From Hoeflea ulvae (lineage in GTDB: Bacteria; Pseudomonadota; Alphaproteobacteria; Rhizobiales; Rhizobiaceae): a DNA stretch of 64,000 bases. The stretch is from the NCBI RefSeq assembly GCF_026619435.1, contig NZ_JAOVZQ010000001.1, positions 4,161,501 to 4,225,500 on the forward strand, written 5' to 3'. Positions 1 to 64,000 of the stretch are shown here, one piece after another. The notes under the pieces were generated by a model. The model worked only from the letters and a program-made list of their open reading frames with translations, did no database searches and was not told where the DNA came from. Within the stretch, counting starts at the first letter, position 1; each line of letters opens with the position of its first letter. The position numbers and the translations under genes were made by a program.

Positions 1-442
1 CCAGTCCGCGCATCACACCTTCGGGTGTTTCGCCGGGCTTGATCACCCGGGCCGACAGGCCCAGCGCCCAGGCTGAGGCTGCGACAAACCAGGTGTCGCC
101 GTGGGATTCATGCTCGCTCCAGCCGCCCTCCTTGAGCTTGTCCTCGATCAGACGGTCCTGGGTCAGCGCATCGGGCACCCGGAGCAGCGCTTCGGCCAGA
201 ACCATCAGGGCCAGGCCCTCGCGCGTTGAAAGACCGTATTCGCGCAGGAAATCCTCGACACCGCCCATCTGGCCGGAGTCTGAACGGATCGCCTGGATCA
301 GTTTGGTGGCGCGGGCATCAATGGCCCGGTCCTGCGCACCGCTGAAGGAAAGGGTCTGGCTGAACTGGTGGATCAGCCGGTCATCATCAGCCGCATGCGG
401 CGCGTGAAAGGCAGGCAGGTTTGACGTGTGTGTGGCGGCCAT
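1..442 (-). CDS. putA: Bifunctional proline dehydrogenase/P5C dehydrogenase PutA, N-terminal part (cut by window start)
   Basis: The minus strand reads from an ATG at 442 to the window edge without a stop, giving 147 codons of the N-terminus. The visible protein begins MAATHTSNLPAFHAPHAADD and contains the segment LIQAIRSDSGQMGGVEDFLR followed by a helical stretch ending near GVMRGL, which I recognise as the N-terminal alpha domain of PutA. PutA is a cytoplasmic, membrane-associated enzyme that oxidises proline to glutamate with FAD and NAD. The catalytic domains lie outside the window. The gene is divergent from an Lrp/AsnC regulator 112 bases away, the usual putA-putR arrangement in alphaproteobacteria, which supports the call. 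The assignment rests on memory of the family, as only about an eighth of the protein is visible. Confidence 0.85.
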   Translation of the reverse strand, partial: MAATHTSNLPAFHAPHAADDDRLIHQFSQTLSFSGAQDRAIDARATKLIQAIRSDSGQMGGVEDFLREYGLSTREGLALMVLAEALLRVPDALTQDRLIEDKLKEGGWSEHESHGDTWFVAASAWALGLSARVIKPGETPEGVMRGL

Positions 443-554
443 GACAATCTCCCGTGAATGATTCAACATACATATTGATTGCTGGATAATCTCTCCGTAT
501 TCTCAACACCAGACCGTATCTTTCACTAGATTTTTGCCATTCCTTGGAGAATTC
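443..554. promoter_or_regulatory. putA-putR divergent promoter region
   Basis: This 112-base stretch separates the divergent start codons of putA and putR and is clearly more AT-rich than its surroundings. It must hold both promoters and, by analogy with other alphaproteobacterial putR genes, sites for PutR, which activates putA with proline and represses itself. I do not see a clean palindrome that I would name as the operator. A GGAGA at 546-550 is the ribosome-binding site of putR. Confidence 0.5.
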
Positions 555-1016
555 ATGAGGGAAATTGACCGCATAGATCGGAAGATCCTTCGCGCCATGC
601 AGGATGACGGGCGGCTGACCAATCTGGAGCTGGCCGACAAGGTCAGCCTGTCGCCGACCGCCACTGCCGAACGGCTCAAGCGGCTCAGCCGCGATGGCTT
701 CATCAAGGGCTATGCCGCGCGGCTGTCCCCACAAAAACTCGACCGCGGCATGCTCGTCTTCGTCGAGGTCAAGCTCGACCGCACCACGCCGGATGTGTTC
801 GACGCCTTCGCCCAGGCCGTTCGCACATCCGACGATGTCATGGAGTGCCACATGGTGGCGGGCGGTTTTGACTATCTGGTCAAGGCACGCGTCAAGGGCA
901 TGGAAGCATACCGGACATTTCTCTCCGATGTAATTCTGTCCCTGCCAGGTGTCCGCGAAACACACACCTATCCGGTCATGGAAGAAGTCAAGAACACTGA
1001 TAAAATTCCGGTCTGA
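555..1016 (+). CDS. putR: Lrp/AsnC-family transcriptional regulator PutR
   Basis: 153-residue protein with the Lrp/AsnC layout: an N-terminal winged helix-turn-helix (IDRIDRKILRAMQDDGRL, then LELADKVSLSPTATAERLKRL) and a C-terminal RAM/AsnC ligand-binding domain (VFVEVKLDRTT, CHMVAGGFDYLVKARVKGM). The ATG at 555 is chosen because GGAGA lies four to eight bases upstream; an in-frame TTG at 534 has no such site. Position divergent from putA points to PutR, the proline-responsive activator of putA. It should bind the intergenic region as an oligomer. Family assignment is certain, the specific PutR identity is from context. Confidence 0.85.
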   Translation: MREIDRIDRKILRAMQDDGRLTNLELADKVSLSPTATAERLKRLSRDGFIKGYAARLSPQKLDRGMLVFVEVKLDRTTPDVFDAFAQAVRTSDDVMECHMVAGGFDYLVKARVKGMEAYRTFLSDVILSLPGVRETHTYPVMEEVKNTDKIPV

Positions 1017-1139
1017 AGCCTACCCCCGGGCGCTGTTGCGGATTCAATACTACAAATTAAACGGGTATCGAACAATCTCAGTGGTGGTAACGCCGAATGA
1101 ATGATCGTAATATCTTCTCAGGCAACGTGGAGATGTGTG

Positions 1140-1874
1140 TTGAATGACGGCTTGCTATCGATGAAGGGGCATGATGCGCTTTTCCGCAGTCTGAGTACGG
1201 TCAAGACCGAAATCGAACTTGCAGGATTTTTGCGTACGCTGGCAGCCAGATTCAACTACAGGGGCTTTTTGATTCTCGACATTCCGTCCGCGGTCGAGGA
1301 TCAGCTGATACCTAGGATCGTGCTGTCGGACCTTCCGGCCGGCTTCATGGAAACCTATGATTCCATCGGCCTTTTGAAGAATTCCCCGACATTTGCCACT
1401 CTACGCCGGTCAACCGCACCGGTGAACTGGTGCGCGGAAACCGCAGGCGTCGACAGGCCCTTGAACGAGGTCGACATCGCACTGCAGCTTTTCGTCCGCC
1501 ACAAGATGAATGTCGGCGTCTATTTCCCGGTGCATGGCGCCACCGGAGACCGCGCCGCCATCGGTTTTCTCGGCGACCGCTCCGAATTGAACCATCTGGA
1601 AATGGGCGAACTGGGCATCTTCGTCATGCACGCCTATGACGTGTTCTCCAATCTCAAGAGCAAGACACTCAGCGTCAACAATGTGCTCACGGCACGCGAG
1701 GTCGAAGTGCTGCATTGGGCCGCCCACGGCAAGACCTCGGCCGAGATCGCGGCGATCATCTCGCTGTCCGATCACACCGTCAACGCCTATATGAACTCCG
1801 CCATGCGCAAGCTCGATTGCGTCAACCGAACGCAACTCGTCGCCAAGGCGCTGCGCCTGCGCCTCATCAGCTAG
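1140..1874 (+). CDS. LuxR-family regulator with autoinducer-binding-like N-terminal domain
   Basis: About 244 residues. The C-terminal 65 residues are a GerE/LuxR helix-turn-helix (LTAREVEVLHWAAHGKTSAE, then HTVNAYMNSAMRKLDCVNRT). The preceding 170 residues have the length and pattern of the autoinducer-binding domain (LAARFNYRGFLILDIP, MNVGVYFPVHGATGDRAAIG). No luxI-type synthase is nearby, so this is a solo receptor or a non-AHL relative such as VisR-type regulators. The start is uncertain: TTG 1140 has GGAG at 1129-1132, ATG 1161 lacks a site, and the frame stays open back to ATG 1101. The next gene on the same strand is a PAS protein 39 bases downstream, and the two may be cotranscribed. 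Ligand and targets are unknown. Confidence 0.75.
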   Translation: MNDGLLSMKGHDALFRSLSTVKTEIELAGFLRTLAARFNYRGFLILDIPSAVEDQLIPRIVLSDLPAGFMETYDSIGLLKNSPTFATLRRSTAPVNWCAETAGVDRPLNEVDIALQLFVRHKMNVGVYFPVHGATGDRAAIGFLGDRSELNHLEMGELGIFVMHAYDVFSNLKSKTLSVNNVLTAREVEVLHWAAHGKTSAEIAAIISLSDHTVNAYMNSAMRKLDCVNRTQLVAKALRLRLIS

Positions 1875-1913
1875 AGATGCCTTGTCTTCGGCATCCCCAT
1901 CGGGAAGAAAATT

Positions 1914-2375
1914 GTGATCAGATACGAATTCACAGACGCTGAGCATCCCACGCAGGATATGGATCACATCCGGCTCAGTGACCGGGAAATCGTCGGCCTG
2001 ATATCGTGCCAGCACACGATCGGATACTGGCGCGCGGACCTGGAGACAGGCCATGTGTTCTGGTCAGACGACATCTACACGATTTTCGGCATGCCCTTTT
2101 CCAAGGGGCCGATCGACCTGCCCCAGGCCAATGCGGTGGTCCATCCCGACGACCTGCCCTACATGCTGGAACTGTTCGAACGCCTGGCGGTGGAAAAAAC
2201 CGGCTTTCACTATCTCCTGCGGATCAAGAACGACCAGGGCGGTTACAAATTCATCCGCACGGTCGGCCGTTTCCGCATCGCCGATGATGGCCGCGAAGAG
2301 CTGTACGGCCTTGTCGAGGAAATCTTCGACCACATCCGGACGATCGGTATCATGACCAGGCCGGCCGCGAATTAG
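1914..2375 (+). CDS. Single PAS-domain protein
   Basis: 153 residues, starting at a GTG with GGAAG about six bases upstream; an ATG at 1959 is an alternative. One PAS fold fills most of the protein: IGYWRADLETGHVFWSDDIY, a VVHPDDLPYMLELFERL helix, and the strand pair FHYLLRIKNDQGGYKFIRTV with GRFRIADDGREELYGLVEEI. This is the PAS_3 type usually found in front of histidine kinases or diguanylate cyclases, but no output domain follows. It is likely a cytoplasmic sensor or partner protein, possibly acting with the LuxR-type regulator just upstream. Function is unknown. Confidence 0.7.
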   Translation: MIRYEFTDAEHPTQDMDHIRLSDREIVGLISCQHTIGYWRADLETGHVFWSDDIYTIFGMPFSKGPIDLPQANAVVHPDDLPYMLELFERLAVEKTGFHYLLRIKNDQGGYKFIRTVGRFRIADDGREELYGLVEEIFDHIRTIGIMTRPAAN

Positions 2376-2431
2376 GCCGCCCGCCCCGGCGATGAAGCGC
2401 CCGGGACAGGACTGCAGCCCGGCCCGGCCGG

Positions 2432-3526
2432 TCAGCGGTCCAGGATGCCGCGGATCTCGACCAGGTTCGACCGGAACCGGAGCACGTAAAAGCCCATGGT
2501 CGCCAGATGCGTCGGCATGATCCAGCCACTTTCATTGCCGTTGGATATGATGAAGGGCTGGATCTTCAGCGCCGCGGACAATTGCTCGTCCATGTCATCC
2601 CAGAGCTGGCCCAGATTGCGCTGTGCAACCACGTCGCGGAAATCCTCGCGGGTGGCTTTCAGGATCCCGTAATAGCCATAGAGCTGGCCATAGGAAAACC
2701 AGAACCGGTCATCGGCGCGGGTGTCGAACCAGCCGCCATTGTAGTTCTCCGACCGGTCGCGAAGGATGGCCGATGTCGAGCCGACATCAGAGGCGATGCG
2801 ATCGAGAAACTGCACGAGGTTGTCGGTGCGCGCGTCATAGATCGCACTGCAATTTTCCAGCCGGGTGTTGAAGGCGGCCAGATCGGCAATCGCCGAACGG
2901 TAAAATGACGGCGTCGGTGTCTTGGGCAGGAACGGCCAGCTCAGATACCAGGTATATTCGTCAAACTGCATGGCGCCGCGCGCATCCTGCAGATCGCCAT
3001 CAACCTGGCTGGTGCCGCGCACGCGCCCGAGCGTGTCGACAAACTCGACCGTGGTGCGGCGGATCGCCTGGTTCACGCCGCGCTGAAACGCGGCCTTGTT
3101 GTCGAAGAAGGGCGTGTGGTCCCAGTCGACGCCGAACAGGCCGGCCTTGTAGAGAATCATCGACGAGATCCAGGCATTCTCGTTGACGTTGAAATCGATC
3201 AGGTCCGATGTTACCGAAACCATCGCCGATGGCGCGCAGGTTCCGTCAGCCTGCTGGGCGCCCGGCGTGACCGCCATGATCTCGCGCTTGGCGGGATAGT
3301 CGGGATCGAATCCCGACCAGACCTGGGTCTGCCAGAAAAAATAGCCGTAGAGCCCGACAAAGACGACAAGGATGCCGCCGACAATGGCCTTGAGCAGGAA
3401 ACCCCGCCGCCGGTACCAGCCGGCCAGGGCGACGAAGGGCCACAGCAGGAACGAGATCACGACGCCGATACCGCGGCCGAGAGCATTGAAAATCCGTTCG
3501 AAGAATTCAATCACCGGATCAAACAT
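2432..3526 (-). CDS. DUF2333-family inner-membrane protein
   Basis: 364 residues from an ATG that overlaps the stop of the upstream gene by eight bases (ATGTTTGA), with AAGGA upstream. There is an amphipathic N-terminus, a hydrophobic stretch near residues 20-36 (VVISFLLWPFVALAGW), a clear transmembrane helix near 44-64 (AIVGGILVVFVGLYGYFFW), then about 290 soluble residues with conserved-looking segments YTWYLSWPFLPKTPTPSFYR and QLYGYYGILKATREDF. The layout matches DUF2333, an uncharacterised proteobacterial family. It is the last gene of the minus-strand run that starts at 9758 and is translationally coupled to its neighbour. A role with the coiled-coil protein and AAA+ ATPase of the same run is likely but undefined. 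Confidence 0.75.
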   Translation of the reverse strand: MFDPVIEFFERIFNALGRGIGVVISFLLWPFVALAGWYRRRGFLLKAIVGGILVVFVGLYGYFFWQTQVWSGFDPDYPAKREIMAVTPGAQQADGTCAPSAMVSVTSDLIDFNVNENAWISSMILYKAGLFGVDWDHTPFFDNKAAFQRGVNQAIRRTTVEFVDTLGRVRGTSQVDGDLQDARGAMQFDEYTWYLSWPFLPKTPTPSFYRSAIADLAAFNTRLENCSAIYDARTDNLVQFLDRIASDVGSTSAILRDRSENYNGGWFDTRADDRFWFSYGQLYGYYGILKATREDFRDVVAQRNLGQLWDDMDEQLSAALKIQPFIISNGNESGWIMPTHLATMGFYVLRFRSNLVEIRGILDR

Positions 3527-4820
3527 CGTCTTGGTATCCTTCCAGTCCGTACAGCCGTGCCCTGAGCGCCGCCTTGTCATTCAGATAGGTCTTTCCGAGC
3601 ACATCCACAACATGAGCGCGGTAGCTTTCGGAATATCCGTCATAGGCCTGGTAAAAGCCCTGCTTGTCAAAAACGAAGCGGCTGACGAAATCAAACGGCG
3701 CCATCTGCGCCAGCAGCCGGTTGGTCAGCCACTGATCGGAATGGTCGGGAACCGCGCGGCACAGCATCAGCCGGCGGTCGGCGCGAATCTCCGCCATCTT
3801 CACCTGTCCGGTGGAGGCCACCTCGCGCATGGCCTCCTGCAGGAACGGGTAGATCCCCTGCTCCGAGATCAGCGCGGCATTGTGGTGCATCCAGGTCTGC
3901 AGCCAGACCCTGTCGGTTCCGGCAAGATCAACGGTGGGATCGGTTCGGCGGATCAGGTCGCCTACCGCCATTTCGGCGCGATGGGCAAAGAACCCCGACG
4001 GCTCGACCCATGAGGCCCGCGGCAATTGCAGCCGTCCGGTCTTGGACAGGTAATCGAAGATCCGGGCATGGTCGGTGTTCTCGATATAGCTGACCTCCCG
4101 GGGACGCGAGCGCTTGAAGCCGGGCGCATGGCTGTCGCAGATCACCGTGGTGGTGCGGTCGTCGCGGAAGATGAACACGCCGCCAAAATGATTGGCCCAG
4201 TAGGATGTGTGCGGAAACACCAGCTTGTCGGGCACCAGCGCGTTCTGTCTTATATCACCGGTTTCGCGCGCCAGCTCGACCATCCGGTTGAGCATGGCGT
4301 CGTCGCGCCATCCGGTCTTCGAGGTTTTCAGCCGGTCGACCAGCTCGCGCAGTTCGGTGGCCTTGCCCAGCATGTTCTCCGCCGACATCACCCGGAAGCT
4401 GACTTCCTCGATTTTCAGCAGATCCTCGACACCGGTGACCACGGCCACCGGGTCCTCGATTTCGCCAAACAGGGCGTCCTTGATGGTGACCGCATGCACG
4501 GCGCGGCGGTTGCCGTCGAAGAACTGATGCATCAGGCCGGCGGTGTTGGAAAACTGGGTGTGAACCACCGGCAGGTTTTCCTGCTCCGGCGTCAGGATCA
4601 CGAAGCGGCGGTTGACGCCATTGGGATCGAGATAGTCGTTGTCGCCAAGCTCTTCGGCAATCTCGGGCGAAAAACCGGTCATGTCGATGCGGAAGCTTTC
4701 GAGCCTGGTCTGTTTCAGCCCGAACGCCGTGAGCGCCTTGTTATAGCGCGCAACCAGATGCGGCCCGTCGATCGGCAGCAGACGGCCGTAGATCAGTTCA
4801 TTGTCGACCAGCCGCTTCAT
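3519..4820 (-). CDS. Conserved hypothetical protein (DUF6638-like)
   Basis: 433 residues, no signal peptide or membrane segment. The N-terminus reads MKRLVDNELIYGRLLPIDGP; other distinctive blocks are FVILTPEQENLPVVHTQFSN, YWANHFGGVFIFRDDRTTTV and WLQTWMHHNAALISEQGIYP. I believe this corresponds to DUF6638, known mainly from Hyphomicrobiales, but that name is from memory. No catalytic motif is evident. Its ATG overlaps the TGA of the VapC-type toxin upstream (ATGA), and its own stop overlaps the DUF2333 gene, so all three are translationally coupled. Without the toxin-antitoxin pair it would follow the AAA+ ATPase directly. Confidence 0.65.
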   Translation of the reverse strand: MKRLVDNELIYGRLLPIDGPHLVARYNKALTAFGLKQTRLESFRIDMTGFSPEIAEELGDNDYLDPNGVNRRFVILTPEQENLPVVHTQFSNTAGLMHQFFDGNRRAVHAVTIKDALFGEIEDPVAVVTGVEDLLKIEEVSFRVMSAENMLGKATELRELVDRLKTSKTGWRDDAMLNRMVELARETGDIRQNALVPDKLVFPHTSYWANHFGGVFIFRDDRTTTVICDSHAPGFKRSRPREVSYIENTDHARIFDYLSKTGRLQLPRASWVEPSGFFAHRAEMAVGDLIRRTDPTVDLAGTDRVWLQTWMHHNAALISEQGIYPFLQEAMREVASTGQVKMAEIRADRRLMLCRAVPDHSDQWLTNRLLAQMAPFDFVSRFVFDKQGFYQAYDGYSESYRAHVVDVLGKTYLNDKAALRARLYGLEGYQDDV

Positions 4821-5239
4821 GAGGAGCGCTTGCCGATGAGTGAAATGTCCAACGCGTCTGCCGCGCGGATCATGGCATTGTCGAGTGTCGCCAAGGGAAT
4901 ACGCCGCCTCCGGGCAAGTTCAAGATAAGCTGCATCATAGGCGCTGAGCTGGTAATCGTCACAAATAACCTGGGCCTCGTTCCACAGCGCCGCCGCACTT
5001 TCCTGATCGGTCTTGATCGGCAGGTCCGAGATCCGCATCAACGCACCATGCCTGTATTCCGGCGTGAGCCGTTTTCGCCGAACCGCCACGGCGAAGCCAT
5101 TTGCGATCTCGGCATGCCAATGGGCTGGAACCCAGGCCGTCTGGTCGATCAACATCTCGGCGACTTGCTCCACCGTATCAGACACCTCATCGGGAAACTG
5201 CCAGGCAAAAATCACCGACGCATCGACCACGAAGCTCAA
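4817..5239 (-). CDS. vapC: VapC-type PIN-domain ribonuclease toxin
   Basis: 140-residue PIN-domain protein. The acidic active-site residues can be placed at D6 (VVDASVIFAW), E44 (HWHAEIANGF), D102 (SAYDAAYLELA) and D120 (LATLDNAM), the quartet that binds Mg2+ in VapC toxins, which cut tRNA or rRNA. It overlaps the antitoxin gene by four bases, so the pair is translated together. It also overlaps the start of the DUF6638-like gene by four bases (ATGA), which is unusual for a toxin-antitoxin pair and ties a housekeeping-type operon to it. The pair appears inserted in the middle of a longer gene run. Function is by family; the RNA target is unknown. Confidence 0.85.
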   Translation of the reverse strand: MSFVVDASVIFAWQFPDEVSDTVEQVAEMLIDQTAWVPAHWHAEIANGFAVAVRRKRLTPEYRHGALMRISDLPIKTDQESAAALWNEAQVICDDYQLSAYDAAYLELARRRRIPLATLDNAMIRAADALDISLIGKRSS

Positions 5240-5484
5240 AATCGCCGGCCTTCCTCGATCATCTCCTTGATCGATGCGCCATCTAGCGCGTTGCCGACCC
5301 GGTTGGTGCGAATCCAGTCAATTGCCGCGCGCACGCGCGCCTTGCGCTGCTCGTCAGGCTCGGTGGAGACCAGTTTCGCCACCGGCTTGCCATGGCGGGT
5401 GATGGTCACTTCCTCGCCGCGTTCGACGCGTTCGATCAGCGCACTCAGAGTGTTGCGCGCTTCCAGAATCCCGACCTCTTCCAT
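5236..5484 (-). CDS. Phd/YefM-family antitoxin
   Basis: 82 residues with the Phd/YefM pattern: MEEVGILEARNTLSALIERV, then GEEVTITRHGKPVAKLVS, and a charged C-terminus (SIKEMIEEGRRF) that would wrap around the toxin. GGAGA stands a few bases before the ATG at 5484. The protein should neutralise the PIN toxin and repress its own promoter as a complex. The stretch just upstream has a TATATT hexamer and a repeated TGGCTAG, fitting an autoregulated promoter of its own. Confidence 0.85.
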   Translation of the reverse strand: MEEVGILEARNTLSALIERVERGEEVTITRHGKPVAKLVSTEPDEQRKARVRAAIDWIRTNRVGNALDGASIKEMIEEGRRF

Positions 5485-5525
5485 GACGATCTCCGATTAT
5501 GGCTAGTGTGGCTAGAATATAGGTG
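5485..5525 (-). promoter_or_regulatory. Probable promoter and operator of the toxin-antitoxin pair
   Basis: The short gap between the AAA+ ATPase and the antitoxin holds two direct copies of TGGCTAG on the plus strand (5500-5506 and 5509-5515, period nine bases) next to AATATA at 5516-5521, which reads TATATT on the minus strand and could be a -10 element. Such repeats beside a -10 are typical of Phd/YefM autoregulation. This would also give the downstream DUF genes a second promoter. No clear -35 was identified. Confidence 0.4.
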
Positions 5526-5569
5526 CGCCGTGACCGAATTGCAATTGCGGTGCCGGCGGCGCGACATGG

Positions 5570-6721
5570 TCAGATCGTCCCCCAGGCCCCCTTCGCCTTC
5601 ATAGTCTCGATTTCGCGCAGCGCGCGTTCGCGCTGACGTTCGCGCCTTATGATGTCGTTCACGGCCGTGGCGTCCGAGCGGTCGGTGTAGCGGAATTCGG
5701 AATCGGCGTAGCGGTTGATTTCCTGCAGCACCATCTCGATGGTGAAGGGCTTACGCAGCTCCGAGATCATCGCGACCTTGTCGTCGTATGCCTTGTGCAT
5801 GAAAGCCTCGGGCGTCTCGAACCACGCGTCGGGCAGATCGATATCCATCGCCCGCATCTTGATTGCATCGGTGATGTTCTTGATCGCGCGGCCGGTAAAG
5901 CGCGGCTCGGCCAGCTTGATCTGGTGCAGATAGGCGCCGATGTCGGCAATGGTCTTGACCTTGCCGTTGTCTTTCTCAAACCGCTCCCAGACCGAGAGCA
6001 ATCCCTCCTCCTGCGGCTCATCATGCCCGTCATAGGAGCGCGCCACCGCCTGTTTGATTTCCTGGCTGGCAAACAGATCATGCGAGCCGAGCGGGATCGA
6101 ATGGTTCTTGCCGGCCAGCAGCGCGAAAATGTCGATGTAATCGTCAAGCGATTGCGGCCCGTCGACCAGCCAGCGTGCCCCGGCGCGTTGTCTGAGCGCA
6201 TCGTCGACATTTTCCGGATAGTTCGAAAACATGCCGAAGCTGCAATTGCCGCGCACCACCGTGGAGGCGCCGGCGAAAGCCTCCATCAGCACGGCGGTGA
6301 CTTCCTGCTGGCCCGCCGAGGCGCGGTCGTCGGAGCGCTTGGCCGCGACCTGGTCGATGTCATCGATGGTGCCGAAACCGATGGCCCGCGGGTTGAGCAC
6401 ATTGTCGACAAAGGCCTTGCAGTTTTGCCCCGACTTGCCCTGGTAGGACGAGATCTGGTCGACACCGAAATTCTCGTAGTGGAAGGGATAGCCCGCGACC
6501 TGGCAGTAATCATTGATCATGCCGGCCAGCATCTGGATCAGGATGGTCTTGCCGGTGCCCGGCGCGCCATCGCCGATGAAGGTGAACAGGAAGCCGCCGA
6601 GCTCGACAAAGGGATTGAGCTGCCGGTCGAAGTCATAGGCGACGATCATCCGTGCCAGCCGCATTGCCTGATGCTTGGCCAGATGATTGCCGATGATCTC
6701 GCCCGGCTTCTTGAAGCTCAT
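5570..6721 (-). CDS. AAA+ ATPase module, C-terminal part of a frameshifted gene
   Basis: The reading frame is open from 6826, but meaningful protein starts at about 6741 (QRRKPLVMSFKKPGEIIGN). The first ATG is at 6721 and has no ribosome-binding site. It carries a Walker A (GDGAPGTGKT), a Walker-B-like IGFGTIDDIDQ, and a sensor/arginine segment (GMFSNYPENVDDALRQRAG). Reading the upstream frame into this one after removal of one base in a GGG run at 6743-6745 gives FDVAHW-QRRKPLVMS, a smooth junction, and a 639-residue protein with Walker A near residues 305-314. So I regard it as the ATPase half of one gene broken by a one-base frameshift. The ATPase probably remodels a partner encoded in the same run. 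Its substrate is unknown. Confidence 0.75.
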   Translation of the reverse strand: MSFKKPGEIIGNHLAKHQAMRLARMIVAYDFDRQLNPFVELGGFLFTFIGDGAPGTGKTILIQMLAGMINDYCQVAGYPFHYENFGVDQISSYQGKSGQNCKAFVDNVLNPRAIGFGTIDDIDQVAAKRSDDRASAGQQEVTAVLMEAFAGASTVVRGNCSFGMFSNYPENVDDALRQRAGARWLVDGPQSLDDYIDIFALLAGKNHSIPLGSHDLFASQEIKQAVARSYDGHDEPQEEGLLSVWERFEKDNGKVKTIADIGAYLHQIKLAEPRFTGRAIKNITDAIKMRAMDIDLPDAWFETPEAFMHKAYDDKVAMISELRKPFTIEMVLQEINRYADSEFRYTDRSDATAVNDIIRRERQRERALREIETMKAKGAWGTI

Positions 6722-7490
6722 CACCAGCGGCTTGCGCCGTTGCCCAGTGCGCCACGTCGAAGCCGTCGAGAGTGAAGTTGTCGCTCTCCAGCCTGAGATG
6801 CGATTGCGCAAAACCGCCCAGCGCATCGAAGCGGGCGCGGCGGCTGATCAGCCCTTCGATGGCAACCCGCGCCAGAGCGCGGGCCCGGGCGGTCATGGCA
6901 ACCTCGTCGGGTGCTCCGGAAATGGCTTCGTCGAGTGCGGCCACGATCGATTTAAGCGCATCCTGCGGCGTGTCGAACTGATAGTCCGGCTCCTCGGTGT
7001 CGTTGGCCGGTTCGCTCTCGCCATCAACCGTCTGCAGGACATAGGCCGCAAGGGTGAAGGCCGCGACATAGGCCGAGGCCGACAGCAGCCGCTTGAACCG
7101 CTCGGCCTCCTCGCCCTGCAAGGGGGCGCCACGATTGCGCGACTGCAGGCTTTCGAGATCGGTCTGTTCGGCAAACAGCTCCGCCACGGCCAGGGCCACG
7201 GCAATGCCGCGCCGGGTGCGAAACAGCAGTGTGTGCTGCGGGATCGACAGCATCGGATCATCGGGGCGGATCGCCTGGATGGTCTTGCCGAACTCGATCT
7301 CGCGGGTGCGCCGCAACCCGCCGGTCGAGACGGTGGAGACAAAGCGCCGGTTGGTGCCCGCCAGCGGAGTGGAGGATGCGCCATCCTGCCTGCCCAGTAC
7401 GACCACCCGCGTCACCATGCCCTGCGCCACCGATTGATGCCGGGCGATGTCGTCTTCGGAAATGGTTGTCAGCCCCGTTGTCTGGCTCAT
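6633..7490 (-). CDS. N-terminal domain of the frameshifted AAA+ ATPase gene
   Basis: Starts at ATG 7490 (MSQTTGLTTISEDDIARHQS), four bases after the stop of the gene before it, and runs 285 codons. The first 248 codons look like real protein: TRVVVLGRQDGASSTPLAGT, RTREIEFGKTIQAIRPDDPM, and an alpha-helical region with YVAAFTLAAYVL. After VAHW near 6746 the frame turns into low-likelihood sequence ending in DDRRL, while the next frame continues with the AAA+ module. I recognise no known domain in this part; it resembles a regulatory N-domain of about 250 residues. Either a sequencing insertion or a true mutation separates the two halves. Confidence 0.65.
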   Translation of the reverse strand: MSQTTGLTTISEDDIARHQSVAQGMVTRVVVLGRQDGASSTPLAGTNRRFVSTVSTGGLRRTREIEFGKTIQAIRPDDPMLSIPQHTLLFRTRRGIAVALAVAELFAEQTDLESLQSRNRGAPLQGEEAERFKRLLSASAYVAAFTLAAYVLQTVDGESEPANDTEEPDYQFDTPQDALKSIVAALDEAISGAPDEVAMTARARALARVAIEGLISRRARFDALGGFAQSHLRLESDNFTLDGFDVAHWATAQAAGDELQEAGRDHRQSSGQASGNAAGTDDRRL

Positions 7491-7494
7491 GACC

Positions 7495-8640
7495 TCATAC
7501 CTCGCTGATGACCTGGTTGCCCGACACCACATGCACGGTAAAGCCGGAAAAGATGCTCTCCGCCTCGCCCGAGGCATAAAGCGCCTGATAGGCGTCATGC
7601 GGCACAAGCGCGTGTTTCTGATAGGCGCTGACGCCCTGGCGGGTGGCTTCCAGATCGTCGGTTTCGATGTGATAGACATCCCGCGCCGGCTCGGAACTCC
7701 ACAGCCCCCGCTTGGCCGGGCGCTCGGTCTTGGAAAACACCTCCTGCATGGTCCAGGTCAGAAGCCAGGCATTTTCGTCCTTGCGCACTTTCGACAGGAT
7801 CGTCGAGATCCGGTCGGAATTGTCGGTCACCCCGGCCGAATAGAACGGTCCCAGCACAAAGCGGCGCAGCTGTTTGGGGTGCAGGTGCTCGAAATCCGCA
7901 TCCAGATTCTGCGCGATCGTCGCCGGCGACAGCGAATAGGCGCTGTTTTTCTCCGCGGAAGCGTCAAAGGCGCGGGCTAATTCCGGGTTGAGCAGACCGC
8001 CGACGGGCAGCGGGATCTCGATGTCGGGATTGAGCTTGCCATCTTTGCCCACCAGCATCTTCGCAATGCCCTCGCTCGAATCCTCGATCGTCGCCATATA
8101 GACCATCGGCAGCGACTTGCTGCCGTCGAACGCGCCCCAGTGCACCACATAATAGGGTCGGTCGGTCTTGGGATTGATCGACACCCGGATGGTTTCGGGC
8201 AGGATGAACGGCGCAAAGACCGCGTCCTTGCCGATCTCTTCGAGATACAGCCGCTCGGCGATCTGCTCCTGAAGCGTCGCGGGAAACTCCTTGTGGCGCA
8301 AAATGAAATCGGCCATTTCCGATTTCAATGTCTCGACATCCGGCATTGCCGCCAGGCGTTCTTCGGCCGTGGCGCGGTCATTTTCCAGTGTCAGCACATT
8401 CTGGAACACCGGAAAACCGCTGTCGGCGCGAGAGATCCGGAACCGCTCGATGAAGCCGACGCGGTTTTCCCACGCCGAAAATGTCGCCTCGAGCCGGTCG
8501 ACATAGGGAATGATCACCTGGCCGACCAGACCATGGGCGTAAAGCGGTGATTTCTCGTCGGCGAGATAGACCCGCAAGCCTTTCAGCGCCGCGCGCATCG
8601 ATCTGAAATATGCGCCGGCGGCGCCGGTGTCAGCACGCAT
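7495..8640 (-). CDS. Uncharacterised protein of the AAA+/coiled-coil operon
   Basis: 381 residues, soluble, without a recognisable domain. Distinctive blocks are LKGLRVYLADEKSPLYAHGL, IRVSINPKTDRPYYVVHWGA, VGGLLNPELARAFDASAEKN and LHPKQLRRFVLGPFYSAGVT. The start at ATG 8640 has only a weak GGGGA upstream; an in-frame ATG (8598, beginning MRAALKGLRVYL) is possible. It lies 29 bases after the coiled-coil gene and four bases before the AAA+ ATPase, so the three are almost certainly one transcript. It could be an adaptor between the ATPase and the coiled-coil protein. No function can be named from the sequence. Confidence 0.6.
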   Translation of the reverse strand: MRADTGAAGAYFRSMRAALKGLRVYLADEKSPLYAHGLVGQVIIPYVDRLEATFSAWENRVGFIERFRISRADSGFPVFQNVLTLENDRATAEERLAAMPDVETLKSEMADFILRHKEFPATLQEQIAERLYLEEIGKDAVFAPFILPETIRVSINPKTDRPYYVVHWGAFDGSKSLPMVYMATIEDSSEGIAKMLVGKDGKLNPDIEIPLPVGGLLNPELARAFDASAEKNSAYSLSPATIAQNLDADFEHLHPKQLRRFVLGPFYSAGVTDNSDRISTILSKVRKDENAWLLTWTMQEVFSKTERPAKRGLWSSEPARDVYHIETDDLEATRQGVSAYQKHALVPHDAYQALYASGEAESIFSGFTVHVVSGNQVISEV

Positions 8641-8669
8641 GGCCGGTCCCCGATCCCATCACTGCACGC

Positions 8670-9758
8670 TTACGGCTTCACGTAATTGGCGGAATTGTGT
8701 TTCTCCAGAACCTCGGAAAAGCGCCGCGCAAAGGCATCATCGGCAAGCTGCTTGCGGCGCTGGATGTCCTGCGTCGACAGCATGTTCTTCTCATGCATCT
8801 CCAGGAGGTCGCCGATATGGGCCTGCGCTGCCGCACCGATGCCGGCCATGGTTTCTTCTGCCGCGGTATCGACCCGGCTGCCCAGCGTGTTGATCTTGTG
8901 CGCCACATCCTGCTGGGCTGCCGTCTTCAGCGAATCCTCGAGCGCCTTGTAAAGTACGATGCGCTGTTCGGTGTCGATGGTCAGCTTGTTGATCAGCGTG
9001 TTCTGCGCCGCGATCTGGTTGTTGAGCGAATCCACGAAGGTCTGGAACATCGAGGTGTAACGTTCGAGCGTCTGGCTTTCGGCCAGCAGTTCCTGCTCCT
9101 TGGCCTGGCGCTCATTGTATTCGGTGGCCAGTTTCGAGCGGTCGCTTTCGAGATTGGTGCGGGTCTTCTGGTCGGTCGATGCCGCAATCTGGTTCTCGAT
9201 GTCCATCAGGATCGGATTGAGCTCCTCGATCCGCTGCTGGGTGGTGTCGAGATTGGCCATGGTCACCTTGCGGCGCTCGATCACCTTGATCAGGCTGGCC
9301 TCCGAGGTCTTGTAGCGGGTTTCGAGAATGTCCTTCTGGTCCTTCAGGATGCCGGTGATGGTGTCGGACTTCTTCAGCAGCTCCTGCAGATTGCCCGACA
9401 GCGACATGTTCCTGACCCGGTCCGAGCGCATCCGCTGCGCCCGCGCCTTGGAGAAGATGGCGATGAAGCTCTCCATTCCGGAGAAGCCCTTCATGCTTTC
9501 GAATTCGGTGCCGAACACATTGGTCGCGTCTTCAAGACCGATGATCAGGTCGGCGATGTTGGTTTCCATCATCCGCTGCTGGCGCAACACGTCCTGGATG
9601 CGGGCATTCTCGATATCGAACTGCGGGTCGCCAAGCTCGGCGTCGGCTTCCGACAGTTTTTCGAGCACCACGCCGGAGGCTTCGATCTTGGACCGCATAT
9701 CCTCGACGACGGAGCGTGTTTTCTCGATTTCAGCGTCAAGACTCGTGATGTTGGCCAT
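8670..9758 (-). CDS. Long coiled-coil protein, distantly TelA-like
   Basis: 362 residues from ATG 9758, with GGGGAAG six to seven bases upstream. Nearly the whole protein is predicted coiled coil by eye: heptad-rich stretches such as DAEIEKTRSVVEDMRSKIEA, IERRKVTMANLDTTQQRIEE and ATEYNERQAKEQELLAESQT. The C-terminal part (VDTAAEETMAGIGAAAQAHI, then QDIQRRKQLADDAFARRFSE) recalls the end of TelA/YceG-type toxic-anion-resistance proteins, but the similarity is weak and from memory. There is no signal peptide or membrane helix. As first gene of the run it probably sets its expression. It may be a scaffold recruited to the membrane through the DUF2333 protein. Confidence 0.6.
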   Translation of the reverse strand: MANITSLDAEIEKTRSVVEDMRSKIEASGVVLEKLSEADAELGDPQFDIENARIQDVLRQQRMMETNIADLIIGLEDATNVFGTEFESMKGFSGMESFIAIFSKARAQRMRSDRVRNMSLSGNLQELLKKSDTITGILKDQKDILETRYKTSEASLIKVIERRKVTMANLDTTQQRIEELNPILMDIENQIAASTDQKTRTNLESDRSKLATEYNERQAKEQELLAESQTLERYTSMFQTFVDSLNNQIAAQNTLINKLTIDTEQRIVLYKALEDSLKTAAQQDVAHKINTLGSRVDTAAEETMAGIGAAAQAHIGDLLEMHEKNMLSTQDIQRRKQLADDAFARRFSEVLEKHNSANYVKP

Positions 9759-9896
9759 GCCCGGCTTCCCCGTTTTCGTGCGCCGGTGTTCAGCGCTGAT
9801 CCATCCAGCCCGCTCGGTCCGGGCGTTGAAATGTTTGTAGCACCGGTTACCGGCGCCGCAAACACTAAGCATTCCGAACCTAGGTATCGCGGAGGC

Positions 9897-9928
9897 AAAA
9901 TAAAAGGCCGCCCCCGAAGGAACGGCCT
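9897..9928 (-). terminator. Rho-independent terminator after the cytochrome c gene
   Basis: Read on the minus strand, AGGCCGUUCC pairs over ten positions with GGGGCGGCCU (two G-U pairs) around a UUCG tetraloop at 9905-9928, followed by UUUAUUUU. It lies 26 bases past the cytochrome c stop and separates that gene from the coiled-coil operon. Confidence 0.85.
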
Positions 9929-9953
9929 GTTGTGCTGTTTGCGGCTGGGCCTT

Positions 9954-10352
9954 TTACTCGGCCGCCGAAGGATCCTTCAGATAGGCGATGACGTCAGCGA
10001 CATCGTCGTCCTTCTTCAGCCCGGCAAAAGCCATCTTGGTTTTCTTGACCACACCCTTGGGGTTGCGCAGATAGGCGTCCAGCGCCTCGACGTCCCAGGC
10101 AGGAACCTCGGTCGCATGCTCCACCATGGCCGGCGAATATTTGTAGCCCTCTACAGAGGCGACCGGACGATCCACGATGTCCACCAGATGCGGGCCGACC
10201 TTGTTCTTGGCTTCGTCGACGGAGTGACAGGCAGCACACTTCCTGAAGATCTTTGCGCCCTTGACCGCGTCGCCATCGGCATAGGCGGCTGTCGGGGCAA
10301 GAAGGCCGGCGGCCATGACGGCGCCAAGCAGCGTGGAAAGGCAAATTCGCAT
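9954..10352 (-). CDS. Periplasmic class I cytochrome c
   Basis: 132 residues with a Sec signal peptide (MRICLSTLLGAVMAAGLLAP, cleavage near AYA-DGD) and a single haem-binding CAACH. The distal methionine is probably in KTKMAFAGLKKDDD, and the C-terminus DVADVIAYLKDPSAAE is the usual last helix of small c-type cytochromes such as c2/c550. It would carry electrons in the periplasm between the bc1 complex and an oxidase. The ATG at 10352 is preceded by GGAG. It stands alone, with its own terminator. Confidence 0.85.
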   Translation of the reverse strand: MRICLSTLLGAVMAAGLLAPTAAYADGDAVKGAKIFRKCAACHSVDEAKNKVGPHLVDIVDRPVASVEGYKYSPAMVEHATEVPAWDVEALDAYLRNPKGVVKKTKMAFAGLKKDDDVADVIAYLKDPSAAE

Positions 10353-10487
10353 GGTGAGTCTCCGTTCAACTGTTAGGTGGTTCATAACTATTACGTGGAC
10401 GACGCAAGAGCAATGAGACCTTGGTGCAGATACGGCGGGTCGGAAAATTGTCAACCACGTCAACCGGCCAAACAGCAGCAGGCGTCC

Positions 10488-11078
10488 CTAGTCCGGAGCC
10501 TCCCGACCCATGACATCGTCCCAGTGGCGGCGACAATAGGACACATATTTTTCGTTTCCGCCGACCTCGATCTGGGCGCCTTCGCGGATCACCCTGCCCT
10601 CGTCATTGACCCGCACCACCATCGTCGCCTTGCGGCCGCAATGGCAGATCGTCCGCACTTCCCTGAGCTCGTCGGCAATCGCCAGAAGCGCGGCGGAGCC
10701 AGGAAACAGTTTGCCGCGAAAATCGGTTCGCAGTCCGTAGGTCATCACCGGAACATTCAGCCGGTCGGCCACCCGCGCCAGCTGCCAGACCTGGCTTTCG
10801 GTCAGAAACTGGGCTTCGTCGACAAAGGCGCAGGCGATCTCGCCCTCGGCCTTGAGATTTTCGAGCGATTGGAACAGGTCATCCTCGGGCCGGAACGGGA
10901 TTGCCTCGCAATCCAGCCCGATCCGCGAGGCAATGCGCCCGGCGCCGCCGCGATCATCGAAGGCGGCGATGAACAGCACGGTGCGCATGCCGCGCTCGCG
11001 GTAATTGTAGGACGCCTGCAGCAACAGCGTCGATTTGCCTGCATTCATCGTCGAGTAACTGAAATATAGCTTGGCCAA
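10488..11078 (-). CDS. tdk: Thymidine kinase, type II
   Basis: 196 residues. The start is a TTG at 11078 (reading AKLYFSYSTMNAGKST after the initiator), with GGGAG about seven bases upstream; the frame stays open far upstream but that part is antisense to choX. The P-loop is STMNAGKST, the lasso/substrate region has FVDEAQFLTESQVWQLA and YGLRTDFRGKLFPGS, and the zinc site includes CHCGRKA and the late YCRRHW. The enzyme phosphorylates thymidine to dTMP in salvage. It fits functionally with the nucleoside hydrolase and pyrimidine genes in the window, although those are not adjacent. Confidence 0.92.
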   Translation of the reverse strand: MAKLYFSYSTMNAGKSTLLLQASYNYRERGMRTVLFIAAFDDRGGAGRIASRIGLDCEAIPFRPEDDLFQSLENLKAEGEIACAFVDEAQFLTESQVWQLARVADRLNVPVMTYGLRTDFRGKLFPGSAALLAIADELREVRTICHCGRKATMVVRVNDEGRVIREGAQIEVGGNEKYVSYCRRHWDDVMGREAPD

Positions 11079-11321
11079 GGCCGGCTCCCGCAGTTCATCC
11101 GGTTCACACTGTCGCCCGGCTTCAGGCCCCGGCTCCGCTCCGCCGCGGCTTTGAGACCGCCGGCCCATAGCCTCTTGCCAACCGCAGCGGCCGAATTCCA
11201 CCCCCGTCCGGGCTTTCAACAGCCGTTTTCGCTTCGCCCTGCCGATTTTGGCGATCTGGCGGGTTGAGTTCACCGGCCATAGGTGGTTGTTTCGGCCATC
11301 GGAACACGGGAGATACCGAAC

Positions 11322-12251
11322 ATGATAAGAAAAATGACACTCACATTCGCAGCAATTCTGCTCGCAGGAACCGCAACAGCCCACGCAGCCGATCCTGAAG
11401 CCTGCAAGAATGTCCGCTTTGCCGATGTCGGCTGGACCGACATCCAGGCCACCACCGCCGTCACCGGCGTCGTGCTCGAGGCCCTGGGCTATACCCAGGA
11501 AGTCCAGGTGCTCAGCGTGCCTGTGACCTATCAGTCGCTGAAGAACAAGGACATGGACGTCTTCCTCGGCAACTGGATGCCGTCGATGGCCGCCGATGTG
11601 CAGCCGTTCCTCGACGATGGCTCGGTTGAAACTATTGCCCAGAACCTTGATGGCGCCGGCTATGGCCTGGTTGTGCCGACCTATGCTGCCGAAGGCGGCG
11701 TCAAGAGCCTGTCCGACATCGGCAAGTTCAGGGACAAGTTCGACGGCAAGATCTACGGCATCGAGCCCGGCAATGACGGCAACCGGATCGTGCTCGAGAT
11801 GATCGAAGACCCGGCCAATGGCCTGGATGGTTTTGAGCTGGTCGAAAGCTCGGAAGCCGGCATGCTGTCGCAGGCCGAAAAGGCAATCCGCAACGAGGAA
11901 TGGATCGCATTCCTGGGCTGGACCCCGCATCCGATCATGGGCGAAATGCCGATTGCCTATCTGGACGGCATGGGCGATTCCGGCTTCGGCGCGGCCACCG
12001 TGCACACCAATGTGCGCGCCGGCTTCACCACCGAGTGCCCCAATGTCGGAACCCTGGTCAAGAATCTTTCCTTCACCCTGTCGATGGAAAACAAGATCAT
12101 GGACGACATCCTCAAGGGTGAAGATGCCAATGATGCCGGACTGGCCTGGCTGAAGGCCAATCCCGATGCGGTCACGCCCTGGCTTGAAGGCGTGACAACA
12201 TTCGACGGCGGCGATGCCGCTGCGGCTGTCGCTGCAAAGCTCGGCATGTAA
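11322..12251 (+). CDS. choX: Choline ABC transporter substrate-binding protein ChoX
   Basis: 309 residues with signal peptide (MIRKMTLTFAAILLAGTATA, cleavage near AHA-ADP). The mature protein is an OpuAC/ProX-type binding protein. The aromatic residues expected to box the trimethylammonium group are visible in DVGWTDIQ, LGNWMPSM, GYGLVVPTY and FLGWTPHP. GGGAGAT precedes the ATG at 11322. It would capture choline in the periplasm and deliver it to ChoW/ChoV. First gene of choXWV, followed by a small hairpin before choW. The 243-base gap upstream (11079-11321) holds its promoter; I see no recognisable operator there. Confidence 0.93.
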   Translation: MIRKMTLTFAAILLAGTATAHAADPEACKNVRFADVGWTDIQATTAVTGVVLEALGYTQEVQVLSVPVTYQSLKNKDMDVFLGNWMPSMAADVQPFLDDGSVETIAQNLDGAGYGLVVPTYAAEGGVKSLSDIGKFRDKFDGKIYGIEPGNDGNRIVLEMIEDPANGLDGFELVESSEAGMLSQAEKAIRNEEWIAFLGWTPHPIMGEMPIAYLDGMGDSGFGAATVHTNVRAGFTTECPNVGTLVKNLSFTLSMENKIMDDILKGEDANDAGLAWLKANPDAVTPWLEGVTTFDGGDAAAAVAAKLGM

Positions 12252-12267
12252 TAATGACACGACGGTT

Positions 12268-12289
12268 CGGGGCTGCTAACGCGGCCCCG
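12268..12289 (+). other. Intercistronic hairpin between choX and choW
   Basis: CGGGGC at 12268-12273 pairs with GCCCCG at 12284-12289 around a ten-base loop. No T-run follows, so it is unlikely to end all transcription. Hairpins after a binding-protein gene commonly stabilise that part of the message so that more ChoX than ChoW/ChoV is made; that role is inferred. Confidence 0.4.
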
Positions 12290-12317
12290 GACTGATTTGT
12301 GCGTCGGGGGACTGAAT

Positions 12318-13172
12318 ATGGACGGCATGACGGACTTCATCACGGCCTGGAAAATTCCGGTCGGAAAATTGGGAAAGAGCTTCTTCAATTTTCTCACCGA
12401 CAATTTCGAGTTCGTCTTCGATGCCATCGCGGATTCACTCAAATTCGTGCTCGACAGCATGATCGACGGCCTGTTGTGGTTGCCGTCGCTGTTTCTTGTC
12501 CTGGTCATCGCCCTGATCGGCTGGCGCATCCAGAAATCCTGGAAACTGGCGCTCGGCATCGTTCTCGGACTGGTGTTCATCATCAACCAGGGGCTCTGGA
12601 AAGAGACCGTCGAAACCCTCGTCCTGGTGATTTCCGCCGCCTTCATGTCGATGGCCATCGGCGTGCCGATCGGCATCTGGCTGGCGCACCGGCCAAAACT
12701 CTACACGGTGCTGCAACCGGTTCTCGATCTGATGCAGACGATGCCCACCTTCGTCTATCTGATCCCGGTGCTCATCCTGTTCGGCCTCGGCCTTGCGCCC
12801 GGCCTGCTGGTCACCATCATCTTCGCCTCGCCGGCGCCGATCCGGCTCACCTATCTCGGCATCACCTCGGTGCCCAAGCCGATGGTCGAGGCCGGCATGG
12901 CCTTTGGAGCCTCGCCGCAGCAATTGCTGCGCAAGGTCGAGCTGCCCGCCGCCCTGCCGACGATCATGGCCGGCCTCACCCAATGCATCATGCTGTCGCT
13001 GTCGATGGTCGTCATCGCCGCCCTGATCGGCGCCAACGGCCTTGGCAAACCGGTGGTCCGCGCGCTCAACACCGTCAACATTCCGCTCGGGCTTGAAGCC
13101 GGCATTGCCATCGTGATCCTCGCCATCATCCTTGACCGCATCTGCCGGGTACGCATTGGAGCCACATCATGA
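12318..13172 (+). CDS. choW: Choline ABC transporter permease ChoW
   Basis: 284 residues from ATG 12318. The first 50 residues are amphipathic, then come six or more membrane helices, for example LLWLPSLFLVLVIALIGW, LALGIVLGLVFIINQGLW, LVLVISAAFMSMAIGVPIGI and IVILAIILDRI at the end. The EAA-loop region ISTVPKPMVEAGMAFGASPQ-like segment (SVPKPMVEAGMAFGASPQQL) contacts the ATPase. This is the OpuAB/ProW family of quaternary-amine importers. It overlaps choV by four bases. Confidence 0.92.
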   Translation: MDGMTDFITAWKIPVGKLGKSFFNFLTDNFEFVFDAIADSLKFVLDSMIDGLLWLPSLFLVLVIALIGWRIQKSWKLALGIVLGLVFIINQGLWKETVETLVLVISAAFMSMAIGVPIGIWLAHRPKLYTVLQPVLDLMQTMPTFVYLIPVLILFGLGLAPGLLVTIIFASPAPIRLTYLGITSVPKPMVEAGMAFGASPQQLLRKVELPAALPTIMAGLTQCIMLSLSMVVIAALIGANGLGKPVVRALNTVNIPLGLEAGIAIVILAIILDRICRVRIGATS

Positions 13173-14230
13173 GCCTTGATGCTGATCGCGGCTCGGTCCG
13201 CATCGACAATGTCTCGATCATCTTTGGCGACAACACCGCCGAAAGCCTGGCGCTGGCCGATGCCGGCAAGTCCCGCACCGAGATCCAGGAGATCACCGGC
13301 GACGTGCTCGGCGTGCATGACTGCACCGTCGACATCAACGAGGGCGAGATCCTGGTGCTGATGGGCCTGTCCGGGTCCGGCAAGTCCACGCTGCTGCGCG
13401 CCATCAACCGGCTCAATCCGATCAGCCGCGGCACGCTGACGGTCGAATGCGGCGACGAGACATTCGATGTCGGCGCCTGCGACGACAAGCAGCTCAAGCA
13501 ATTGCGCATGGACACCGTGTCGATGGTGTTTCAGCAATTCGGCCTGCTGCCCTGGCGGTCGGTTGCCGACAATGTCGGCTTCGGCCTGGAAATCTCCGGC
13601 GTTCCCAAAAAGGAACGCGAGCGGCGGGTCGCGGAACAACTCGAACTCGTCGGCCTGTCCGACTGGTCAGAGCGGATGGTGGCGGAACTCTCCGGCGGCA
13701 TGCAGCAACGTGTTGGCCTCGCCCGCGCCTTCGCCACCGGTGCACCGATCCTTCTGATGGACGAGCCGTTCTCGGCGCTTGACCCGTTGATCCGGACAAG
13801 GCTGCAGGACGAACTGCTCGAACTGCAGTCGCGGCTGGGCAAGACCATCGTCTTCGTCAGCCATGACCTCGATGAAGCCATGAAGCTCGGCAACCGCATC
13901 GCCATCATGGAAGGCGGGCGCATCATCCAGTGCGGCACCCCGCGCGACATCGTCAATTCGCCCACCAATGAATATGTCCAGGATTTCGTCGCCAACATGA
14001 ACCCGATTGCCATGCTCACGGCAAAGGACGTCATGGAGCCCGGCAAACCCAACGCCTCGCGCGGCCAATCGCCGCTGTCGGCTTCGGTCAGCCCCGATAC
14101 ACCGCTGTCCGACGTGATGGACGCGCTGACCAGGCGCCAGGGGACAATCGGCGTGATTGACAAGGGCGTCGTGACAGGTTCCATCACCGCTGACGACATC
14201 ATTCGCGGCTTGACACAGCACCGCCGCTGA
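13169..14230 (+). CDS. choV: Choline ABC transporter ATP-binding protein ChoV
   Basis: 353 residues. Walker A is GLSGSGKST, the Q-loop VFQQFGLLPW, the signature LSGGMQQRVGLARA, Walker B ILLMDEPFSALD and the H-loop VFVSHDLDEA. The last 70 residues form a CBS-like tail (PLSDVMDALTRRQGTIGVID) as in OpuAA/ProV proteins. Together with ChoX and ChoW it makes a high-affinity choline importer of the inner membrane. ATG overlaps the end of choW (ATGA). Confidence 0.93.
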   Translation: MSLDADRGSVRIDNVSIIFGDNTAESLALADAGKSRTEIQEITGDVLGVHDCTVDINEGEILVLMGLSGSGKSTLLRAINRLNPISRGTLTVECGDETFDVGACDDKQLKQLRMDTVSMVFQQFGLLPWRSVADNVGFGLEISGVPKKERERRVAEQLELVGLSDWSERMVAELSGGMQQRVGLARAFATGAPILLMDEPFSALDPLIRTRLQDELLELQSRLGKTIVFVSHDLDEAMKLGNRIAIMEGGRIIQCGTPRDIVNSPTNEYVQDFVANMNPIAMLTAKDVMEPGKPNASRGQSPLSASVSPDTPLSDVMDALTRRQGTIGVIDKGVVTGSITADDIIRGLTQHRR

Positions 14231-14280
14231 GAGTGATGAGCGCCGGACAATTAACTTAGTGCAGTCGAGGAGATCGGAAT

Positions 14281-15043
14281 ATGGAAGTTAAGGGCAAAGC
14301 CGCCATCGTGACCGGCGGAGGCTCAGGCCTTGGCGCGGCAACCGCGCGGGCATTGGCAGCAGCTGGCGCAAAGGTGACGCTGCTGGACATCAATCTGGAC
14401 CAGGCCGAAAAGGTCGCGGCCGAAATCGGCGGCAAGGCAATCGCCTGCGATGTCTCCGATGCCACAGCCGCCGAGGCAGCACTCGCGGAGGCCGCAGAAG
14501 CCAATGGCGAAGCCCGGATCCTGATCAACTGCGCCGGCATTGCGCCCGCCGTCCGAGTCGTCGGCCGCGAAGGCCCGCATGATCTCGACCTGTTCCGCAA
14601 GGTCATCGAGGTCAATCTGATCGGCAGCTTCAACATGCTGCGGCTGTTTTCCGATCGCGCCTCCAGGCTCGAGCCGCTGGCCGACGGCGAGCGCGGCGTG
14701 GTGATCTCGACAGCATCGGTTGCTGCCTTTGACGGCCAGATCGGCCAGGCCGCCTATTCCGCCTCCAAGGGTGGCGTGCATGCCATGGCACTGCCGATCG
14801 CCCGCGAGATTGCCCGCTTCGGCATTCGCGTGATGACCATCGCACCAGGCATTTTCGCCACCCCGATGCTGCTGAACATGCCGCCGGAAGTCCAGGACAG
14901 CCTCGGCGCCTCGGTGCCGTTCCCGTCCCGCACTGGGACAGCCTGAGGAATATGCCAAGCTGGCCCTGCATATCATCGACAATGTCATGCTCAATGGCGA
15001 GACCATTCGTCTCGACGGCGCCATCCGCATGGCGCCGAAATAG
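14281..15043 (+). pseudogene. Short-chain dehydrogenase (type II 3-hydroxyacyl-CoA dehydrogenase-like), one-base frameshift near the end
   Basis: The frame from ATG 14281 encodes an SDR: TGGGSGLGAATARALAAAGA (NAD site), NCAGIAP, an active-site serine in VVISTASVAAFDGQ, and the YSASKGG motif. It stops early at 14944-14946 after FPSRTGTA. In the next frame the sequence continues [19 protein letters not shown] and ends [19 protein letters not shown] before a TAG at 15041-15043, which is the normal C-terminus of this family. Removing one base around 14931-14933 restores a protein of about 253 residues. Without it, the last 34 residues are lost. The gene follows choV by 50 bases. Substrate unknown, possibly an acyl-CoA or a choline/carnitine-derived alcohol. 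Confidence 0.8.
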
Positions 15044-15068
15044 CGCGCCGCAACGGGGTGATTGCCAC

Positions 15069-15824
15069 GTGAAGGAACCGGTCAAGACCATCCGCGAGAC
15101 CGACGAGGAGGCCCGCCGACTGGCGCACCGCCTCGTCAGGGGTGCGCGGTTCGGCGCCATCGGCGTGCTCGAACCCGACACCGGCTTCCCCTTTGCAAGC
15201 CGGGTTCTGACCGGCACCGATGTCGACGGAACACCGCTGATCCTGGTCTCCGGGCTGTCGGTGCACACCACGGCGCTGCTCGCTGACCCGCGGGCCTCGC
15301 TGCTGTTTGGCGAGCCCGGGAAGGGCGACCCGCTGGCCCATCCGCGCATCACCGTGCGCACCCAGGCCGAGCGCGTAGCCCGCGACGACCCCGCCCATGC
15401 CCGGCTGCGCGCCCGTTTCATTGCCCGGCATCCGAAAGCCGCACTCTATGCCGATTTCGGCGATTTCGCCTTTTTCCGCATGGTGCCGCATTCGGCCAGC
15501 CTCAATGGCGGCTTCGGCAAGGCCTTTGTGCTCGACGCGTCCGATCTGCTGATCACGTCGCCGGCGATTGCCGATCTCGCCGACATGGAAGCCGGGGCGG
15601 TGGCGCACATGAATGCAGACCACTCGGATGCGATCGACAATTACGCTCGCGTGTTCGGCAAGTCGAAAAAATCCGGCTGGAAACTGTGCGGGATTGATTG
15701 TGCGGGGCTCGATCTGGTCCAGGGCGACGAGCTCTTGCGCATCGAATATGATTCGCCGCTGATGAAGGCTGCCGATATGCGGCCGCTGCTTGTCGACATG
15801 GCGCGCCGCGCAAGAGCAGCCTGA
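15069..15824 (+). CDS. HugZ-family pyridoxamine-phosphate-oxidase-like protein
   Basis: 251 residues from a GTG at 15069. Residues about 10-160 form a split-barrel flavin/haem-binding fold (RRLAHRLVRGARFGAIGVLE, GTPLILVSGLSVHTTALLAD, ADFGDFAFFRMVPHSASLNG), and the C-terminal 85 residues are the DUF2470 domain (AVAHMNADHSDAIDNYARVF). This pairing is found in HugZ/HutZ haem-utilisation proteins, which degrade or handle haem in the cytoplasm. Here it follows the SDR by 25 bases and no haem-uptake genes are adjacent, so haem use is a family-based inference. Confidence 0.75.
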   Translation: MKEPVKTIRETDEEARRLAHRLVRGARFGAIGVLEPDTGFPFASRVLTGTDVDGTPLILVSGLSVHTTALLADPRASLLFGEPGKGDPLAHPRITVRTQAERVARDDPAHARLRARFIARHPKAALYADFGDFAFFRMVPHSASLNGGFGKAFVLDASDLLITSPAIADLADMEAGAVAHMNADHSDAIDNYARVFGKSKKSGWKLCGIDCAGLDLVQGDELLRIEYDSPLMKAADMRPLLVDMARRARAA

Positions 15825-15858
15825 GGCGGCAAACCTGTTCAAGACAGGCCTGGAATGC

Positions 15859-15892
15859 AGACGGACGTCATCCAACGAGGTGACGTCCGTCT
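15859..15892. repeat. Perfect 12-bp inverted repeat upstream of the nucleoside hydrolase
   Basis: AGACGGACGTCA at 15859-15870 and TGACGTCCGTCT at 15881-15892 are exact complements around a ten-base spacer. No T-run follows on either strand, so it is not a standard terminator. It lies about 145 bases before the nucleoside hydrolase start and 35 after the HugZ-like gene. It may be a regulator site or an RNA-stabilising hairpin. The rest of the 213-base gap shows nothing I can name. Confidence 0.6.
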
Positions 15893-16037
15893 AGCGACGG
15901 AAGGGAAAATCCCCGCCATGCCGCCGGTCGCTGACGACAGTGCGCGCCGAAACTTGCTCCGACCTTGCGCTGCAACCGCCCGGCTTGCAGCCCGGAGCCC
16001 GGCGTGGCATTGCTGCGGCACTCAAACGGGGCTGCAC

Positions 16038-17006
16038 ATGAGACACAAGATCATACTCGACACCGATCCGGGCATCGATGATGCCATGGCGATTGCCTAT
16101 GCTATCGCCCATCCCGAGATCGAATTGCTGGCGCTGACGACGATCTTCGGCAATGTCCGCACCCATGAGGCAACCCGTAACGCATTGGCATTGCTTGATC
16201 ATTGGGGATCGGACGCGGATGTCGCCGAAGGCGAGCCCGCCCCCGTTGCCATGCCAGGCAATGAACCGAGCTATCTGGTTCATGGCCGCAACGGCTTTGG
16301 CGAGATCGACATTCCGGCGTCCCGACGCAGCAAGCACGCGCTTGACGCGGTCGACTACATCATCGAGGCCACCAGGAAATTTCCCGGAGAAATTGTGTTG
16401 TGTGCGGTCGGTCCGGTGACCAATCTGGCCAGATTGCTCGAACGCGACCCAGATGTGGTGACCCGAATCAAGGCTGTCGTGGTCATGGGCGGGGCGGTGC
16501 ACCGCAAGGGCAATGTCACGCCGATGGCGGAAGCCAATTTCTGGAACGACCCGCATGCCGCCGACAGGGTTCTGGGCGCACAATGGCCGCTGGTGCTGGC
16601 GCCGCTCGATTGCACCATGCCGGTGGTGTTCACGCCCGATTACATGCAGGCCCTGGCTCGGGAGAGCCCGGGGCTCGGTGAACCGCTCGCCGCCATGGCC
16701 GAATTCTATGCCCGGTTCTACCGCTCGCATATGGGCATCGGCGGCTGCGTGCCGCATGACGTGATGGCCCTGTCCTGGCTGACCGTGCCCGGCGCCTTCC
16801 GGTTGCAGAAAGGCGCGCTGGCCGTGATCACCAACGGCCCGGCCATCGGCCAGACCCTGTTCCAGCCCGGCGGCACCCAGAGCCGCGCCCGTTGCTTTGA
16901 CGGCAGACCGGACCATATGGTGATGGTCGACACCGATCCGGAGATGTTTTTGGCCGATTACATGATGGTCATGACCCGACATGCGGTTGCCGGCACAGGC
17001 AATTGA
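16038..17006 (+). CDS. Inosine-uridine-type nucleoside N-ribohydrolase
   Basis: 322 residues from ATG 16038 (MRHKIILDTDPGIDDAMAIA). The DTDPGIDD motif supplies the Ca2+-binding aspartates; VVVMGGAVHRKGNVTPMAEA and NFWNDPHAAD are further family blocks, and the late PHDVMALSW carries the conserved His-Asp. These enzymes split nucleosides into base and ribose. The product bases could feed the pyrimidine reductive pathway and adenine deaminase encoded further on. The frame stays open back to 15855, but the upstream part is unlikely protein. An SDR gene follows 24 bases later. Confidence 0.9.
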   Translation: MRHKIILDTDPGIDDAMAIAYAIAHPEIELLALTTIFGNVRTHEATRNALALLDHWGSDADVAEGEPAPVAMPGNEPSYLVHGRNGFGEIDIPASRRSKHALDAVDYIIEATRKFPGEIVLCAVGPVTNLARLLERDPDVVTRIKAVVVMGGAVHRKGNVTPMAEANFWNDPHAADRVLGAQWPLVLAPLDCTMPVVFTPDYMQALARESPGLGEPLAAMAEFYARFYRSHMGIGGCVPHDVMALSWLTVPGAFRLQKGALAVITNGPAIGQTLFQPGGTQSRARCFDGRPDHMVMVDTDPEMFLADYMMVMTRHAVAGTGN

Positions 17007-17030
17007 CCGGTTGGTGAGAGGTGCGCCGAA

Positions 17031-17735
17031 ATGAACAGCGTGACACATGGCGGGCTCGCTGCCGTCATCGGCCACAGCGGCGGCATCGGCCAGGCAGTGT
17101 TCGAGGCGCTCAACCGTTCGGGTGCCTTTGCCGAGGTGATCGGGTTTTCCCGCGCGTCCGACCCCGGGATCGATCTGCTCGACGAGCACAGCATCATCGC
17201 CGCGGCGAAGACGGTGGAAAAACGGCAATCTGATCTGCGCCTGGTGTTTGACGCAACAGGCTTCCTGCACGGCCACGGCTTCACCCCGGAAAAGACCCTC
17301 AAATCCCTCACCCCCGAACACATGGCCCATGCCTTCGCGGTCAATGCCATCGGACCGGCGCTGCTGATGAAGCATTTCCTGCCGCTGCTGGCGAGGGACG
17401 GGAAATCGGTCTTTGCCACCCTGTCGGCCAAGGTCGGCTCGATCGGCGACAATGCGCTGGGCGGCTGGTACAGCTACCGCGCCTCCAAGGCGGCGCTCAA
17501 TCAGTTCGTCCACACCGCAGCCATAGAGCTCGCCCGCAGATCCCCCGAGGCCGTCTGCGTGGCCCTGCATCCGGGCACCGTCGACACCGGCTTGTCATCG
17601 AGCTTTGCCAAGGCCGGCCTCACCGTGAGAACGCCTACCGAGACCGCCGCCCTGCTCCTGGCGGTGCTCGACCGGTTCACCGCCGCCGAGACCGGCGGGT
17701 TCTACGACTATCGCGGCGATCCCCTGCCCTGGTAG
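17031..17735 (+). CDS. C-factor-like short-chain dehydrogenase
   Basis: 234 residues. A short nucleotide-binding turn (AAVIGHSGGIGQAVFEALNR), DATGFLHG, a serine in VFATLSAKVGSIGDN, and YSYRASKAALNQF as the YxxxK motif. The sequence resembles the CsgA/C-factor branch of SDRs (yeast-type carbonyl reductases). It is 24 bases after the nucleoside hydrolase and may be cotranscribed, but the substrate is unknown. Confidence 0.8.
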   Translation: MNSVTHGGLAAVIGHSGGIGQAVFEALNRSGAFAEVIGFSRASDPGIDLLDEHSIIAAAKTVEKRQSDLRLVFDATGFLHGHGFTPEKTLKSLTPEHMAHAFAVNAIGPALLMKHFLPLLARDGKSVFATLSAKVGSIGDNALGGWYSYRASKAALNQFVHTAAIELARRSPEAVCVALHPGTVDTGLSSSFAKAGLTVRTPTETAALLLAVLDRFTAAETGGFYDYRGDPLPW

Positions 17736-17816
17736 CGTGATGCCTTTGACGGCTCGGACGCACCGGCAGGATCCGGCCTTTACCCGGCCTTCACCAGCCA
17801 GCCCTATGATCGGGCC

Positions 17817-18875
17817 ATGACACAGCCGAAGATCATCCGATGGGGCATCGCCGGGACCGGCGCGATTGCGCAGCAATTTGCCGGCGATATCGGCCTTGCT
17901 GCGAGTGTTTGCCTGACCGCTGTCTGCGCCCGCGATCCGGCCAAGGCCAAGGCCTTTGCCAGCCGCCACACCGGCGTCGCCGATTTCGGCTCGCTGGCCG
18001 CGATGATCGAGGCGCAGGCGGTTGACGCGGTCTATATCGCCACCTCGAACATGGCCCATGCCGGCATGGCGCTTGAATGTATCGAGGCGCGCGTCCCGGT
18101 GCTCATTGAAAAACCGATGACGGCCAACCTGGACGACGCCCTGAAAATCCGCTCGGCGGCGCGCGACAGCGGCAGCTTCGTGATGGAAGCGATGTGGAGC
18201 CGCTATCTGCCGGCCGTCAGGGCCGCCCGCGCAGCCCTTGCTGACGGCATCATCGGCACGGTGCGCAGGCTGGAGGCCGATATTGCCTGGATACAAAGCT
18301 ACGATCCGCACAGCCGGTTTTTCGACAAGGCCAAGGGCGGCGGCGCCTTATACGACATCGGCATCTATCCGATCTCGCTGACACGTTATTTCCTCGGCGA
18401 TCCATTGGGAGCCGAGGGCTACTGGCACTCGGCAGCTTCAGGCGTCGACCGGGCCGCAAACCTGCGCATGCAGTTTGACACGGGTGTGGCCGAGATCAGT
18501 TGCAGCTTTGATCGCGACGGGTCGAACCGGATGATCATCGAGGGCGACAGGGGCGTTCTGGTGCTTGGGCCCCTGTTCATCAGGCCTGATGGCTTTGCCG
18601 TCTACCCGTCGCGCCGTCTTGCCGATCTGGCGCAACCGGGCGGCAACGGGTTTTCGGCCAGGTTGCGCCGGAAACTGTTTGCGCATTTGCCGCTGCCCGG
18701 CACCGAGCGGCATGATCACCGCTTTGACGGAACCGGCCTGCAATTCGAGATCGAGGCGGCCTCCGACGCCATCCGCCAGGGCTTGCGCGAGGAGCCCGAC
18801 AACAGCCTCGACGACACCATTGCCGCGCTGCGGATCATCGATGAAATCCTCGCCCGTCCGCCGACGCCCGGTTGA
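17817..18875 (+). CDS. Gfo/Idh/MocA-family oxidoreductase
   Basis: 352 residues. N-terminal Rossmann fold with WGIAGTGAIAQQFAGDIGLA, the conserved EKP (VLIEKPMTANLDDALKI), and a C-terminal substrate domain with GGGALYDIGIYPISLTRYFL, which supplies the catalytic-type Asp-Ile-Gly-x-Tyr/His motif. It resembles dihydrodiol dehydrogenase/xylose dehydrogenase-type members. It faces the second Gfo/Idh/MocA gene, with the two stop codons only 17 bases apart. Confidence 0.85.
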   Translation: MTQPKIIRWGIAGTGAIAQQFAGDIGLAASVCLTAVCARDPAKAKAFASRHTGVADFGSLAAMIEAQAVDAVYIATSNMAHAGMALECIEARVPVLIEKPMTANLDDALKIRSAARDSGSFVMEAMWSRYLPAVRAARAALADGIIGTVRRLEADIAWIQSYDPHSRFFDKAKGGGALYDIGIYPISLTRYFLGDPLGAEGYWHSAASGVDRAANLRMQFDTGVAEISCSFDRDGSNRMIIEGDRGVLVLGPLFIRPDGFAVYPSRRLADLAQPGGNGFSARLRRKLFAHLPLPGTERHDHRFDGTGLQFEIEAASDAIRQGLREEPDNSLDDTIAALRIIDEILARPPTPG

Positions 18876-18892
18876 GCCCGGAGCGGGCGGTT

Positions 18893-20032
18893 TCAGAACC
18901 GCGAGCGCGGCGCAAATTCCCCGACACCGCTATTGAGCGCCAGCGCCAGTTCGGTCAGATGCAGCGCCCGCTGGCCTGAAAAGAACGGCGTCTCGCCTTT
19001 GGCGATGGCCTCGGCCATCACCGCGATCCCGCGGCCGAAATCGATCTGCGAGGGATAGGCGGCGAGTTTGCCTGACCTCGCCGGCGCGGGATAGGCTTCC
19101 GCACGGCCGTGGGTCAGCCTGAGCGGCAGGACCTGGCCGCGGCTGCGCTCGAACCGTCCGGCCAGCCGCTGCAGCAAGGGCCGCTTTTCGTCAAAACGGC
19201 TGACATGCACCGGCGAGCGGTCATCCCACAGATCCCGCACCACAAGGGTGCCCTCCTCCCCGACAATCGTCAGCGAGCGGTCGCGCGGCGCCGCCAGACC
19301 GCAGGTCAGCCGCGCCGTCACGCCCGAATGAAACGAAAGGCAGCCGACCGAAAAATCGGCGCCCATGACAAGATCCGACGTCCCCGGCCCCTTGTCTGGA
19401 AAGGTCAGCGCCGAAAACGCCTGGCCCTTTTCCACCGCGCCAAACAGCGCCACCAGCCAGCTCAGCCCGTAGCCGGCATGTTCAAGCGTGCAGCCGAGCT
19501 CGAATTCATGCAGGCCCGGCCATTTTGCCCCCGAGCGCGAGCGCCACTCCATCCAGTTGTCCTTGAACACCGGACCGTCTTCCATCTCGGCATAGGCAAG
19601 ACGCGGTGCGCCGATGCGCCCGGCGGCGATCAGGCTTGCGGTCAGTTGCCGGGCATCGGACAGGCCGTTGGCCGGCGCGCCGCAGACAGTCAGGCCTTCT
19701 TTCTCCGCCAGCGCGATGACCTCGCTTGCCTCCTCGAAGCTCATGCCCAGCGGCTTTTCGCAATAGACATGCTTGCCCGCCTTCAGGGCCGCGAGATTGA
19801 GCGAAAAATGGGTCTCGGGCGGGGTCAGGTTGACGATGATCGTGGTGCCCTGATCGCCAAGGCAATCGGCAAGCGAGCCATAGGCCTGCGTGCCGTGAAA
19901 GCCGCAGAACTGCGCCAGCCGGCCGGCATCAATGTCCCACACGCCGGCGATCTCGAGCTCGGGATAGTTGGCGAGCGTCGTCATGTAGTAGTCGGCGACA
20001 AATCCGGCGCCGACAAGTGCGATCTTGGTCAT
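18893..20032 (-). CDS. Gfo/Idh/MocA-family oxidoreductase
   Basis: 379 residues from ATG 20032 (MTKIALVGAGFVADYYMTTL). It has the dinucleotide fold, EKPLGMSFEEASEVIALAEK, and a substrate domain with WRSRSGAKWPGLHEFELGCT. The frame continues upstream to 20149 but lacks coding character there. It belongs to the family of sugar/inositol dehydrogenases acting with NAD(P). Its neighbour on the same strand is the secreted GH9 enzyme, so a role in carbohydrate use is possible but not shown. Confidence 0.85.
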   Translation of the reverse strand: MTKIALVGAGFVADYYMTTLANYPELEIAGVWDIDAGRLAQFCGFHGTQAYGSLADCLGDQGTTIIVNLTPPETHFSLNLAALKAGKHVYCEKPLGMSFEEASEVIALAEKEGLTVCGAPANGLSDARQLTASLIAAGRIGAPRLAYAEMEDGPVFKDNWMEWRSRSGAKWPGLHEFELGCTLEHAGYGLSWLVALFGAVEKGQAFSALTFPDKGPGTSDLVMGADFSVGCLSFHSGVTARLTCGLAAPRDRSLTIVGEEGTLVVRDLWDDRSPVHVSRFDEKRPLLQRLAGRFERSRGQVLPLRLTHGRAEAYPAPARSGKLAAYPSQIDFGRGIAVMAEAIAKGETPFFSGQRALHLTELALALNSGVGEFAPRSRF

Positions 20033-20120
20033 GGATCTTTGCCCCCGCAAGCTGATGTCTGCGACTTTAGCCCCTCGCGCGTTAACAGGCGATTGCCTGC
20101 TGGCTGAATGCGCGCCGCAG

Positions 20121-22394
20121 CTATCGCGTATCGTCCAGGAAGGAGGCAATCCAGGTCAGCGGCGCATTCCAGTTGATGGCGATCTCGTTGGTTGAAAACG
20201 AGCGGGGATCATCGACGTAACAGGCCTGCGGCGCGCAGTCCGCAAGCAACTTGATCGCATAGTCATCGGCCAGCCCGCTGTTGGGCCCGCCTGCCAGCGC
20301 CCCTCTTGGCACCGGCGGATAGGACGGATCGATGCTGGCGGCGAACATGTAGGAGAACTGCCGGTGCGAATAGGTCGTGCCATAACCGGTGACATAGGAA
20401 TTGCCCAGCGCATTGCGCCCCAGCAGATAGTCCATGCTCTCGCGCACCGCCTGCAGATAGGCCGGGTTCCCGGTCAGGTCAAAGGCAGTGGCGACCACGA
20501 TCATGTTCTGGATCAGCGAGTGGTTCGAACCCCAGCCGAAGCCGGCCGCTGGATGATACATCTGCCCGAAGGCCTCCTGCTGCTGGGTTTGCAGATAGGC
20601 ATCGGCGGCTGTGATCACCGAGCTGTGGATGGCCCTGAGATCCGGCTCCGGCAGGCCCGACGGCACCGAGGCGAGCTGAAGGCGGGCGAGCCCGGCAACC
20701 GAGCGCCAGCTGATGCCTTCGGGGAAGAACACCGGTCCGGACCAGTGCGGCGAGGCTTTGGCACGTTTGAGCCAGGCCGGGTCACGGCTTGTCAGATAGA
20801 GCTCGGACGCCGCCCAATAGAACTCGTCGGAAACATCGTCGTCCTGATAGTCGCCGCCGCCGAGATTGCCCTCGGTATAGGGCGCGAAAAGGTCCGGATT
20901 GGCCTCGGCTGCGTGATAGGCGCGAATGGCTGCCGCCAGCAGCCGTTCGGCATAGGCTTCATCCGCCTTGGCAAACAGCCGGGCGCCCTGTGCTGCTGCC
21001 GCGGACAGATTAAGCGTGGCCGCCGTCGAGGGCCGATGCAGGATGCGCTCCTCGCGATCCCGGTTTGGCAGCAACGGCGCCGAGGGCCAGCCGGTGCCAT
21101 GCACCTTGTGATGCGCCATGCCGGCATGGGGCTCGCCCTCGGGAACCGTCATCGCAAGCAGGAAATCCAGCTCCCAGCGGGCCTCGTCGAGAATGTCGGC
21201 AATGCCGTTGCCGGCTTCGGGAATTTGCACCAGACCGTCGGACAGGGCCGGTGATGTCCCGCCGCTGTCATACAGGGCCCGCTCATAGACACCGAGCAAT
21301 TGCGCCACCGCGATGCCGCCATTGACCACATATTTGCCGAAATCGCCGGCATCGTACCAGCCTCCCGTGACATCGAGCCTGTAGCCGCACCCCCAGTCCT
21401 CGCCGTAGATCTGCCGGGCCGTGTCTGCGTCGAGACAGCCGACCGAAACATCGCCGCGATTGGGCTCGACGCCGGCATGTCCCGCCGGGCGCCCATAACC
21501 TTTTCCAGCCAGATCCTCCCTGATTTCGATGCCGCTGCGCACCTTGTAGAAATAGGACAGCGCATCCTGGCGCAAGGCGGCATAGGCATCGCTGGAAATG
21601 GCGAAGGGCGGGCTGGTCTCCTCGCCCACGACCAGCCGGTAGCCGTCGCCGATCACGTTGAAATCGCTGAAATCGATGGTCTGCACCTCGAGCCCGGAGG
21701 ATGCATCATGGCCGTTCACGCGGGTTTGCCCGGCGGCAACCGTCTCGCCGGTGGACGAGACCAGCGTCCAGTCCGCCGGAGTCTGGTCGGCGCGCACCAG
21801 GGTGGCGCGCTTCGGGCCATCGGGGAAATAGGCGGTCTGATTGACCCGGATCGCCGGCACGGCACTGGCTGCGACAACAGATGCCGGCTCCTGTCCGCTC
21901 AACAGCGAGGCCTCGTGCAGGCAGAAGCGCCACGGCTTGTCCGATCCGCCGAGCTGAAACACGATCTGGGCAGCGGCGTGGGTTTCGCTCGCCGCGAACG
22001 CCTCGCTCATGGTCTGCCTGCCGGTCGACACCCCGCGCTTGATCTCGCCTTCGGCGGTCCATGGTTCCGCCGCTTTCTGCACCAGGGCGCGCATCTGGCC
22101 AGCCGGGTCGGCGGATGCGGTGATCGTCAGGCGGTAATGCTCACCCTCCAGGAGCGAAAGTCCGTTGATGCCGGCAATGGCATCCCACGGCTGCTCGGTG
22201 CCGCCCGCAACCGAGCCGCAGAGTTCACCCTTGCGGTACTCAAGTTCGATATTCGGGGTGGCCCACCACTCGCCCGCAAGCGCCGTGCTCTCGAAGGCCG
22301 GATCGGTCAGCATCTCCGCGGCGTCAGCGTGGGACGTGATGGCGTGGGTCGCCAGCATCGCAAGCAGACCAAGCGTGGCTTTGGGATGGATCAT
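20121..22394 (-). CDS. Secreted glycoside hydrolase family 9 enzyme (endoglucanase/cellodextrinase-like)
   Basis: 757 residues from ATG 22394. A signal peptide (MIHPKATLGLLAMLATHAIT, cleavage near ADA-AEM), then an approximately 150-residue carbohydrate-binding-like beta domain (TDPAFESTALAGEWWATPNI), an Ig-like CelD_N domain from about 180 (IRVNQTAYFPDGPKRATLVR) and the GH9 (alpha/alpha)6 barrel. The catalytic motifs are DVTGGWYDAGDFGKYVVNGG and, near the end, FSTNEIAINWNAPLTWIASF with the general-acid glutamate. It should hydrolyse beta-1,4 glucans outside the cytoplasm. It is a lone plant/algal polysaccharide enzyme here, with no CAZyme cluster around it. Confidence 0.88.
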   Translation of the reverse strand: MIHPKATLGLLAMLATHAITSHADAAEMLTDPAFESTALAGEWWATPNIELEYRKGELCGSVAGGTEQPWDAIAGINGLSLLEGEHYRLTITASADPAGQMRALVQKAAEPWTAEGEIKRGVSTGRQTMSEAFAASETHAAAQIVFQLGGSDKPWRFCLHEASLLSGQEPASVVAASAVPAIRVNQTAYFPDGPKRATLVRADQTPADWTLVSSTGETVAAGQTRVNGHDASSGLEVQTIDFSDFNVIGDGYRLVVGEETSPPFAISSDAYAALRQDALSYFYKVRSGIEIREDLAGKGYGRPAGHAGVEPNRGDVSVGCLDADTARQIYGEDWGCGYRLDVTGGWYDAGDFGKYVVNGGIAVAQLLGVYERALYDSGGTSPALSDGLVQIPEAGNGIADILDEARWELDFLLAMTVPEGEPHAGMAHHKVHGTGWPSAPLLPNRDREERILHRPSTAATLNLSAAAAQGARLFAKADEAYAERLLAAAIRAYHAAEANPDLFAPYTEGNLGGGDYQDDDVSDEFYWAASELYLTSRDPAWLKRAKASPHWSGPVFFPEGISWRSVAGLARLQLASVPSGLPEPDLRAIHSSVITAADAYLQTQQQEAFGQMYHPAAGFGWGSNHSLIQNMIVVATAFDLTGNPAYLQAVRESMDYLLGRNALGNSYVTGYGTTYSHRQFSYMFAASIDPSYPPVPRGALAGGPNSGLADDYAIKLLADCAPQACYVDDPRSFSTNEIAINWNAPLTWIASFLDDTR

Positions 22395-22542
22395 GATTGT
22401 TTCCGTGACTGGCAATGGCGGAAAGATCGCCGCGTTGAAAAGACTGCTTGCCCCGGGGCCTTCGCCTCAGGCAAAGACCTGACCCGGAACGCGCGGCTCC
22501 TGTCCCGAAACAGCTGTGAGGACTGGTCCGGAACCAGACGCA

Positions 22543-23373
22543 TCAAAGCCCGAGAACCGTTTGGCAGAGCGGATGAGCGGGATCTGCGAGACCGTCAATC
22601 ACGTCAAAATGGTGCTTTTCCGGCTCTTCGCATATCGCCATCGGGCTCGCGAAGCCGCGCCACATCTCGTAGAGCGCCCGGTTCTGCCGGACAAATTCCG
22701 GCCGCTCCTCCGCGCCGACCCATGCGGTCACCGGAATGGCGCCGAGCGGGCTCAGCAGCACCGGGCTTTCCGACTGCGCCTCTGCGGCATCGATGTGCAG
22801 CGTGTCATTCATCTCCGTCAGCATCAGGGGCCGCAGATCATGGACTCCGGATATCGAGGTCACGCCGGAGATGCGGTCCAGCACCGCTTTTGACAGCAGC
22901 GCCTCGCCGCTGATCATCCTGGTCACCAGATGCCCGCCGGCCGAGTGGCCGGTCAGGCGGATCGGCCCGGCGATTTCGCCGGCTGCAAACTGCACAGCGG
23001 CGGCGATTTCGCGGACAATGCCGCCGATGCGGATATCCGGGCACAGCGTGTAGCTCGGCATTGCCACGGCAAAGCCATGCGCCAGTGGCCCGGCCGCCAG
23101 ATGCGACCACATCGATTTGTCGAATGCCTTCCAGTAGCCGCCATGCACGAACACGACCAGCCCCTTCGCTTCGCCTTCGGGCAGGAACAGATCGAGGCGG
23201 TTGCGCGGCGCCGCTCCGTAGCCGAGGTCAAGCCGCGCCCTTCCCGCCTGGCTCTGGCTGTCGCGCAGGGCCGCGGCCTTGCCGGCCCATCGCGGGGGAT
23301 AATCCGCGGCTCCGGGGATGTGAGCGCCATTGGCATAGGCGTCGTCATGGTCCGCGATCGGGTAGTCTGTCAC
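22543..23373 (-). CDS. Alpha/beta hydrolase, kynurenine-formamidase-like
   Basis: About 276 residues. HGGYWKAFDKSMW gives the oxyanion-hole HGG(Y/S)W, and LTGHSAGGHLVTRM the nucleophile serine; a late EKHHFDVIDGL supplies the histidine. This is the arylformamidase/esterase-lipase (COG0657-like) type. The GTG at 23373 is preferred because AAGGAG lies seven bases upstream; the TTG at 23379 is too close to that site. It is divergent from preT, about 205 bases apart, so it may share that regulatory region. Confidence 0.8.
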   Translation of the reverse strand: MTDYPIADHDDAYANGAHIPGAADYPPRWAGKAAALRDSQSQAGRARLDLGYGAAPRNRLDLFLPEGEAKGLVVFVHGGYWKAFDKSMWSHLAAGPLAHGFAVAMPSYTLCPDIRIGGIVREIAAAVQFAAGEIAGPIRLTGHSAGGHLVTRMISGEALLSKAVLDRISGVTSISGVHDLRPLMLTEMNDTLHIDAAEAQSESPVLLSPLGAIPVTAWVGAEERPEFVRQNRALYEMWRGFASPMAICEEPEKHHFDVIDGLADPAHPLCQTVLGL

Positions 23374-23434
23374 AGGCAAGCTCCTTGATTTGCGACATAT
23401 TTACCGGTCTTCCCGGGAAGTGCAATGTTGAGTG

Positions 23435-23484
23435 AAAAGGTCAAATTTTGATCATTTGATAAAAAATTTGACCTTTTGATAAAA
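23435..23484 (+). promoter_or_regulatory. Operator cluster upstream of preT: inverted repeat plus two direct RutR-like boxes
   Basis: An unusually AT-rich island. AAAAGGTCAAATTTT (23435-23449) is the exact complement of AAAATTTGACCTTTT (23463-23477). Overlapping this, TTTGATCATTTGATAAAA (23447-23464) and TTTGACCTTTTGATAAAA (23467-23484) are direct repeats matching at 16 of 18 positions, spaced 20 bases, i.e. two helical turns. From TTGA onward each matches the E. coli RutR consensus TTGACCAnnTGGTCAA at 11 of 14 defined positions. It lies 95-145 bases before preT. Regulation by the RutR-type protein encoded at 30482-31180 is inferred. Confidence 0.55.
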
Positions 23485-23577
23485 CCGTTTCATTCTTTTC
23501 CCAGCGCGGCATCGGATGAACTGAGGAGTTTCTCCGAAAAGACCGCAAAAAGAGGTTCTCGCAACGAGGGGGTCCTG

Positions 23578-24927
23578 ATGACAGTATCCGAGACGAGCGA
23601 CGTAAAGGCCAACCGTCTTTCCAGCGCCGATTATGCCGACAATTTTTCCGATATCCATCCGCCGCTGACGCCGCACGAGGCGATCGTCGAGGCTGACCGG
23701 TGCTATTTCTGCTATGACGCGCCCTGCATGACGGCCTGTCCGACCTCGATCGACATTCCGCTGTTCATCCGCAACATCCAGGCCGGCAACCCGATCGGCT
23801 CGGCCAAGACCATTTTCTCGGAAAACATCATGGGCGGCATGTGCGCCCGGGTCTGTCCGACCGAAACCCTGTGTGAAGAGGTCTGCGTGCGCGAGATCGC
23901 CGAGGGGAAGCCGGTCAAGATCGGCCTGCTGCAGCGCCACGCCACCGACACCTTCATGGAGCGCGAGCAACCGCATCCCTTCACCCGCGCCGCTTCCACC
24001 GGCAAGAAAATAGCCGTCATCGGCGCCGGCCCGGCAGGTCTCTCCTGCGCCCATCGGCTCGCCACCCATGGCCATGATGTTACCGTCTACGAAGCCCGGG
24101 AAAAAGCTGGCGGCCTCAACGAATATGGCATCGCATCCTACAAGACGACCAATGATTTTGCCCAGGACGAGGTCGAATTCATCCTGCAGATCGGCGGCAT
24201 CACCATCGAGAACGGCAAGGCGCTGGGCCGGGATGTCAATCTCGAGCAGCTGACCGCCGAATTCGACGCGGTGTTTCTCGGCCTCGGCCTGCCCGGCGTC
24301 AACGCGCTGGGGCTTGAAGGCGAAACCGCCAGCGGCGTTGTCGACGCGGTCGATTTCATCGGCGTGCTGCGCCAGGCCGAAGATCTGTCGCTGCTGGAAG
24401 TCGGACGCCGCATTGTCGTCATCGGCGGCGGCATGACCGCCATCGATGCGGCCATCCAGTCAAAGCTGCTCGGCGCCGAGGAAGTCACCATCGCCTATCG
24501 CCGCGGCCAGGAGCACATGAATGCCTCGCTTTACGAGCAGGAACTGGCCCAGACCCATGGTGTCGTCATCCGCCACTGGGTGATGCCCAGCAGCCTGCAC
24601 GTCGCCGACGGATCAGTGACCGGGATCACTTTGGAAAAGACCCGGCTGGACGCCGCTGGCAAACTGAGCGGCACGGGAGAGCTGGTCACACTTCAAGCCG
24701 ATCAGGTGTTCAAGGCCATCGGCCAGACACCGGACGCGGGACCGCTGGCGGGCTTGCCGATCGAGCTGGAAAAAGGCCGGATCCGCACCGCTGCCGACCG
24801 CCGCACCTCGCATCCGAAAATCTGGGCCGGGGGTGACTGCATCATCGGTGGCGAAGACCTCACCGTGGTCTCGGTCGAAGACGGCAAGATCGCCGCCGAA
24901 AGCATTCACAAAGCCCTGATGGCTTGA
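23578..24927 (+). CDS. preT: NAD-dependent dihydropyrimidine dehydrogenase subunit PreT
   Basis: 449 residues from ATG 23578 (GAGGGGG upstream; an earlier in-frame ATG at 23476 falls in the operator region). The N-terminal 150 residues have the GltD-like iron-sulphur cysteines (CYFCYDAPCMTACPT, MCARVCPTETLCEEVCV), followed by an FAD site (IAVIGAGPAGLSCAHRLATH), an NAD site (VVIGGGMTAIDAAIQSKLLG) and a late IWAGGDCIIGGEDLTVVSVE. It passes electrons from NADH to PreA for reduction of uracil and thymine. preA follows 16 bases later. Confidence 0.9.
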   Translation: MTVSETSDVKANRLSSADYADNFSDIHPPLTPHEAIVEADRCYFCYDAPCMTACPTSIDIPLFIRNIQAGNPIGSAKTIFSENIMGGMCARVCPTETLCEEVCVREIAEGKPVKIGLLQRHATDTFMEREQPHPFTRAASTGKKIAVIGAGPAGLSCAHRLATHGHDVTVYEAREKAGGLNEYGIASYKTTNDFAQDEVEFILQIGGITIENGKALGRDVNLEQLTAEFDAVFLGLGLPGVNALGLEGETASGVVDAVDFIGVLRQAEDLSLLEVGRRIVVIGGGMTAIDAAIQSKLLGAEEVTIAYRRGQEHMNASLYEQELAQTHGVVIRHWVMPSSLHVADGSVTGITLEKTRLDAAGKLSGTGELVTLQADQVFKAIGQTPDAGPLAGLPIELEKGRIRTAADRRTSHPKIWAGGDCIIGGEDLTVVSVEDGKIAAESIHKALMA

Positions 24928-24943
24928 GGAAGGAAAAGATATC

Positions 24944-26254
24944 ATGGCTGACCTTTCCACCAATTTTCTCGGTATCAAATCACCCAATCCCTTCTGGCTC
25001 GCATCCGCGCCGCCGACCGACAAGGCCTACAATGTCGAGCGCGCCTTCGAGGCCGGCTGGGGCGGCGTGGTCTGGAAAACCCTTGGCGAGGCCGGCCCGC
25101 CGGTCGTCAATGTCAACGGACCGCGCTATGGCGCCATCTGGGGCCCTGACCGCCGGTTGCTCGGTCTCAACAATATCGAGCTGATCACCGACCGCGACCT
25201 CGAAATCAACCTGCGCGAGATTGCCGAGGTCAAGCGGCGCTGGCCCGACCGGGCGATGATCGTCTCGATCATGGTGCCCTGCGAGGAGCAAAGCTGGAAG
25301 GCGATCCTGCCGCGTGTCGAGGCCACAGGTGCCGACGGCATCGAGCTCAATTTCGGCTGCCCGCACGGCATGAGCGAGCGCGGCATGGGCGCTGCGGTCG
25401 GCCAGGTGCCGGAATATATCCAGATGGTGGCCGAATGGTGCAAGCACTATTCCAGCATGCCGGTGATCGTGAAGCTGACGCCGAACATCACCGACATCCG
25501 CTATCCGGCACGCGCTGCCAAGGCCGGCGGCGCCGATGCGGTCTCGCTGATCAACACCATCTCATCCATCGTCTCGGTCGATCTCGACAATTTCGCGCCA
25601 GTGCCGACGATTGACGGCAAGGGCTCGCATGGCGGTTATTGCGGCCCGGCTGTCAAGCCGATCGCGCTCAACATGGTCGCCGAAATCGCCCGCGATGCCG
25701 AGACCCGTGGGCTGCCGATCTCCGGCATTGGCGGGATCCAGACCTGGCGCGACGCGGCGGAATATATTGCGCTGGGCTGCGGCACGGTTCAGGTCTGCAC
25801 CGCGGCGATGACCTACGGGTTCAAGATCGTCGAGGAAATGACGCAAGGCCTGTCCGACTGGATGGACGAGAAGGGCTACGCCACGCTGGCCGACTTCCAG
25901 GGGCGCGCCGTGCCCAACGTCACCGACTGGCAATATCTCAATCTCAACTACATCACCAAGGCCCGGATCGATCAGGATCTGTGCATCAAATGCGGCCGCT
26001 GCCACATCGCCTGCGAGGACACCTCGCACCAGGCGATTACCGCCATGGTCGATGGCGTGCGGCATTTCGAGGTGATGGACGACGAATGCGTCGGCTGCAA
26101 TCTCTGCGTCAATGTCTGCCCGGTCGATGACTGCATCACCATGATCGAGATGACCGAAGGCTCGGATCCGCGCACCGGTCGGCCGATCGACCATGATTAC
26201 GCCAACTGGACCACCCATCCCAACAATCCGATGGCGAAGCAAGCCGCGGAATAG
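24944..26254 (+). CDS. preA: NAD-dependent dihydropyrimidine dehydrogenase subunit PreA
   Basis: 436 residues. A dihydroorotate-dehydrogenase-type FMN barrel (FWLASAPPTDKAYNVERAFE, GIELNFGCPHGMSERGMG, VIVKLTPNITDIRYPARAAK, ISGIGGIQTWRDAAEYIALG) is followed by a ferredoxin domain with two 4Fe-4S motifs (CIKCGRCHIACEDTSH, CVGCNLCVNVCPVDDC). FGCPHGMSERGMG contains the catalytic cysteine region of dihydropyrimidine dehydrogenases. It reduces uracil/thymine to the 5,6-dihydro forms, the first step of the reductive pathway completed by genes at 31.4-39.1 kb. Confidence 0.92.
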   Translation: MADLSTNFLGIKSPNPFWLASAPPTDKAYNVERAFEAGWGGVVWKTLGEAGPPVVNVNGPRYGAIWGPDRRLLGLNNIELITDRDLEINLREIAEVKRRWPDRAMIVSIMVPCEEQSWKAILPRVEATGADGIELNFGCPHGMSERGMGAAVGQVPEYIQMVAEWCKHYSSMPVIVKLTPNITDIRYPARAAKAGGADAVSLINTISSIVSVDLDNFAPVPTIDGKGSHGGYCGPAVKPIALNMVAEIARDAETRGLPISGIGGIQTWRDAAEYIALGCGTVQVCTAAMTYGFKIVEEMTQGLSDWMDEKGYATLADFQGRAVPNVTDWQYLNLNYITKARIDQDLCIKCGRCHIACEDTSHQAITAMVDGVRHFEVMDDECVGCNLCVNVCPVDDCITMIEMTEGSDPRTGRPIDHDYANWTTHPNNPMAKQAAE

Positions 26255-26276
26255 GCACCGGACTTCTCAGGACAAG

Positions 26277-26304
26277 GGCCCCGCTTTTGCCGAGCGGGGC
26301 CTTT
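26277..26304 (+). terminator. Probable terminator after preA
   Basis: GGCCCCGCT (26277-26285) pairs with AGCGGGGCC (26293-26301) around a seven-base loop, followed by TTTC. It begins 23 bases after the preA stop. The T-run is short, so read-through is possible. Confidence 0.65.
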
Positions 26305-26413
26305 CGCATGTCGGGGCCTGGTACCCGGGATCTGGATCCTGGGGTCTTGCTTGCCTCCCCTGCCCCCGGTTGATATCTTCCGGCCAATTCAAATGGATTG
26401 GCCGGGGGGCACA

Positions 26414-27010
26414 ATGAGACTTCACACAGCCTTGATATTGCTTGCCTGCCTGGTTCTGACATCGTGCCAGACGATGTCGAAGGAAGAATGTGCTGTTGCC
26501 GACTGGCGCGTGGTCGGCGAACAAGACGGCGCTGCCGGTTACAATCCGCAGGATCGTTTTGCCGGGCACGTCAAGGCCTGCACCAAGGCCGGCGTCGCCG
26601 CTGACCAGACGCTGTGGTATCAGGGCTATCAGAAGGGCCTGCCGCGCTATTGCACGCCGCTCAATGGTCTGAGCGTCGGCAGCCAGGGAAAGACCTACGC
26701 CAATGTCTGCCCGCTCGATCTCGAACCGGGTTTCCGCGAGGGCTATGATCTCGGGCGTCTCCAGCATCGCAAGCGAAGCGAGATCAGCACGCTGGAATCG
26801 CGCATCAGCGCCATCGAACGCGACATTCGCGCCGACGAGGACCTGATCCGCGACCGCAAGGAAGACCGGCGCACCATCGAACGCCGGATCGACGACAACC
26901 GCTGGAAGATCCGCGATCTGGAGCGCGATATCGGCCGGTTGCAGTCCGATCTGCGCCGCATCAATGAAGACATGGAGGACCTCCGCTACAGCTATGCGGC
27001 GCGCGGGTAG
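26414..27010 (+). CDS. DUF2799-type lipoprotein
   Basis: 198 residues from ATG 26414. A lipoprotein signal peptide with lipobox LTSC (LILLACLVLTSCQTMSKEEC), then cysteine-containing segments (CAVADWRVVGEQDGAAGYNP, LPRYCTPLNGLSVGSQGKTY, GFREGYDLGRL), matching DUF2799. The last 80 residues are highly charged, arginine- and aspartate-rich and probably coiled coil. It should be anchored to a membrane facing the periplasm. Function unknown; no link to the pyrimidine genes is apparent. Confidence 0.75.
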   Translation: MRLHTALILLACLVLTSCQTMSKEECAVADWRVVGEQDGAAGYNPQDRFAGHVKACTKAGVAADQTLWYQGYQKGLPRYCTPLNGLSVGSQGKTYANVCPLDLEPGFREGYDLGRLQHRKRSEISTLESRISAIERDIRADEDLIRDRKEDRRTIERRIDDNRWKIRDLERDIGRLQSDLRRINEDMEDLRYSYAARG

Positions 27011-27014
27011 AGCG

Positions 27015-27788
27015 TCACAAGGCCGGAACCTCTGTGCGGGACAACGTTGCTGACGGACGGGTGCGCAGCGAAACCGGGTTAAGGCCGTAGCAGCGTTTGA
27101 ACGCGCGGGCAAAGCCTTCGGCGGAATCATAGCCATAGCGCCGCGCCACCGCGTCGACACGGTCGCCCTTGAGCAGATCCTGCCGCGCCAGGATGAGCCG
27201 CCACCTGCGCAGATAGGCCGCCGGCGTCTCGCCCACCACAGCCAAAAATGTTTCAGAAAACCGGCTCAGCGACAGACCGGCAATGCCTGCCAGATCCTCG
27301 TTTCGCCAGGGCCGTCCGGGACCGTCATGAATGGCAACAATGGCGCGGCTGAGCCGCGGATCGGACAGGCCGGCAAGCAGTCCGGGCTCGGTCGAACCGG
27401 CCTCGATCTGGGCGCGCAGCAGACGTACGATCAGCACCTCCCCAAGCCGGTTGATCACCGATGCGGAACCGCATCGCGCCGCCGCCAGTTCCGAACGCAT
27501 CAGGCTGACCAGGCTCGCAGCCTCGCTGTCGTGGGAAAGGTCGAAGCCGATCCTGTCAGGCAAGGCCGCCAGCAGCGGATTGGCGCTGCCGCCCCAATCG
27601 ACCTCTGCGCAAAACAGCAGATCAGTGCTCGCAAACCCCGACCCGACCCCGGCCGTGCCGAACCAGACATGCCCCGGGGCGCCATCCGCATCGGCCACAA
27701 CCACCAGCGTCGCCGTCTCCGGCCGCGAGGGCCTGACCTGCAGGCTGAACCGTTCCATCAGCGTTGTCAGTCGATCAAAAGACCGCAT
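27015..27788 (-). CDS. AraC-family transcriptional regulator
   Basis: 257 residues. The N-terminal 150 residues look like the cupin_6 sensor domain (FSLQVRPSRPETATLVVVAD, then ANPLLAALPDRIGFDLSHDS); the C-terminal 100 hold the two AraC helix-turn-helix units (NEDLAGIAGLSLSRFSETFL and VDAVARRYGYDSAEGFARAF, then KRCYGLNPVSLRTRP). It is divergent from the peroxiredoxin gene 88 bases away, which is the likely target. Confidence 0.85.
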   Translation of the reverse strand: MRSFDRLTTLMERFSLQVRPSRPETATLVVVADADGAPGHVWFGTAGVGSGFASTDLLFCAEVDWGGSANPLLAALPDRIGFDLSHDSEAASLVSLMRSELAAARCGSASVINRLGEVLIVRLLRAQIEAGSTEPGLLAGLSDPRLSRAIVAIHDGPGRPWRNEDLAGIAGLSLSRFSETFLAVVGETPAAYLRRWRLILARQDLLKGDRVDAVARRYGYDSAEGFARAFKRCYGLNPVSLRTRPSATLSRTEVPAL

Positions 27789-27876
27789 ATCGGTGTTCCT
27801 GTCGGATTGTTTGGCTTTTACAGACTATAAAACCTGTATGTTGGCTATGCAATCCCGATCCTGAAAGGTTCTTCCA

Positions 27877-28413
27877 ATGCTGATGCCACGCCAGAAAACA
27901 CCCGATCTCAATGTGCCGACCCTCGATCACGGCGCTTTCGACCTGACTTCCGATGCGTCGGAACGCGGAACCATCATCTGCTTTTACCGTGGCCTGCACT
28001 GCCCGATCTGCGCCAATTACCTTACCGAGTTTCAAAAGCGGGTCGCCGATTTCGCCGAACGCGGCGTGGCAACCATCGCCATCAGTTCCGACGGCGAAGA
28101 CCGGACACGCCAGATGGCCGAGAAGATCGGCGCCGACACCCTGCGCTTCGGCTATGACCTGCCGCTGGCCAAGGCCCGCGAATGGGGTCTCTATATCTCG
28201 ACATCGCGCGGCACCACCTCGATCGGCATCGAGGAGCCAGCCTTGTTCTCCGAACCCGGCCTGTTCATGGTGACGCCGCAGCAGACGCTGTTCTACGGCT
28301 CGGTCCAGACCATGCCCTTCGTCCGCCCGCATTTTTCCGAACTGGTCGGCGCGCTCGATTTCGCCATCAAGAACGATTACCCGGCCCGCGGCGAATACAC
28401 CGGCGCCGTATGA
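27877..28413 (+). CDS. Peroxiredoxin-like AhpC/TSA-family protein
   Basis: 178 residues. A thioredoxin-fold protein with the active-site segment FYRGLHCPICANYLTEFQ, where C42 would be the peroxidatic cysteine and C45 a possible resolving one. The later FGYDLPLAKAREWGLYIST and EEPALFSEPGLFMVTPQQTL suit this AhpC/TSA subgroup. It probably reduces peroxides or acts as a thiol oxidoreductase. Expression is likely set by the divergent AraC-type regulator. The stop is 12 bases from the stop of arsH on the other strand. Confidence 0.8.
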   Translation: MLMPRQKTPDLNVPTLDHGAFDLTSDASERGTIICFYRGLHCPICANYLTEFQKRVADFAERGVATIAISSDGEDRTRQMAEKIGADTLRFGYDLPLAKAREWGLYISTSRGTTSIGIEEPALFSEPGLFMVTPQQTLFYGSVQTMPFVRPHFSELVGALDFAIKNDYPARGEYTGAV

Positions 28414-28425
28414 GGCAAACCAGCG

Positions 28426-29142
28426 CTAGATCGAGCGCTGATTGACCCGCAGGGAGAGCGCTTCGGCGCTCTCCACCCGCTCCGAGTAGCGATCGACCAG
28501 ATATTCCGCCCGCCCCCGGGTGAGCAGCGTGAACTTCATCAGCTCTTCCATGACATCGACCATGCGGTTGTAATACGGTGATGGCTGCATGCGGCCGCTC
28601 TCGTCAAACTCCGCAAAGGCCTTGGGAACCGATGACTGGTTGGGGATGGTGATCATCCGCATCCAGCGGCCCAGAATCCGCATCTGGTTGAGCGTGTTGA
28701 AGCTCTGTGATCCGCCGCAGACCTGCATCAGCGCCAGCGTCCGTCCCTGGGTCGGGCGCACCCCGCCGATCGGTGCCAGGGGAAGCCAGTCGATCTGGGT
28801 CTTCATCACGCCGGTCATGGCGCCGTGACGTTCGGGCGAACACCAGACATGGGCTTCAGACCAGAGCGACAGCTCGCGCAATTCAGTGACCTTGGGGTGG
28901 CTTTCCGCATCATCGGACACCAGCGGCAGGCCGGCCGGGTCATAGATCCTGACCTCGGCGCCCAGCGCCTCAAGCACGCGTTTGGCCTCCTGGGTCAGAA
29001 ACCGCGAATAGGACCGGGTGCGCAATGATCCGCAGAGCATCAGCACGCGCGGCTTGTGATCCGGCTCGCCGGGCAAGACCAGTTTCCCGGTCTCAGGCAG
29101 GTGCAGGCTGGCGCGGTCGATATTGGGCATTTCATCGGTCAT
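28426..29142 (-). CDS. arsH: NADPH-dependent FMN reductase ArsH
   Basis: 238 residues from ATG 29142. Flavodoxin-like fold: [20 protein letters not shown] (FMN phosphate loop), [20 protein letters not shown] and [20 protein letters not shown]. The length and the SPERHG motif match ArsH, which oxidises methylated trivalent arsenicals and acts as a quinone/azo reductase. It overlaps arsC by four bases. Confidence 0.9.
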
Positions 29143-29543
29143 GGCGCGGTGATCACCTCTCCGTCTTCCTTGGTATGGGTGGTGCCCGGCGCCACATCGA
29201 GCAGCGCGAAGACAGCTTCCGAAGGCCGGCACAGCGCCACGCCCTTTGGCGTGCAGACAATCGGCCGGTTGACCAGCACCGGATGCTCGAGCATCGCGTC
29301 AAGGATCGCCTCATCGCTAACAGCGGGATCGGTCAGACCTAGCTCCTCGGCAGGCGATTTCGACACCCGAAGCGCGCTGCGCGGGGTCAGGCCTGCTGCA
29401 GCAAACAGCCCCTGCAATTGCGGCCGGGTCCAGCCGGTTTGAAGATATTCGACAACGACCGGCTCCCCGGCAAAGGCCCGGATGATCTCGAGAACATTGC
29501 GGGATGTGCCGCAACCGGGATTGTGGTGGATGACAATGCTCAT
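29139..29543 (-). CDS. arsC: Glutaredoxin-dependent arsenate reductase ArsC
   Basis: 134 residues. The catalytic C11 lies in [17 protein letters not shown], and the arginines [12 protein letters not shown] and [19 protein letters not shown] are at the usual places. It reduces arsenate to arsenite using glutathione and glutaredoxin. Only arsC and arsH are present; no arsR repressor or arsenite exporter lies beside them, so export must be encoded elsewhere or the operon has been pruned. Confidence 0.92.
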
Positions 29544-29707
29544 GCAGGTTTTCCGATCTTGCTGGCGTTCGACGTGGCACCCGCTTAGCCCAGGGCAGAC
29601 AACATATCAAGACATCTTGATTAATATGCCAGGCCCGTCCCGGCATCTCCGCCTTGATTGCAGACGCGATCAATTGCACAAAGGCGGCAACCACAAGGGA
29701 GACTTCA

Positions 29708-30466
29708 ATGAGCATTGACTTGACCGGCAAGACAGCCCTGATCACCGGCGCCAGCCGCGGCATCGGCGAGGCAGCCAGCCGCATTCTGGCCGGATACGGC
29801 GCCAATGTCGTTCTGGCAGCGCGCTCCACCCGCGACACCGCCCGGATCGCCGCCGAGATCGGCGACAAGGCAATCGCGGTGACCTGCGACGTGGCCCAAT
29901 ATATCGACGTCGAAAATGCGGTCAAACTGGCCGTCGACAGCTTTGGCGGCCTGGATTTCCTGGTCAACAATGCCGGCGTCATCGATCCCATCGCCCGCAT
30001 CGAGGACTCTGATCCGGAAGCCTGGGACCAGGTTGTCGACATCAATTTCAAGGGCGTCTATCATGGCCTGCGCGCCGCCATCCCGGTGATGAAAAAGCGC
30101 GGCGGCGGCGTCATCATCAACATCTCCTCAGGGGCTGCCACGGGCGCGCTCGAAGGCTGGAGCCATTACTGCGCCACCAAGGCGGGCGTCTTGTCGTTGA
30201 CCAGATGCGCCCATGCGGAATGCGCCGCCGACAATATCCGCGTCGTCGGCCTGTCGCCGGGAACCGTGGCCACCGACATGCAGCGCTCGATCAGGGATTC
30301 CGGCGTCAATGCGGTCAGCCAGATGGACTGGTCGATGCACATCTCGCCCGACTGGGTCGGCGAAGCCATCGCCTGGCTCACCACCGATGCGGCACGCAGC
30401 TATGACGGCGATGATTTCTCGCTCAAGACCGAAGAAGCCCGCCGCGCGGTCGGACTGATCAGCTAA
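29708..30466 (+). CDS. Short-chain dehydrogenase/reductase
   Basis: 252 residues from ATG 29708. Classical SDR: TGASRGIGEAASRILAGYGA, NNAGVIDPI, active-site serine in IINISSGAATGAL, and YCATKAGVLSLTR. The end WLTTDAARSYDGDDFSLKTE is normal. Placed between the ars genes and rutR and separated from both by strand changes, so context gives no substrate. Confidence 0.85.
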   Translation: MSIDLTGKTALITGASRGIGEAASRILAGYGANVVLAARSTRDTARIAAEIGDKAIAVTCDVAQYIDVENAVKLAVDSFGGLDFLVNNAGVIDPIARIEDSDPEAWDQVVDINFKGVYHGLRAAIPVMKKRGGGVIINISSGAATGALEGWSHYCATKAGVLSLTRCAHAECAADNIRVVGLSPGTVATDMQRSIRDSGVNAVSQMDWSMHISPDWVGEAIAWLTTDAARSYDGDDFSLKTEEARRAVGLIS

Positions 30467-30481
30467 GCCGCGGCCAAATGG

Positions 30482-31180
30482 CTACAGGCGGCGGATGCGC
30501 GGGCTCTCGCCGCCTGAGGACTGCGGCCGCAAACCATCGAGAAACAGCGTCTCGAGATAGCGCGCGGCGTCCTCGAAACGGCCTTCCGCGCCACGGTCGG
30601 GCCCGAGGATGACCCGGACCTGGGCGTCAAAATCGGCATAATGCTGGGTGGTTGACCAGATCGAGAAGATCAGGTGCAGCGGATCGACCGGATTGATCTG
30701 CCCGGATTTCATCCAGCCGCGCAGGATGTCGGCCTTTTCATCGACCAGCGGCTTGAGTTCGCTTTCCAGCAGACGCTTGATACGCGGCGCGCCCTGCAGG
30801 ATTTCATTGGCGAACAACCGGCTTTCGCGGGGAAAGTCGCGCGCCATTTCGAGCTTGCGGCGAATATAGGACTGCAATTCCGGCAGCGGGTCGCCCACCG
30901 CGTCAAGTTCGCGCAGCGGCTCCAGCCAGGTGTCGAGCAGGCGGGCGATCAGCGCCTCGTACATGTCCTGCTTGCGGCGGAAATAATACAGCAGATTGGG
31001 TTTGGACATGCCTGCATGATCGGCGATCCGGTCGATGGTCGCCCCACGAAATCCGTGCGCGGAAAACTCCTCGAGCGCCGCATCGAGGATGCGGGCCTCG
31101 TTCTCCATCTGAATGCGCGTCTTGCGCTGGGTTTCGGTGGCCCGTGCCTTCTGGCCCTGCGCTGTTCTGCCTTCGCTCAT
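30482..31180 (-). CDS. rutR: TetR-family regulator, RutR-like
   Basis: 232 residues. An N-terminal TetR helix-turn-helix (ILDAALEEFSAHGFRGATID, then HAGMSKPNLLYYFRRKQDMY) and the RutR-type C-terminal domain (LFANEILQGAPRIKRLLESE, then SIWSTTQHYADFDAQVRVIL with the conserved WSTTQHYADF). E. coli RutR binds uracil and thymine. The gene is divergent from the aminotransferase of pyrimidine catabolism, with a RutR-box-like palindrome in the gap, so it probably represses that operon and preTA until pyrimidine is present. The first 20 residues, basic and polar, precede the domain; a start a little downstream is possible. Confidence 0.85.
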   Translation of the reverse strand: MSEGRTAQGQKARATETQRKTRIQMENEARILDAALEEFSAHGFRGATIDRIADHAGMSKPNLLYYFRRKQDMYEALIARLLDTWLEPLRELDAVGDPLPELQSYIRRKLEMARDFPRESRLFANEILQGAPRIKRLLESELKPLVDEKADILRGWMKSGQINPVDPLHLIFSIWSTTQHYADFDAQVRVILGPDRGAEGRFEDAARYLETLFLDGLRPQSSGGESPRIRRL

Positions 31181-31230
31181 CCGGCTTCATTCACCCCGTT
31201 GATGCTGTCACGGACAACGCCGAATTGGCC

Positions 31231-31246
31231 TTGACCACATGGTTGT
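31231..31246. promoter_or_regulatory. RutR-box candidate between rutR and the aminotransferase gene
   Basis: TTGACCACATGGTTGT matches the E. coli RutR consensus TTGACCAnnTGGTCAA at 11 of 14 defined positions, with a perfect TTGACCA-CA-TGGT core. It lies 50 bases upstream of the rutR start and 123 upstream of the aminotransferase, suited to control both directions. Binding is inferred. Confidence 0.6.
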
Positions 31247-31369
31247 CCCTGTTAGAGTTTTATCAAACAGTCAAGATTTCGTAACACAGCCTGTGAGCGG
31301 AAACAAAGCCTTCCAAAACGGCACCTGACTGAATCAACGGGAACCCATGCGTCAGGAGGCGCGCCAGCA

Positions 31370-32698
31370 TTGTCAAACCGGCTCAACACCACTCCCAACG
31401 ACCTGCGTGCGTTCTGGATGCCGTTTACCGCCAACCGCCAGTTCAAGCAGAACCCGCGCATGCTGGTCGGCGCCAAGGACATGCATTTCACGTCTTCCGA
31501 TGGTCGCCAGATCCTCGACGGCACCGCGGGCCTGTGGTGCGTCAACGCCGGCCATTGCCGTCCGAAGATCACCGAGGCGATCGCGCAGCAGGCCGGCGAG
31601 CTGGATTATGCACCGGCCTTCCAGATGGGACACCCCAAGGCCTTCGAGCTCGCCAACCGGCTGGTCGACATCGCGCCCGAGGGCATGAACCATGTACTGT
31701 TCACCAATTCCGGGTCGGAATCGGTCGAAACCGCGCTGAAGGTTGCGCTCGCCTATCAGCGCGCGAAGGGTCACGGATCCCGCACCCGGCTGATCGGCCG
31801 CGAGCGCGGCTATCATGGCGTCAATTTCGGCGGCATTTCCGTTGGCGGCATCGTCTCCAACCGCAAGATGTTCGGCACGCTGCTGACCGGCGTCGATCAT
31901 ATGCCGCACACCCATCTGCCCGCGCAGAATGCCTTCACCAAGGGCCAGCCCGAGCATGGCGGCGACCTGGCGAGCGAGCTCGAGCGCATCGTCACGCTGC
32001 ATGACGCCTCGACCATCGCCGCTGTCATCGTCGAGCCGGTCGCCGGCTCCACCGGCGTGCTGATCCCGCCCAAGGGCTATCTCAAGAAACTGCGCGAGAT
32101 CTGCACCGTGCACGGCATCCTGCTGATCTTCGATGAGGTCATCACCGGCTTTGGCCGCCTTGGCTCGCCTTTTGCCGCCCAGCATTACGATGTCATGCCG
32201 GACATGATCACATCCGCCAAGGGACTGACCAATGGCGTCATCCCGATGGGTGCAGTCTTCGTGACCTCGGAGATCCACGACGCCTTCATGCAGGGCCCCG
32301 AGCACCTGATCGAGTTCTTCCACGGCTACACCTATTCCGGCAACCCGATAGCCTCGGCCGCAGCCCTCGCCACGCTCGACACCTACAAGGAAGAAGGCCT
32401 GCTGACCCGCGCCGCCGAAATCTCGCCCTACTGGGAAGAGCAGCTGCATTCACTGAAGGATTGCCCGCACGTCATCGACATCCGCAACACCGGCCTGATC
32501 GGCGCCATCGAGCTCGACCCTATTGCCGGCGAGCCGACCAAACGCGCCTTCTCGGCCTTCCTCAAGGCCTATGATGACGGCTTGCTGATCCGAACCACCG
32601 GCGACATCATTGCGCTGTCGCCGCCGCTGATCATCTCGAAGGATCAGATCGACGAATTGTTTGAAAAACTGCGTAAAGTCCTCGAAGGGATTGCCTGA
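31370..32698 (+). CDS. Omega-amino acid:pyruvate aminotransferase (beta-alanine type)
   Basis: 442 residues from a TTG at 31370 (GGAGG eleven bases upstream; no ATG fits the conserved N-terminus SNRLNTTPNDLRAFWMPFTA). Class III PLP enzyme: FTNSGSESVETALKVALAYQ (cofactor phosphate), IFDEVITGFGRLG, and the Schiff-base lysine in ITSAKGLTNGVIPMG. In this setting it would move the amino group of beta-alanine or beta-aminoisobutyrate to pyruvate, giving malonate or methylmalonate semialdehyde for the dehydrogenase that follows two bases later. Confidence 0.88.
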   Translation: MSNRLNTTPNDLRAFWMPFTANRQFKQNPRMLVGAKDMHFTSSDGRQILDGTAGLWCVNAGHCRPKITEAIAQQAGELDYAPAFQMGHPKAFELANRLVDIAPEGMNHVLFTNSGSESVETALKVALAYQRAKGHGSRTRLIGRERGYHGVNFGGISVGGIVSNRKMFGTLLTGVDHMPHTHLPAQNAFTKGQPEHGGDLASELERIVTLHDASTIAAVIVEPVAGSTGVLIPPKGYLKKLREICTVHGILLIFDEVITGFGRLGSPFAAQHYDVMPDMITSAKGLTNGVIPMGAVFVTSEIHDAFMQGPEHLIEFFHGYTYSGNPIASAAALATLDTYKEEGLLTRAAEISPYWEEQLHSLKDCPHVIDIRNTGLIGAIELDPIAGEPTKRAFSAFLKAYDDGLLIRTTGDIIALSPPLIISKDQIDELFEKLRKVLEGIA

Positions 32699-32700
32699 CC

Positions 32701-34191
32701 ATGCAGATCATTGAGAACGCCATTGATGGCAAACTGACAATTTCCGCGTCGGACCGCCGTTCTCCGGTGTTCAACCCGGCCACCGGCGAACAGATCGCCG
32801 AGCTGCCGCTGTCGACGGTTGAGGAAATCAACGCGGCCGTGGCCTCCGCCAAGGCGGCGCAGCCGGCCTGGGGCAACATGCCGCCTCTCAAGCGCGCCCG
32901 CTATATGTTCAAGTTCAAGGAACTGCTCGACCGCCATGCCGGCGACATCGCCCGCGAGATTTCGCGCGAACACGGCAAGACCCATGATGATGCGCTGGGT
33001 GAAGTCACCCGCGGCATCGAGGTGGTCGAATTCGCCTGCGGCATTCCCAATCTGCTCAAGGGCGACTTTTCCCGCAATGTCGGCCCCGGCATCGACTCCA
33101 TCGCCGACCGCCAGCCGCTCGGCGTTGTCGCCGGCATCACTCCGTTCAACTTCCCGGCCATGGTGCCGATGTGGATGTATCCGATGGCGATTGCCTGCGG
33201 CAACACCTTCATCCTCAAGCCATCCGAGCGCGATCCGTCCGCACCGATGCTGGCCTGGAAATTGTTCCAGGAAGCCGGATTCCCCGATGGGATCTTGAAT
33301 GTCGTCCACGGCGACAAGCTCGCCGTCGACACCCTGCTCGATCACCCCGACGTCAAGGCAATCAGCTTTGTCGGGTCCACCCCGATTGCCGAATATGTCT
33401 ATTCGCGCGGCACTGCCAACGGCAAGCGCGTGCAGGCGCTTGGCGGCGCCAAGAACCACATGGTGATCATGCCCGACGCCGACATGGACCAGGCCGCCGA
33501 CGCGCTGATGGGCGCGGGCTACGGCTCGGCCGGCGAACGCTGCATGGCAATCTCTGTTGCCGTTCCGGTGGGCGAAAAGACCGCCGATGCGCTGGTCGCC
33601 AAGCTCAAGCCGCGCGTCGAGGCGCTGAAGATCGGCCCGGCCACCGACGAGGCCGCTGAAATGGGTCCGGTGGTCACGAAGCAGCACCAGGAAAAGGTGC
33701 TCGGTTACATCGACCAGGGCGTCAGCCAAGGCGCGGAACTGGTCGTCGATGGCCGTGGTTTCTCGCTGCAGGGCTACGAGAACGGCTACTTCGTTGGCGG
33801 CACGCTGTTTGACCGCGTCACCACCGACATGACCATCTACAAGGAAGAAATCTTCGGACCGGTGCTCTCGGTGGTCCGTGCCGGAACCTTCGACGACGCC
33901 GTCAAGATGATCAATGACCATGAATATGGCAACGGCACCGCGATCTTCACCCGCGATGGTGACGCAGCCCGCGCCTTCTCCGATTCCATCGAGGTCGGCA
34001 TGGTCGGCATCAACGTGCCGATCCCGGTTCCGGTGGCCTATCATTCCTTCGGCGGCTGGAAGCGTTCCCTGTTCGGCGATCACTCGATTTATGGCCCGGA
34101 GGGCGTGCGCTTTTACACCCGCCTGAAAACCATCACTTCGCGCTGGCCCAACGGCATCAAGTCCGGCGCCGTGTTCAATTTTCCGAGCTGA
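32701..34191 (+). CDS. mmsA: CoA-acylating methylmalonate-semialdehyde dehydrogenase
   Basis: 496 residues. Aldehyde-dehydrogenase fold with GVVAGITPFNFPAMVPMWMY, KPSERDPSAPM, FVGSTPIAEYVYSRG and the catalytic cysteine in GAGYGSAGERCMAISVAVPV. The GGAKNHMVIMPDADMDQAAD block is typical of the MmsA/IolA subgroup, which makes acetyl- or propionyl-CoA from malonate or methylmalonate semialdehyde. Stop-to-start spacing of two bases to the aminotransferase shows one operon; this is the final step of pyrimidine catabolism. Confidence 0.92.
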   Translation: MQIIENAIDGKLTISASDRRSPVFNPATGEQIAELPLSTVEEINAAVASAKAAQPAWGNMPPLKRARYMFKFKELLDRHAGDIAREISREHGKTHDDALGEVTRGIEVVEFACGIPNLLKGDFSRNVGPGIDSIADRQPLGVVAGITPFNFPAMVPMWMYPMAIACGNTFILKPSERDPSAPMLAWKLFQEAGFPDGILNVVHGDKLAVDTLLDHPDVKAISFVGSTPIAEYVYSRGTANGKRVQALGGAKNHMVIMPDADMDQAADALMGAGYGSAGERCMAISVAVPVGEKTADALVAKLKPRVEALKIGPATDEAAEMGPVVTKQHQEKVLGYIDQGVSQGAELVVDGRGFSLQGYENGYFVGGTLFDRVTTDMTIYKEEIFGPVLSVVRAGTFDDAVKMINDHEYGNGTAIFTRDGDAARAFSDSIEVGMVGINVPIPVPVAYHSFGGWKRSLFGDHSIYGPEGVRFYTRLKTITSRWPNGIKSGAVFNFPS

Positions 34192-34194
34192 CCC

Positions 34195-34449
34195 ATGGAG
34201 ATAATTGGCATCCCTTGGGCGGTTGTTTTGGCTTACGGAGGCTTCGCAAGCTGGCCGTGGCTTTGGACCATCGGCCTGGGGACGCTAATCGGAGCTTGTA
34301 TCTATTACCTAACTCGATCCCATGCTGTGATCGCAGATATCCAACGAACCGGTATACTAAAAACCCTCACTTTCATTCTGATAACGCAGGGAATCACTGC
34401 TGCTATTTTGTATGGGGTTGGGCGGATAATCGGTATGATATTCAACTAA
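34195..34449 (+). CDS. Small membrane protein, unknown, low GC
   Basis: 84 residues from ATG 34195, three bases after mmsA. It is mostly hydrophobic with about three membrane segments (PWAVVLAYGGFASWPWLWTI, GLGTLIGACIYYLT and TLTFILITQGITAAILYGVG). Base composition is visibly lower in GC (near one half by eye) than both neighbours, and codons such as ATA, TTG and CTA appear that are rare around it. It is probably a recent insertion into the operon. No family recognised; no function proposed. Confidence 0.55.
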   Translation: MEIIGIPWAVVLAYGGFASWPWLWTIGLGTLIGACIYYLTRSHAVIADIQRTGILKTLTFILITQGITAAILYGVGRIIGMIFN

Positions 34450-34459
34450 GGAGACGACC

Positions 34460-35711
34460 ATGTCCGCACCCGCAGCCAATCTTCGCATCAACGCCGACAG
34501 GCTCTGGGATCTCGCTCATGGACATGGCCAGGATCGGGCCCGGCATTGCCGGCGGCAACAACCGCCAGACCCTGACCGATGAAGACGGCGAAGGCCGCAA
34601 GCTGTTCCAGCGCTGGTGCGAGGACGCCGGCATGACCATGGGCGTCGACACCATGGGCAACATGTTCATGACCCGGCCCGGCACCGATCCCGATGCCCTG
34701 CCGGTCTATGTCGGCTCCCATCTCGACACCCAGCCCACCGGTGGCAAATATGACGGTGTTCTCGGCGTGCTGGCAGGCCTCGAACTGGTCCGCACGCTCA
34801 ATGATCTCGACATCAAGACCAAACACCCGATCGTGGTGGTCAACTGGACCAACGAGGAAGGCACCCGCTTTGCCCCTGCCATGCTCGCCTCCGGCGTCTT
34901 TGCCGGTGTGCATGAGCAGGACTGGGCCTATGACCGGGAAGACGCCAAGGGCAAGCGTTTTGGCGACGAGCTGGTCCGCATCGGCTGGAAGGGCGACGAG
35001 GAAGTAGGTAGCCGCAAGATGCATGCGCTGTTCGAGCTGCATATCGAGCAGGGCCCGATCCTCGAGGCGCAAGGCAAGGACATCGGCGTTGTCACCCACG
35101 GCCAGGGCCTGCGCTGGATCCAGTGCACCGTCACCGGCAAGGAAAGCCACACCGGCTCGACCCCGATGCCGATGCGCAAGAATGCCGGCCGCGGCCTTGC
35201 CCAGATCACCGAACTGGTGCACCAGATCGCCATGGACAACGCCCCCAAAGCGGTGGGCGCCATCGGCCACATCGACATCTATCCCAATTCGCGCAACATC
35301 ATCCCCGGCAAGGCGGTCTTCACCATCGACTTCCGCAGCCATGAAATCGATACATTGAACGGCATGGTCGACCGGCTGATGGCGGAAGCGCCGAAACTCT
35401 GCGACGCACTCGGCGTCGGCTTCGAGGCAGAGATCGTCGGCCAGTTCGATCCTCCGGAATTCGACAAGACGTGCGTCAAGGCCGTCCGTGACGCCGCCGA
35501 ACGGCTCGGCTATTCGCATATGGACATCATCTCCGGCGCCGGTCACGATGCCTGCTGGATCAACCGCGTGGCGCCGACCGCCATGGTCATGTGCCCCTGT
35601 GTTGACGGGCTCTCCCACAACGAGGCCGAGGACATTACGAAGGAATGGGCTGGTGCCGGCTGCGATGTGCTCATGCATGCAGTGGTGGAAACCGCCGGGG
35701 TGGTGAAATGA
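34460..35711 (+). pseudogene. Beta-ureidopropionase / N-carbamoyl amino acid amidohydrolase, one-base frameshift near the start
   Basis: ATG 34460 has AAGGAG upstream and begins SAPAANLRINADRLWD, the normal N-terminus, but this frame soon stops. The rest, from SLMDMARIGPGIAGGNNRQT to the stop at 35709-35711, is in the next frame. Dropping one base at 34511-34512 joins them as RLWD-SLMDMARIG and gives about 416 residues of M20-type Zn amidohydrolase: YVGSHLDTQPTGGKYDG, WTNEEGTRFAPAM, FELHIEQGPILEAQ, SGAGHDACW. It would hydrolyse N-carbamoyl-beta-alanine to beta-alanine, CO2 and ammonia, the third step of the pathway. If the frameshift is real, translation could start only at an internal ATG such as 34518. 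Confidence 0.8.
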
Positions 35712-36148
35712 TGGTGCCAGACGCGCCGAGCAGTCCTCCCTCCCCCTGGAGGGGAGGGATCGAGGGTGGGGGGCCAATTGTGTCACCAAGCTTGAATTCA
35801 CCCGGAGCTCTGGCACGGGCGCGAAAGCTTCGCCACAGCATGACTGATGGTGAAAAACGTCTCTGGCGCGATCTCAGAGAATTCAAAAAACTCTACGGAA
35901 TTCACGTTCGCCGGCAGACACCGGTAGGCCCTTATGTAGCGGATTTCGCCATCCACTCCGCCAGGCTGATCATCGAGGTTGATGGAGAGCATCACTTCAC
36001 TGGGCCGGGAATCGCGCGAGACAGAAAACGTGATGCGTGGCTGGCTGAAGCCGGTTATCGCGTCGTCCGCTTCAACACCGGGGAACTTGCAGAGTCCTTT
36101 GACGCCTGCATTGAGAAAATTCTGCATGAATTGGGGCTGATGATATGA
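35708..36148 (+). CDS. DUF559-family nuclease-like protein
   Basis: About 146 residues from ATG 35708, which overlaps the amidohydrolase stop. The first 30 residues are only the translation of a palindromic repeat; a more natural domain start is near ARARKLRHSMTDGEKRLWRD. The DUF559 fold, related to Vsr/restriction endonucleases, shows VGPYVADFAIHSARLIIEVD, GEHHF and KRDAWLAEAGYRVVRFNTGE, with the D, E and K of a PD-(D/E)XK-like site recognisable. The gene is bracketed by inverted copies of one repeat (35735-35773 and 36155-36195), as if it were a mobile unit placed within the pyrimidine operon. Confidence 0.75.
   Translation: MMVPDAPSSPPSPWRGGIEGGGPIVSPSLNSPGALARARKLRHSMTDGEKRLWRDLREFKKLYGIHVRRQTPVGPYVADFAIHSARLIIEVDGEHHFTGPGIARDRKRDAWLAEAGYRVVRFNTGELAESFDACIEKILHELGLMI
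35735..35773 (+). repeat. GC-rich palindromic repeat, family A, copy 1
   Basis: CCCTCCCC (35738-35745) pairs with GGGGAGGG (35751-35758), followed by AGGGTGGGGGGC. It is the inverted counterpart of the copy at 36155-36195; by eye more than four fifths of positions agree over about 40 bases. It lies within the first codons of the DUF559 frame. Confidence 0.8.
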
Positions 36149-36154
36149 TTGTCG

Positions 36155-36195
36155 CGCCCCCCACCCCTAACCCCTCCCCTCCAGGGGGAGGGGGA
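36155..36195 (-). repeat. GC-rich palindromic repeat, family A, copy 2 (inverted)
   Basis: Reverse complement of the copy at 35735-35773: GCCCCCCACCCCT, then CCCCTCCCC (36171-36179) pairing with GGGGAGGGG (36185-36193). It begins seven bases after the stop of the first DUF559 gene and completes an inverted-repeat bracket around it. Confidence 0.8.
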
Positions 36196-36223
36196 CAGTC
36201 CAACGGCAGACCGAGGTAACAAC

Positions 36224-36985
36224 ATGACCACATCAGCCAAAGTCCTGCCACTTGAGAGCAGTGACGATAGCCAACTTCGCATAGATCTTGCAGCAGCTCT
36301 CAGACTGGCGGCCTATTACGACTGGCATGAGGGTGTCGCCAACCATTTCTCCGCCGCCGTCTCACCCGACGGCAGGAAATTTCTCGTCAATCCGCGCTGG
36401 AAACATTTCTCTCGCGCCAAGGCCAGCGAATTGCTGCTGGTCGACGCCGATGACCCCGACACCATGAAGCGCCCGGATGCGCCCGACCCGTCAGCCTGGT
36501 CGATCCATTCCGCCATTCACCGCCGCGTGCCGCATGCCCGTGTGGCGCTGCATCTGCACCCTCCCTACGCCACCACCCTTGCCGGCCTGAAGGATCCCTC
36601 GATCAAGCCGATCGACCAGGTCACGGCACGGTTCTTCAACCGGCTGGCGATGGACATGAGTTTCGGCGGCATCGCCTCGGAAGAAGCCGAGGGCGAGCGC
36701 ATCGCCGCCACCATCGGCAATCATTCGAGCGTCATGATGGCCAATCACGGCGTCACCACCGTGGCCCCGACCGTCGCCGAAGCCTTTGACGCCATGTACC
36801 ATCTCGAGCGCGCGGCGCGGACCATGGTGCTGGCCTATTCGACCGGCCAGCCGCTCAACGTCATGAATGACGAACTGGCCGAATCCGTTGCCCAGGAATG
36901 GGATGTCTACAAGGACGCCGAGTTCTCGCATTTCGAGGAAATGAAACAGGTGCTTGACCGGGAAAACCCGGGTTATGCGGAGTGA
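36224..36985 (+). CDS. Class II aldolase/adducin-family protein
   Basis: 253 residues from ATG 36224. The fold of FucA/AraD-type aldolases: YYDWHEGVANHFSAAVSPDG (phosphate-loop region), WSIHSAIHRRVPHARVALHL with the metal-binding HLHPPYATTLAG, and VMMANHGVTTVAPTVAEAFD with the third histidine. Many members are not aldolases but decarboxylases or epimerases. It recurs in the pyrimidine operon between amidohydrolase and dihydropyrimidinase, yet no step in the textbook pathway needs it, so its role is open. Confidence 0.8.
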   Translation: MTTSAKVLPLESSDDSQLRIDLAAALRLAAYYDWHEGVANHFSAAVSPDGRKFLVNPRWKHFSRAKASELLLVDADDPDTMKRPDAPDPSAWSIHSAIHRRVPHARVALHLHPPYATTLAGLKDPSIKPIDQVTARFFNRLAMDMSFGGIASEEAEGERIAATIGNHSSVMMANHGVTTVAPTVAEAFDAMYHLERAARTMVLAYSTGQPLNVMNDELAESVAQEWDVYKDAEFSHFEEMKQVLDRENPGYAE

Positions 36986-37033
36986 AAACGAAACCGAAAC
37001 ATGATTGAGAGAACGCACAGGGCTGGCCACCAG

Positions 37034-37092
37034 GTTCCTCTCCCCCCGGGGAGAGGTCGGGCGCCGCCTTGCGGCGACCGGGTGAGGGGGTC
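37034..37092 (+). repeat. GC-rich palindromic repeat, family B, copy 1
   Basis: CCTCTCCCC (37037-37045) pairs with GGGGAGAGG (37048-37056); a second small hairpin CGCCGC/GCGGCG (37062-37076) follows, then GGGTGAGGGGG. Inverted counterpart of the copy at 37450-37529. It overlaps the first codons of the second DUF559 gene. Confidence 0.8.
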
Positions 37093-37542
37093 TTCGCCAC
37101 AAAACCTGAACCCGCGACCAGAGCACTGGCGCGCCAGATGCGCAAACAGCCGACCGACGCCGAGCATCTGCTCTGGTTCGAACTTCGCAATCGTCAACTC
37201 AACGGGTTTCGCTTCAATCGTCAGGTGCGGATTGGTCCCTATATCTGCGATTTCTGCTGCCGCAACAGCAAGCTGATCATCGAACTCGATGACAGCCAAC
37301 ACGCACTTGAGGAAGCCAAGGACGCGCGGCGCACAGCGTGGCTCACACAAAATGGCTACAGCGTCTTGCGGTTCTGGAATGATGAGGTTGCGTTTGAGCG
37401 GGCTGCCGTTCTGGAAACCATACTTGCCGCACTTGAAGGGCGCTTGAAGCCCCCTCACCCAACTCAGGCATCTGCTCAGCTCCGCTTCGCAGTGCCTTCC
37501 TATCCCTCTCCCCGGCGGGGAGAGGAAACAGAACACCCCTAG
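37069..37542 (+). CDS. DUF559-family nuclease-like protein
   Basis: Up to 157 residues. The start is unclear: TTG 37069 lies inside a palindromic repeat, and ATG 37138 (MRKQPTDAEHLLWFELRNRQ) would give 134 residues. The DUF559 core is RFNRQVRIGPYICDFCCRNS, KLIIELDDSQHALEEAKDAR and WLTQNGYSVLRFWNDEV. The C-terminus (PHPTQASAQLRFAVPSYPSP) is translated repeat, and the stop lies in the next repeat copy. It shares fold and setting, though not close sequence, with the DUF559 gene at 35.7 kb. The function of this family is not established; a nuclease-like role is inferred from the fold. Confidence 0.72.
   Translation: MRRPGEGVFATKPEPATRALARQMRKQPTDAEHLLWFELRNRQLNGFRFNRQVRIGPYICDFCCRNSKLIIELDDSQHALEEAKDARRTAWLTQNGYSVLRFWNDEVAFERAAVLETILAALEGRLKPPHPTQASAQLRFAVPSYPSPRRGEETEHP
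37450..37529 (-). repeat. GC-rich palindromic repeat, family B, copy 2 (inverted)
   Basis: Reverse orientation of the copy at 37034-37092: CCCCCTCACCCAA at the left, then a 45-base middle that differs from copy 1, then CCTCTCCCC (37505-37513) pairing with GGGGAGAGG (37517-37525). It covers the 3' end of the second DUF559 gene. Confidence 0.75.
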
Positions 37543-37566
37543 CCCCTCCCCTCAAGGGGGAGGGGA
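37533..37566 (-). repeat. GC-rich palindromic repeat, family A, copy 3
   Basis: CACCCCTAGCCCCTCCCC, then AAGGGGGAGGGG, nearly the same as the copy at 36155-36195 and in the same orientation. It contains the stop of the second DUF559 gene and ends 37 bases before the dihydropyrimidinase start. Confidence 0.75.
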
Positions 37567-37602
37567 ATTGACCGCAAAAAGAATAAGCACGGGAACACCA
37601 TC

Positions 37603-39060
37603 ATGAGCACCACTGTCATCAAGAACGGAACCATCGTCACCGCCGATCTGACCTACAAGGCGGACGTGCTGATTGAGGGCGGCGTCATCACCGCCATCGG
37701 CCCCAACCTGGTCGGCGAAAAGTCACTCGATGCCACCGGCTGCTACGTCATGCCCGGCGGCATTGATCCGCACACCCATCTCGAAATGCCGTTCATGGGC
37801 ACCTATTCGACAGATGATTTCGAAAGCGGCACCCGCGCGGCTCTGGCTGGCGGCACCACCATGGTGATCGATTTCGCCCTGCCCGCACCGGGCCAGTCGC
37901 TGCTCGAAGCGCTGACGATGTGGGACAACAAGTCGACCCGCGCCCATTGCGACTACTCCTTCCACATGGCGATCACCTGGTGGGGAGAGCAGGTGTTTAA
38001 TGAGATGGAAACCGTGGTCAAGGACAAGGGCATCACCACCTTCAAGCACTTCATGGCCTACAAGGGCGCGCTGATGGTGGATGATGACGAGATGTATTCC
38101 TCCTTCAGCCGCGTTGGCGAATTAGGTGGCATCGCAATGGTCCACGCCGAAAACGGCGACGTGGTGGCGCAGTTGCAGCAGAAATTGCTGGCCGAGGGCA
38201 ACAACGGCCCCGAGGCGCACGCCTACTCCCGTCCGGCGGAAGTCGAGGGCGAAGCCACCAACCGCGCCATCATGATCGCCGACATGGCCGGCACCCCGCT
38301 ATACGTGGTGCACACATCCTGCGAGCAGAGCCACGAGGCCATCCGCCGCGCCCGCCAGAAGGGCATGCGGGTCTGGGGCGAGCCGCTGATCCAGCATCTC
38401 ACTCTGGACGAGAGCGAATATGCCAACCCCGACTGGGACCATGCGGCGCGCCGGGTGATGAGCCCGCCATTCCGCAACAAGATGCATCAGGATTCGCTTT
38501 GGGCCGGGCTGTCGGCCGGCTCACTGCAGGTGGTCGCCACCGACCATTGCGCCTTTTCCACCGAACAGAAGCGCTTCGGCGTCGGCGATTTCACAAAGAT
38601 TCCCAACGGCACCGGTGGTCTCGAAGACCGCATGCCGATGCTGTGGACCCATGGTGTCGCCACCGGCCGGCTGACCATGAACGAGTTTGTCGCCGTCACC
38701 TCGACCAACATCGCCAAGATCCTCAACTGCTACCCGAAAAAGGGCGCGGTGCTGGTTGGCGCCGATGCCGATCTGGTGGTCTGGGATCCGGAGAAATCCA
38801 AGACCATTTCGGCCAGCACCCAGCAGTCGGCGATCGACTACAATGTGTTTGAGGGCAAACAGGTCAAGGGCCTGCCGCGCTACACGCTGACCCGCGGTCG
38901 CGTCGCCGTTGACGATGGCGAAGTCAAGCCGCAGGAAGGCCATGGCGAATTCGTCAAGCGCGAACCGGTGACGCCGACCAACAAGGCATTGTCGACCTGG
39001 AAGGAAGTCTCTTCCCCGCGCAAGGTCGAGCGTTCAGGCATTCCGGCGAGCGGGGTGTGA
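37603..39060 (+). CDS. hydA: Dihydropyrimidinase (D-hydantoinase type)
   Basis: 485 residues. Amidohydrolase barrel with binuclear metal site: GGIDPHTHLEMPFMG (HxH), the carbamylated lysine in FKHFMAYKGALMVDDDEMYS, MVHAENGDVVAQ, YVVHTSCEQSHEAIRRARQK and VVATDHCAFS with the catalytic aspartate. It opens dihydrouracil or dihydrothymine to N-carbamoyl-beta-alanine or its methyl form, second step after PreTA. Full family length, no defect seen. Also called pydB in some genomes. Confidence 0.93.
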   Translation: MSTTVIKNGTIVTADLTYKADVLIEGGVITAIGPNLVGEKSLDATGCYVMPGGIDPHTHLEMPFMGTYSTDDFESGTRAALAGGTTMVIDFALPAPGQSLLEALTMWDNKSTRAHCDYSFHMAITWWGEQVFNEMETVVKDKGITTFKHFMAYKGALMVDDDEMYSSFSRVGELGGIAMVHAENGDVVAQLQQKLLAEGNNGPEAHAYSRPAEVEGEATNRAIMIADMAGTPLYVVHTSCEQSHEAIRRARQKGMRVWGEPLIQHLTLDESEYANPDWDHAARRVMSPPFRNKMHQDSLWAGLSAGSLQVVATDHCAFSTEQKRFGVGDFTKIPNGTGGLEDRMPMLWTHGVATGRLTMNEFVAVTSTNIAKILNCYPKKGAVLVGADADLVVWDPEKSKTISASTQQSAIDYNVFEGKQVKGLPRYTLTRGRVAVDDGEVKPQEGHGEFVKREPVTPTNKALSTWKEVSSPRKVERSGIPASGV

Positions 39061-39065
39061 GGATC

Positions 39066-39452
39066 ATGAACCGACAGGCCATCAACCACTTGCCGGGCGC
39101 CGCGTGCCTCCTTGGCCTCATGGCCTCACAGGCATCAGCCGACATGCTGCCGATTGATGGCAAATACGGAAACAGCGAAGGCTGCGCATTCGACCCCGAA
39201 CAGGCATCCATGAGCGACAGCAAGATCATCGTCAGCCCGCAGAATGTAGAATTTCATGAATCGGGCTGTAATTTCCTTCAGGTCCTGTCCGCTTCCCACG
39301 GGCGCGCGGTTGTCACCGCTCTCTGCTCGGGAGAAGGTGAGGAATGGGTCTCGACCTATCTAGTCAGGCCGGGTCACGACGATCCGGCCGCGCTCCAGTT
39401 CACAATGCAGGGCGGAGACGGGTTCGAATTCACGGTCAGCCGATGTCAGTGA
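39066..39452 (+). CDS. Small secreted protein of unknown function
   Basis: 128 residues from ATG 39066, six bases after the dihydropyrimidinase stop. A signal peptide (LPGAACLLGLMASQASA, cleavage before DML) and four cysteines in the mature part (EGCAFDPEQ, ESGCNFLQV, TALCSGEG, VSRCQ) that could form two disulphides. No family recognised. The close spacing suggests cotranscription, but the gene may simply be read through. Confidence 0.6.
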   Translation: MNRQAINHLPGAACLLGLMASQASADMLPIDGKYGNSEGCAFDPEQASMSDSKIIVSPQNVEFHESGCNFLQVLSASHGRAVVTALCSGEGEEWVSTYLVRPGHDDPAALQFTMQGGDGFEFTVSRCQ

Positions 39453-39490
39453 GCAACAGCAAACGGGGTCTGCAGAAGGTGTTTCCAGAA

Positions 39491-39712
39491 TCAGCTGTCG
39501 TCGGCGCGGATGATGATCGTGCGAGTGTCGGGGTCCCAGTCATACTCGATTGCATCGGTGATGCCCTGAAGCGCAACGTTTCCTTCCCAAGTCTGATCAA
39601 GACCTCCATCAAGCCAGTCAATCCAGAAGTGATCGGCAAGCTGCCTGGCTTTATCGCCGGTGAACTGAAGTGTTACCGTAGGAACGCTGCATTGATGAGC
39701 TTTCTTCGCCAT
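39491..39712 (-). CDS. Small conserved-looking protein, unknown
   Basis: 73 residues on the minus strand (MAKKAHQCSVPTVTLQFTGD, ending DAIEYDWDPDTRTIIIRADD). GGAGAAGA stands in front of the ATG at 39712, and the acidic, well-mixed composition looks like real protein rather than an antisense frame. GC is lower than the surroundings. It lies convergent with the secreted-protein gene and divergent from the ABC transporter, so it breaks the plus-strand operon. No function can be assigned. Confidence 0.5.
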   Translation of the reverse strand: MAKKAHQCSVPTVTLQFTGDKARQLADHFWIDWLDGGLDQTWEGNVALQGITDAIEYDWDPDTRTIIIRADDS

Positions 39713-39798
39713 GATTTCTTCTCCATTTTTTCCAGAACAGGCCTTGCCTCAATTGGTGACAACAAATTTATGATAGACCGATACTCGTGGAGCTCGCA

Positions 39799-40581
39799 AT
39801 GAGCACAGTCATTTCCGCCCGAAACCTCGATCTCACCTTCGAAACCAATGATGGTCCTGTCCATGCCCTCAAGGACATATCGCTCGACATCGCCGAGGGC
39901 GAATTCGTCTCGCTGATCGGACCCTCCGGCTGCGGCAAGACCACATTGTTGCGCGTTATCGCCGATCTGGAAAAGCCCACCGGCGGCACCGTGTCGGTCA
40001 ATGGCTTGACACCCGAACAGGCCCGCCTCGCCCGCGCCTATGGCTATGTGTTTCAGCAGTCAGCGCTGTTGCCCTGGCGCACCATCGAGGACAATGTCGC
40101 GCTGCCGCTTGAAGTGATGGGGCTCGACAAGGCAACCCGCGCGAGCCGCATCGCCAGCAATCTGGAACTGGTCAATCTGGTCGGCTTCGAGAAGAAATTC
40201 CCCTGGCAGCTCTCCGGCGGCATGCAGCAGCGCGCATCCATCGCCCGCGCGCTGGCGGTCGAGCCGGCCATGTTGCTGATGGACGAACCTTTTGGCGCGC
40301 TTGACGAGATCGTTCGCGATCATCTGAATGAGCAACTGCTGAAACTCTGGGCCAAGACGAAAAAGACCGTGGTCTTCGTCACCCATTCGATTCCCGAGGC
40401 CGTGTTCCTGTCGACCAAGATCGTGGTGATGAGCCCGCGGCCGGGCCGCATTCACGAGATCATCGACTGCAGCGAACTGGGCAGCGACCGGTCGCTCGAC
40501 ATCCGCGAAACCAGCGCATTCCTGAAAATCGCCCACCAGGTCCGTGAGGGCCTCAAAGCCGGACACAACTACGATGAATAG
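39799..40581 (+). CDS. ABC transporter ATP-binding protein (NMT1/TauB type), probable pyrimidine import
   Basis: 260 residues. Walker A GPSGCGKTT, Q-loop VFQQSALLPWRTI, signature LSGGMQQRASIARA, Walker B MLLMDEPFGALDE, H-loop VFVTHSIPEAVFLS. This is the SsuB/TauB/ThiZ class. With the two permeases and binding protein downstream it makes an importer that, from its place beside the pyrimidine genes and its THI5-like binding protein, probably takes up pyrimidines or hydroxymethylpyrimidine-type compounds. The stop overlaps the next gene. Confidence 0.85.
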   Translation: MSTVISARNLDLTFETNDGPVHALKDISLDIAEGEFVSLIGPSGCGKTTLLRVIADLEKPTGGTVSVNGLTPEQARLARAYGYVFQQSALLPWRTIEDNVALPLEVMGLDKATRASRIASNLELVNLVGFEKKFPWQLSGGMQQRASIARALAVEPAMLLMDEPFGALDEIVRDHLNEQLLKLWAKTKKTVVFVTHSIPEAVFLSTKIVVMSPRPGRIHEIIDCSELGSDRSLDIRETSAFLKIAHQVREGLKAGHNYDE

Positions 40582-41056
40582 CGCGCAGCAATCCCCGGCA
40601 GGCGCACCGGTGCTGCGCCAGGCCACTATCGCCGACCTGCCGGTCTGCGCGACCATCATCAATGATTATATCGACGCCACCGGGTGGCTGCCGCGGACCA
40701 CCGACCATGCCGCGGTCGAAGCGCTGTTCGTTCCCTCGCTTCTCGAAAGCCGCACCATGTTTGTGGTCGAAGACCATGGCGACATTCTCGGCTATCTGTC
40801 TATGAGCGACGACGGCTTCGTGCCCGCGCTCTATCTGCGGCCTTCCGCGCGCGGCAAGGGTGTGGGCAGGATGCTGCTGGATGCGGCCAAGGCCGCACAC
40901 CCCTCCGGCCTCGAGCTCACCGTGTTCGAGCGCAATACCGACGCCTTGCGCTTTTATGAGCGCGAAGGCTTTCACGAAGACCCCGCCCGTCGCGACGACA
41001 CCACCGAAGAGGGCATCCCGACATTGTGGTTGCGCTGGCCCGGAGGCGCGCAATGA
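40574..41056 (+). CDS. GNAT-family acetyltransferase
   Basis: 160 residues from ATG 40574, overlapping the ATPase gene by eight bases. GNAT fold: LRQATIADLPVCATIINDYI, VVEDHGDILGYLSMSDDGFV, the acetyl-CoA loop RPSARGKGVGRMLLDAAKAA, and NTDALRFYEREGFHEDPARR. It probably acetylates a small amine. Its embedding between ABC transporter genes is unusual and, if conserved, would point to modification of the imported compound. Confidence 0.82.
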   Translation: MNSAQQSPAGAPVLRQATIADLPVCATIINDYIDATGWLPRTTDHAAVEALFVPSLLESRTMFVVEDHGDILGYLSMSDDGFVPALYLRPSARGKGVGRMLLDAAKAAHPSGLELTVFERNTDALRFYEREGFHEDPARRDDTTEEGIPTLWLRWPGGAQ

Positions 41057-41388
41057 GCCCCTCGCTGATGATCTGGCTGGCGGCGGTCATGGTGATTTTC
41101 ATGGCCGCGGCAAGCAGTCTGCGGGTCTATGTCGACCGGCCCTCGGTCTGGCTGCTGGTTTTGGCCATCGGGCTCTACACCGCCGGCAATCTGATGATGG
41201 TGCGGGTGATGCGTGAAAGCGGTCTCGCCGTCGCCATGTCGCTGTCGGCCGTGCTGCAACTGGTGCTGATCAATTTGATCGGGCTGCTGATTTTCGGTGA
41301 ACGCCCGTCGACCATGCAGATCGGCGGCATCACGCTGGGCATCGTCGCCGTGACCATGATCGTCTGGCCGCAAGGGAGACAGGGATGA
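41053..41388 (+). CDS. Small four-helix membrane protein, SMR/DMT-like
   Basis: 111 residues from ATG 41053 (four-base overlap with the GNAT gene). Four membrane segments: SLMIWLAAVMVIFMAAASSL, VWLLVLAIGLYTAGNLMMV, VAMSLSAVLQLVLINLIGLL and IGGITLGIVAVTMIVW. The last pair (LIFGERPSTMQIGGITLGIV) is like the end of EamA/small-multidrug-resistance transporters. It lacks the EmrE glutamate at its usual place, as far as I can see. It could be an accessory of the ABC system or an exporter. Confidence 0.65.
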   Translation: MSPSLMIWLAAVMVIFMAAASSLRVYVDRPSVWLLVLAIGLYTAGNLMMVRVMRESGLAVAMSLSAVLQLVLINLIGLLIFGERPSTMQIGGITLGIVAVTMIVWPQGRQG

Positions 41389-42272
41389 CCGAGCGTAGTT
41401 TCATTCACGACCGGCTGGTCCCGGTGGGCTCCATCCTGCTGCTGATGCTGGTGATCTGGTATTTTGCCGCCTATTCGATGAACGCGCCGTTCCAGCGCGA
41501 TTTCGACCGGCGCGCCGGCGAGACCCGCTCAAACATCGAATTCCTGATGAAAACCATGAGCCAGCCGAAGCCGACCATGCCGGCGCCGCATCAGGTGGCG
41601 GAAAACCTCTGGAAGAACACCTTTACGGTCAAGCCATGGTCGAAGCGCAGCCTGGTCTATCACTCCTGGGTGACGCTGTCGGCAACGCTGTCGGGTTTTG
41701 CCATGGGCACCGCACTCGGCGTGGCGATCGCCATCGGCATTGTCCACATTCCGGCGCTCGACCGCTCCTTCCTGCCCTGGATCATCGCCTCGCAGACGAT
41801 TCCCATTCTGGCCATTGCGCCGATGATCATCGTGCTGCTCTCGGCCATCGGCATTACCGGGCTCTTGCCGAAGGCGCTGATCTCCACCTATCTGTCGTTC
41901 TTCCCCGTGGCCGTCGGCATGGTCAAGGGGCTGCGCTCGCCTGATGTGCTGCATCTCGACCTGATGCGGACCTATTCGGCCAGCAAGATGCAGACCCTGT
42001 GGAAGCTCAGGATCCCGGCCTCGGTGCCGTTCTTCTTCACCTCGATGAAAGTGGCGATTGCCGCCAGCCTGATCGGCGCCATCGTCGGCGAACTGCCCAC
42101 CGGGGCTGTGGCCGGCATCGGCTCGAAACTTCTGGCCGGCTCCTATTACAGCCAGACCGTCGATATCTTTGCCGCGCTGATCGCCGGCTCGATTGTCGCC
42201 ATTTTGCTGGTGACCGCAGTTGATGTCGTCGGCCGTTTCGTCAACACCCGCATGGGAGCAAAAGCCCAATGA
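41385..42272 (+). CDS. ABC transporter permease, probable pyrimidine import
   Basis: 295 residues, overlapping the preceding gene by four bases. BPD-type permease with an N-terminal helix (VGSILLLMLVIWYFAAY), a periplasmic stretch, then five helices (SWVTLSATLSGFAMGTALGV, LPWIIASQTIPILAIAPMII, IFAALIAGSIVAILLVTAVD) and the EAA loop LMRTYSASKMQTLWKLRIPA. Belongs to the SsuC/TauC class. Forms the channel with the next gene product. Confidence 0.85.
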   Translation: MTERSFIHDRLVPVGSILLLMLVIWYFAAYSMNAPFQRDFDRRAGETRSNIEFLMKTMSQPKPTMPAPHQVAENLWKNTFTVKPWSKRSLVYHSWVTLSATLSGFAMGTALGVAIAIGIVHIPALDRSFLPWIIASQTIPILAIAPMIIVLLSAIGITGLLPKALISTYLSFFPVAVGMVKGLRSPDVLHLDLMRTYSASKMQTLWKLRIPASVPFFFTSMKVAIAASLIGAIVGELPTGAVAGIGSKLLAGSYYSQTVDIFAALIAGSIVAILLVTAVDVVGRFVNTRMGAKAQ

Positions 42273-43375
42273 GCGTGTTCCGTCCCAACTGGCAGGCGCT
42301 GATGTCGCTGCTGGCAAGCCTCTACAGCCTCACCGCCCTGCCCTTTACCGAGAGCATGAGCGCCGCCTCTTCGCTCACGGTGGTGGCGATCCTTCTTGCC
42401 GGCGCGCTTGTCTCGATGCTGCAGCTGAGCTTTGCGGTCCAGACCGCGGTTCTGACGCTCTCGAGCTTTGGCGCGGCAGCACTGCTGATCGCAGGCCTCA
42501 CCGATGCCTTCGGCACGGCAACGGCGGGCTACTTCGCGGCCCTGATTGCCGCCTGGCTTCTCGGCTGGCGACTGGTCACCGTGCTGTCGGGCGATGGCAG
42601 CCGCGGCAGCGAAGGCCGTGGCTCGACACTCATCGTGCCTGCCCTGTTCGGCATCTGGGTGGTCATCCTGTGGGAATGCATCGTCCGCGGCGCCGGCGTG
42701 CCCTTCGTGCTGCTGCCGCCGCCCTCGGCCATCGGGCTCAGGATCACAACCTCGACCTCGATCCTGGCGGCCGATTTCAAGCAGACCGTGCTCAAGGCGG
42801 TGCTGTTTGGCTATGTCGTGGGGTCGCTCACCGGATTCCTCGTCGCCATCCTCGCCGACCGCTTCCGCTTTCTGGCCAGCGGCCTGCTGCCGATCGGCAA
42901 CATGGTCTCGGCCCTGCCGATGATCGGCATCGCGCCAATCATGGTGATCTGGTTCGGCTTCGACTGGCAGTCCAAGGCCGCGGTCGTCATCGTCATGACC
43001 TTCTTCCCGATGCTGGTGAACACGCTGGCAGGGCTGACGGCCACCAGCGAGATGGAGCGCGACCTGATGCGCACCTATGGCGCCACCCACTGGCAGGTTC
43101 TGCTCAAACTGCGGCTTCAGGCCGCAATGCCTTTCATCTTCAATGCCCTCAAGATCAACTCGACGCTGGCGCTGATCGGCGCCATCGTGGCCGAGTTTTT
43201 CGGCACGCCGATTGTCGGCATGGGCTTTCGCATTTCGACCGAAGTGGGTCGGATGAATCTCGACATGGTCTGGGCGGAAATCGCCATGGCCGCCATTGTC
43301 GGGTCTTTGTTTTACGGGGCACTTGCACTTCTTGAGCGCGCCGTCACATTCTGGCATCCGAGCTATCGCAGATAG
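42269..43375 (+). CDS. ABC transporter permease with extra N-terminal helices
   Basis: 368 residues, four-base overlap with the first permease. About 110 extra N-terminal residues contain four hydrophobic helices (LMSLLASLYSLTALPF, SLTVVAILLAGALVSMLQLS, SFGAAALLIAGLTDAFG, YFAALIAAWLLGWRLVTVL). The usual SsuC-like permease follows, with the EAA loop DLMRTYGATHWQVLLKLRLQ. The extension is not needed for the fold and may interact with the small SMR-like protein upstream. Confidence 0.83.
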   Translation: MSVFRPNWQALMSLLASLYSLTALPFTESMSAASSLTVVAILLAGALVSMLQLSFAVQTAVLTLSSFGAAALLIAGLTDAFGTATAGYFAALIAAWLLGWRLVTVLSGDGSRGSEGRGSTLIVPALFGIWVVILWECIVRGAGVPFVLLPPPSAIGLRITTSTSILAADFKQTVLKAVLFGYVVGSLTGFLVAILADRFRFLASGLLPIGNMVSALPMIGIAPIMVIWFGFDWQSKAAVVIVMTFFPMLVNTLAGLTATSEMERDLMRTYGATHWQVLLKLRLQAAMPFIFNALKINSTLALIGAIVAEFFGTPIVGMGFRISTEVGRMNLDMVWAEIAMAAIVGSLFYGALALLERAVTFWHPSYRR

Positions 43376-43409
43376 ATAGCCCTGAGCCGCAACCAGAGAG
43401 GAACCAAAA

Positions 43410-44375
43410 ATGAAAAAAACACTCGGACTGACACTGGCACTCACCATGACACTGATGGCAGGTGCCGCGAGCGCTGCCGACAAGGTGACGCTGCAACTCA
43501 AATGGGTCGCACAGGCCCAATTCGCCGGCTATTTCGTCGCCAAGGAGAAGGGCTTTTACGACGAAGCCGGCCTTGATGTCGAAATCAAGCCGGGCGGCCC
43601 CGACATCGCGCCGGAACAGGTGATTGCCGGTGGTGGCGCCGACGTCATCGTCGACTGGATGGGCGGCGCGCTCGCAGCCCGCGAAAAGGGCGTGGGCCTG
43701 GTCAACATCGCCCAGCCTTACAAGAAGGCCGGCATGCAGCTTGTCTGCCCGGCCGACGGCCCGGTCCAGACCGAGGAAGACTTCAAGGGCCACACGCTCG
43801 GCGTCTGGTTCTACGGCAATGAATATCCGTTCTTTGCCTGGATGAACAAGCTTGGCCTGTCGACTGAAGGCGGCGAAGACGGCGTCACCGTGCTCAAGCA
43901 GAGCTTTGACGTGCAGCCGCTGATCCAGAAACAGGCCGACTGCATCTCGGTCATGACCTATAACGAGTACTGGCAGCTCATCGACGCCGGCTACAAGGCC
44001 GAAGACCTCATCGTCTTCAACTACTCCGCCATGGGCAACGATCTGCTCGAGGACGGCCTTTATGCAATGGAAGACGATCTTGCCGATCCGGCTTTCGCCG
44101 AAAAGATGGTCAAGTTCGTCGAGGCCTCGATGAAGGGCTGGGAATACGCCATCGCCAATCCTGAAGAGGCAGCCGGCATCGTCATGGACAATGGCGGTCA
44201 GGATGAAAACCACCAGGTCCGCATGATGGGTGAAGTGGCCAAGCTGATTGACACGCCGGACGCCAAGCTGATCCCGGAAGCCTATGAGCGTACCGCCAAG
44301 GCGCTGCTCGACCAGGGCATCATCACCAAGGAGCCGGAAGGCGCCTGGACTTCGGACATCACCGACAAGATGTAA
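43410..44375 (+). CDS. NMT1/THI5-like ABC transporter substrate-binding protein
   Basis: 321 residues with signal peptide (LGLTLALTMTLMAGAASAAD). The mature part starts KVTLQLKWVAQAQFAGYFVA, the hallmark of THI5/NMT1-like pyrimidine-precursor-binding proteins, and continues with GFYDEAGLDVEIKPGGPDIA and QLVCPADGPVQTEEDFKGHT. Adjacent enzymes for dihydropyrimidines suggest uracil, thymine or a related ring as the ligand; hydroxymethylpyrimidine or its formylamino precursor is the alternative. A strong terminator ends this operon. Confidence 0.87.
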   Translation: MKKTLGLTLALTMTLMAGAASAADKVTLQLKWVAQAQFAGYFVAKEKGFYDEAGLDVEIKPGGPDIAPEQVIAGGGADVIVDWMGGALAAREKGVGLVNIAQPYKKAGMQLVCPADGPVQTEEDFKGHTLGVWFYGNEYPFFAWMNKLGLSTEGGEDGVTVLKQSFDVQPLIQKQADCISVMTYNEYWQLIDAGYKAEDLIVFNYSAMGNDLLEDGLYAMEDDLADPAFAEKMVKFVEASMKGWEYAIANPEEAAGIVMDNGGQDENHQVRMMGEVAKLIDTPDAKLIPEAYERTAKALLDQGIITKEPEGAWTSDITDKM

Positions 44376-44399
44376 TCAACCCTTTTGGGGTAAACTGGA

Positions 44400-44427
44400 C
44401 CGGCCGGCAGAAATGCCGGCCGGTTTT
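44400..44427 (+). terminator. Rho-independent terminator of the ABC transporter operon
   Basis: CCGGCCGGCA (44400-44409) pairs perfectly with TGCCGGCCGG (44414-44423) around a GAAA tetraloop, followed by TTTT. It lies 25 bases after the binding-protein stop and 30 before adenine deaminase. Confidence 0.9.
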
Positions 44428-44456
44428 CGATTCGGGCAACGGCAAAGGAACCAGCC

Positions 44457-46154
44457 ATGACAGACAGACTTGGCGACATGATTGACCAAGGCGCGGGCAA
44501 GATGCCGGCGGATATTGTCTTGAAGGGCGGCAGGCTGTTCGACCTCACCACCGGCGCGTTGCGCGAGGGCGACATCGCCATTTGCGGCGACCGGATCGTC
44601 GGTACGCTGGAGAGCTACGAAGGCGTCGAGACGATCGACATCTCCGGCAAGATCGTCGTGCCCGGCTTTATCGACACCCATCTGCATATTGAAAGCTCGC
44701 TGGTCACCCCGCATGAGTTCGACCGCTGCGTGCTGCCGCGCGGCATAACCACGGCGATCTGCGATCCGCACGAGATTGCCAATGTCATCGGCGCCGCCGG
44801 CATCCGCTATTTTCTCGATTGCTCCGAACAGACCATCATGGATATCCGGGTCCAGCTCTCGAGCTGTGTGCCCGCCACCCATCTCGAAACCGCCGGCGCG
44901 CGACTTGATATTGAGGACCTGCTGGAGTTCCGCGATCATCCCCAGGTCATCGGCCTGGCCGAATTCATGAACTTCCCCGGCGTGCTGGCCAGGGACCCGA
45001 TCTGCATGGCCAAGCTCGAAGCCTTTCAGGGCGACCATATCGACGGCCATGCGCCCTTGCTGCGCGGGCTCGGACTCAACGGCTATCTCGCCGCCGGCAT
45101 CCGCACCGAGCACGAGTCCACCACCGCTGAGGAAGCGCTGGAGAAGATGTCGAAGGGCATGCATGTGCTGGTGCGCGAAGGCTCGGTCAGCCGCGATCTC
45201 GACGCCCTGATCCCGATCATCACCGAGCGCAATTCGCCGTTCCTGGCGCTGTGCACCGACGACCGCAATCCGCTCGACATCGCCGAGCACGGCCATCTCG
45301 ACTACATGATCCGCCACGCGATTTCGAAGGGCGTCGAGCCGCTGGCGATCTACCGCGCCGCCTCTATTTCTGCCGCCCGTGCTTTCGGGCTCAAGGACCG
45401 CGGCCTGGTAGCCCCCGGCTGGCGCGCCGATCTGGTGGTGCTCGACAGCCTCGAGGACTGCAACGCGCAGATGGTGTTTTCCGCCGGCCGCCTTGTCACC
45501 GATGCGCTGTTTGCCTCGCGCGCCGTCACCGAGCACGTCGGAATCGACAGCGTCCGGGCGCCGTCGCTTTCAGCCGAGAGCTTCGCCGTGCGCCGCAACC
45601 GGGTCGCCACATCGGTGATAGGCATCGTGCCGGGCAAGATCATCACCGAGCACCGCAAGTTCGAGCTGCCGATCGAAAACGGCGAGACACGGGGTGATTT
45701 GTCGCGCGACATTCTCAAGATCACCGTGATCGAGCGCCATGGCAGGAACGGCAACATCACCACCGGCTTCGTCCAGGGTTTTGGCCTCAAGCGCGGCGCC
45801 ATCGCCTCCACTGTCGGTCATGACAGCCACAATATCTGCGTGGTCGGCGCAGACGAGGCCGACATGGCGCTGGCCGCCAATCGTCTGAGCGAAATTCGCG
45901 GCGGTTTCGTTGTCGCCGCCGAAGGCGAGGTGCTCGCCGAAATCGCCTTGCCGATTGCCGGGCTGATGAGTGATCTGCCGTTCGAACAGGTGCGCGAGAA
46001 GCTCACACCGCTGCGCGCGGCGGCAAAACAGCTTGGCGGCACGCTGGACGAACCCTTCCTGCAACTGGCCTTTCTGGCCCTGCCGGTGATCCCGCATCTG
46101 AAGATCTCGGACATGGGCATGGTCGATGTCGACGCATTTGCATTGATCGAATGA
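44457..46154 (+). CDS. ade: Adenine deaminase
   Basis: 565 residues from ATG 44457 with AAAGGA upstream. Two-domain Ade: [20 protein letters not shown] supplies the metal histidines, [20 protein letters not shown] and [20 protein letters not shown] with [20 protein letters not shown] the remaining site residues, and the C-terminal domain has [20 protein letters not shown]. It converts adenine to hypoxanthine and ammonia for purine salvage. With the nucleoside hydrolase, thymidine kinase and pyrimidine genes it gives the region a nucleobase theme. Confidence 0.93.
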
Positions 46155-46236
46155 GGTTCTTGACGATAAGCCTGTCCACGGTGGCCGCAGCTTCGGCCAG
46201 GGACACAGACGACGGGAAAGCGGACATGGCTCCACG

Positions 46237-47001
46237 ATGAAGGAAAATCTGCGCCACACCCTGCGGCGGCTCTATGCCGGCGAGACCCTGTCGGCGATCC
46301 GCTTCCAGGCGGCGCTGGCATGCATCGACCTGGCGATCATCGCCTTCTTCATCTTCGGACCCTATCTGCGCACCGGCGAGAACTATCTGGTGCTCGACTA
46401 CATGATCGCGGCCTGGATTGCGCTGGAACTGCTGGTCAAGGCCGCCATCGCACGCCGCCCCCGCGACTGGCTGCTCAGGTCGATGACCTGGGTGGATCTG
46501 ATCATTCTGGGAACGCTGCTGTTTCCCAACCTGCTCTACAATTTCGCCTTCCTGCGCGCCATGCGGATCTGGGCCATCGGCCAGAGCCCGCTGCTCAAGG
46601 CCGGCTTGCGCAAGATCGGCCAGTCGGAACTCACCGATGTCATTCGCGCCTCAATCAATGTCGTGGTCTTCCTGTTCATGACCACCGGCTTTGTCTACAC
46701 CTTCTTCTTCTACCGCCAGGACGGCACCGACGGCTTTGTCGACGCGCTCTATTTCACCGTGGCGACGGTGACCACCACCGGTTTTGGCGACATCATCCTG
46801 CCCGGCACATTCGGAAAGCTGACGGCCATCGTCACCATGATCGTCGGCATCTCGCTGTTTGTCCGCCTCGCCCAGGCCGTGGTCCGGCCCTTCAAGGTGA
46901 CCTTTCGCTGCCCCAATTGCGGCCTTTACCGCCACGACGCCGATGCGGTGCATTGCAAGGCCTGCGGCAACATCCTCAAGATACCCGACGACGGCGAGTG
47001 A
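46237..47001 (+). CDS. Potassium-channel-like ion transporter with C-terminal zinc ribbon
   Basis: 254 residues. Six-helix channel layout: S1 ALACIDLAIIAFFIFGPYL, S2 LVLDYMIAAWIALELLVKAA, S3 MTWVDLIILGTLLFPNLLYN, a short S4-like LRAMRIWAIGQSPLLKAGLR, S5 INVVVFLFMTTGFVYTFFFY, a pore with TVATVTTTGFGDIILPG and S6 LTAIVTMIVGISLFVRLAQA. TTGFGD replaces the textbook TVGYGD filter; the Thr-Gly-Phe-Gly-Asp form is known in bacterial K+ channels. The last 35 residues form a zinc ribbon (CPNCGLYRHDADAVHCKACG). A cytoplasmic metal or redox sensor that gates the pore is an inference. Confidence 0.82.
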   Translation: MKENLRHTLRRLYAGETLSAIRFQAALACIDLAIIAFFIFGPYLRTGENYLVLDYMIAAWIALELLVKAAIARRPRDWLLRSMTWVDLIILGTLLFPNLLYNFAFLRAMRIWAIGQSPLLKAGLRKIGQSELTDVIRASINVVVFLFMTTGFVYTFFFYRQDGTDGFVDALYFTVATVTTTGFGDIILPGTFGKLTAIVTMIVGISLFVRLAQAVVRPFKVTFRCPNCGLYRHDADAVHCKACGNILKIPDDGE

Positions 47002-47046
47002 TCGGCCTTGCCCCTCGGCACCTGCTGACCAGCGCAGTCAAGGGGA

Positions 47047-48696
47047 TCACAGCAGCCCGCAAAACCCGTCGAGGCCGCGCAGCGTCACCACGCCCTCATG
47101 GATGCCGCCGGCGCATCCGGGCAGATCGAGGACCTCCCGGACCACCAGGTCCTCCGGCAATATCACCGACTGCGGTTCGCGATCGAGGTTGAGCACGACG
47201 ATCAGCCTTTCGTCGGCGGATTCCCGGATGAAAGCCAGCACATCCTTGTTGGTCTCGATGAAGACCATGTCACCGTCGATCAGGGCCTGATGATTCTTGC
47301 GGAAGGCGAGCATGGTCCGGTAATAGTTGAGCACCGAGCCGTAGACCCTTTGCTGCTGGTCCACCGCATGGGCGCGGTGGCGTTCGGGAACCGGTAACCA
47401 GGTCCGCGCCGCAGTCGAGAACCCGGCATTGGCGGCATTGCGCTCCCAGACCATCGGCGTGCGGCAGCCGTCGCGGCCCTTATAGGCCGGCCAGAAGCGG
47501 ATGCCATAGGGATCGGTGAGATCCTCGAACGCGATCTCGGCTTCCTCCAGCCCCAGTTCCTCGCCCTGGTACAGGCAGATCGACCCGCGGAACGACGACA
47601 GCATGGTGATGGCGAAGCGGGCAAGATGCTCGGGATCATCGCCGTCACGCAGCCAGCGCGAGACGTGGCGCTCGACATCATGGTTGGAGAACGACCAGCA
47701 GACCCAGCCATCCTTGACCACCGACTGGAAATTGGAAATGCTGCGGCGGAAATGCGCGGCCGAAAACTCCGCGCCGAGCATGTCGAACGTGTAGCACATG
47801 TGCAGCTTGTCGCCGCCATTGGTATAGGCCGCCACGGTCTGCAGCGAGCGTCGGCCATCGCCGACCTCGCCGACGGTCGTGCGCCCCTCATATTCCTCCA
47901 GCAGGGCGCGGAAGCGCTGCAGAAACACGATGTTTTCGGGCTGCGACTTGTCGTAGAGATGATCCTGAAAGCCGTAGGGATTGGTGTCGGGCGCATCCAC
48001 CCCCATGAAATTGCCGTCCTCGGCATTCAGGCTCAGCGCCGGGTTGTCGCGCAGCAGCTTGTCGTGAACGTAGAAATTCACCGTATCGAGCCGGAAGCCG
48101 TCGACGCCGCGATCGAGCCAGAACCGCACCGTATCCAGTATCGCATCCTGCACATCGGGATTGTGGAAATTCAGGTCCGGCTGCGAGGCCAGGAAATTGT
48201 GCATGTAATATTGCCGCCGCGTGGTGTCCCACTCCCAGGCCGGTCCGCCGAAAATCGACAGCCAGTTGTTGGGCGCGGTACCGTCGGGCTTGGCGTCGGC
48301 CCAGACATACCAGTCGGCCTTGGGATTGTCGCGGCTCGAGCGGCTCTCCTTGAACCAGGCATGCTGGTCGGACGAATGCGAGATCACCTGGTCGATGATG
48401 ACCTTGAGCCCCTTGGCATGGGCCAGCTCGATCAGCTCGTCAAAATCCGACAAAGTGCCGAACATCGGATCGACATCGCAATAGTCCGACACGTCATAGC
48501 CGAAATCGGCCATGGGCGATTTGAAGAACGGCGACAGCCAGATGGCGTCGACATTGAGCGAGGCGATGTGATCGAGCCGCTGGATGATGCCGCGGAGGTC
48601 GCCGATGCCGTCGCCGGAGGTGTCCTGGTAGGACCGGGGATAGACCTGGTAGATGACGCAGCCGCGCCACCAATCCGGAGAAACTGTCTTGCTCAC
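47047..48696 (-). CDS. aglA: Alpha-glucosidase, glycoside hydrolase family 13
   Basis: 549 residues. GH13 barrel with DWWRGCVIYQVYPRSYQDTS, the nucleophile in GVDGFRLDTVNFYVHDK, acid/base in TTVGEVGDGRRS and the third acid in FSNHDVERHVSRWLRD. The sequence is the rhizobial AglA type, which cleaves sucrose, trehalose, maltose and related alpha-glucosides in the cytoplasm. The companion aglEFGK transporter and the aglR repressor are not next to it here. The upstream palindrome could be a LacI-type operator. Confidence 0.9.
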   Translation of the reverse strand: MSKTVSPDWWRGCVIYQVYPRSYQDTSGDGIGDLRGIIQRLDHIASLNVDAIWLSPFFKSPMADFGYDVSDYCDVDPMFGTLSDFDELIELAHAKGLKVIIDQVISHSSDQHAWFKESRSSRDNPKADWYVWADAKPDGTAPNNWLSIFGGPAWEWDTTRRQYYMHNFLASQPDLNFHNPDVQDAILDTVRFWLDRGVDGFRLDTVNFYVHDKLLRDNPALSLNAEDGNFMGVDAPDTNPYGFQDHLYDKSQPENIVFLQRFRALLEEYEGRTTVGEVGDGRRSLQTVAAYTNGGDKLHMCYTFDMLGAEFSAAHFRRSISNFQSVVKDGWVCWSFSNHDVERHVSRWLRDGDDPEHLARFAITMLSSFRGSICLYQGEELGLEEAEIAFEDLTDPYGIRFWPAYKGRDGCRTPMVWERNAANAGFSTAARTWLPVPERHRAHAVDQQQRVYGSVLNYYRTMLAFRKNHQALIDGDMVFIETNKDVLAFIRESADERLIVVLNLDREPQSVILPEDLVVREVLDLPGCAGGIHEGVVTLRGLDGFCGLL

Positions 48697-48745
48697 GGGC
48701 CTGCTCCATTTCGGACTGGATGCGCCACCGAGGTGGTCGAGGGAT

Positions 48746-48764
48746 GCTAATCGTTTAAATTAGC
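48746..48764 (-). promoter_or_regulatory. Palindrome upstream of aglA, possible operator
   Basis: GCTAAT (48746-48751) and ATTAGC (48759-48764) flank a seven-base spacer CGTTTAA, giving TGGCTAATTTAAACGATTAG on the minus strand, about 50 bases before the aglA start. An AT-rich palindrome with a central CG step recalls LacI-family sites such as AglR. The rest of the 232-base gap (48697-48928) shows nothing recognisable. Confidence 0.45.
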
Positions 48765-48928
48765 CACCTTCCGCTGACAAGCCGACAAAATGGATGGTTC
48801 GAACTTGCCGGTTCGCGCGGGGCCCTGGCCGGACAGGACGTCAAGCCGGCATGGCGGCGCAGCCATGGCCAGGCGCAGCGGCTATCCCCGGACGTTTGAG
48901 CGACCGGTCCGGATTGTGCAGTGTGATG

Positions 48929-49387
48929 TCAGGCTGCAGGCGCGACTGATTTTTCGTCAAGGCCAAGCAGGAAGTTGATCGAGGGGCGCGCCTTGACCAG
49001 ATCATCGATCGAATAGGACGACAGCACTTCGAAAAACGCACCCAGAGCCTCGCGCAAGGCGGTGTTGAGGCCGCACGAATCAACCAGCGGGCATTCGCTG
49101 GCATCGTTTTCGAAACATTCCGCCATGGCGAAATTGTCTTCCGTCACCTTGACCACATCCAGCAGCGAGATCTTCTCCGCCGTCCGCCCAAGACGGATGC
49201 CGCCATTGCGTCCGCGCACCGATTCAATCAGCCCGGACTTGGTCAATGGTTGCAAAATCTTGAACAAAAACAGTTCCGAAACCGAATAGGCCTTGGCAAT
49301 ATCGCCAATCCGGCTCAACGGCGCGTCATTCGCCGCGCAATACATCAAGATGCGCACGGCGTAATTTGTCTGGCGTGTCAACCGCAT
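48929..49387 (-). CDS. rirA: Rrf2-family iron-responsive regulator RirA
   Basis: 152 residues (MRLTRQTNYAVRILMYCAAN). Rrf2 winged helix with VSELFLFKILQPLTKSGLIE and the wing RGRNGGIRLGRTAEKISLLD. The three cysteines at C91, C99 and C105 (AECFENDASECPLVDSCGL) match those that hold the iron-sulphur cluster in rhizobial RirA, and the tail DDLVKARPSINFLLGLDEKS is characteristic. RirA represses iron-uptake genes when iron is sufficient. It is divergent from the serine hydrolase. None of its usual targets is in the window. Confidence 0.92.
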   Translation of the reverse strand: MRLTRQTNYAVRILMYCAANDAPLSRIGDIAKAYSVSELFLFKILQPLTKSGLIESVRGRNGGIRLGRTAEKISLLDVVKVTEDNFAMAECFENDASECPLVDSCGLNTALREALGAFFEVLSSYSIDDLVKARPSINFLLGLDEKSVAPAA

Positions 49388-49520
49388 TATCTGGCTCCGC
49401 TGCTCAGGCTATGCTTCCAATCGGAAGTGGTGCTAGTTTAGAATGCTTCCAGAAAAAGGAAACCCTTTTTATCATGTTTCTATCATGACCGCACCTATGG
49501 TCGCCAATACGAGGGAAATT

Positions 49521-50702
49521 ATGGCACGCGCCACCGAATTCGAGACCCGCAACGGCTTTGCCCGCGATGCCATCACGCTCGCCAACTGGCGCACCCGGCC
49601 CTACAGTTTCTGGTCCTTTCGCAATGTGGCCGAAATGGTCCGCTCCGCCCGCATCAAGACCACAAGCAGCGCCGAGCTGCCGGATCCTGTGCACAATCCC
49701 GACCTGCTGGCCCGGCCGGCAGCCCCCGGCGCCAGCCACAGCATTGAAGAGCTGCTGACCCGCAGCGAAGCTGATAGCTTCATCCTGTCGCGAAACAACG
49801 CGATTGTCTGCGAGTGGCACGCTCCGGGCGTCGACCGCAGCGATCCGCACCTGGTTTTCTCGATCTCGAAATCGATCACCGCGCTGGTGGCCGGCATCCT
49901 TCAGGATCAAGGCGTTCTCGATCCCGCGACACCGGTCGGCACGCTGGTGCCCGAAGCCGCAGGCAGCGCCTATGCCGACGCCACGGTGCAGCATCTGCTC
50001 GACATGCGCGTCAGTCTCGATTTCGATGAATCCTACCTGTCGCTGGAAGACTATGCCCGCTATCGCCGCGCCATGTCCTGGAACCCGCCATCGGACGCGG
50101 GCAATGACGAAGGCATGCTGTCCTTCCTGTGCAGCCTGAAAAAGGCCGACGGCGAACATGGCGGCATCCATGATTATCTCTCGCCCAATTCCGACATGCT
50201 CGGAATCGTGCTTGAACGGGCGACAGGCGAGCGTTTCCCCGATCTTTGCGCCCGGCTGCTCTGGCAGCCGCTCGGCGCCACGGCCGACGCGCTGATCACG
50301 GTCGACCTGCATGGCGCCCCGCGCACCGCTGGCGGCGTCTCCTGCCGCCCGCACGACCTGCTGGCGATGGGTCAGATGCTGATTGACGGCGGCGTTGCGA
50401 AGGGCAACCAGATCGTTTCTGCGCGCTGGATCGCCGACATGCAGCAAAGTGGCGATGCGGATGTCTGGGCCCGCGGCACTCAGGCCAGCTTTCTCAAGAC
50501 CGGCCGCTACCGCAACAACTGGTACCAGGTCGGCGGCGGCTCAAACGCCTTTCTCGCCGCCGGCATTCATGGCCAGTTTCTTTATTGCGACCCGGATTCG
50601 GGCACGGTGATTGCCTGCACCTCGTCGCAGAGCGAGCCGCAAAGCGACGCGCTGGACCAGGGCTTGCTGGCGATGTTTGCGATGTTGAGCGCCGATGGCT
50701 GA
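49521..50702 (+). CDS. Serine hydrolase of the beta-lactamase class C family
   Basis: 393 residues from ATG 49521, with GAGGG five bases upstream (ATG 49443 and 49485 also in frame). SxxK motif in VFSISKSITALVAGILQDQG, YxN-like in IHDYLSPNSDMLGIVLERAT, and HGQ in AAGIHGQFLYCDPDSGTVIA as the third element. No clear signal peptide, so a cytoplasmic esterase or peptidase is likelier than a true beta-lactamase. The region before it (49388-49520) contains CTTCC-AATC-GGAAG at 49414-49427 within the rirA divergent promoter. Confidence 0.8.
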   Translation: MARATEFETRNGFARDAITLANWRTRPYSFWSFRNVAEMVRSARIKTTSSAELPDPVHNPDLLARPAAPGASHSIEELLTRSEADSFILSRNNAIVCEWHAPGVDRSDPHLVFSISKSITALVAGILQDQGVLDPATPVGTLVPEAAGSAYADATVQHLLDMRVSLDFDESYLSLEDYARYRRAMSWNPPSDAGNDEGMLSFLCSLKKADGEHGGIHDYLSPNSDMLGIVLERATGERFPDLCARLLWQPLGATADALITVDLHGAPRTAGGVSCRPHDLLAMGQMLIDGGVAKGNQIVSARWIADMQQSGDADVWARGTQASFLKTGRYRNNWYQVGGGSNAFLAAGIHGQFLYCDPDSGTVIACTSSQSEPQSDALDQGLLAMFAMLSADG

Positions 50703-50741
50703 ACGGCACTTCAGGCGCCGTCCAGTCAGCAGGACGGCGCC

Positions 50742-51896
50742 TTACTCGAAGACGATCTCCGGCATTGTCCGCGCACCGGCTCCGGAAAGCTCTTCCAGCC
50801 GGGCGCGCACCTTGGCGGCGATCTCGAGATAGACCTTTGCATGCGGCCCGTCCGGAGCCGTCGCCACCACCGGCATGCCCGCATCCGAGGTTTCGCGAAT
50901 GGGCATCGCCAGCGGCACTTCGCCCAGGAACGGCACGCCGATGCGGTCGGCCTCGTCGCGGGCGCCGCCATGGCCGAAGATATCGTGCCTGCCGCCGCAA
51001 TCGGGGCAGATGAAATAGCTCATGTTCTCGACGATACCCAGAACCGGCACATTGACCTTGTTGAACATGTTGAGCCCCTTGCGGGCATCGATCAGCGCCA
51101 GGTCCTGCGGGGTCGAAACGATCACCGCACCGGCTAGCGGCACATTCTGCGCCATGGTCAGCTGCGCGTCGCCGGTGCCCGGCGGCATGTCGACGACCAG
51201 CACGTCGAGCTCGCCCCAGGCGACCTCGCGCAGCATCTGGTTGAGCGCCGAAATCACCATCGGGCCGCGCCAGATCATCGCCGTGTCCTCGGCGACCAGG
51301 AACCCCATCGACATCACCTTGAGGCCGTAATTTTCCATCGGCTTGAGCATCCGGCCCTCAAGCTGTTCCGGCCGTCCGGAAATGCCCAGCAGCCGCGGCA
51401 TTGACGGGCCGTAAATATCGGCATCGAGCACGCCGACCTTGAGGCCGGTGGCCTGCAGCCCGAGCGCCAGGTTGACCGCCGTGGTGGATTTGCCCACGCC
51501 GCCCTTGCCCGAGGCAACGGCGATGATCGTGGCAATGCCGGGAACATCGGTCTTGGGCTTGCCTTGCGGCTGAGCCGGCTTGGCCGGCGCATGGCTGTGC
51601 GCTGCAGGCTTTGCGGCGGGCCGTGGCGGCGGTGGCGCGGAACCGGGTTCCTTGCTGGCCGTCAGCGCCACCATTGCCCCCTGCACGCCGGGAACGGTCT
51701 TGGTGGCGCGCTCGGCGGCTTCGCGCAGCGGTTCGAGCTCCTGCGCCCGCGCGGCTGGAACCGTCAGCGAGAAATAGACTTTCGCATCGGCGATGAAGAT
51801 CTCCGAGACCAGACCGAGATCAACGATATTGCCCTCCAGATCAGGTCCCTTGACCGATTTCAGTTTGGCCAGAATCTCTTCTTTGGTCACGCTCAC
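50742..51896 (-). CDS. Mrp/ApbC-family iron-sulphur cluster carrier ATPase
   Basis: About 384 residues (GTG at 51896 chosen; GTG 51908 and GTG 51890 are alternatives). An N-terminal MIP18/FeS-assembly-like domain (TKEEILAKLKSVKGPDLEGN), a Pro/Ala-rich linker (SAPPPPRPAAKPAAHSHAPA), then a P-loop NTPase with the deviant Walker A ASGKGGVGKSTTAVN, DADIYGPSMPRLLGI, VVDMPPGTGDAQLT and the CxxC motif FICPDCGGRHDIFG. It loads Fe-S clusters onto apo-proteins. Confidence 0.92.
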   Translation of the reverse strand: MSVTKEEILAKLKSVKGPDLEGNIVDLGLVSEIFIADAKVYFSLTVPAARAQELEPLREAAERATKTVPGVQGAMVALTASKEPGSAPPPPRPAAKPAAHSHAPAKPAQPQGKPKTDVPGIATIIAVASGKGGVGKSTTAVNLALGLQATGLKVGVLDADIYGPSMPRLLGISGRPEQLEGRMLKPMENYGLKVMSMGFLVAEDTAMIWRGPMVISALNQMLREVAWGELDVLVVDMPPGTGDAQLTMAQNVPLAGAVIVSTPQDLALIDARKGLNMFNKVNVPVLGIVENMSYFICPDCGGRHDIFGHGGARDEADRIGVPFLGEVPLAMPIRETSDAGMPVVATAPDGPHAKVYLEIAAKVRARLEELSGAGARTMPEIVFE

Positions 51897-51991
51897 GTCA
51901 CACCCCACTCATTGTCGTTTCGGACCCTCTCCACATAGTGCAGATGGCCATGCAATAAAATGGCGCAAACGCGAAAAAGCAGCCGCCGGCC

Positions 51992-53023
51992 CTATTTGCC
52001 ACGCCCACGCAGCACGAAGAACGGCACGATCGCCGTCAACATCAGCAGCCGCGCCACATGATGGGTGGCGACGAAGGTCGGATCGATGCCGAGAATGACC
52101 GACATGGCCGCCATGGTTTCGAGCCCGCCGGGCGCAAAGGCGATCAATATGGCGATCAGATCCATGCCTGTGATCCAGTGCGCCAGCAGGGCGAACACTG
52201 CGGCCAGGACCACGCCCAGCACCGTGACCACCACCCCGGCGCTGAAAGCCCGGGCGAGATCGCGCCGGGTAACGCCGGAAAACCGCGAGCCGATCAGTCC
52301 GCCCAGCGACACGAAGGCCGCCGCCGCCAGCCAATAGGACATCACACCGCTGACCAGCCCGGTGACATGGGCCGCCACGGAGACCAGCATGCCGCCGATC
52401 AGATAGGCCGCCGGCAGGTTCAGCCGTTGCAGCACATAGCCCGCGAGCCCCGCGGCGAGGATCAGGCCGAGCAGCGGACCGGGTGCGGTCTCCACCGGTG
52501 CCTGCTGGATGCCATCCGGAATCTGCCCGGTCAGCGTCACCGCGACCGGCACCAGCAGCGTCAGCGCCAGAACCCTAATCGACTGGACAATGCTGACAAT
52601 CTTCAGATCCGCCTTCACCCCTTCTGACAGGCCCAGCACATAGCTCAGATGCCCGGGCGAGGACGACAGGAACGCCGTCGCCGCATCCATCGACCAGAAC
52701 CGCATCAACGCAGCCCGGGTGAAGAAGATGATGGCAAAGAGACTGGCCCCCAGAGCGGCCAGCGTCACCGGCCAGACCCGCATCGCGCCGAACACCTCCG
52801 GCGTGACGCCCTGCCCGATGGTGAGGCCCAGAATGACGAACACCACGTCGCGCAGGCGCTGCGGCAGCGCCTTGGTCCTGATGCCCGCCAGCCCCGCCAG
52901 CGTGACTGCGATTGCCGGACCGGTGAGAAACGGCGCGGGAAACGACAGCGCATATGTGACCGCAGCACCAAGCAGCCCGATGCCAAATGTCAGCAGTGGG
53001 GACTGCCAGGAACCCGTTGCCAT
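51992..53023 (-). CDS. AbrB-family transporter-like membrane protein
   Basis: 343 residues from ATG 53023 (GGAG twelve bases upstream; GTG 53083 gives a longer, less convincing form). Two repeats of about 150 residues with around ten membrane helices, for example LLTFGIGLLGAAVTYALSFP, GLILAAGLAGYVLQRLNLPA and FSAGVVVTVLGVVLAAVFAL. Each repeat ends with the AbrB-duplication signature (SPGHLSYVLGLSEGVKADLK and FAPGGLETMAAMSVILGIDP). This family is often annotated as ammonia monooxygenase, wrongly; its substrate is unknown. Confidence 0.83.
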   Translation of the reverse strand: MATGSWQSPLLTFGIGLLGAAVTYALSFPAPFLTGPAIAVTLAGLAGIRTKALPQRLRDVVFVILGLTIGQGVTPEVFGAMRVWPVTLAALGASLFAIIFFTRAALMRFWSMDAATAFLSSSPGHLSYVLGLSEGVKADLKIVSIVQSIRVLALTLLVPVAVTLTGQIPDGIQQAPVETAPGPLLGLILAAGLAGYVLQRLNLPAAYLIGGMLVSVAAHVTGLVSGVMSYWLAAAAFVSLGGLIGSRFSGVTRRDLARAFSAGVVVTVLGVVLAAVFALLAHWITGMDLIAILIAFAPGGLETMAAMSVILGIDPTFVATHHVARLLMLTAIVPFFVLRGRGK

Positions 53024-53142
53024 CCTGTTGAACTCCAGTCGCGTTGATGGAAGCCGTGCCGTTCCGCAAGGGGAATCAGTCACCGCGGCCCAAGCCTAGC
53101 CACTGATCGCCGATCTGGCCACCAGGCTTGGCCGCGGTTCCA

Positions 53143-54678
53143 TCAATCCGGGTCCGCCTCGCTGTCTGTCCGGGGCAATTTCGAACGGAAGAAGCGACCG
53201 GCGACAATCGGCATGATGAAGCCGAAGAACGCGAACAGCCACAGGCCGATCGACAGCGGCGACGCGAGCAACGCGCTCCAGTCGCCATCCGAGATGGTCA
53301 TCGCCCGCCGCAGATTGGCTTCCATCTGGTTGCCCAGCAGGATACCGAGGATCACCGGAACCAGCGGCACTTCGAGCTTTCTCAACAGCCAGCCCAGCAC
53401 GCCGAAGAACACCATGACCATCAGGTCGAAGGTCGAGCCGGAGATGCCGTAGATGCCGACAAAGGAGATCATCGCCACGGCCGGCATCAGGTAGCGCGGC
53501 GGCACCAGGAGAACCCTCACGAACAGGCTGACCATCGGAATGTTCATCACCAGCAGCATCAAATTGCCGATGAACAGCGCCGCGATCAGCCCCCAGACCA
53601 CGTCGGGATTGTTGGTAAACAGCAAGGGGCCGGGCGTGATGTTGAGCGCCAGCAGCATGGCCAGCAGCACCGCAGTGGTGCCCGAACCGGGCACGCCGAG
53701 CGCCAGCATCGGCACCAGCGCGCCGCCGGCTGCGGCATTGTTGCCGGCCTCGGGCGCTGCCACGCCGCGCGGATCGCCGGTGCCGAAGGTCTTGTCCTTG
53801 TCGACCAGCCGCTTTTCCACCGAATAGGCAATGAACGAGCCGAGCGAGGCGCCCGCACCGGGCAACACACCGGCAATGAAGCCCAGCACCGTCGAGCGGG
53901 CCATGGTCGGCGCCGTCTGCTTGAGCATCGACAATGGCGGCGTCAATCGGCCAAGCTTCACCGCGGATGCGTCGCCCGTGGCTTTCGGGGTGCCGCGATG
54001 CTCGAGAAAGATGAAGACTTCCGAGAGCGCAAACAGCCCGACAATCGCGACCAGGAAATCGATGCCGTCATACAGATGGACCTCGCCGAAGGAAAAGCGC
54101 GGCACGCCGGTCTGGCCGTCGACGCCGATCATCGCAATGCCGAGCCCGAGGCCGGCGGCAAGGGCGGCCTTTGCCTGGTTCTTGCTGGCGATGCCGCCAA
54201 GCGTGGCAAATGCCAGCGCAAACAGGGCGAAATATTCGGCCGGGCCGAACAGCAGCGCCACCTTGACCAGCTGCGGCGCCAGGAACACCAGACCCCAGGT
54301 GGCAAAGAAGGCGCCGACGAAGGAGGCAATGCCCGACAGCGCCAGCGCTTCGCCAGCCATGCCTTTCTTGGCCATCGGATACCCGTCGAGCGTGGTCATC
54401 AGTGCCGGTTCGTCACCGGGAATGTTGAGCAGGATCGACGAGATGCGCCCGCCATACATGGCGCCGTAATAGACACTGGTCAGCAGGATCAGCGCCGGCG
54501 TCGCATCGAGACCGAGCGAAAAGGCCAGCGGAATGAGAATTGCGACGCCATTTGAGGGTCCAAGCCCCGGCAGCGCGCCGATGATGGTGCCGAGAAAGCA
54601 ACCGATCAGCGCCAGGCCGAGATTCTGGAATGTCAGGGCAATGGAAAACCCGTTTGCAAGTGCGTTAAGTGTGTCCAT
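53143..54678 (-). CDS. tctA: Tripartite tricarboxylate transporter large membrane subunit TctA
   Basis: 511 residues with eleven or twelve helices. Family motifs are GLGPSNGVAILIPLAFSLGL, YYGAMYGGRISSILLNIPGD and GSGTTAVLLAMLLALNITPG with NPDVVWGLIAALFIGNLMLL. It carries citrate or another tri-/dicarboxylate across the inner membrane with a sodium or proton gradient, fed by TctC. The gene order tctC-tctB-tctA on the minus strand is the usual one. Confidence 0.93.
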   Translation of the reverse strand: MDTLNALANGFSIALTFQNLGLALIGCFLGTIIGALPGLGPSNGVAILIPLAFSLGLDATPALILLTSVYYGAMYGGRISSILLNIPGDEPALMTTLDGYPMAKKGMAGEALALSGIASFVGAFFATWGLVFLAPQLVKVALLFGPAEYFALFALAFATLGGIASKNQAKAALAAGLGLGIAMIGVDGQTGVPRFSFGEVHLYDGIDFLVAIVGLFALSEVFIFLEHRGTPKATGDASAVKLGRLTPPLSMLKQTAPTMARSTVLGFIAGVLPGAGASLGSFIAYSVEKRLVDKDKTFGTGDPRGVAAPEAGNNAAAGGALVPMLALGVPGSGTTAVLLAMLLALNITPGPLLFTNNPDVVWGLIAALFIGNLMLLVMNIPMVSLFVRVLLVPPRYLMPAVAMISFVGIYGISGSTFDLMVMVFFGVLGWLLRKLEVPLVPVILGILLGNQMEANLRRAMTISDGDWSALLASPLSIGLWLFAFFGFIMPIVAGRFFRSKLPRTDSEADPD

Positions 54679-54687
54679 GACCCTGCC

Positions 54688-55119
54688 TCAAAAGCCCCAT
54701 GGGCCGCGCGCAAGCGACAGACCCAGGATGAGATGGAAAACGACATAGATGCCGACGGCGATTGTCACGCCGGCAATCACCGCCTTGACCGGCGGCGTGC
54801 CGAGACGCCAGGACAGGAATGCGGCGGCGAATGCGGTGGAGACCACGAAGCCGGCCAGCGGCAGCGCATAGGCATAGGCGATCATGACGGCGACCGTCAT
54901 GCCGACTTCGAACAGCCGGCTGAATTCCGGCCATTCCGGCTCCTCGTCGGGCTTGAAGAAGATGGCCAGGCTGGAAACGCCGACAAGAATGCCGATGATG
55001 ATCGGAAACACCTTCGGGCCGACGGGATCGGAAATGAAGCTTTCCTTGATCAGCGTCGCCTGCCAGATGAAAAACAGTGCCAAGAGGAGGCCCAGGCCTC
55101 CCATAATCCGGTCGCTCAT
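54688..55119 (-). CDS. tctB: Tripartite tricarboxylate transporter small membrane subunit TctB
   Basis: 143 residues, four helices (MGGLGLLLALFFIWQATLI, VFPIIIGILVGVSSLAIFF, VGMTVAVMIAYAYALPLAGF, VKAVIAGVTIAVGIYVVFHL). The SDPVGPKVFPIIIG segment is typical of TctB. Nine bases before tctA; forms the membrane complex with it. Confidence 0.9.
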   Translation of the reverse strand: MSDRIMGGLGLLLALFFIWQATLIKESFISDPVGPKVFPIIIGILVGVSSLAIFFKPDEEPEWPEFSRLFEVGMTVAVMIAYAYALPLAGFVVSTAFAAAFLSWRLGTPPVKAVIAGVTIAVGIYVVFHLILGLSLARGPWGF

Positions 55120-55166
55120 GGCGCCCTCCCCCTCAATAGCCCGGCAGATATGGCCGGCTGCAGAAA

Positions 55167-55193
55167 GTCTCCGCCCGTTTCCCGGGCGGAGAC
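55167..55193 (-). terminator. Hairpin between tctC and tctB, possible partial terminator
   Basis: GTCTCCGCCCG (55167-55177) and CGGGCGGAGAC (55183-55193) are perfect 11-bp arms around a five-base loop; read on the minus strand a short TTTC follows. It sits 14 bases after the tctC stop. It probably lowers transcription into tctB-tctA or protects the tctC message, giving excess binding protein. Confidence 0.65.
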
Positions 55194-55207
55194 AGTTCGG
55201 TGGATCC

Positions 55208-56191
55208 TTACTGGATCAGGCCGATTTCCTTGGAGATGGTCGTGATCGAATCGACCGATTCGGCAACGAAAGCCTGGAAGTCGGCGCCACGCATATCGAG
55301 CGGGGCGAGACCGTTCTGGGCCATCACGTCCTTCCATTCGGCGCTGTCATAGACCGTGCCGATGGCGTTGACCCAGTAGTCATAGGCTTCGTCGGACATG
55401 CCGCCGGGCGCGTAGAACCCGCGCCAGTTGGCGCCGATCACGTCAATGCCCTGCTCCTTGGCTGTCGGGAACGAGGCGAAATCGCCTTCCAGACGCTCGG
55501 GCGCCAGCACAGCCAGCACCTTGATGTCGCCGGAATCGACAAAGCCCTTGGCTTCCGACGCGTCGCCGGTAAAGGCCTGAACCGAACCGCCGAGCAGCTG
55601 GGTCACGGCCTCGCCGCCGCCGTCAAAGGCAACATATTTGATGGTGCGGACATCATCGATGCCGAATTTCTTGGCAGCGATCAGCACCTTGAGGTGATCC
55701 CAGCCGCCAACAGCGGAGCCGCCGGCAATGGAAACCGAAGACGGATCGGACTTGATCATCTCAAGCAGCTCCGGCAGCGTGTTGATCGGCGAATCCTTGG
55801 CCACGGCGACAATGCCGTAATCGGCGCCAACAGCGCCAACCCAGCGGACCTGGTCCATGGTGTTGCCGGGATAGGCGCCCTGCGCCAGACGTGTCGATGT
55901 CGCCGACGAGGCGGCAACGATCAGGTTGTTGGCGTCATTGCGCTTGTTGACGACTTCGGCAAAAGCCACGCCGCCACCACCGCCGGCCATGTTGATCACC
56001 TGCATGGTGCCGGAGACGAGCCCGAGATCCTGCAAGGTCTTGCCGGCCTGACGGCAGGTGAAATCCCAGCCGCCGCCGGGATTGGCCGGTGCGATGCACT
56101 CGGTCGAGCCCGGATCAAACGCATGAGCGGCCGCCGTCAGTGAAACAACAGCAACAGCAGTCGCGGCGAGCCGCGTGACAAAATTCTTCAT
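55208..56191 (-). CDS. tctC: Tripartite tricarboxylate transporter substrate-binding protein TctC
   Basis: 327 residues from ATG 56191 with GGAGG upstream. Signal peptide MKNFVTRLAATAVAVVSLTA, then the Bug-family Venus-flytrap fold: STECIAPANPGGGWDFTCRQ, MAGGGGGVAFAEVV, and YPGNTMDQVRWVGAVGADYG. The PANPGGGWDFTCR block binds the carboxylates. Divergent from the tctDE regulators, which should control it. Confidence 0.92.
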   Translation of the reverse strand: MKNFVTRLAATAVAVVSLTAAAHAFDPGSTECIAPANPGGGWDFTCRQAGKTLQDLGLVSGTMQVINMAGGGGGVAFAEVVNKRNDANNLIVAASSATSTRLAQGAYPGNTMDQVRWVGAVGADYGIVAVAKDSPINTLPELLEMIKSDPSSVSIAGGSAVGGWDHLKVLIAAKKFGIDDVRTIKYVAFDGGGEAVTQLLGGSVQAFTGDASEAKGFVDSGDIKVLAVLAPERLEGDFASFPTAKEQGIDVIGANWRGFYAPGGMSDEAYDYWVNAIGTVYDSAEWKDVMAQNGLAPLDMRGADFQAFVAESVDSITTISKEIGLIQ

Positions 56192-56307
56192 AATTTCCTC
56201 CACAATGATCAAGCCGCCTTTCCTCAAAAGCGGTATGGTGGCTATGCTAACTCAAAAAGCTGTCAGCAAGCTGTCAAAAGCCGGCCTGGGGGCGGGAGGA
56301 GTTGCAG

Positions 56308-56994
56308 ATGCATTTTCTGGTCGTCGAAGACACGGCCGATGTCGCCGAGGCCATCACCGAGCGGCTGGGGCGCGGCGGGCACAGTTGTGACCGGGCCGGC
56401 CTGCTCGAAGACGCCAAGCATTTCGCCGCCACCTCGGCCTATGATCTGGTGATCCTCGACATCAATCTCCCCGACGGCTCCGGGCTGGATTTCCTCAAAT
56501 GGCTCAGGCAGCGCAAGAATGCCGTGCCGGTGCTGGTGCTGACTGCGCGGCTGTCGGTGGATGACAAGATCGGCGCGCTGGATTTCGGCGCCGATGATTA
56601 CATGGTCAAACCCTTTGATCTGGGCGAGCTCGAAGCCCGGGTTCGGGCCATCGTGCGGCGGCGCGGCGGGGAAGCCGGCGCGACGCTGTCGGCGGGCAAT
56701 CTCGAATTCGACATGGTGACGCGGCTGGCAAGCGTCGACGGCGAGCAATTGCAGCTCACGCCGCGCGAGCAATTGCTGCTGGAGATCTTTCTGGTCAACA
56801 AGGGCCGCGTGCTGGAAAAGGATGAACTGGTCGTCCGCCTGTTCGGCATGGACGCCGACGCCGGGCCCAACGCCATCGAGCTCTATGTCGGCCGGCTGCG
56901 CCGCAAGGTCTCGGGCTCCGGGCTGGAGATCAGAACCCTGCGCGGCCTCGGTTACCAGGCGCTGACCATCAAATCCGAAGCGGTTGCCCGGTGA
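56308..56994 (+). CDS. tctD: OmpR-family response regulator TctD
   Basis: 228 residues from ATG 56308, with GGGAGGAG six bases upstream (TTG 56302 is an in-frame alternative). Receiver domain with phosphorylation site D51 (LVILDINLPDGSGL) and a lysine in DDYMVKPFDLGELEARV; the C-terminal winged helix has LTPREQLLLEIFLVNKGRVL and AIELYVGRLRRKVSGSGLEI. Activates tctCBA on phosphorylation by TctE. The divergent gap of 116 bases (56192-56307) holds both promoters. Confidence 0.9.
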   Translation: MHFLVVEDTADVAEAITERLGRGGHSCDRAGLLEDAKHFAATSAYDLVILDINLPDGSGLDFLKWLRQRKNAVPVLVLTARLSVDDKIGALDFGADDYMVKPFDLGELEARVRAIVRRRGGEAGATLSAGNLEFDMVTRLASVDGEQLQLTPREQLLLEIFLVNKGRVLEKDELVVRLFGMDADAGPNAIELYVGRLRRKVSGSGLEIRTLRGLGYQALTIKSEAVAR

Positions 56995-58418
56995 GCCTGG
57001 TGTCAGCCTATCCGACCGCAAGCCGCTCCCGCTCCATCGCCTGGCGGCTGACCCTGCTGCTGACGCTGCTGCTGACCATCGCCGCGGCGGGCACGGCAGT
57101 GGCAGCACTCAGCTATGGCCAGACCGCGGCGACGCGCGCCTTCGACCGGCTGCTGACCGGTGCGGCGCTGCAGATTGCCGAGCGCATCGGCGTTGTCGAA
57201 GGCGAAACCGTCATCGACATCCCGCTGTCGGCCTTCGGGCTGCTGTCGCTGGCCTCGGAAGACCGGATTTTCTACCGCATCATCGGCCCGGACGGGCAAA
57301 CCCTGACCGGCGACGAGACCGTCCCCCTGCCCGACGCCACCGGCCAGCACAGCGGGCCGCTGCTCTACGATGCCGAATTCTCCGGCGAGGCCATTCGCGC
57401 CATCAGGATGCAGCGCTTTCTGGCTGAGCGCGCCGTGCGCGGCCCGATCACCGTGATCGTGGCGCAGACCCTGCGCGCCCGTTCCGAACTCGCCAACGAG
57501 ATCGTCGCCCGCGCCGTCATCGGCGTCATCATCGCCGGCGGCGTCACTTTGGCTCTGGCGCTGCTGGCGATGCATCTGGCGCTCAGCCCGCTGCGTCGGG
57601 TGGAAAACGCACTGCTGGCGCGTGATCCCAAGGATCTGACACCCTTTTCCACCACCACGCCACGCGAGGTCGAGGCGCTGGTGGCCGCGATAAACCGCTT
57701 CATGGCCCGGCTCGACAGGCGGGTCGGCGCCATGCAGGATTTCGTCGCCGATGCGGCGCACCAGATGCGCACCCCGATCACCGCCCTGCGGGCACAGACC
57801 GAACTTGCGCTCGAGGAAGACGATCCGCAGAAGCTCAGGACGCTGCTCAGGCGGATCCGCGACCGGTCGGTCGGCGTCAGCCGCCTGACCGACCAGTTGC
57901 TCTCGCATGCGCTGGTCACCCACCGGGCCGATTCCGCCACGCTGGAATGCATCGATCTCCGCCGTGTCGCGGTCGAAGCCGAACGCGAAGCAAGGCGCAC
58001 CGGCGGCGCCGAGGGGATCGAGCTCGATCTGCCTGCCGATCCGGTGATGGTCACCGGCGATGCCTTCAGCCTGCGCGAGGCGGCGCGCAACCTGATCACC
58101 AATGCGCTGGCGCACGGCAGGCCGCCGGTCTGCCTGACCGTCAGCCTCACCGGCAACGGCACAGCCTTGATCGCCGCCCATGACCAGGGCCCGGGAATGA
58201 GCACCGGCCAGCTCGAGCATATCGGCCAGCGCTTTGCCCGCGATGTTTCCAATCCGCAGAGCGCCGGGCTCGGCCTTGCGATCGTTGCCGAGGTCGCCGA
58301 GTTCCACCAGGGCTCGATCCGCACGGCGCAGCGTCCGGAAGGCGGCTTCGAGGTCGGCATCGAATTGCCGCTCGCCGATCTTTCAACCGCCATTGCCGCC
58401 GGGGAGACTGCCGAATGA
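56991..58418 (+). CDS. tctE: Sensor histidine kinase TctE
   Basis: 475 residues from a GTG overlapping tctD by four bases. First helix LTLLLTLLLTIAAAGTAVAA, a periplasmic sensor (2CSK_N type) to about residue 160, second helix VIGVIIAGGVTLALALLAMH, HAMP, then the H-box FVADAAHQMRTPITALRAQT, N-box RNLITNALAH and G-box ISNPQSAGLGLAIVAEVA-like segment (PQSAGLGLAIVAEVAEF). It senses tricarboxylate in the periplasm. The next gene, a binding protein, overlaps its stop. Confidence 0.9.
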   Translation: MSLVSAYPTASRSRSIAWRLTLLLTLLLTIAAAGTAVAALSYGQTAATRAFDRLLTGAALQIAERIGVVEGETVIDIPLSAFGLLSLASEDRIFYRIIGPDGQTLTGDETVPLPDATGQHSGPLLYDAEFSGEAIRAIRMQRFLAERAVRGPITVIVAQTLRARSELANEIVARAVIGVIIAGGVTLALALLAMHLALSPLRRVENALLARDPKDLTPFSTTTPREVEALVAAINRFMARLDRRVGAMQDFVADAAHQMRTPITALRAQTELALEEDDPQKLRTLLRRIRDRSVGVSRLTDQLLSHALVTHRADSATLECIDLRRVAVEAEREARRTGGAEGIELDLPADPVMVTGDAFSLREAARNLITNALAHGRPPVCLTVSLTGNGTALIAAHDQGPGMSTGQLEHIGQRFARDVSNPQSAGLGLAIVAEVAEFHQGSIRTAQRPEGGFEVGIELPLADLSTAIAAGETAE

Positions 58419-59491
58419 GCCGCCGGTCAGTGTTTCTGTTGGGGCTTGTCCTGGCGCTTGCGGGCATGTCCGGCACGGCGCGCGCCGCTGAGACCGTCAC
58501 CCGTTTCGAGGCGCATGGCAGCGGCTCGGCCAATCTGGTGATTGCCAGCGTCACCGATCTGGATTTCATGCGGCCGCTGATTTCCGCGTTCCAACAGGGC
58601 AATCCCGGCGTGGCGGTGACCTATATCGAGGACACCTCCAACAATCTCGACGCCAGCGTTTCCGGCGCCTGCGCCGATCGCACCTTCTATGCCGATCTGG
58701 TGATATCCTCGTCGATCGCCCAGCAGGTGCGCCTGGTCAATGGCGGCTGCGCCCGGGTGATCGGCAGCCCGGTGCTGACCAGCCTGCCCGACTGGGCGCA
58801 GTGGCGCGGCGAACTGATCGGCCTGACCTATGAGCCTGCCGTGATGGTCTACAACAAGGCGGCCTTCGCCGAAGACGGCCCGCCACGCAGCCGCTTTGAC
58901 CTGATCGACCTGATGCGCCAGTCAGGCAAGCTCAACGGACGCATCGCCACCTATGACATCGAGGATTCCGGCGTCGGCTATCTGTTCGCCTTCCAGGATT
59001 CGACCGAGGCCAGCACCTGGGGCCGGCTGATCGAGGGATTCGGCCGCAACAGCGTCGCCACCTTCTGCTGCAGCTCATCGGTGATTGACCGGGTGGCCGA
59101 TGGCCGCGCCTTTATCGGCTACAATGTATTGGGCTCCTATGCGCTGTCGCGCGCGGAAAAGGATCCGCGCATCGGCGTCATCCTGCCCACCGATTACACG
59201 CTGGTGCTGACGCGCGCCGGATACATCCCGCGGGAGGCCCGCGACGCCACCGCCGCGCGCGCTTTTCTGGAACTCGCCCTGTCACCGCAGGGACGCGCAA
59301 TCCTTGACGGCGAGACCCGGCTGCTCACACCGCTGAGCGGTCCGGCGGCGCTGGCGCAGCTGGGCGAGGACGGGGAACCCGCACTTCGGCCCATTCCTCT
59401 GTCTCCGGCGCTGCTGGTGTCGCTCGACCGGGCCAAGCGGGCGCGGTTTTTATCGCAATGGCGCAAATCCGTGACCCCGCCCACCCCTTAA
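58415..59491 (+). CDS. Periplasmic binding protein cotranscribed with tctDE
   Basis: 358 residues, start overlapping the tctE stop (ATGA). Signal peptide MSRRSVFLLGLVLALAGMSG, then an iron/thiamine-type ABC binding fold (LVIASVTDLDFMRPLISAFQ, YEPAVMVYNKAAFAEDGPPR, RAFIGYNVLGSYALSRAEKD). No ABC permease or ATPase follows; a terminator does. In the same transcript as a sensor kinase it probably works as a ligand-presenting partner of TctE rather than in transport. That is inferred from context. Confidence 0.78.
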   Translation: MSRRSVFLLGLVLALAGMSGTARAAETVTRFEAHGSGSANLVIASVTDLDFMRPLISAFQQGNPGVAVTYIEDTSNNLDASVSGACADRTFYADLVISSSIAQQVRLVNGGCARVIGSPVLTSLPDWAQWRGELIGLTYEPAVMVYNKAAFAEDGPPRSRFDLIDLMRQSGKLNGRIATYDIEDSGVGYLFAFQDSTEASTWGRLIEGFGRNSVATFCCSSSVIDRVADGRAFIGYNVLGSYALSRAEKDPRIGVILPTDYTLVLTRAGYIPREARDATAARAFLELALSPQGRAILDGETRLLTPLSGPAALAQLGEDGEPALRPIPLSPALLVSLDRAKRARFLSQWRKSVTPPTP

Positions 59492-59495
59492 AGCA

Positions 59496-59531
59496 CAGGG
59501 CCGGACGGGGTTTCCCGTCCGGCCCTGTTGT
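59496..59531. terminator. Bidirectional terminator
   Basis: CAGGGCCGGACGGG (59496-59509) pairs over 14 positions with CCCGTCCGGCCCTG (59514-59527) around a GTTT loop; TTGTT follows on the plus strand. It stands between two convergent genes and likely serves both, best on the plus strand. Confidence 0.8.
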
Positions 59532-59548
59532 TCGCTGCAAGTCCTGGA

Positions 59549-61732
59549 TCAGTTCGAGACGACCGCCAGCCCGTCCACCGTGAAGAACAGGGTTTCGCCG
59601 GAGCTGTCGTCAACACCGTCATTGTCCGTCACCACATAGGCCTTGCCGTTAGCATCGATGGCCAGGCCTTCGACCTTGTCGACCACATAGCCATTGAGCG
59701 ATTTCAGGTCAGGCAGCAGATCGCGCACTTCTTCCTTTTCAACCAGCGGCAGGTCACCCCCCAGGGCCGCGGGAACCAGCTGGCTCATGGCGACGCGGTA
59801 GATCTTCTTGATCGCGGCTTTCTCACCGATCTGGTTGTCGCGTTCGAGGATATAGGCATATTCGCCATGGAACGCGATGTCGGACAGGCCGACCCAGCCC
59901 TTGTCGGCGGGGGCATCGAGCGCGTAGCGCACGGCACCCCATTCCTCGCTCTCGACATTGTAGGAGACGAGCTTGACTTCGCCTTTGGCGTCATCCTTCC
60001 AGGACCGCTGGACCGGCATCCACAGCACATCGCCATCACGGGCAATGCCTTCGAAACCGAAGCGGATTTCCTGTGCCTGCAATTCGGCCGGCAGCGGGAT
60101 TTCCTTCTTGATCACGCCCTTGGCATTGACGTTGTAGAGCGCATGCGGGATCAGCCGGTCGCTGCGGCCTTCGGACGCCAGCCAGAAGCCGCCCTTGCCA
60201 TCCAGCGTCACGCCTTCGATGTCGAGCTTCTGCGCCGGAGCGCCGCCGCGGGTGATGTCGAGTGCGGAGACAATGCGAGCGGGCGTCTGTGTCGCGTCGA
60301 TGGTGAATATCCGCGGCTGATAGCCGTAGAAACTGTCATTGATGGCGTAGAGCGTGCCGGTCTTGTCCGGATCGGATTCGAGACCCGACAGGGCGCCCCA
60401 GCCGATGAGGCTGTCAGCCCCTTGCGAGGTGATCTGCGGATAGGCGGCAGGCGCTTCCTGCTGCTCATAGACCATGACATGGCTGCGCACGCCGCCGTCT
60501 TCGATCAGGTCGGCTTCATTGGCCGAAACCAGCAGATTGCGCGACGGCACAGCAACAAGTCCCTCAGGCGCAATGCCCGACGGCAGCAATTGCGTCAGAA
60601 CCGGGGTGGCGAGGTCGCTGACGTCATAGACACCGATGATGGAAGCCCGTTCGGCGCCGACGAACACATAGGGCGTGCCGTTGAAGTTGCCGACCTCGAT
60701 CGATTCCGGCTCGGCACCCTTGGCGTCGGAGCGCTTGTCCGGGTAATGACCGGCTTCAACGATGGCATATTCCAACGACATGCCGGAGTCGTAAACCACG
60801 CTGCCGTCCTTGTTGAAGATGGTCCAGCCGCGCGATCCGCCTTCATAATCGCCTTCATTGGCCGTGGCGAAGTGATCGTCGTCGATCCATTTCACCGCGT
60901 CGGGCTCGCGCTTGCGGTCGGCTTGCGTCTCGCTGAAATTCAACGCGCCGCGTTCATCGGTCAGGTCGGCATTTTCAAGCGTCACCGCACCTGCGGAGAA
61001 GTGCGAGATCACCTTGCCGTCGCGGCCGATCACCACCAGGTGGTTGTTTTCCTGCAGCGTCACGACGGTTTCGCCGAGACCATTGACGTCGACAAATTCC
61101 GGCTCCGGATCGTCCGCTCCGGTCTCGGCGAGCCCGGTCACATCGGTAAACCGCAGGCTGCCGCAATCGACAGCACCATCCCTGACGTCGATCATCGCCA
61201 CCTGACCGGCCGGCATCTGCGGCAGGGCGCCGTCATTGAGGTCTTCATCGCGTTCATTCTCGATGGCGATCACCAGAAACGAACCGTCTTTGGCCTTGGC
61301 GATCGAATCGGGCTGTCCGCCCAGATCGCACTCCGCGGTCACCGCTTTGGTGTCGATGTCCACCGTCACCAGCTTGCCACCGACGGCCACGTAATCTTCA
61401 GACGTGTTGACGGCAACGAAGGCATTGGTGCCGATGATTGCCGCCGATGTCGGTTCACCGCCCAGAGCGACATTGCCCAGCGGTTTTGGCGCGGCAATAT
61501 CGGAAATGTCGACGAGACCGACCACGCCCAGCGGGCTGTCGGTATAGACCAGCCGCATGCCGTCTTCGGTCGCGGCAATGATCTCGGACGAGGTTTCGCG
61601 ATCCTGGTCCTCGCCCGCTGCCATGTTGAGCGGCGTGGCGAAGGATGCGACCCGGTTGAAATTCATCTCGGCAGCGGAGGCCGAGGCTGCAATCAGGGCA
61701 AGAGCAGAGGTGAAGCTGAGCAATCGTGTCAT
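59549..61732 (-). CDS. Secreted esterase-like/phytase-like protein
   Basis: 727 residues from ATG 61732 with GGGAG upstream and a signal peptide (MTRLLSFTSALALIAASASA). The N-terminal 380 residues form beta-propeller-like repeats (LGGEPTSAAIIGTNAFVAVN, NGLGETVVTLQENNHLVVIG, PYVFVGAERASIIGVYDVSD). The C-terminal 330 match the esterase-like activity of phytase family (DSLIGWGALSGLESDPDKTG, DIEGVTLDGKGGFWLASEGR, VDKVEGLAIDANGKAYVVTD). It would act in the periplasm or outside on organic phosphate. A PhoB-type box lies upstream, which supports a phosphate-starvation role. Confidence 0.85.
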   Translation of the reverse strand: MTRLLSFTSALALIAASASAAEMNFNRVASFATPLNMAAGEDQDRETSSEIIAATEDGMRLVYTDSPLGVVGLVDISDIAAPKPLGNVALGGEPTSAAIIGTNAFVAVNTSEDYVAVGGKLVTVDIDTKAVTAECDLGGQPDSIAKAKDGSFLVIAIENERDEDLNDGALPQMPAGQVAMIDVRDGAVDCGSLRFTDVTGLAETGADDPEPEFVDVNGLGETVVTLQENNHLVVIGRDGKVISHFSAGAVTLENADLTDERGALNFSETQADRKREPDAVKWIDDDHFATANEGDYEGGSRGWTIFNKDGSVVYDSGMSLEYAIVEAGHYPDKRSDAKGAEPESIEVGNFNGTPYVFVGAERASIIGVYDVSDLATPVLTQLLPSGIAPEGLVAVPSRNLLVSANEADLIEDGGVRSHVMVYEQQEAPAAYPQITSQGADSLIGWGALSGLESDPDKTGTLYAINDSFYGYQPRIFTIDATQTPARIVSALDITRGGAPAQKLDIEGVTLDGKGGFWLASEGRSDRLIPHALYNVNAKGVIKKEIPLPAELQAQEIRFGFEGIARDGDVLWMPVQRSWKDDAKGEVKLVSYNVESEEWGAVRYALDAPADKGWVGLSDIAFHGEYAYILERDNQIGEKAAIKKIYRVAMSQLVPAALGGDLPLVEKEEVRDLLPDLKSLNGYVVDKVEGLAIDANGKAYVVTDNDGVDDSSGETLFFTVDGLAVVSN

Positions 61733-61788
61733 GTGGCAATCTCCCGGTTGTGATTTCCCGGATGTGGCACAGGCATGATTGCAGCATC

Positions 61789-61806
61789 ATGACGGCTGGA
61801 TGACGG
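61789..61806 (-). promoter_or_regulatory. Pho-box candidate upstream of the phytase-like gene
   Basis: On the minus strand CCGTCAT-CCAG-CCGTCAT is a perfect seven-base direct repeat with an 11-base period, the geometry of PhoB sites (CTGTCAT repeated every 11 bases). It lies 57 bases before the start codon. One position per half differs from the E. coli consensus. No other recognisable site was seen in 61733-61942. Confidence 0.7.
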
Positions 61807-61942
61807 TTTGATGAAGACCGCCACCTCCAGAATACCCGGCAGTCATGGATTCGCCGCAGGCTTCCCGTCCCGCGGCCTTGGCGGCCTGATCATCTGCGAT
61901 CGGCAACTCGGAGGCCTGCACCTCGAGCAGCACCGCCGCCGC

Positions 61943-64000
61943 TCACAGCGCCAGCCGCAACCTTGCGCCGGCACTGCGCGAGCAGCAAGCCATCATCCGG
62001 TCGCCCTGCGCCCTTTCGGCTGACGACAACACCTTGTCGCGGTGGTCGATTTCACCATCGAGCACCCGCACCTCGCAACTGCCGCACAGGCCTTCCTCGC
62101 AATCGCTCGGCACATCAATCCCGGCGGCGCGCACGGCCTGAAGCAGCGTCTGCCCGGCGGCAACCGACAGTGTCAGGTCGGAATCCGCGAGTTCCACGGC
62201 GAAACCGGTGTCGTCAGCTTGCGCGAGACCTTCATCGCTGCTGAAGGCCTCGCAGGTGTAGCGCCCCTCGGGCAGATCCGCACACAGACGCCCGAGCTCA
62301 TCAAGCATGCGCTGAGGACCGCAGGCATGGATCCTCGCGCCCTCGCTGGCAGACGCGATGATCGATGCCAGATCGGCGCGTCTGCCTTCGCTTGAGACAT
62401 GCAGCACGAGGCTGGCGCCGTGGTCGGCAACGAGGCGGTCGACAAAGGCCATATGGTCGCGCGCGCGGCCGGCGTAATGCACCACGTAATTGCGCCCCAG
62501 CGCCTTGAGCCGGTCAGCCATCGCCACGATCGGCGTGATGCCGATCCCGCCAGCAATCAGCACATGCTGATCGGCCGCGTCCCCAAGCCGGAAATAATTC
62601 TTCGGGCCACGCATCCGCACGACCATGCCCGGCGCCAGCCGGGTGTGGACGAACGCGGAGCCGCCACGCCCCTCCGCCTCGCGCAACACCGCAACCGTGT
62701 AATTCGATGCCGACGGGTCACCGCACAGCGAATATTTGCGGGTAAAGTCACCGAGTACCAGATCGATATGGGCGCCCGGCGTCCAGGCCGGCAGCGGCAA
62801 CCCGTCCGGGTCTTCAAGCCTCAGCAGCTTGATCCCCTGGGCGGCATCCTCAATGGCCGCAATGCGGACGCTGCGGGCGATTTCCTTGCTCGACGGCGCG
62901 CCGACCGGGAATGAAATGCTGGAGGCTGCAAGCGACGCGTCGGCGCGTTCCGGATTGCTGGCCGGGTCCCACTCGACAAAAAGCTTGTCCGGCCCGTGAA
63001 ACGCCAGGCTGGGGAGGTAATCGTATTGCTGATCCTCGACCAGCCGCATATGCGGCAGCCGCCGGGCCAGCTCCTCGATGAAGATCCGCATCTCCAGCCG
63101 GGCGAAATTCTTGCCCATGCATTGATGGCTGCCATAGCCGAAGGTCAGGTGTTCGACAGCGCTGTCGCGATAGATATCGAGAAAATCGCCATTCTCGAAA
63201 TGCCGCGGGTCGTGATTGGCCGAGGCGCTGACAATCAACAATTTGGCGTCCTTCGGGATAGTGACACCGGAAATCTCGCATTCCCGCGTCGCCTGCCGGC
63301 GCCAGGCCACCACCGAACCATCAAGCCGCAGGCACTCCTCCACGGCATTGGGGATCAGCGCCGGGTCCTTGCAGATCCGGTCCCAGACAAGCCGGTTGGA
63401 CAACAGCAGCTTGAGCGCATTGGCGCTGGCCAGCGACGTGGTTTCATGTCCGGCGACGATGATCGCCATCATCATCGAGTGCAGATAGGAATCGGTGACG
63501 ATGTCGGGGATTTCGGCATTCTTGCGGATGGCGTAGTGCATCCAGCCGGTACCGTCGGGTTGCCGGCGCATCCGGTCGAGCACCTGTCCCGAAAATTGCC
63601 AGAAACGGCCGACCGTATCGGCGACCTTGAGTTGCTCGTCCGGTGTCGGCTTGCCCCAGGTGTTGACGGTATGGGCGACCGAAAACTCCTTGAGCGTCTC
63701 CATGTCCTCCTTCGGCACGCCGAGAAAATGCAGCGCCACGGTCAGCGGTATTTCCCAAAACATCGCCTCGACCAGATCGGCCCGGCCGCTGTCGATGAAG
63801 GCATCGACCTTTTCGCGGGTGAGCCTGCGGATCATGTCCTCGTGTTCTGCGAGATTGGCCGGCAGAAAGTGATCCATCAGCGCCCGCCGCCGCTCCATAT
63901 GCGCCGGTTCGTCCTCGTTCACCAGGGTCCGGTTCATGGCGTAATTGTAGCGTTTGAGCGTCTCGATCGCTACCGCACTTGGCGGCACCACTCGCTCCAG
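61943..64000 (-). CDS. Self-sufficient cytochrome P450 fused to a phthalate-dioxygenase-type reductase (CYP116B-like), N-terminus beyond window
   Basis: The frame is open to the window end, giving 686 codons. The P450 part shows the I-helix AGHETTSLASANA, ExxR in NAVEECLRLDGSV, and the haem loop LTFGYGSHQCMGKNFARLEM. After a linker near EWDPASNPERADASL comes an FMN/NADH reductase (FTRKYSLCGDPS, LIAGGIGITPIVAMADRL, ARIHACGPQRMLDEL) and a plant-type 2Fe-2S ferredoxin (DCEEGLCGSCEVRVLDGEID, MACCSRS). This is the CYP116B order. Such enzymes oxidise aromatic or alkyl ethers and similar small molecules; the natural substrate is unknown. About 90 N-terminal residues are missing. Confidence 0.9.
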   Translation of the reverse strand: MERVVPPSAVAIETLKRYNYAMNRTLVNEDEPAHMERRRALMDHFLPANLAEHEDMIRRLTREKVDAFIDSGRADLVEAMFWEIPLTVALHFLGVPKEDMETLKEFSVAHTVNTWGKPTPDEQLKVADTVGRFWQFSGQVLDRMRRQPDGTGWMHYAIRKNAEIPDIVTDSYLHSMMMAIIVAGHETTSLASANALKLLLSNRLVWDRICKDPALIPNAVEECLRLDGSVVAWRRQATRECEISGVTIPKDAKLLIVSASANHDPRHFENGDFLDIYRDSAVEHLTFGYGSHQCMGKNFARLEMRIFIEELARRLPHMRLVEDQQYDYLPSLAFHGPDKLFVEWDPASNPERADASLAASSISFPVGAPSSKEIARSVRIAAIEDAAQGIKLLRLEDPDGLPLPAWTPGAHIDLVLGDFTRKYSLCGDPSASNYTVAVLREAEGRGGSAFVHTRLAPGMVVRMRGPKNYFRLGDAADQHVLIAGGIGITPIVAMADRLKALGRNYVVHYAGRARDHMAFVDRLVADHGASLVLHVSSEGRRADLASIIASASEGARIHACGPQRMLDELGRLCADLPEGRYTCEAFSSDEGLAQADDTGFAVELADSDLTLSVAAGQTLLQAVRAAGIDVPSDCEEGLCGSCEVRVLDGEIDHRDKVLSSAERAQGDRMMACCSRSAGARLRLAL

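Follow-up and report, generated by a model that had tools for sequence, protein, structure and literature searches.

In the RAYT (TnpA_REP) system, as set out in the passages of PMC8266576 and PMC3733652 that deal with it, GTAG REPs and REPINs go with a nuclease partner that is itself flanked by cognate REPs, and enzyme and repeat coevolve. The relevant part of the 2013 survey (PMC3733652) places these GTAG REPs, with RAYT as their associated enzyme, beside abundant alpha-proteobacterial palindromes without any, and describes CGTC REPs (tag CGTC/TGTC/CCTC, stems of 8-9 bp, CCA-like tails) as abundant in alpha-proteobacteria without RAYT and apparently lacking a dedicated transposase. The repeats analysed here lie at genes of the DUF559 family (PF04480). 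Like RAYT-REPIN, the DUF559 system has short imperfect palindromes, inverted pairs genome-wide, cognate REPs flanking a partner nuclease, and coevolution of the two. In contrast to RAYT, the partner is, as judged by sequence and fold comparison, a Vsr/EDxHD-fold nuclease and not an HUH Y1 transposase, and unlike GTAG REPs the repeats have a CTCCC...GGGAG core and a GAGGGG tail. With the CGTC REPs they share abundance in alpha-proteobacteria and the lack of a RAYT partner, whereas they differ from the CGTC REPs as described in their CTCCC cores and GAGGGG tails; a CCTC-tagged family may overlap with them. A DUF559-REP link was not found in searches of the open-access PMC literature. We consider it probable that each of the two loci below is a 'REP + DUF559' unit and belongs to a widespread REP system, analogous to RAYT-REPIN but not RAYT, in which the nuclease maintains and disperses its cognate REPs.

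The window, a stretch of 64,000 nucleotides of the Hoeflea ulvae genome, contains two such loci, with the following features (window coordinates; strand given for genes).

35738..35774: left copy of REP family A, core hairpin CCCTCCCCCTGGAGGGGAGGG followed by tail ATCGAGGGTGGGGGG, tail towards gene 1
35780..36148, + strand: DUF559 gene 1 (PF04480, E 1.1e-28), domain at about 35813-36133, clade IV (our own label)
36156..36192: right copy of REP family A, inverted, tail CCCCCCACCCCTAA towards gene 1 and core beyond
37035..37091: left copy of REP family B, core CCTCTCCCCCCGGGGAGAGG, second hairpin GCGCCGCCTTGCGGCG, tail GGGTGAGGGGG towards gene 2
37069..37542, + strand: DUF559 gene 2 (PF04480, E 7.8e-41), domain at about 37120-37437, clade III (our own label)
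37450..37527: right copy of REP family B, inverted, tail CCCCCTCACCC towards gene 2, second hairpin, core CCTCTCCCCGGCGGGGAGAGG
37534..37565: solo REP A, at the right end of this site

The initial annotation had reported inverted A copies around gene 1, inverted B copies around gene 2 and a further A copy near gene 2, and all of these are real. The A copies, 37 nt each, are 89% complementary, and the B palindromes proper lie at 37038-37055 and 37506-37524; when the window was dinucleotide-shuffled 100 times, neither strict pattern, A or B, turned up in any shuffle. Its statement that the coding frames read into the repeats stands for gene 2 at both ends, with TTG 37069, inside the left B repeat, being the sole ATG/GTG/TTG start upstream of the domain, and the frame crossing the right B repeat to end at 37542. 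In gene 1 the frame is already open ahead of the left repeat, from 35645 on; the start is likely the GTG at 35780, 6 nt past the GAGGGTGGGGGG tail of that repeat.

The general build of these REPs is a CTCCC...GGGAG core hairpin, often a second hairpin, and then a GAGGGG/CCCCTC tail. As with REPs and REPINs, they are short, GC-rich imperfect palindromes, dispersed and in inverted pairs. The 5.1-Mb genome holds 12 copies of the strict A palindrome, ten of which form five inverted pairs with a start-to-start spacing of 109-175 bp, and two copies of strict B, both at gene 2; a whole-genome pattern search found no dispersed strict B copies, and a reversed control pattern had no matches in the whole genome. 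Outside the core, GAGGGG occurred in 156 of 272 REP windows versus 33 after shuffling, while the GTAG tag was not enriched (27/272 versus 74 with flanks shuffled) and CGTC hardly so (126/272 versus 109).

Both window genes belong clearly to PF04480 (99.7 and 138.8 bits against a curated cut-off of 20.6). The nuclease fold that had been proposed was borne out by structural comparison, the closest solved structures being the endonuclease-like 3hrl, the homing endonuclease I-Bth0305I (3r3p) and Vsr, with the Vsr fold and homology to the EDxHD catalytic domain both recovered. Residues D58 and H62 (numbering of A1) are invariant. The partner is not an HUH/Y1 tyrosine transposase, being Pfam DUF559 with a Vsr/I-Bth0305I fold. 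None of the proteins reached the cut-off of the curated vsr family TIGR00632 (97.85 bits): L002 alone was listed, at 21 bits, and the window genes and L003 were not. PADLOC anti-phage models yielded no convincing match (DpdF stretches of 48-61 residues at no more than 20.5 bits in three of four proteins), and toxin B chain matches (E 0.25 and above) were set aside as chance. The window genes are under purifying selection, with dN/dS of 0.09-0.12 for gene 1 against three congeners and 0.09-0.16 for gene 2 against four, ratios that are rough, dS being near or above 1.

A CTCCC...GGGAG-type REP was found within 400 bp of the DUF559 gene in 110 of 114 cases in the host's family, in 28/29 in the class and at 22/24 further loci of the phylum, with 9/11 for loci outside the class. 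The family set comprised the genome's own four loci, the best locus per genome (29 in all) and 80 others from the matches listed, some near contig ends being skipped; 114 unique genes were analysed among the 173 matches listed, and the 59 left out were mostly lower-scoring. When the loose pattern was drawn up, the flanks of the family and class loci had already been read; for the phylum and named sets, counting preceded reading. The family genes that fail it (L031, L091, L097, L118) have REPs by eye; L198 in the class, L223 and L241 in the phylum and L322, L332 and L336 in the named set also fail, with related repeats visible at all of these except L336, which is cut by a contig end. The strict core misses 13/114 family, 4/29 class and 4/24 phylum genes. 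We used GIY-YIG genes (PF01541), picked before looking, as a control (L251, L253 and L260, cut by contig ends, were dropped), and only 2 of 27 had the same REP type within 400 bp. The RAYT-REP-like link that had been proposed is supported by these counts. That GC-rich palindromes such as terminators or ordinary REPs fall around any short accessory gene by coincidence would agree with the occurrence of REPs elsewhere and with the loose core present in 16 of 113 windows displaced by 1 kb; the GIY-YIG control, together with the clade matching and copy-number dependence described below, makes this reading extremely improbable. Terminators or chance palindromes were rejected on controls that included the shuffles and the GIY-YIG genes.

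Repeat type tracks protein clade, as had been foreseen: 66 of 74 genes matched their own repeat type (Wilcoxon p=1.7e-12; Mantel, 0/999 permutations) in a set from which proteins with stops, proteins of less than 95 aa and those lacking a loose core had been dropped. Cognate REPs flanking the partner gene and a repeat type that coevolves with the protein, as in RAYT-REP, are therefore both found for DUF559. Within the family, 74 of 121 genomes have DUF559, with up to six matches per genome, and REP counts are far higher in genomes with DUF559 than in those without. The repeats do not occur everywhere irrespective of DUF559. Four of the 74 have no REP sites and 14 have fewer than five; the misfit of the search pattern to clade II repeats may explain some of these. 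Conversely, 6 of 47 DUF559-less genomes have ten or more REP sites, and relaxing the DUF559 search for these six, plus two more, brought up four weak partial matches (E 0.08-1.7), all of them short of the cut-off. In G049, G060 and G086 there are dispersed REP types without a cognate among the own-genome DUF559 genes examined. Among 13 dispersed REP strings from five genomes, several of 12 matched no own DUF559 gene better than chance; for the 13th (G098) the own-genome gene was absent from the set. Given these REP-rich DUF559-less genomes and cognate-less types, REPs evidently persist, or may be driven, in the absence of DUF559. Also weighing against the REP-DUF559 reading is the +2 frame count, which at 24 was not small.

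At the DUF559 loci the REP tails mostly point towards the gene (169 matches, the two window genes being counted twice). REP orientation was ambiguous upstream in 24/169 and downstream in 22/169, and a REP was absent upstream in 38/169 and downstream in 47/169. At both window genes the tails (GAGGGG/CCCCTC ends) face the gene, opposite to the dispersed REPIN, so that the window repeats are not simple terminal inverted repeats. A simple IS with outward ends appears unlikely, the inward tails being unlike IS ends. The proposal that gene and repeats move together as one cassette is not supported by these data: the tails face the gene, in 22/169 matches the gene merely adjoins a REPIN (order LR-gene), and the demonstrated insertion is a gene-free A-REPIN, which has entered a cobN-like gene cleanly and in frame. 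No target-site duplication is visible by eye at this one site, where the REPIN ends are inverted; among 12 congeners read there, L372 and L373 carry other sequence, neither empty nor the same A-REPIN.

Empty alleles, which had been predicted, do occur. Across 18 genus genomes the window sites are empty, filled or carrying another nuclease-plus-repeat unit, which may reflect gain or loss: site 2, between aldolase and dihydropyrimidinase, is a 77-81 bp spacer in 10 of the 18, and site 1 a 7-bp gap in three. Sites that hold differing units (the genome's own L003 against L021 of a congener; L164 against L166/L173; L169) suggest whole-unit exchange, although homologous replacement could give the same. 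At site 2, the right end with the solo A matches the right end of the A + clade IV unit that L166 (62 bp, 90%) and L173 (70 bp, 80%) carry there; the solo A may be a relic of such a unit or a product of recombination between alleles. The idea that L179 is a REPIN born from a unit was rejected. The REPs of L179 have the tail-facing order (R..L), and 81 bp of its spacer still match (81%) the final stretch of the L166 unit, some 25 bp of this match falling within the DUF559 domain, which makes L179 a decayed unit.

These alleles bear on two other explanations. DUF559 may be a selfish homing-type gene (EDxHD-like) whose product cuts alleles lacking or carrying REPs, repair then copying the gene together with its flanks, the REPs being recognition sites only and the dispersed REPINs being spread by another agent. 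Differing units at the same site are what allele replacement would produce, and I-Bth0305I is the functional relative that comes closest in sequence and fold; however, neither the dependence of REP copy number on DUF559 nor the match of repeat type to protein clade genome by genome is expected if dispersed REPs are otherwise driven, and we hold this explanation to be rather unlikely. Unlike I-Bth0305I, DUF559 here is a lone catalytic domain beside REPs, and on informal reading of the loci no intron or intein was seen, the flanks being REPs and ordinary genes. Alternatively, the DUF559 protein may be a nuclease of house-keeping repair, acting in VSP repair or resolving hairpins or cruciforms, with REPs gathering at its gene because they are tolerated there or have a regulatory role. 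The Vsr fold and the placement of the REP tail as a possible ribosome-binding region of the DUF559 gene are consistent with this, as is Caulobacter VsrA (DUF559), which the pertinent text of PMC12907096 reads as a repair enzyme functionally linked to the methyltransferase ScmA. As distinct from what is described for Vsr and VsrA, the partner of DUF559 here would be a REP family. The patchy distribution, multiple matches per genome, presence/absence at one site among congeners and clade-specific repeats make such a role distinctly improbable.

Under the preferred reading, of a nuclease that maintains and disperses its REPs, each DUF559 gene encodes a small endonuclease of the Vsr/EDxHD fold to which one REP family is cognate. 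Members of that family lie in inverted pairs (REPINs) genome-wide and directly at the nuclease gene, where their tails mostly face it and may double as its ribosome-binding region. We infer that the cognate REP, folded into a hairpin or cruciform, is recognised and bound by the nuclease, which would nick or cut nearby, and that host repair or replication would then re-copy the element elsewhere or re-fill cut empty alleles. Since no PD-(D/E)XK-like nuclease is known to carry out strand transfer alone, the dispersal step would need host repair. The nuclease would thus maintain and slowly disperse its REPs, like RAYT for GTAG-REPINs, minus the covalent transposase step.

Such a partnership of enzyme and repeat besides RAYT would offer a testable candidate driver for scattered repeats without a known one, and the observed tie, at the level of clades, between one nuclease family and a REP superfamily other than the GTAG type gives a candidate function to a domain that is widespread in Pseudomonadota and had none assigned. 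If it is true that a nuclease disperses REPs without transposase chemistry, this would be a new way of spreading for mobile DNA. More tentatively, and with somewhat less conviction than doubt, we suggest that DUF559 nucleases are dedicated mobilisers of a further, CTCCC-type REP superfamily across Pseudomonadota and beyond, including the repeat at E. coli ycjD, REP dispersal having evolved twice (by HUH transposase, and by a Vsr/homing-type nuclease using host repair).

The question is open to direct testing even in E. coli K-12, whose ycjD encodes a DUF559 protein and whose genome has dispersed repeats of this kind. At a distance of 163 bp on the 3' side of ycjD there is a CTCGCCCC...GGGGAGAGGGTTAGGGTGAGGGG repeat, for which the median number of places in an E. 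coli genome is 19. It is probably box C, a name also linked to fabI/envM. BoxC is listed with a length of 56 and 32 copies in the part of PMC2267715 concerned, which does not give its sequence. The pattern seen in the window recurs far more widely, in the family, class and phylum, and also in the repeat next to E. coli ycjD.

Both window genes belong to DUF559 (PF04480, a nuclease domain), as the initial annotation had proposed, and its placement of palindromic repeats held at each: gene 1 is bracketed by inverted A-family copies (89% complementary), and gene 2 by two B-family copies with one extra A copy adjoining. Neither strict palindrome pattern, A or B, occurred in shuffled versions of the window.

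35738-35774: A, left copy, gene 1
36156-36192: A, right copy, gene 1, inverted relative to the left copy
37038-37055 and 37506-37524: B cores, gene 2
37534-37565: solo A copy after the gene 2 unit

When the whole genome was searched, the strict B palindrome was confined to gene 2, while the strict A palindrome occurred 12 times. Eight of these copies form four inverted pairs at other places in the genome, and two more form an inverted pair on the upstream side of a third DUF559 gene; the remaining two are the right copy of gene 1 and the solo copy next to gene 2. The fourth DUF559 gene has a third repeat family around it, so each of the four DUF559 genes detected in the genome adjoins palindromic repeats. 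In the region L002:900-2200 (C1:3132976-3134276), that fourth gene is embedded in a large, composite palindromic repeat of the CTTAGCGTGAGCTAAG / GGTGAGGGGG type, present there several times.

A single repeat (REP) is built from a core hairpin and a GAGGGG (CCCCTC) end, often with a variable second hairpin as well. In counts over 272 family REP windows that left out the core, GAGGGG occurred in 156 (33 after flank shuffling), CGTC was hardly enriched (126 versus 109) and GTAG was rare (27 versus 74). Dispersed copies form inverted pairs with their GAGGGG ends outward, the same as in REPINs, whereas beside a DUF559 gene the ends are mostly inward, both for the nearest upstream repeat (83 versus 24, binomial p 9e-9) and for the nearest downstream one (77 versus 23, p 6e-8). 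An in-frame start codon lies 3-13 nt past the tail in 51 of 134 tail-bearing DUF559 genes (9 and 24 in the other two frames), and the tail may thus serve as the ribosome-binding region of the gene.

Of 121 genomes from the same family, 74 contained PF04480, with 173 matches in total, from which 114 unique genes, mainly higher-scoring, were read. Strict CTCCCC cores crowd within 400 bp of these genes, reaching 3.4 and 2.6 per kb in the nearest 200 bp of the two flanks, compared with 0-0.31 per kb farther away. Counting a core CTCCC-N2-10-GGGAG within 400 bp as the strict form, and a looser form alongside it, we found the strict core at 101 and the loose form at 110 of the 114 genes. Most genes that fail the loose form have visibly related repeats. 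Frequencies were similar in other families of the class (25/29 strict, 28/29 loose), at further loci from a phylum search (20/24 and 22/24; 9 of the 11 outside the class match) and at loci with organism names (51/57 and 54/57), the matching ones including metagenome-assembled genomes labelled Chloroflexota and Planctomycetota, labels that may be misassigned. The controls gave 1/27 strict and 2/27 loose for GIY-YIG nuclease genes from the same genomes, 12/113 and 16/113 for windows displaced by 1 kb, and 3/53 for upstream windows of the named loci.

In six family loci (L101, L105, L113, L115, L116, L123), a DUF559 clade with an LKAKKLGGYKF-like motif adjoins 'CCTCGCCCC..GGGGGAGAGG' repeats. In L101, L105, L113 and L116 the gene comes after one ending ..PFPDIPRF-like (by eye), possibly a favoured site for this clade.

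Repeat family was predicted to track protein clade, and it does. Among 108 DUF559 genes from 63 genomes, repeat similarity rose with protein identity (between-genome Spearman 0.47; Mantel 0/999 permutations), and when a gene's repeats were compared with those of its closest protein relative from a different genome and with those of a divergent paralogue from the same one, the former were nearer in 66 of 74 cases (p=1.7e-12). In G107, which has a single DUF559 match, one of two dispersed REPIN arm types has all 8-mers in common with the repeats at that gene; the dispersed type I REPs of G049, G060 and G086 had no cognate among the DUF559 genes examined from those genomes.

Copy number follows gene presence: the median number of general-pattern REP sites is 25.5 where DUF559 occurs (74 genomes) and 0 where it does not (47 genomes; p=7e-12). 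The totals were 3304 and 268 sites, against 111 and 14 for a reversed control pattern. Four DUF559-bearing genomes have zero sites, and six family genomes without the gene (G011, G037, G040, G047, G106, G113) carry 19-72, a relaxed DUF559 search of these six giving nothing above cut-off. If the gene had been lost and its repeats had survived, the six would be explained, as they would be by another driver of the REPs.

Empty-site alleles, anticipated in related strains, were recovered among 18 genomes of the genus, with ours counted as one of them. The aldolase-dihydropyrimidinase interval (gene 2), scored from the aldolase anchor, is empty (77-81 bp) in ten, holds a B unit with a clade III gene (as gene 2) in five including our own, an A unit with a clade IV gene (as gene 1) in two, and a decayed A unit in one (L179). 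Both A units there have a B relic on the left, which in L166 matches our own site over 69 bp at 91%, and the right end of our own site matches theirs. The amidohydrolase-aldolase interval (gene 1), scored without L179, carries an A unit with a clade IV gene in four genomes; one more, L169, has a clade III gene with a different REPIN type. Three genomes have a 7-bp gap there and nine have differing spacers, 78 bp to 1.2 kb long, one of which (L174) holds a relic A repeat. At a cysS-like/glyoxalase-like intergenic site (named by eye), our genome has clade IV with A and the congener G046 clade I with REP-I. Five loci without an A unit between amidohydrolase and aldolase (L166, L170, L174, L176, L181) have a short similar ORF there, MSPxTENLxLEHLRAIR-like by eye.

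A-type REPINs move, and direct evidence comes from a gene with a CobN-like product (named by eye), in which a dispersed copy is a 165-bp in-frame insertion contributing 55 codons, translated QNPSPTPPHKGEGLG...SSPSPLWGGVGEGPL.

G000:C1:3784688-3784852 (L277:10789-10953): A-REPIN in the cobN-like gene, own genome

Of 12 congeners read, five have the exact uninterrupted sequence, five a REPIN and two other sequence; polarity is clear here, since the reading frame is continuous without the REPIN. The arrangement is reminiscent of Rickettsia palindromic elements within genes.

Taken together, the data fit a REP system in which a DUF559 nuclease is the partner, in parallel with the RAYT-REPIN system (PMC8266576; PMC3733652). 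From clade matching, copy-number dependence and polymorphism, we infer that the nuclease would recognise its own REP and drive its dispersal. The DUF559 system falls outside RAYT on two counts: the enzyme is no HUH transposase, and the GTAG tag is absent from its repeats.

E. coli ycjD also belongs to DUF559. Its stop codon falls within a CACCCTCTCCC...GAGGGGG repeat that is degenerate, and 163 bp 3' of the gene there is a full CTCGCCCC...GGGGAGAGGGTTAGGGTGAGGGG repeat.

L383:5205-5435: CTCCC-type repeats at and beside the ycjD 3' end, E. coli K-12, between ycjD and fabI

The full repeat, a dispersed type, looks like the classical box C and is probably that element. For BoxC, PMC2267715 gives 32 copies and a length of 56. 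A 40-bp query from the full ycjD-side repeat was found at 1-34 places per genome (median 19) in 5377 of 5426 E. coli genomes.
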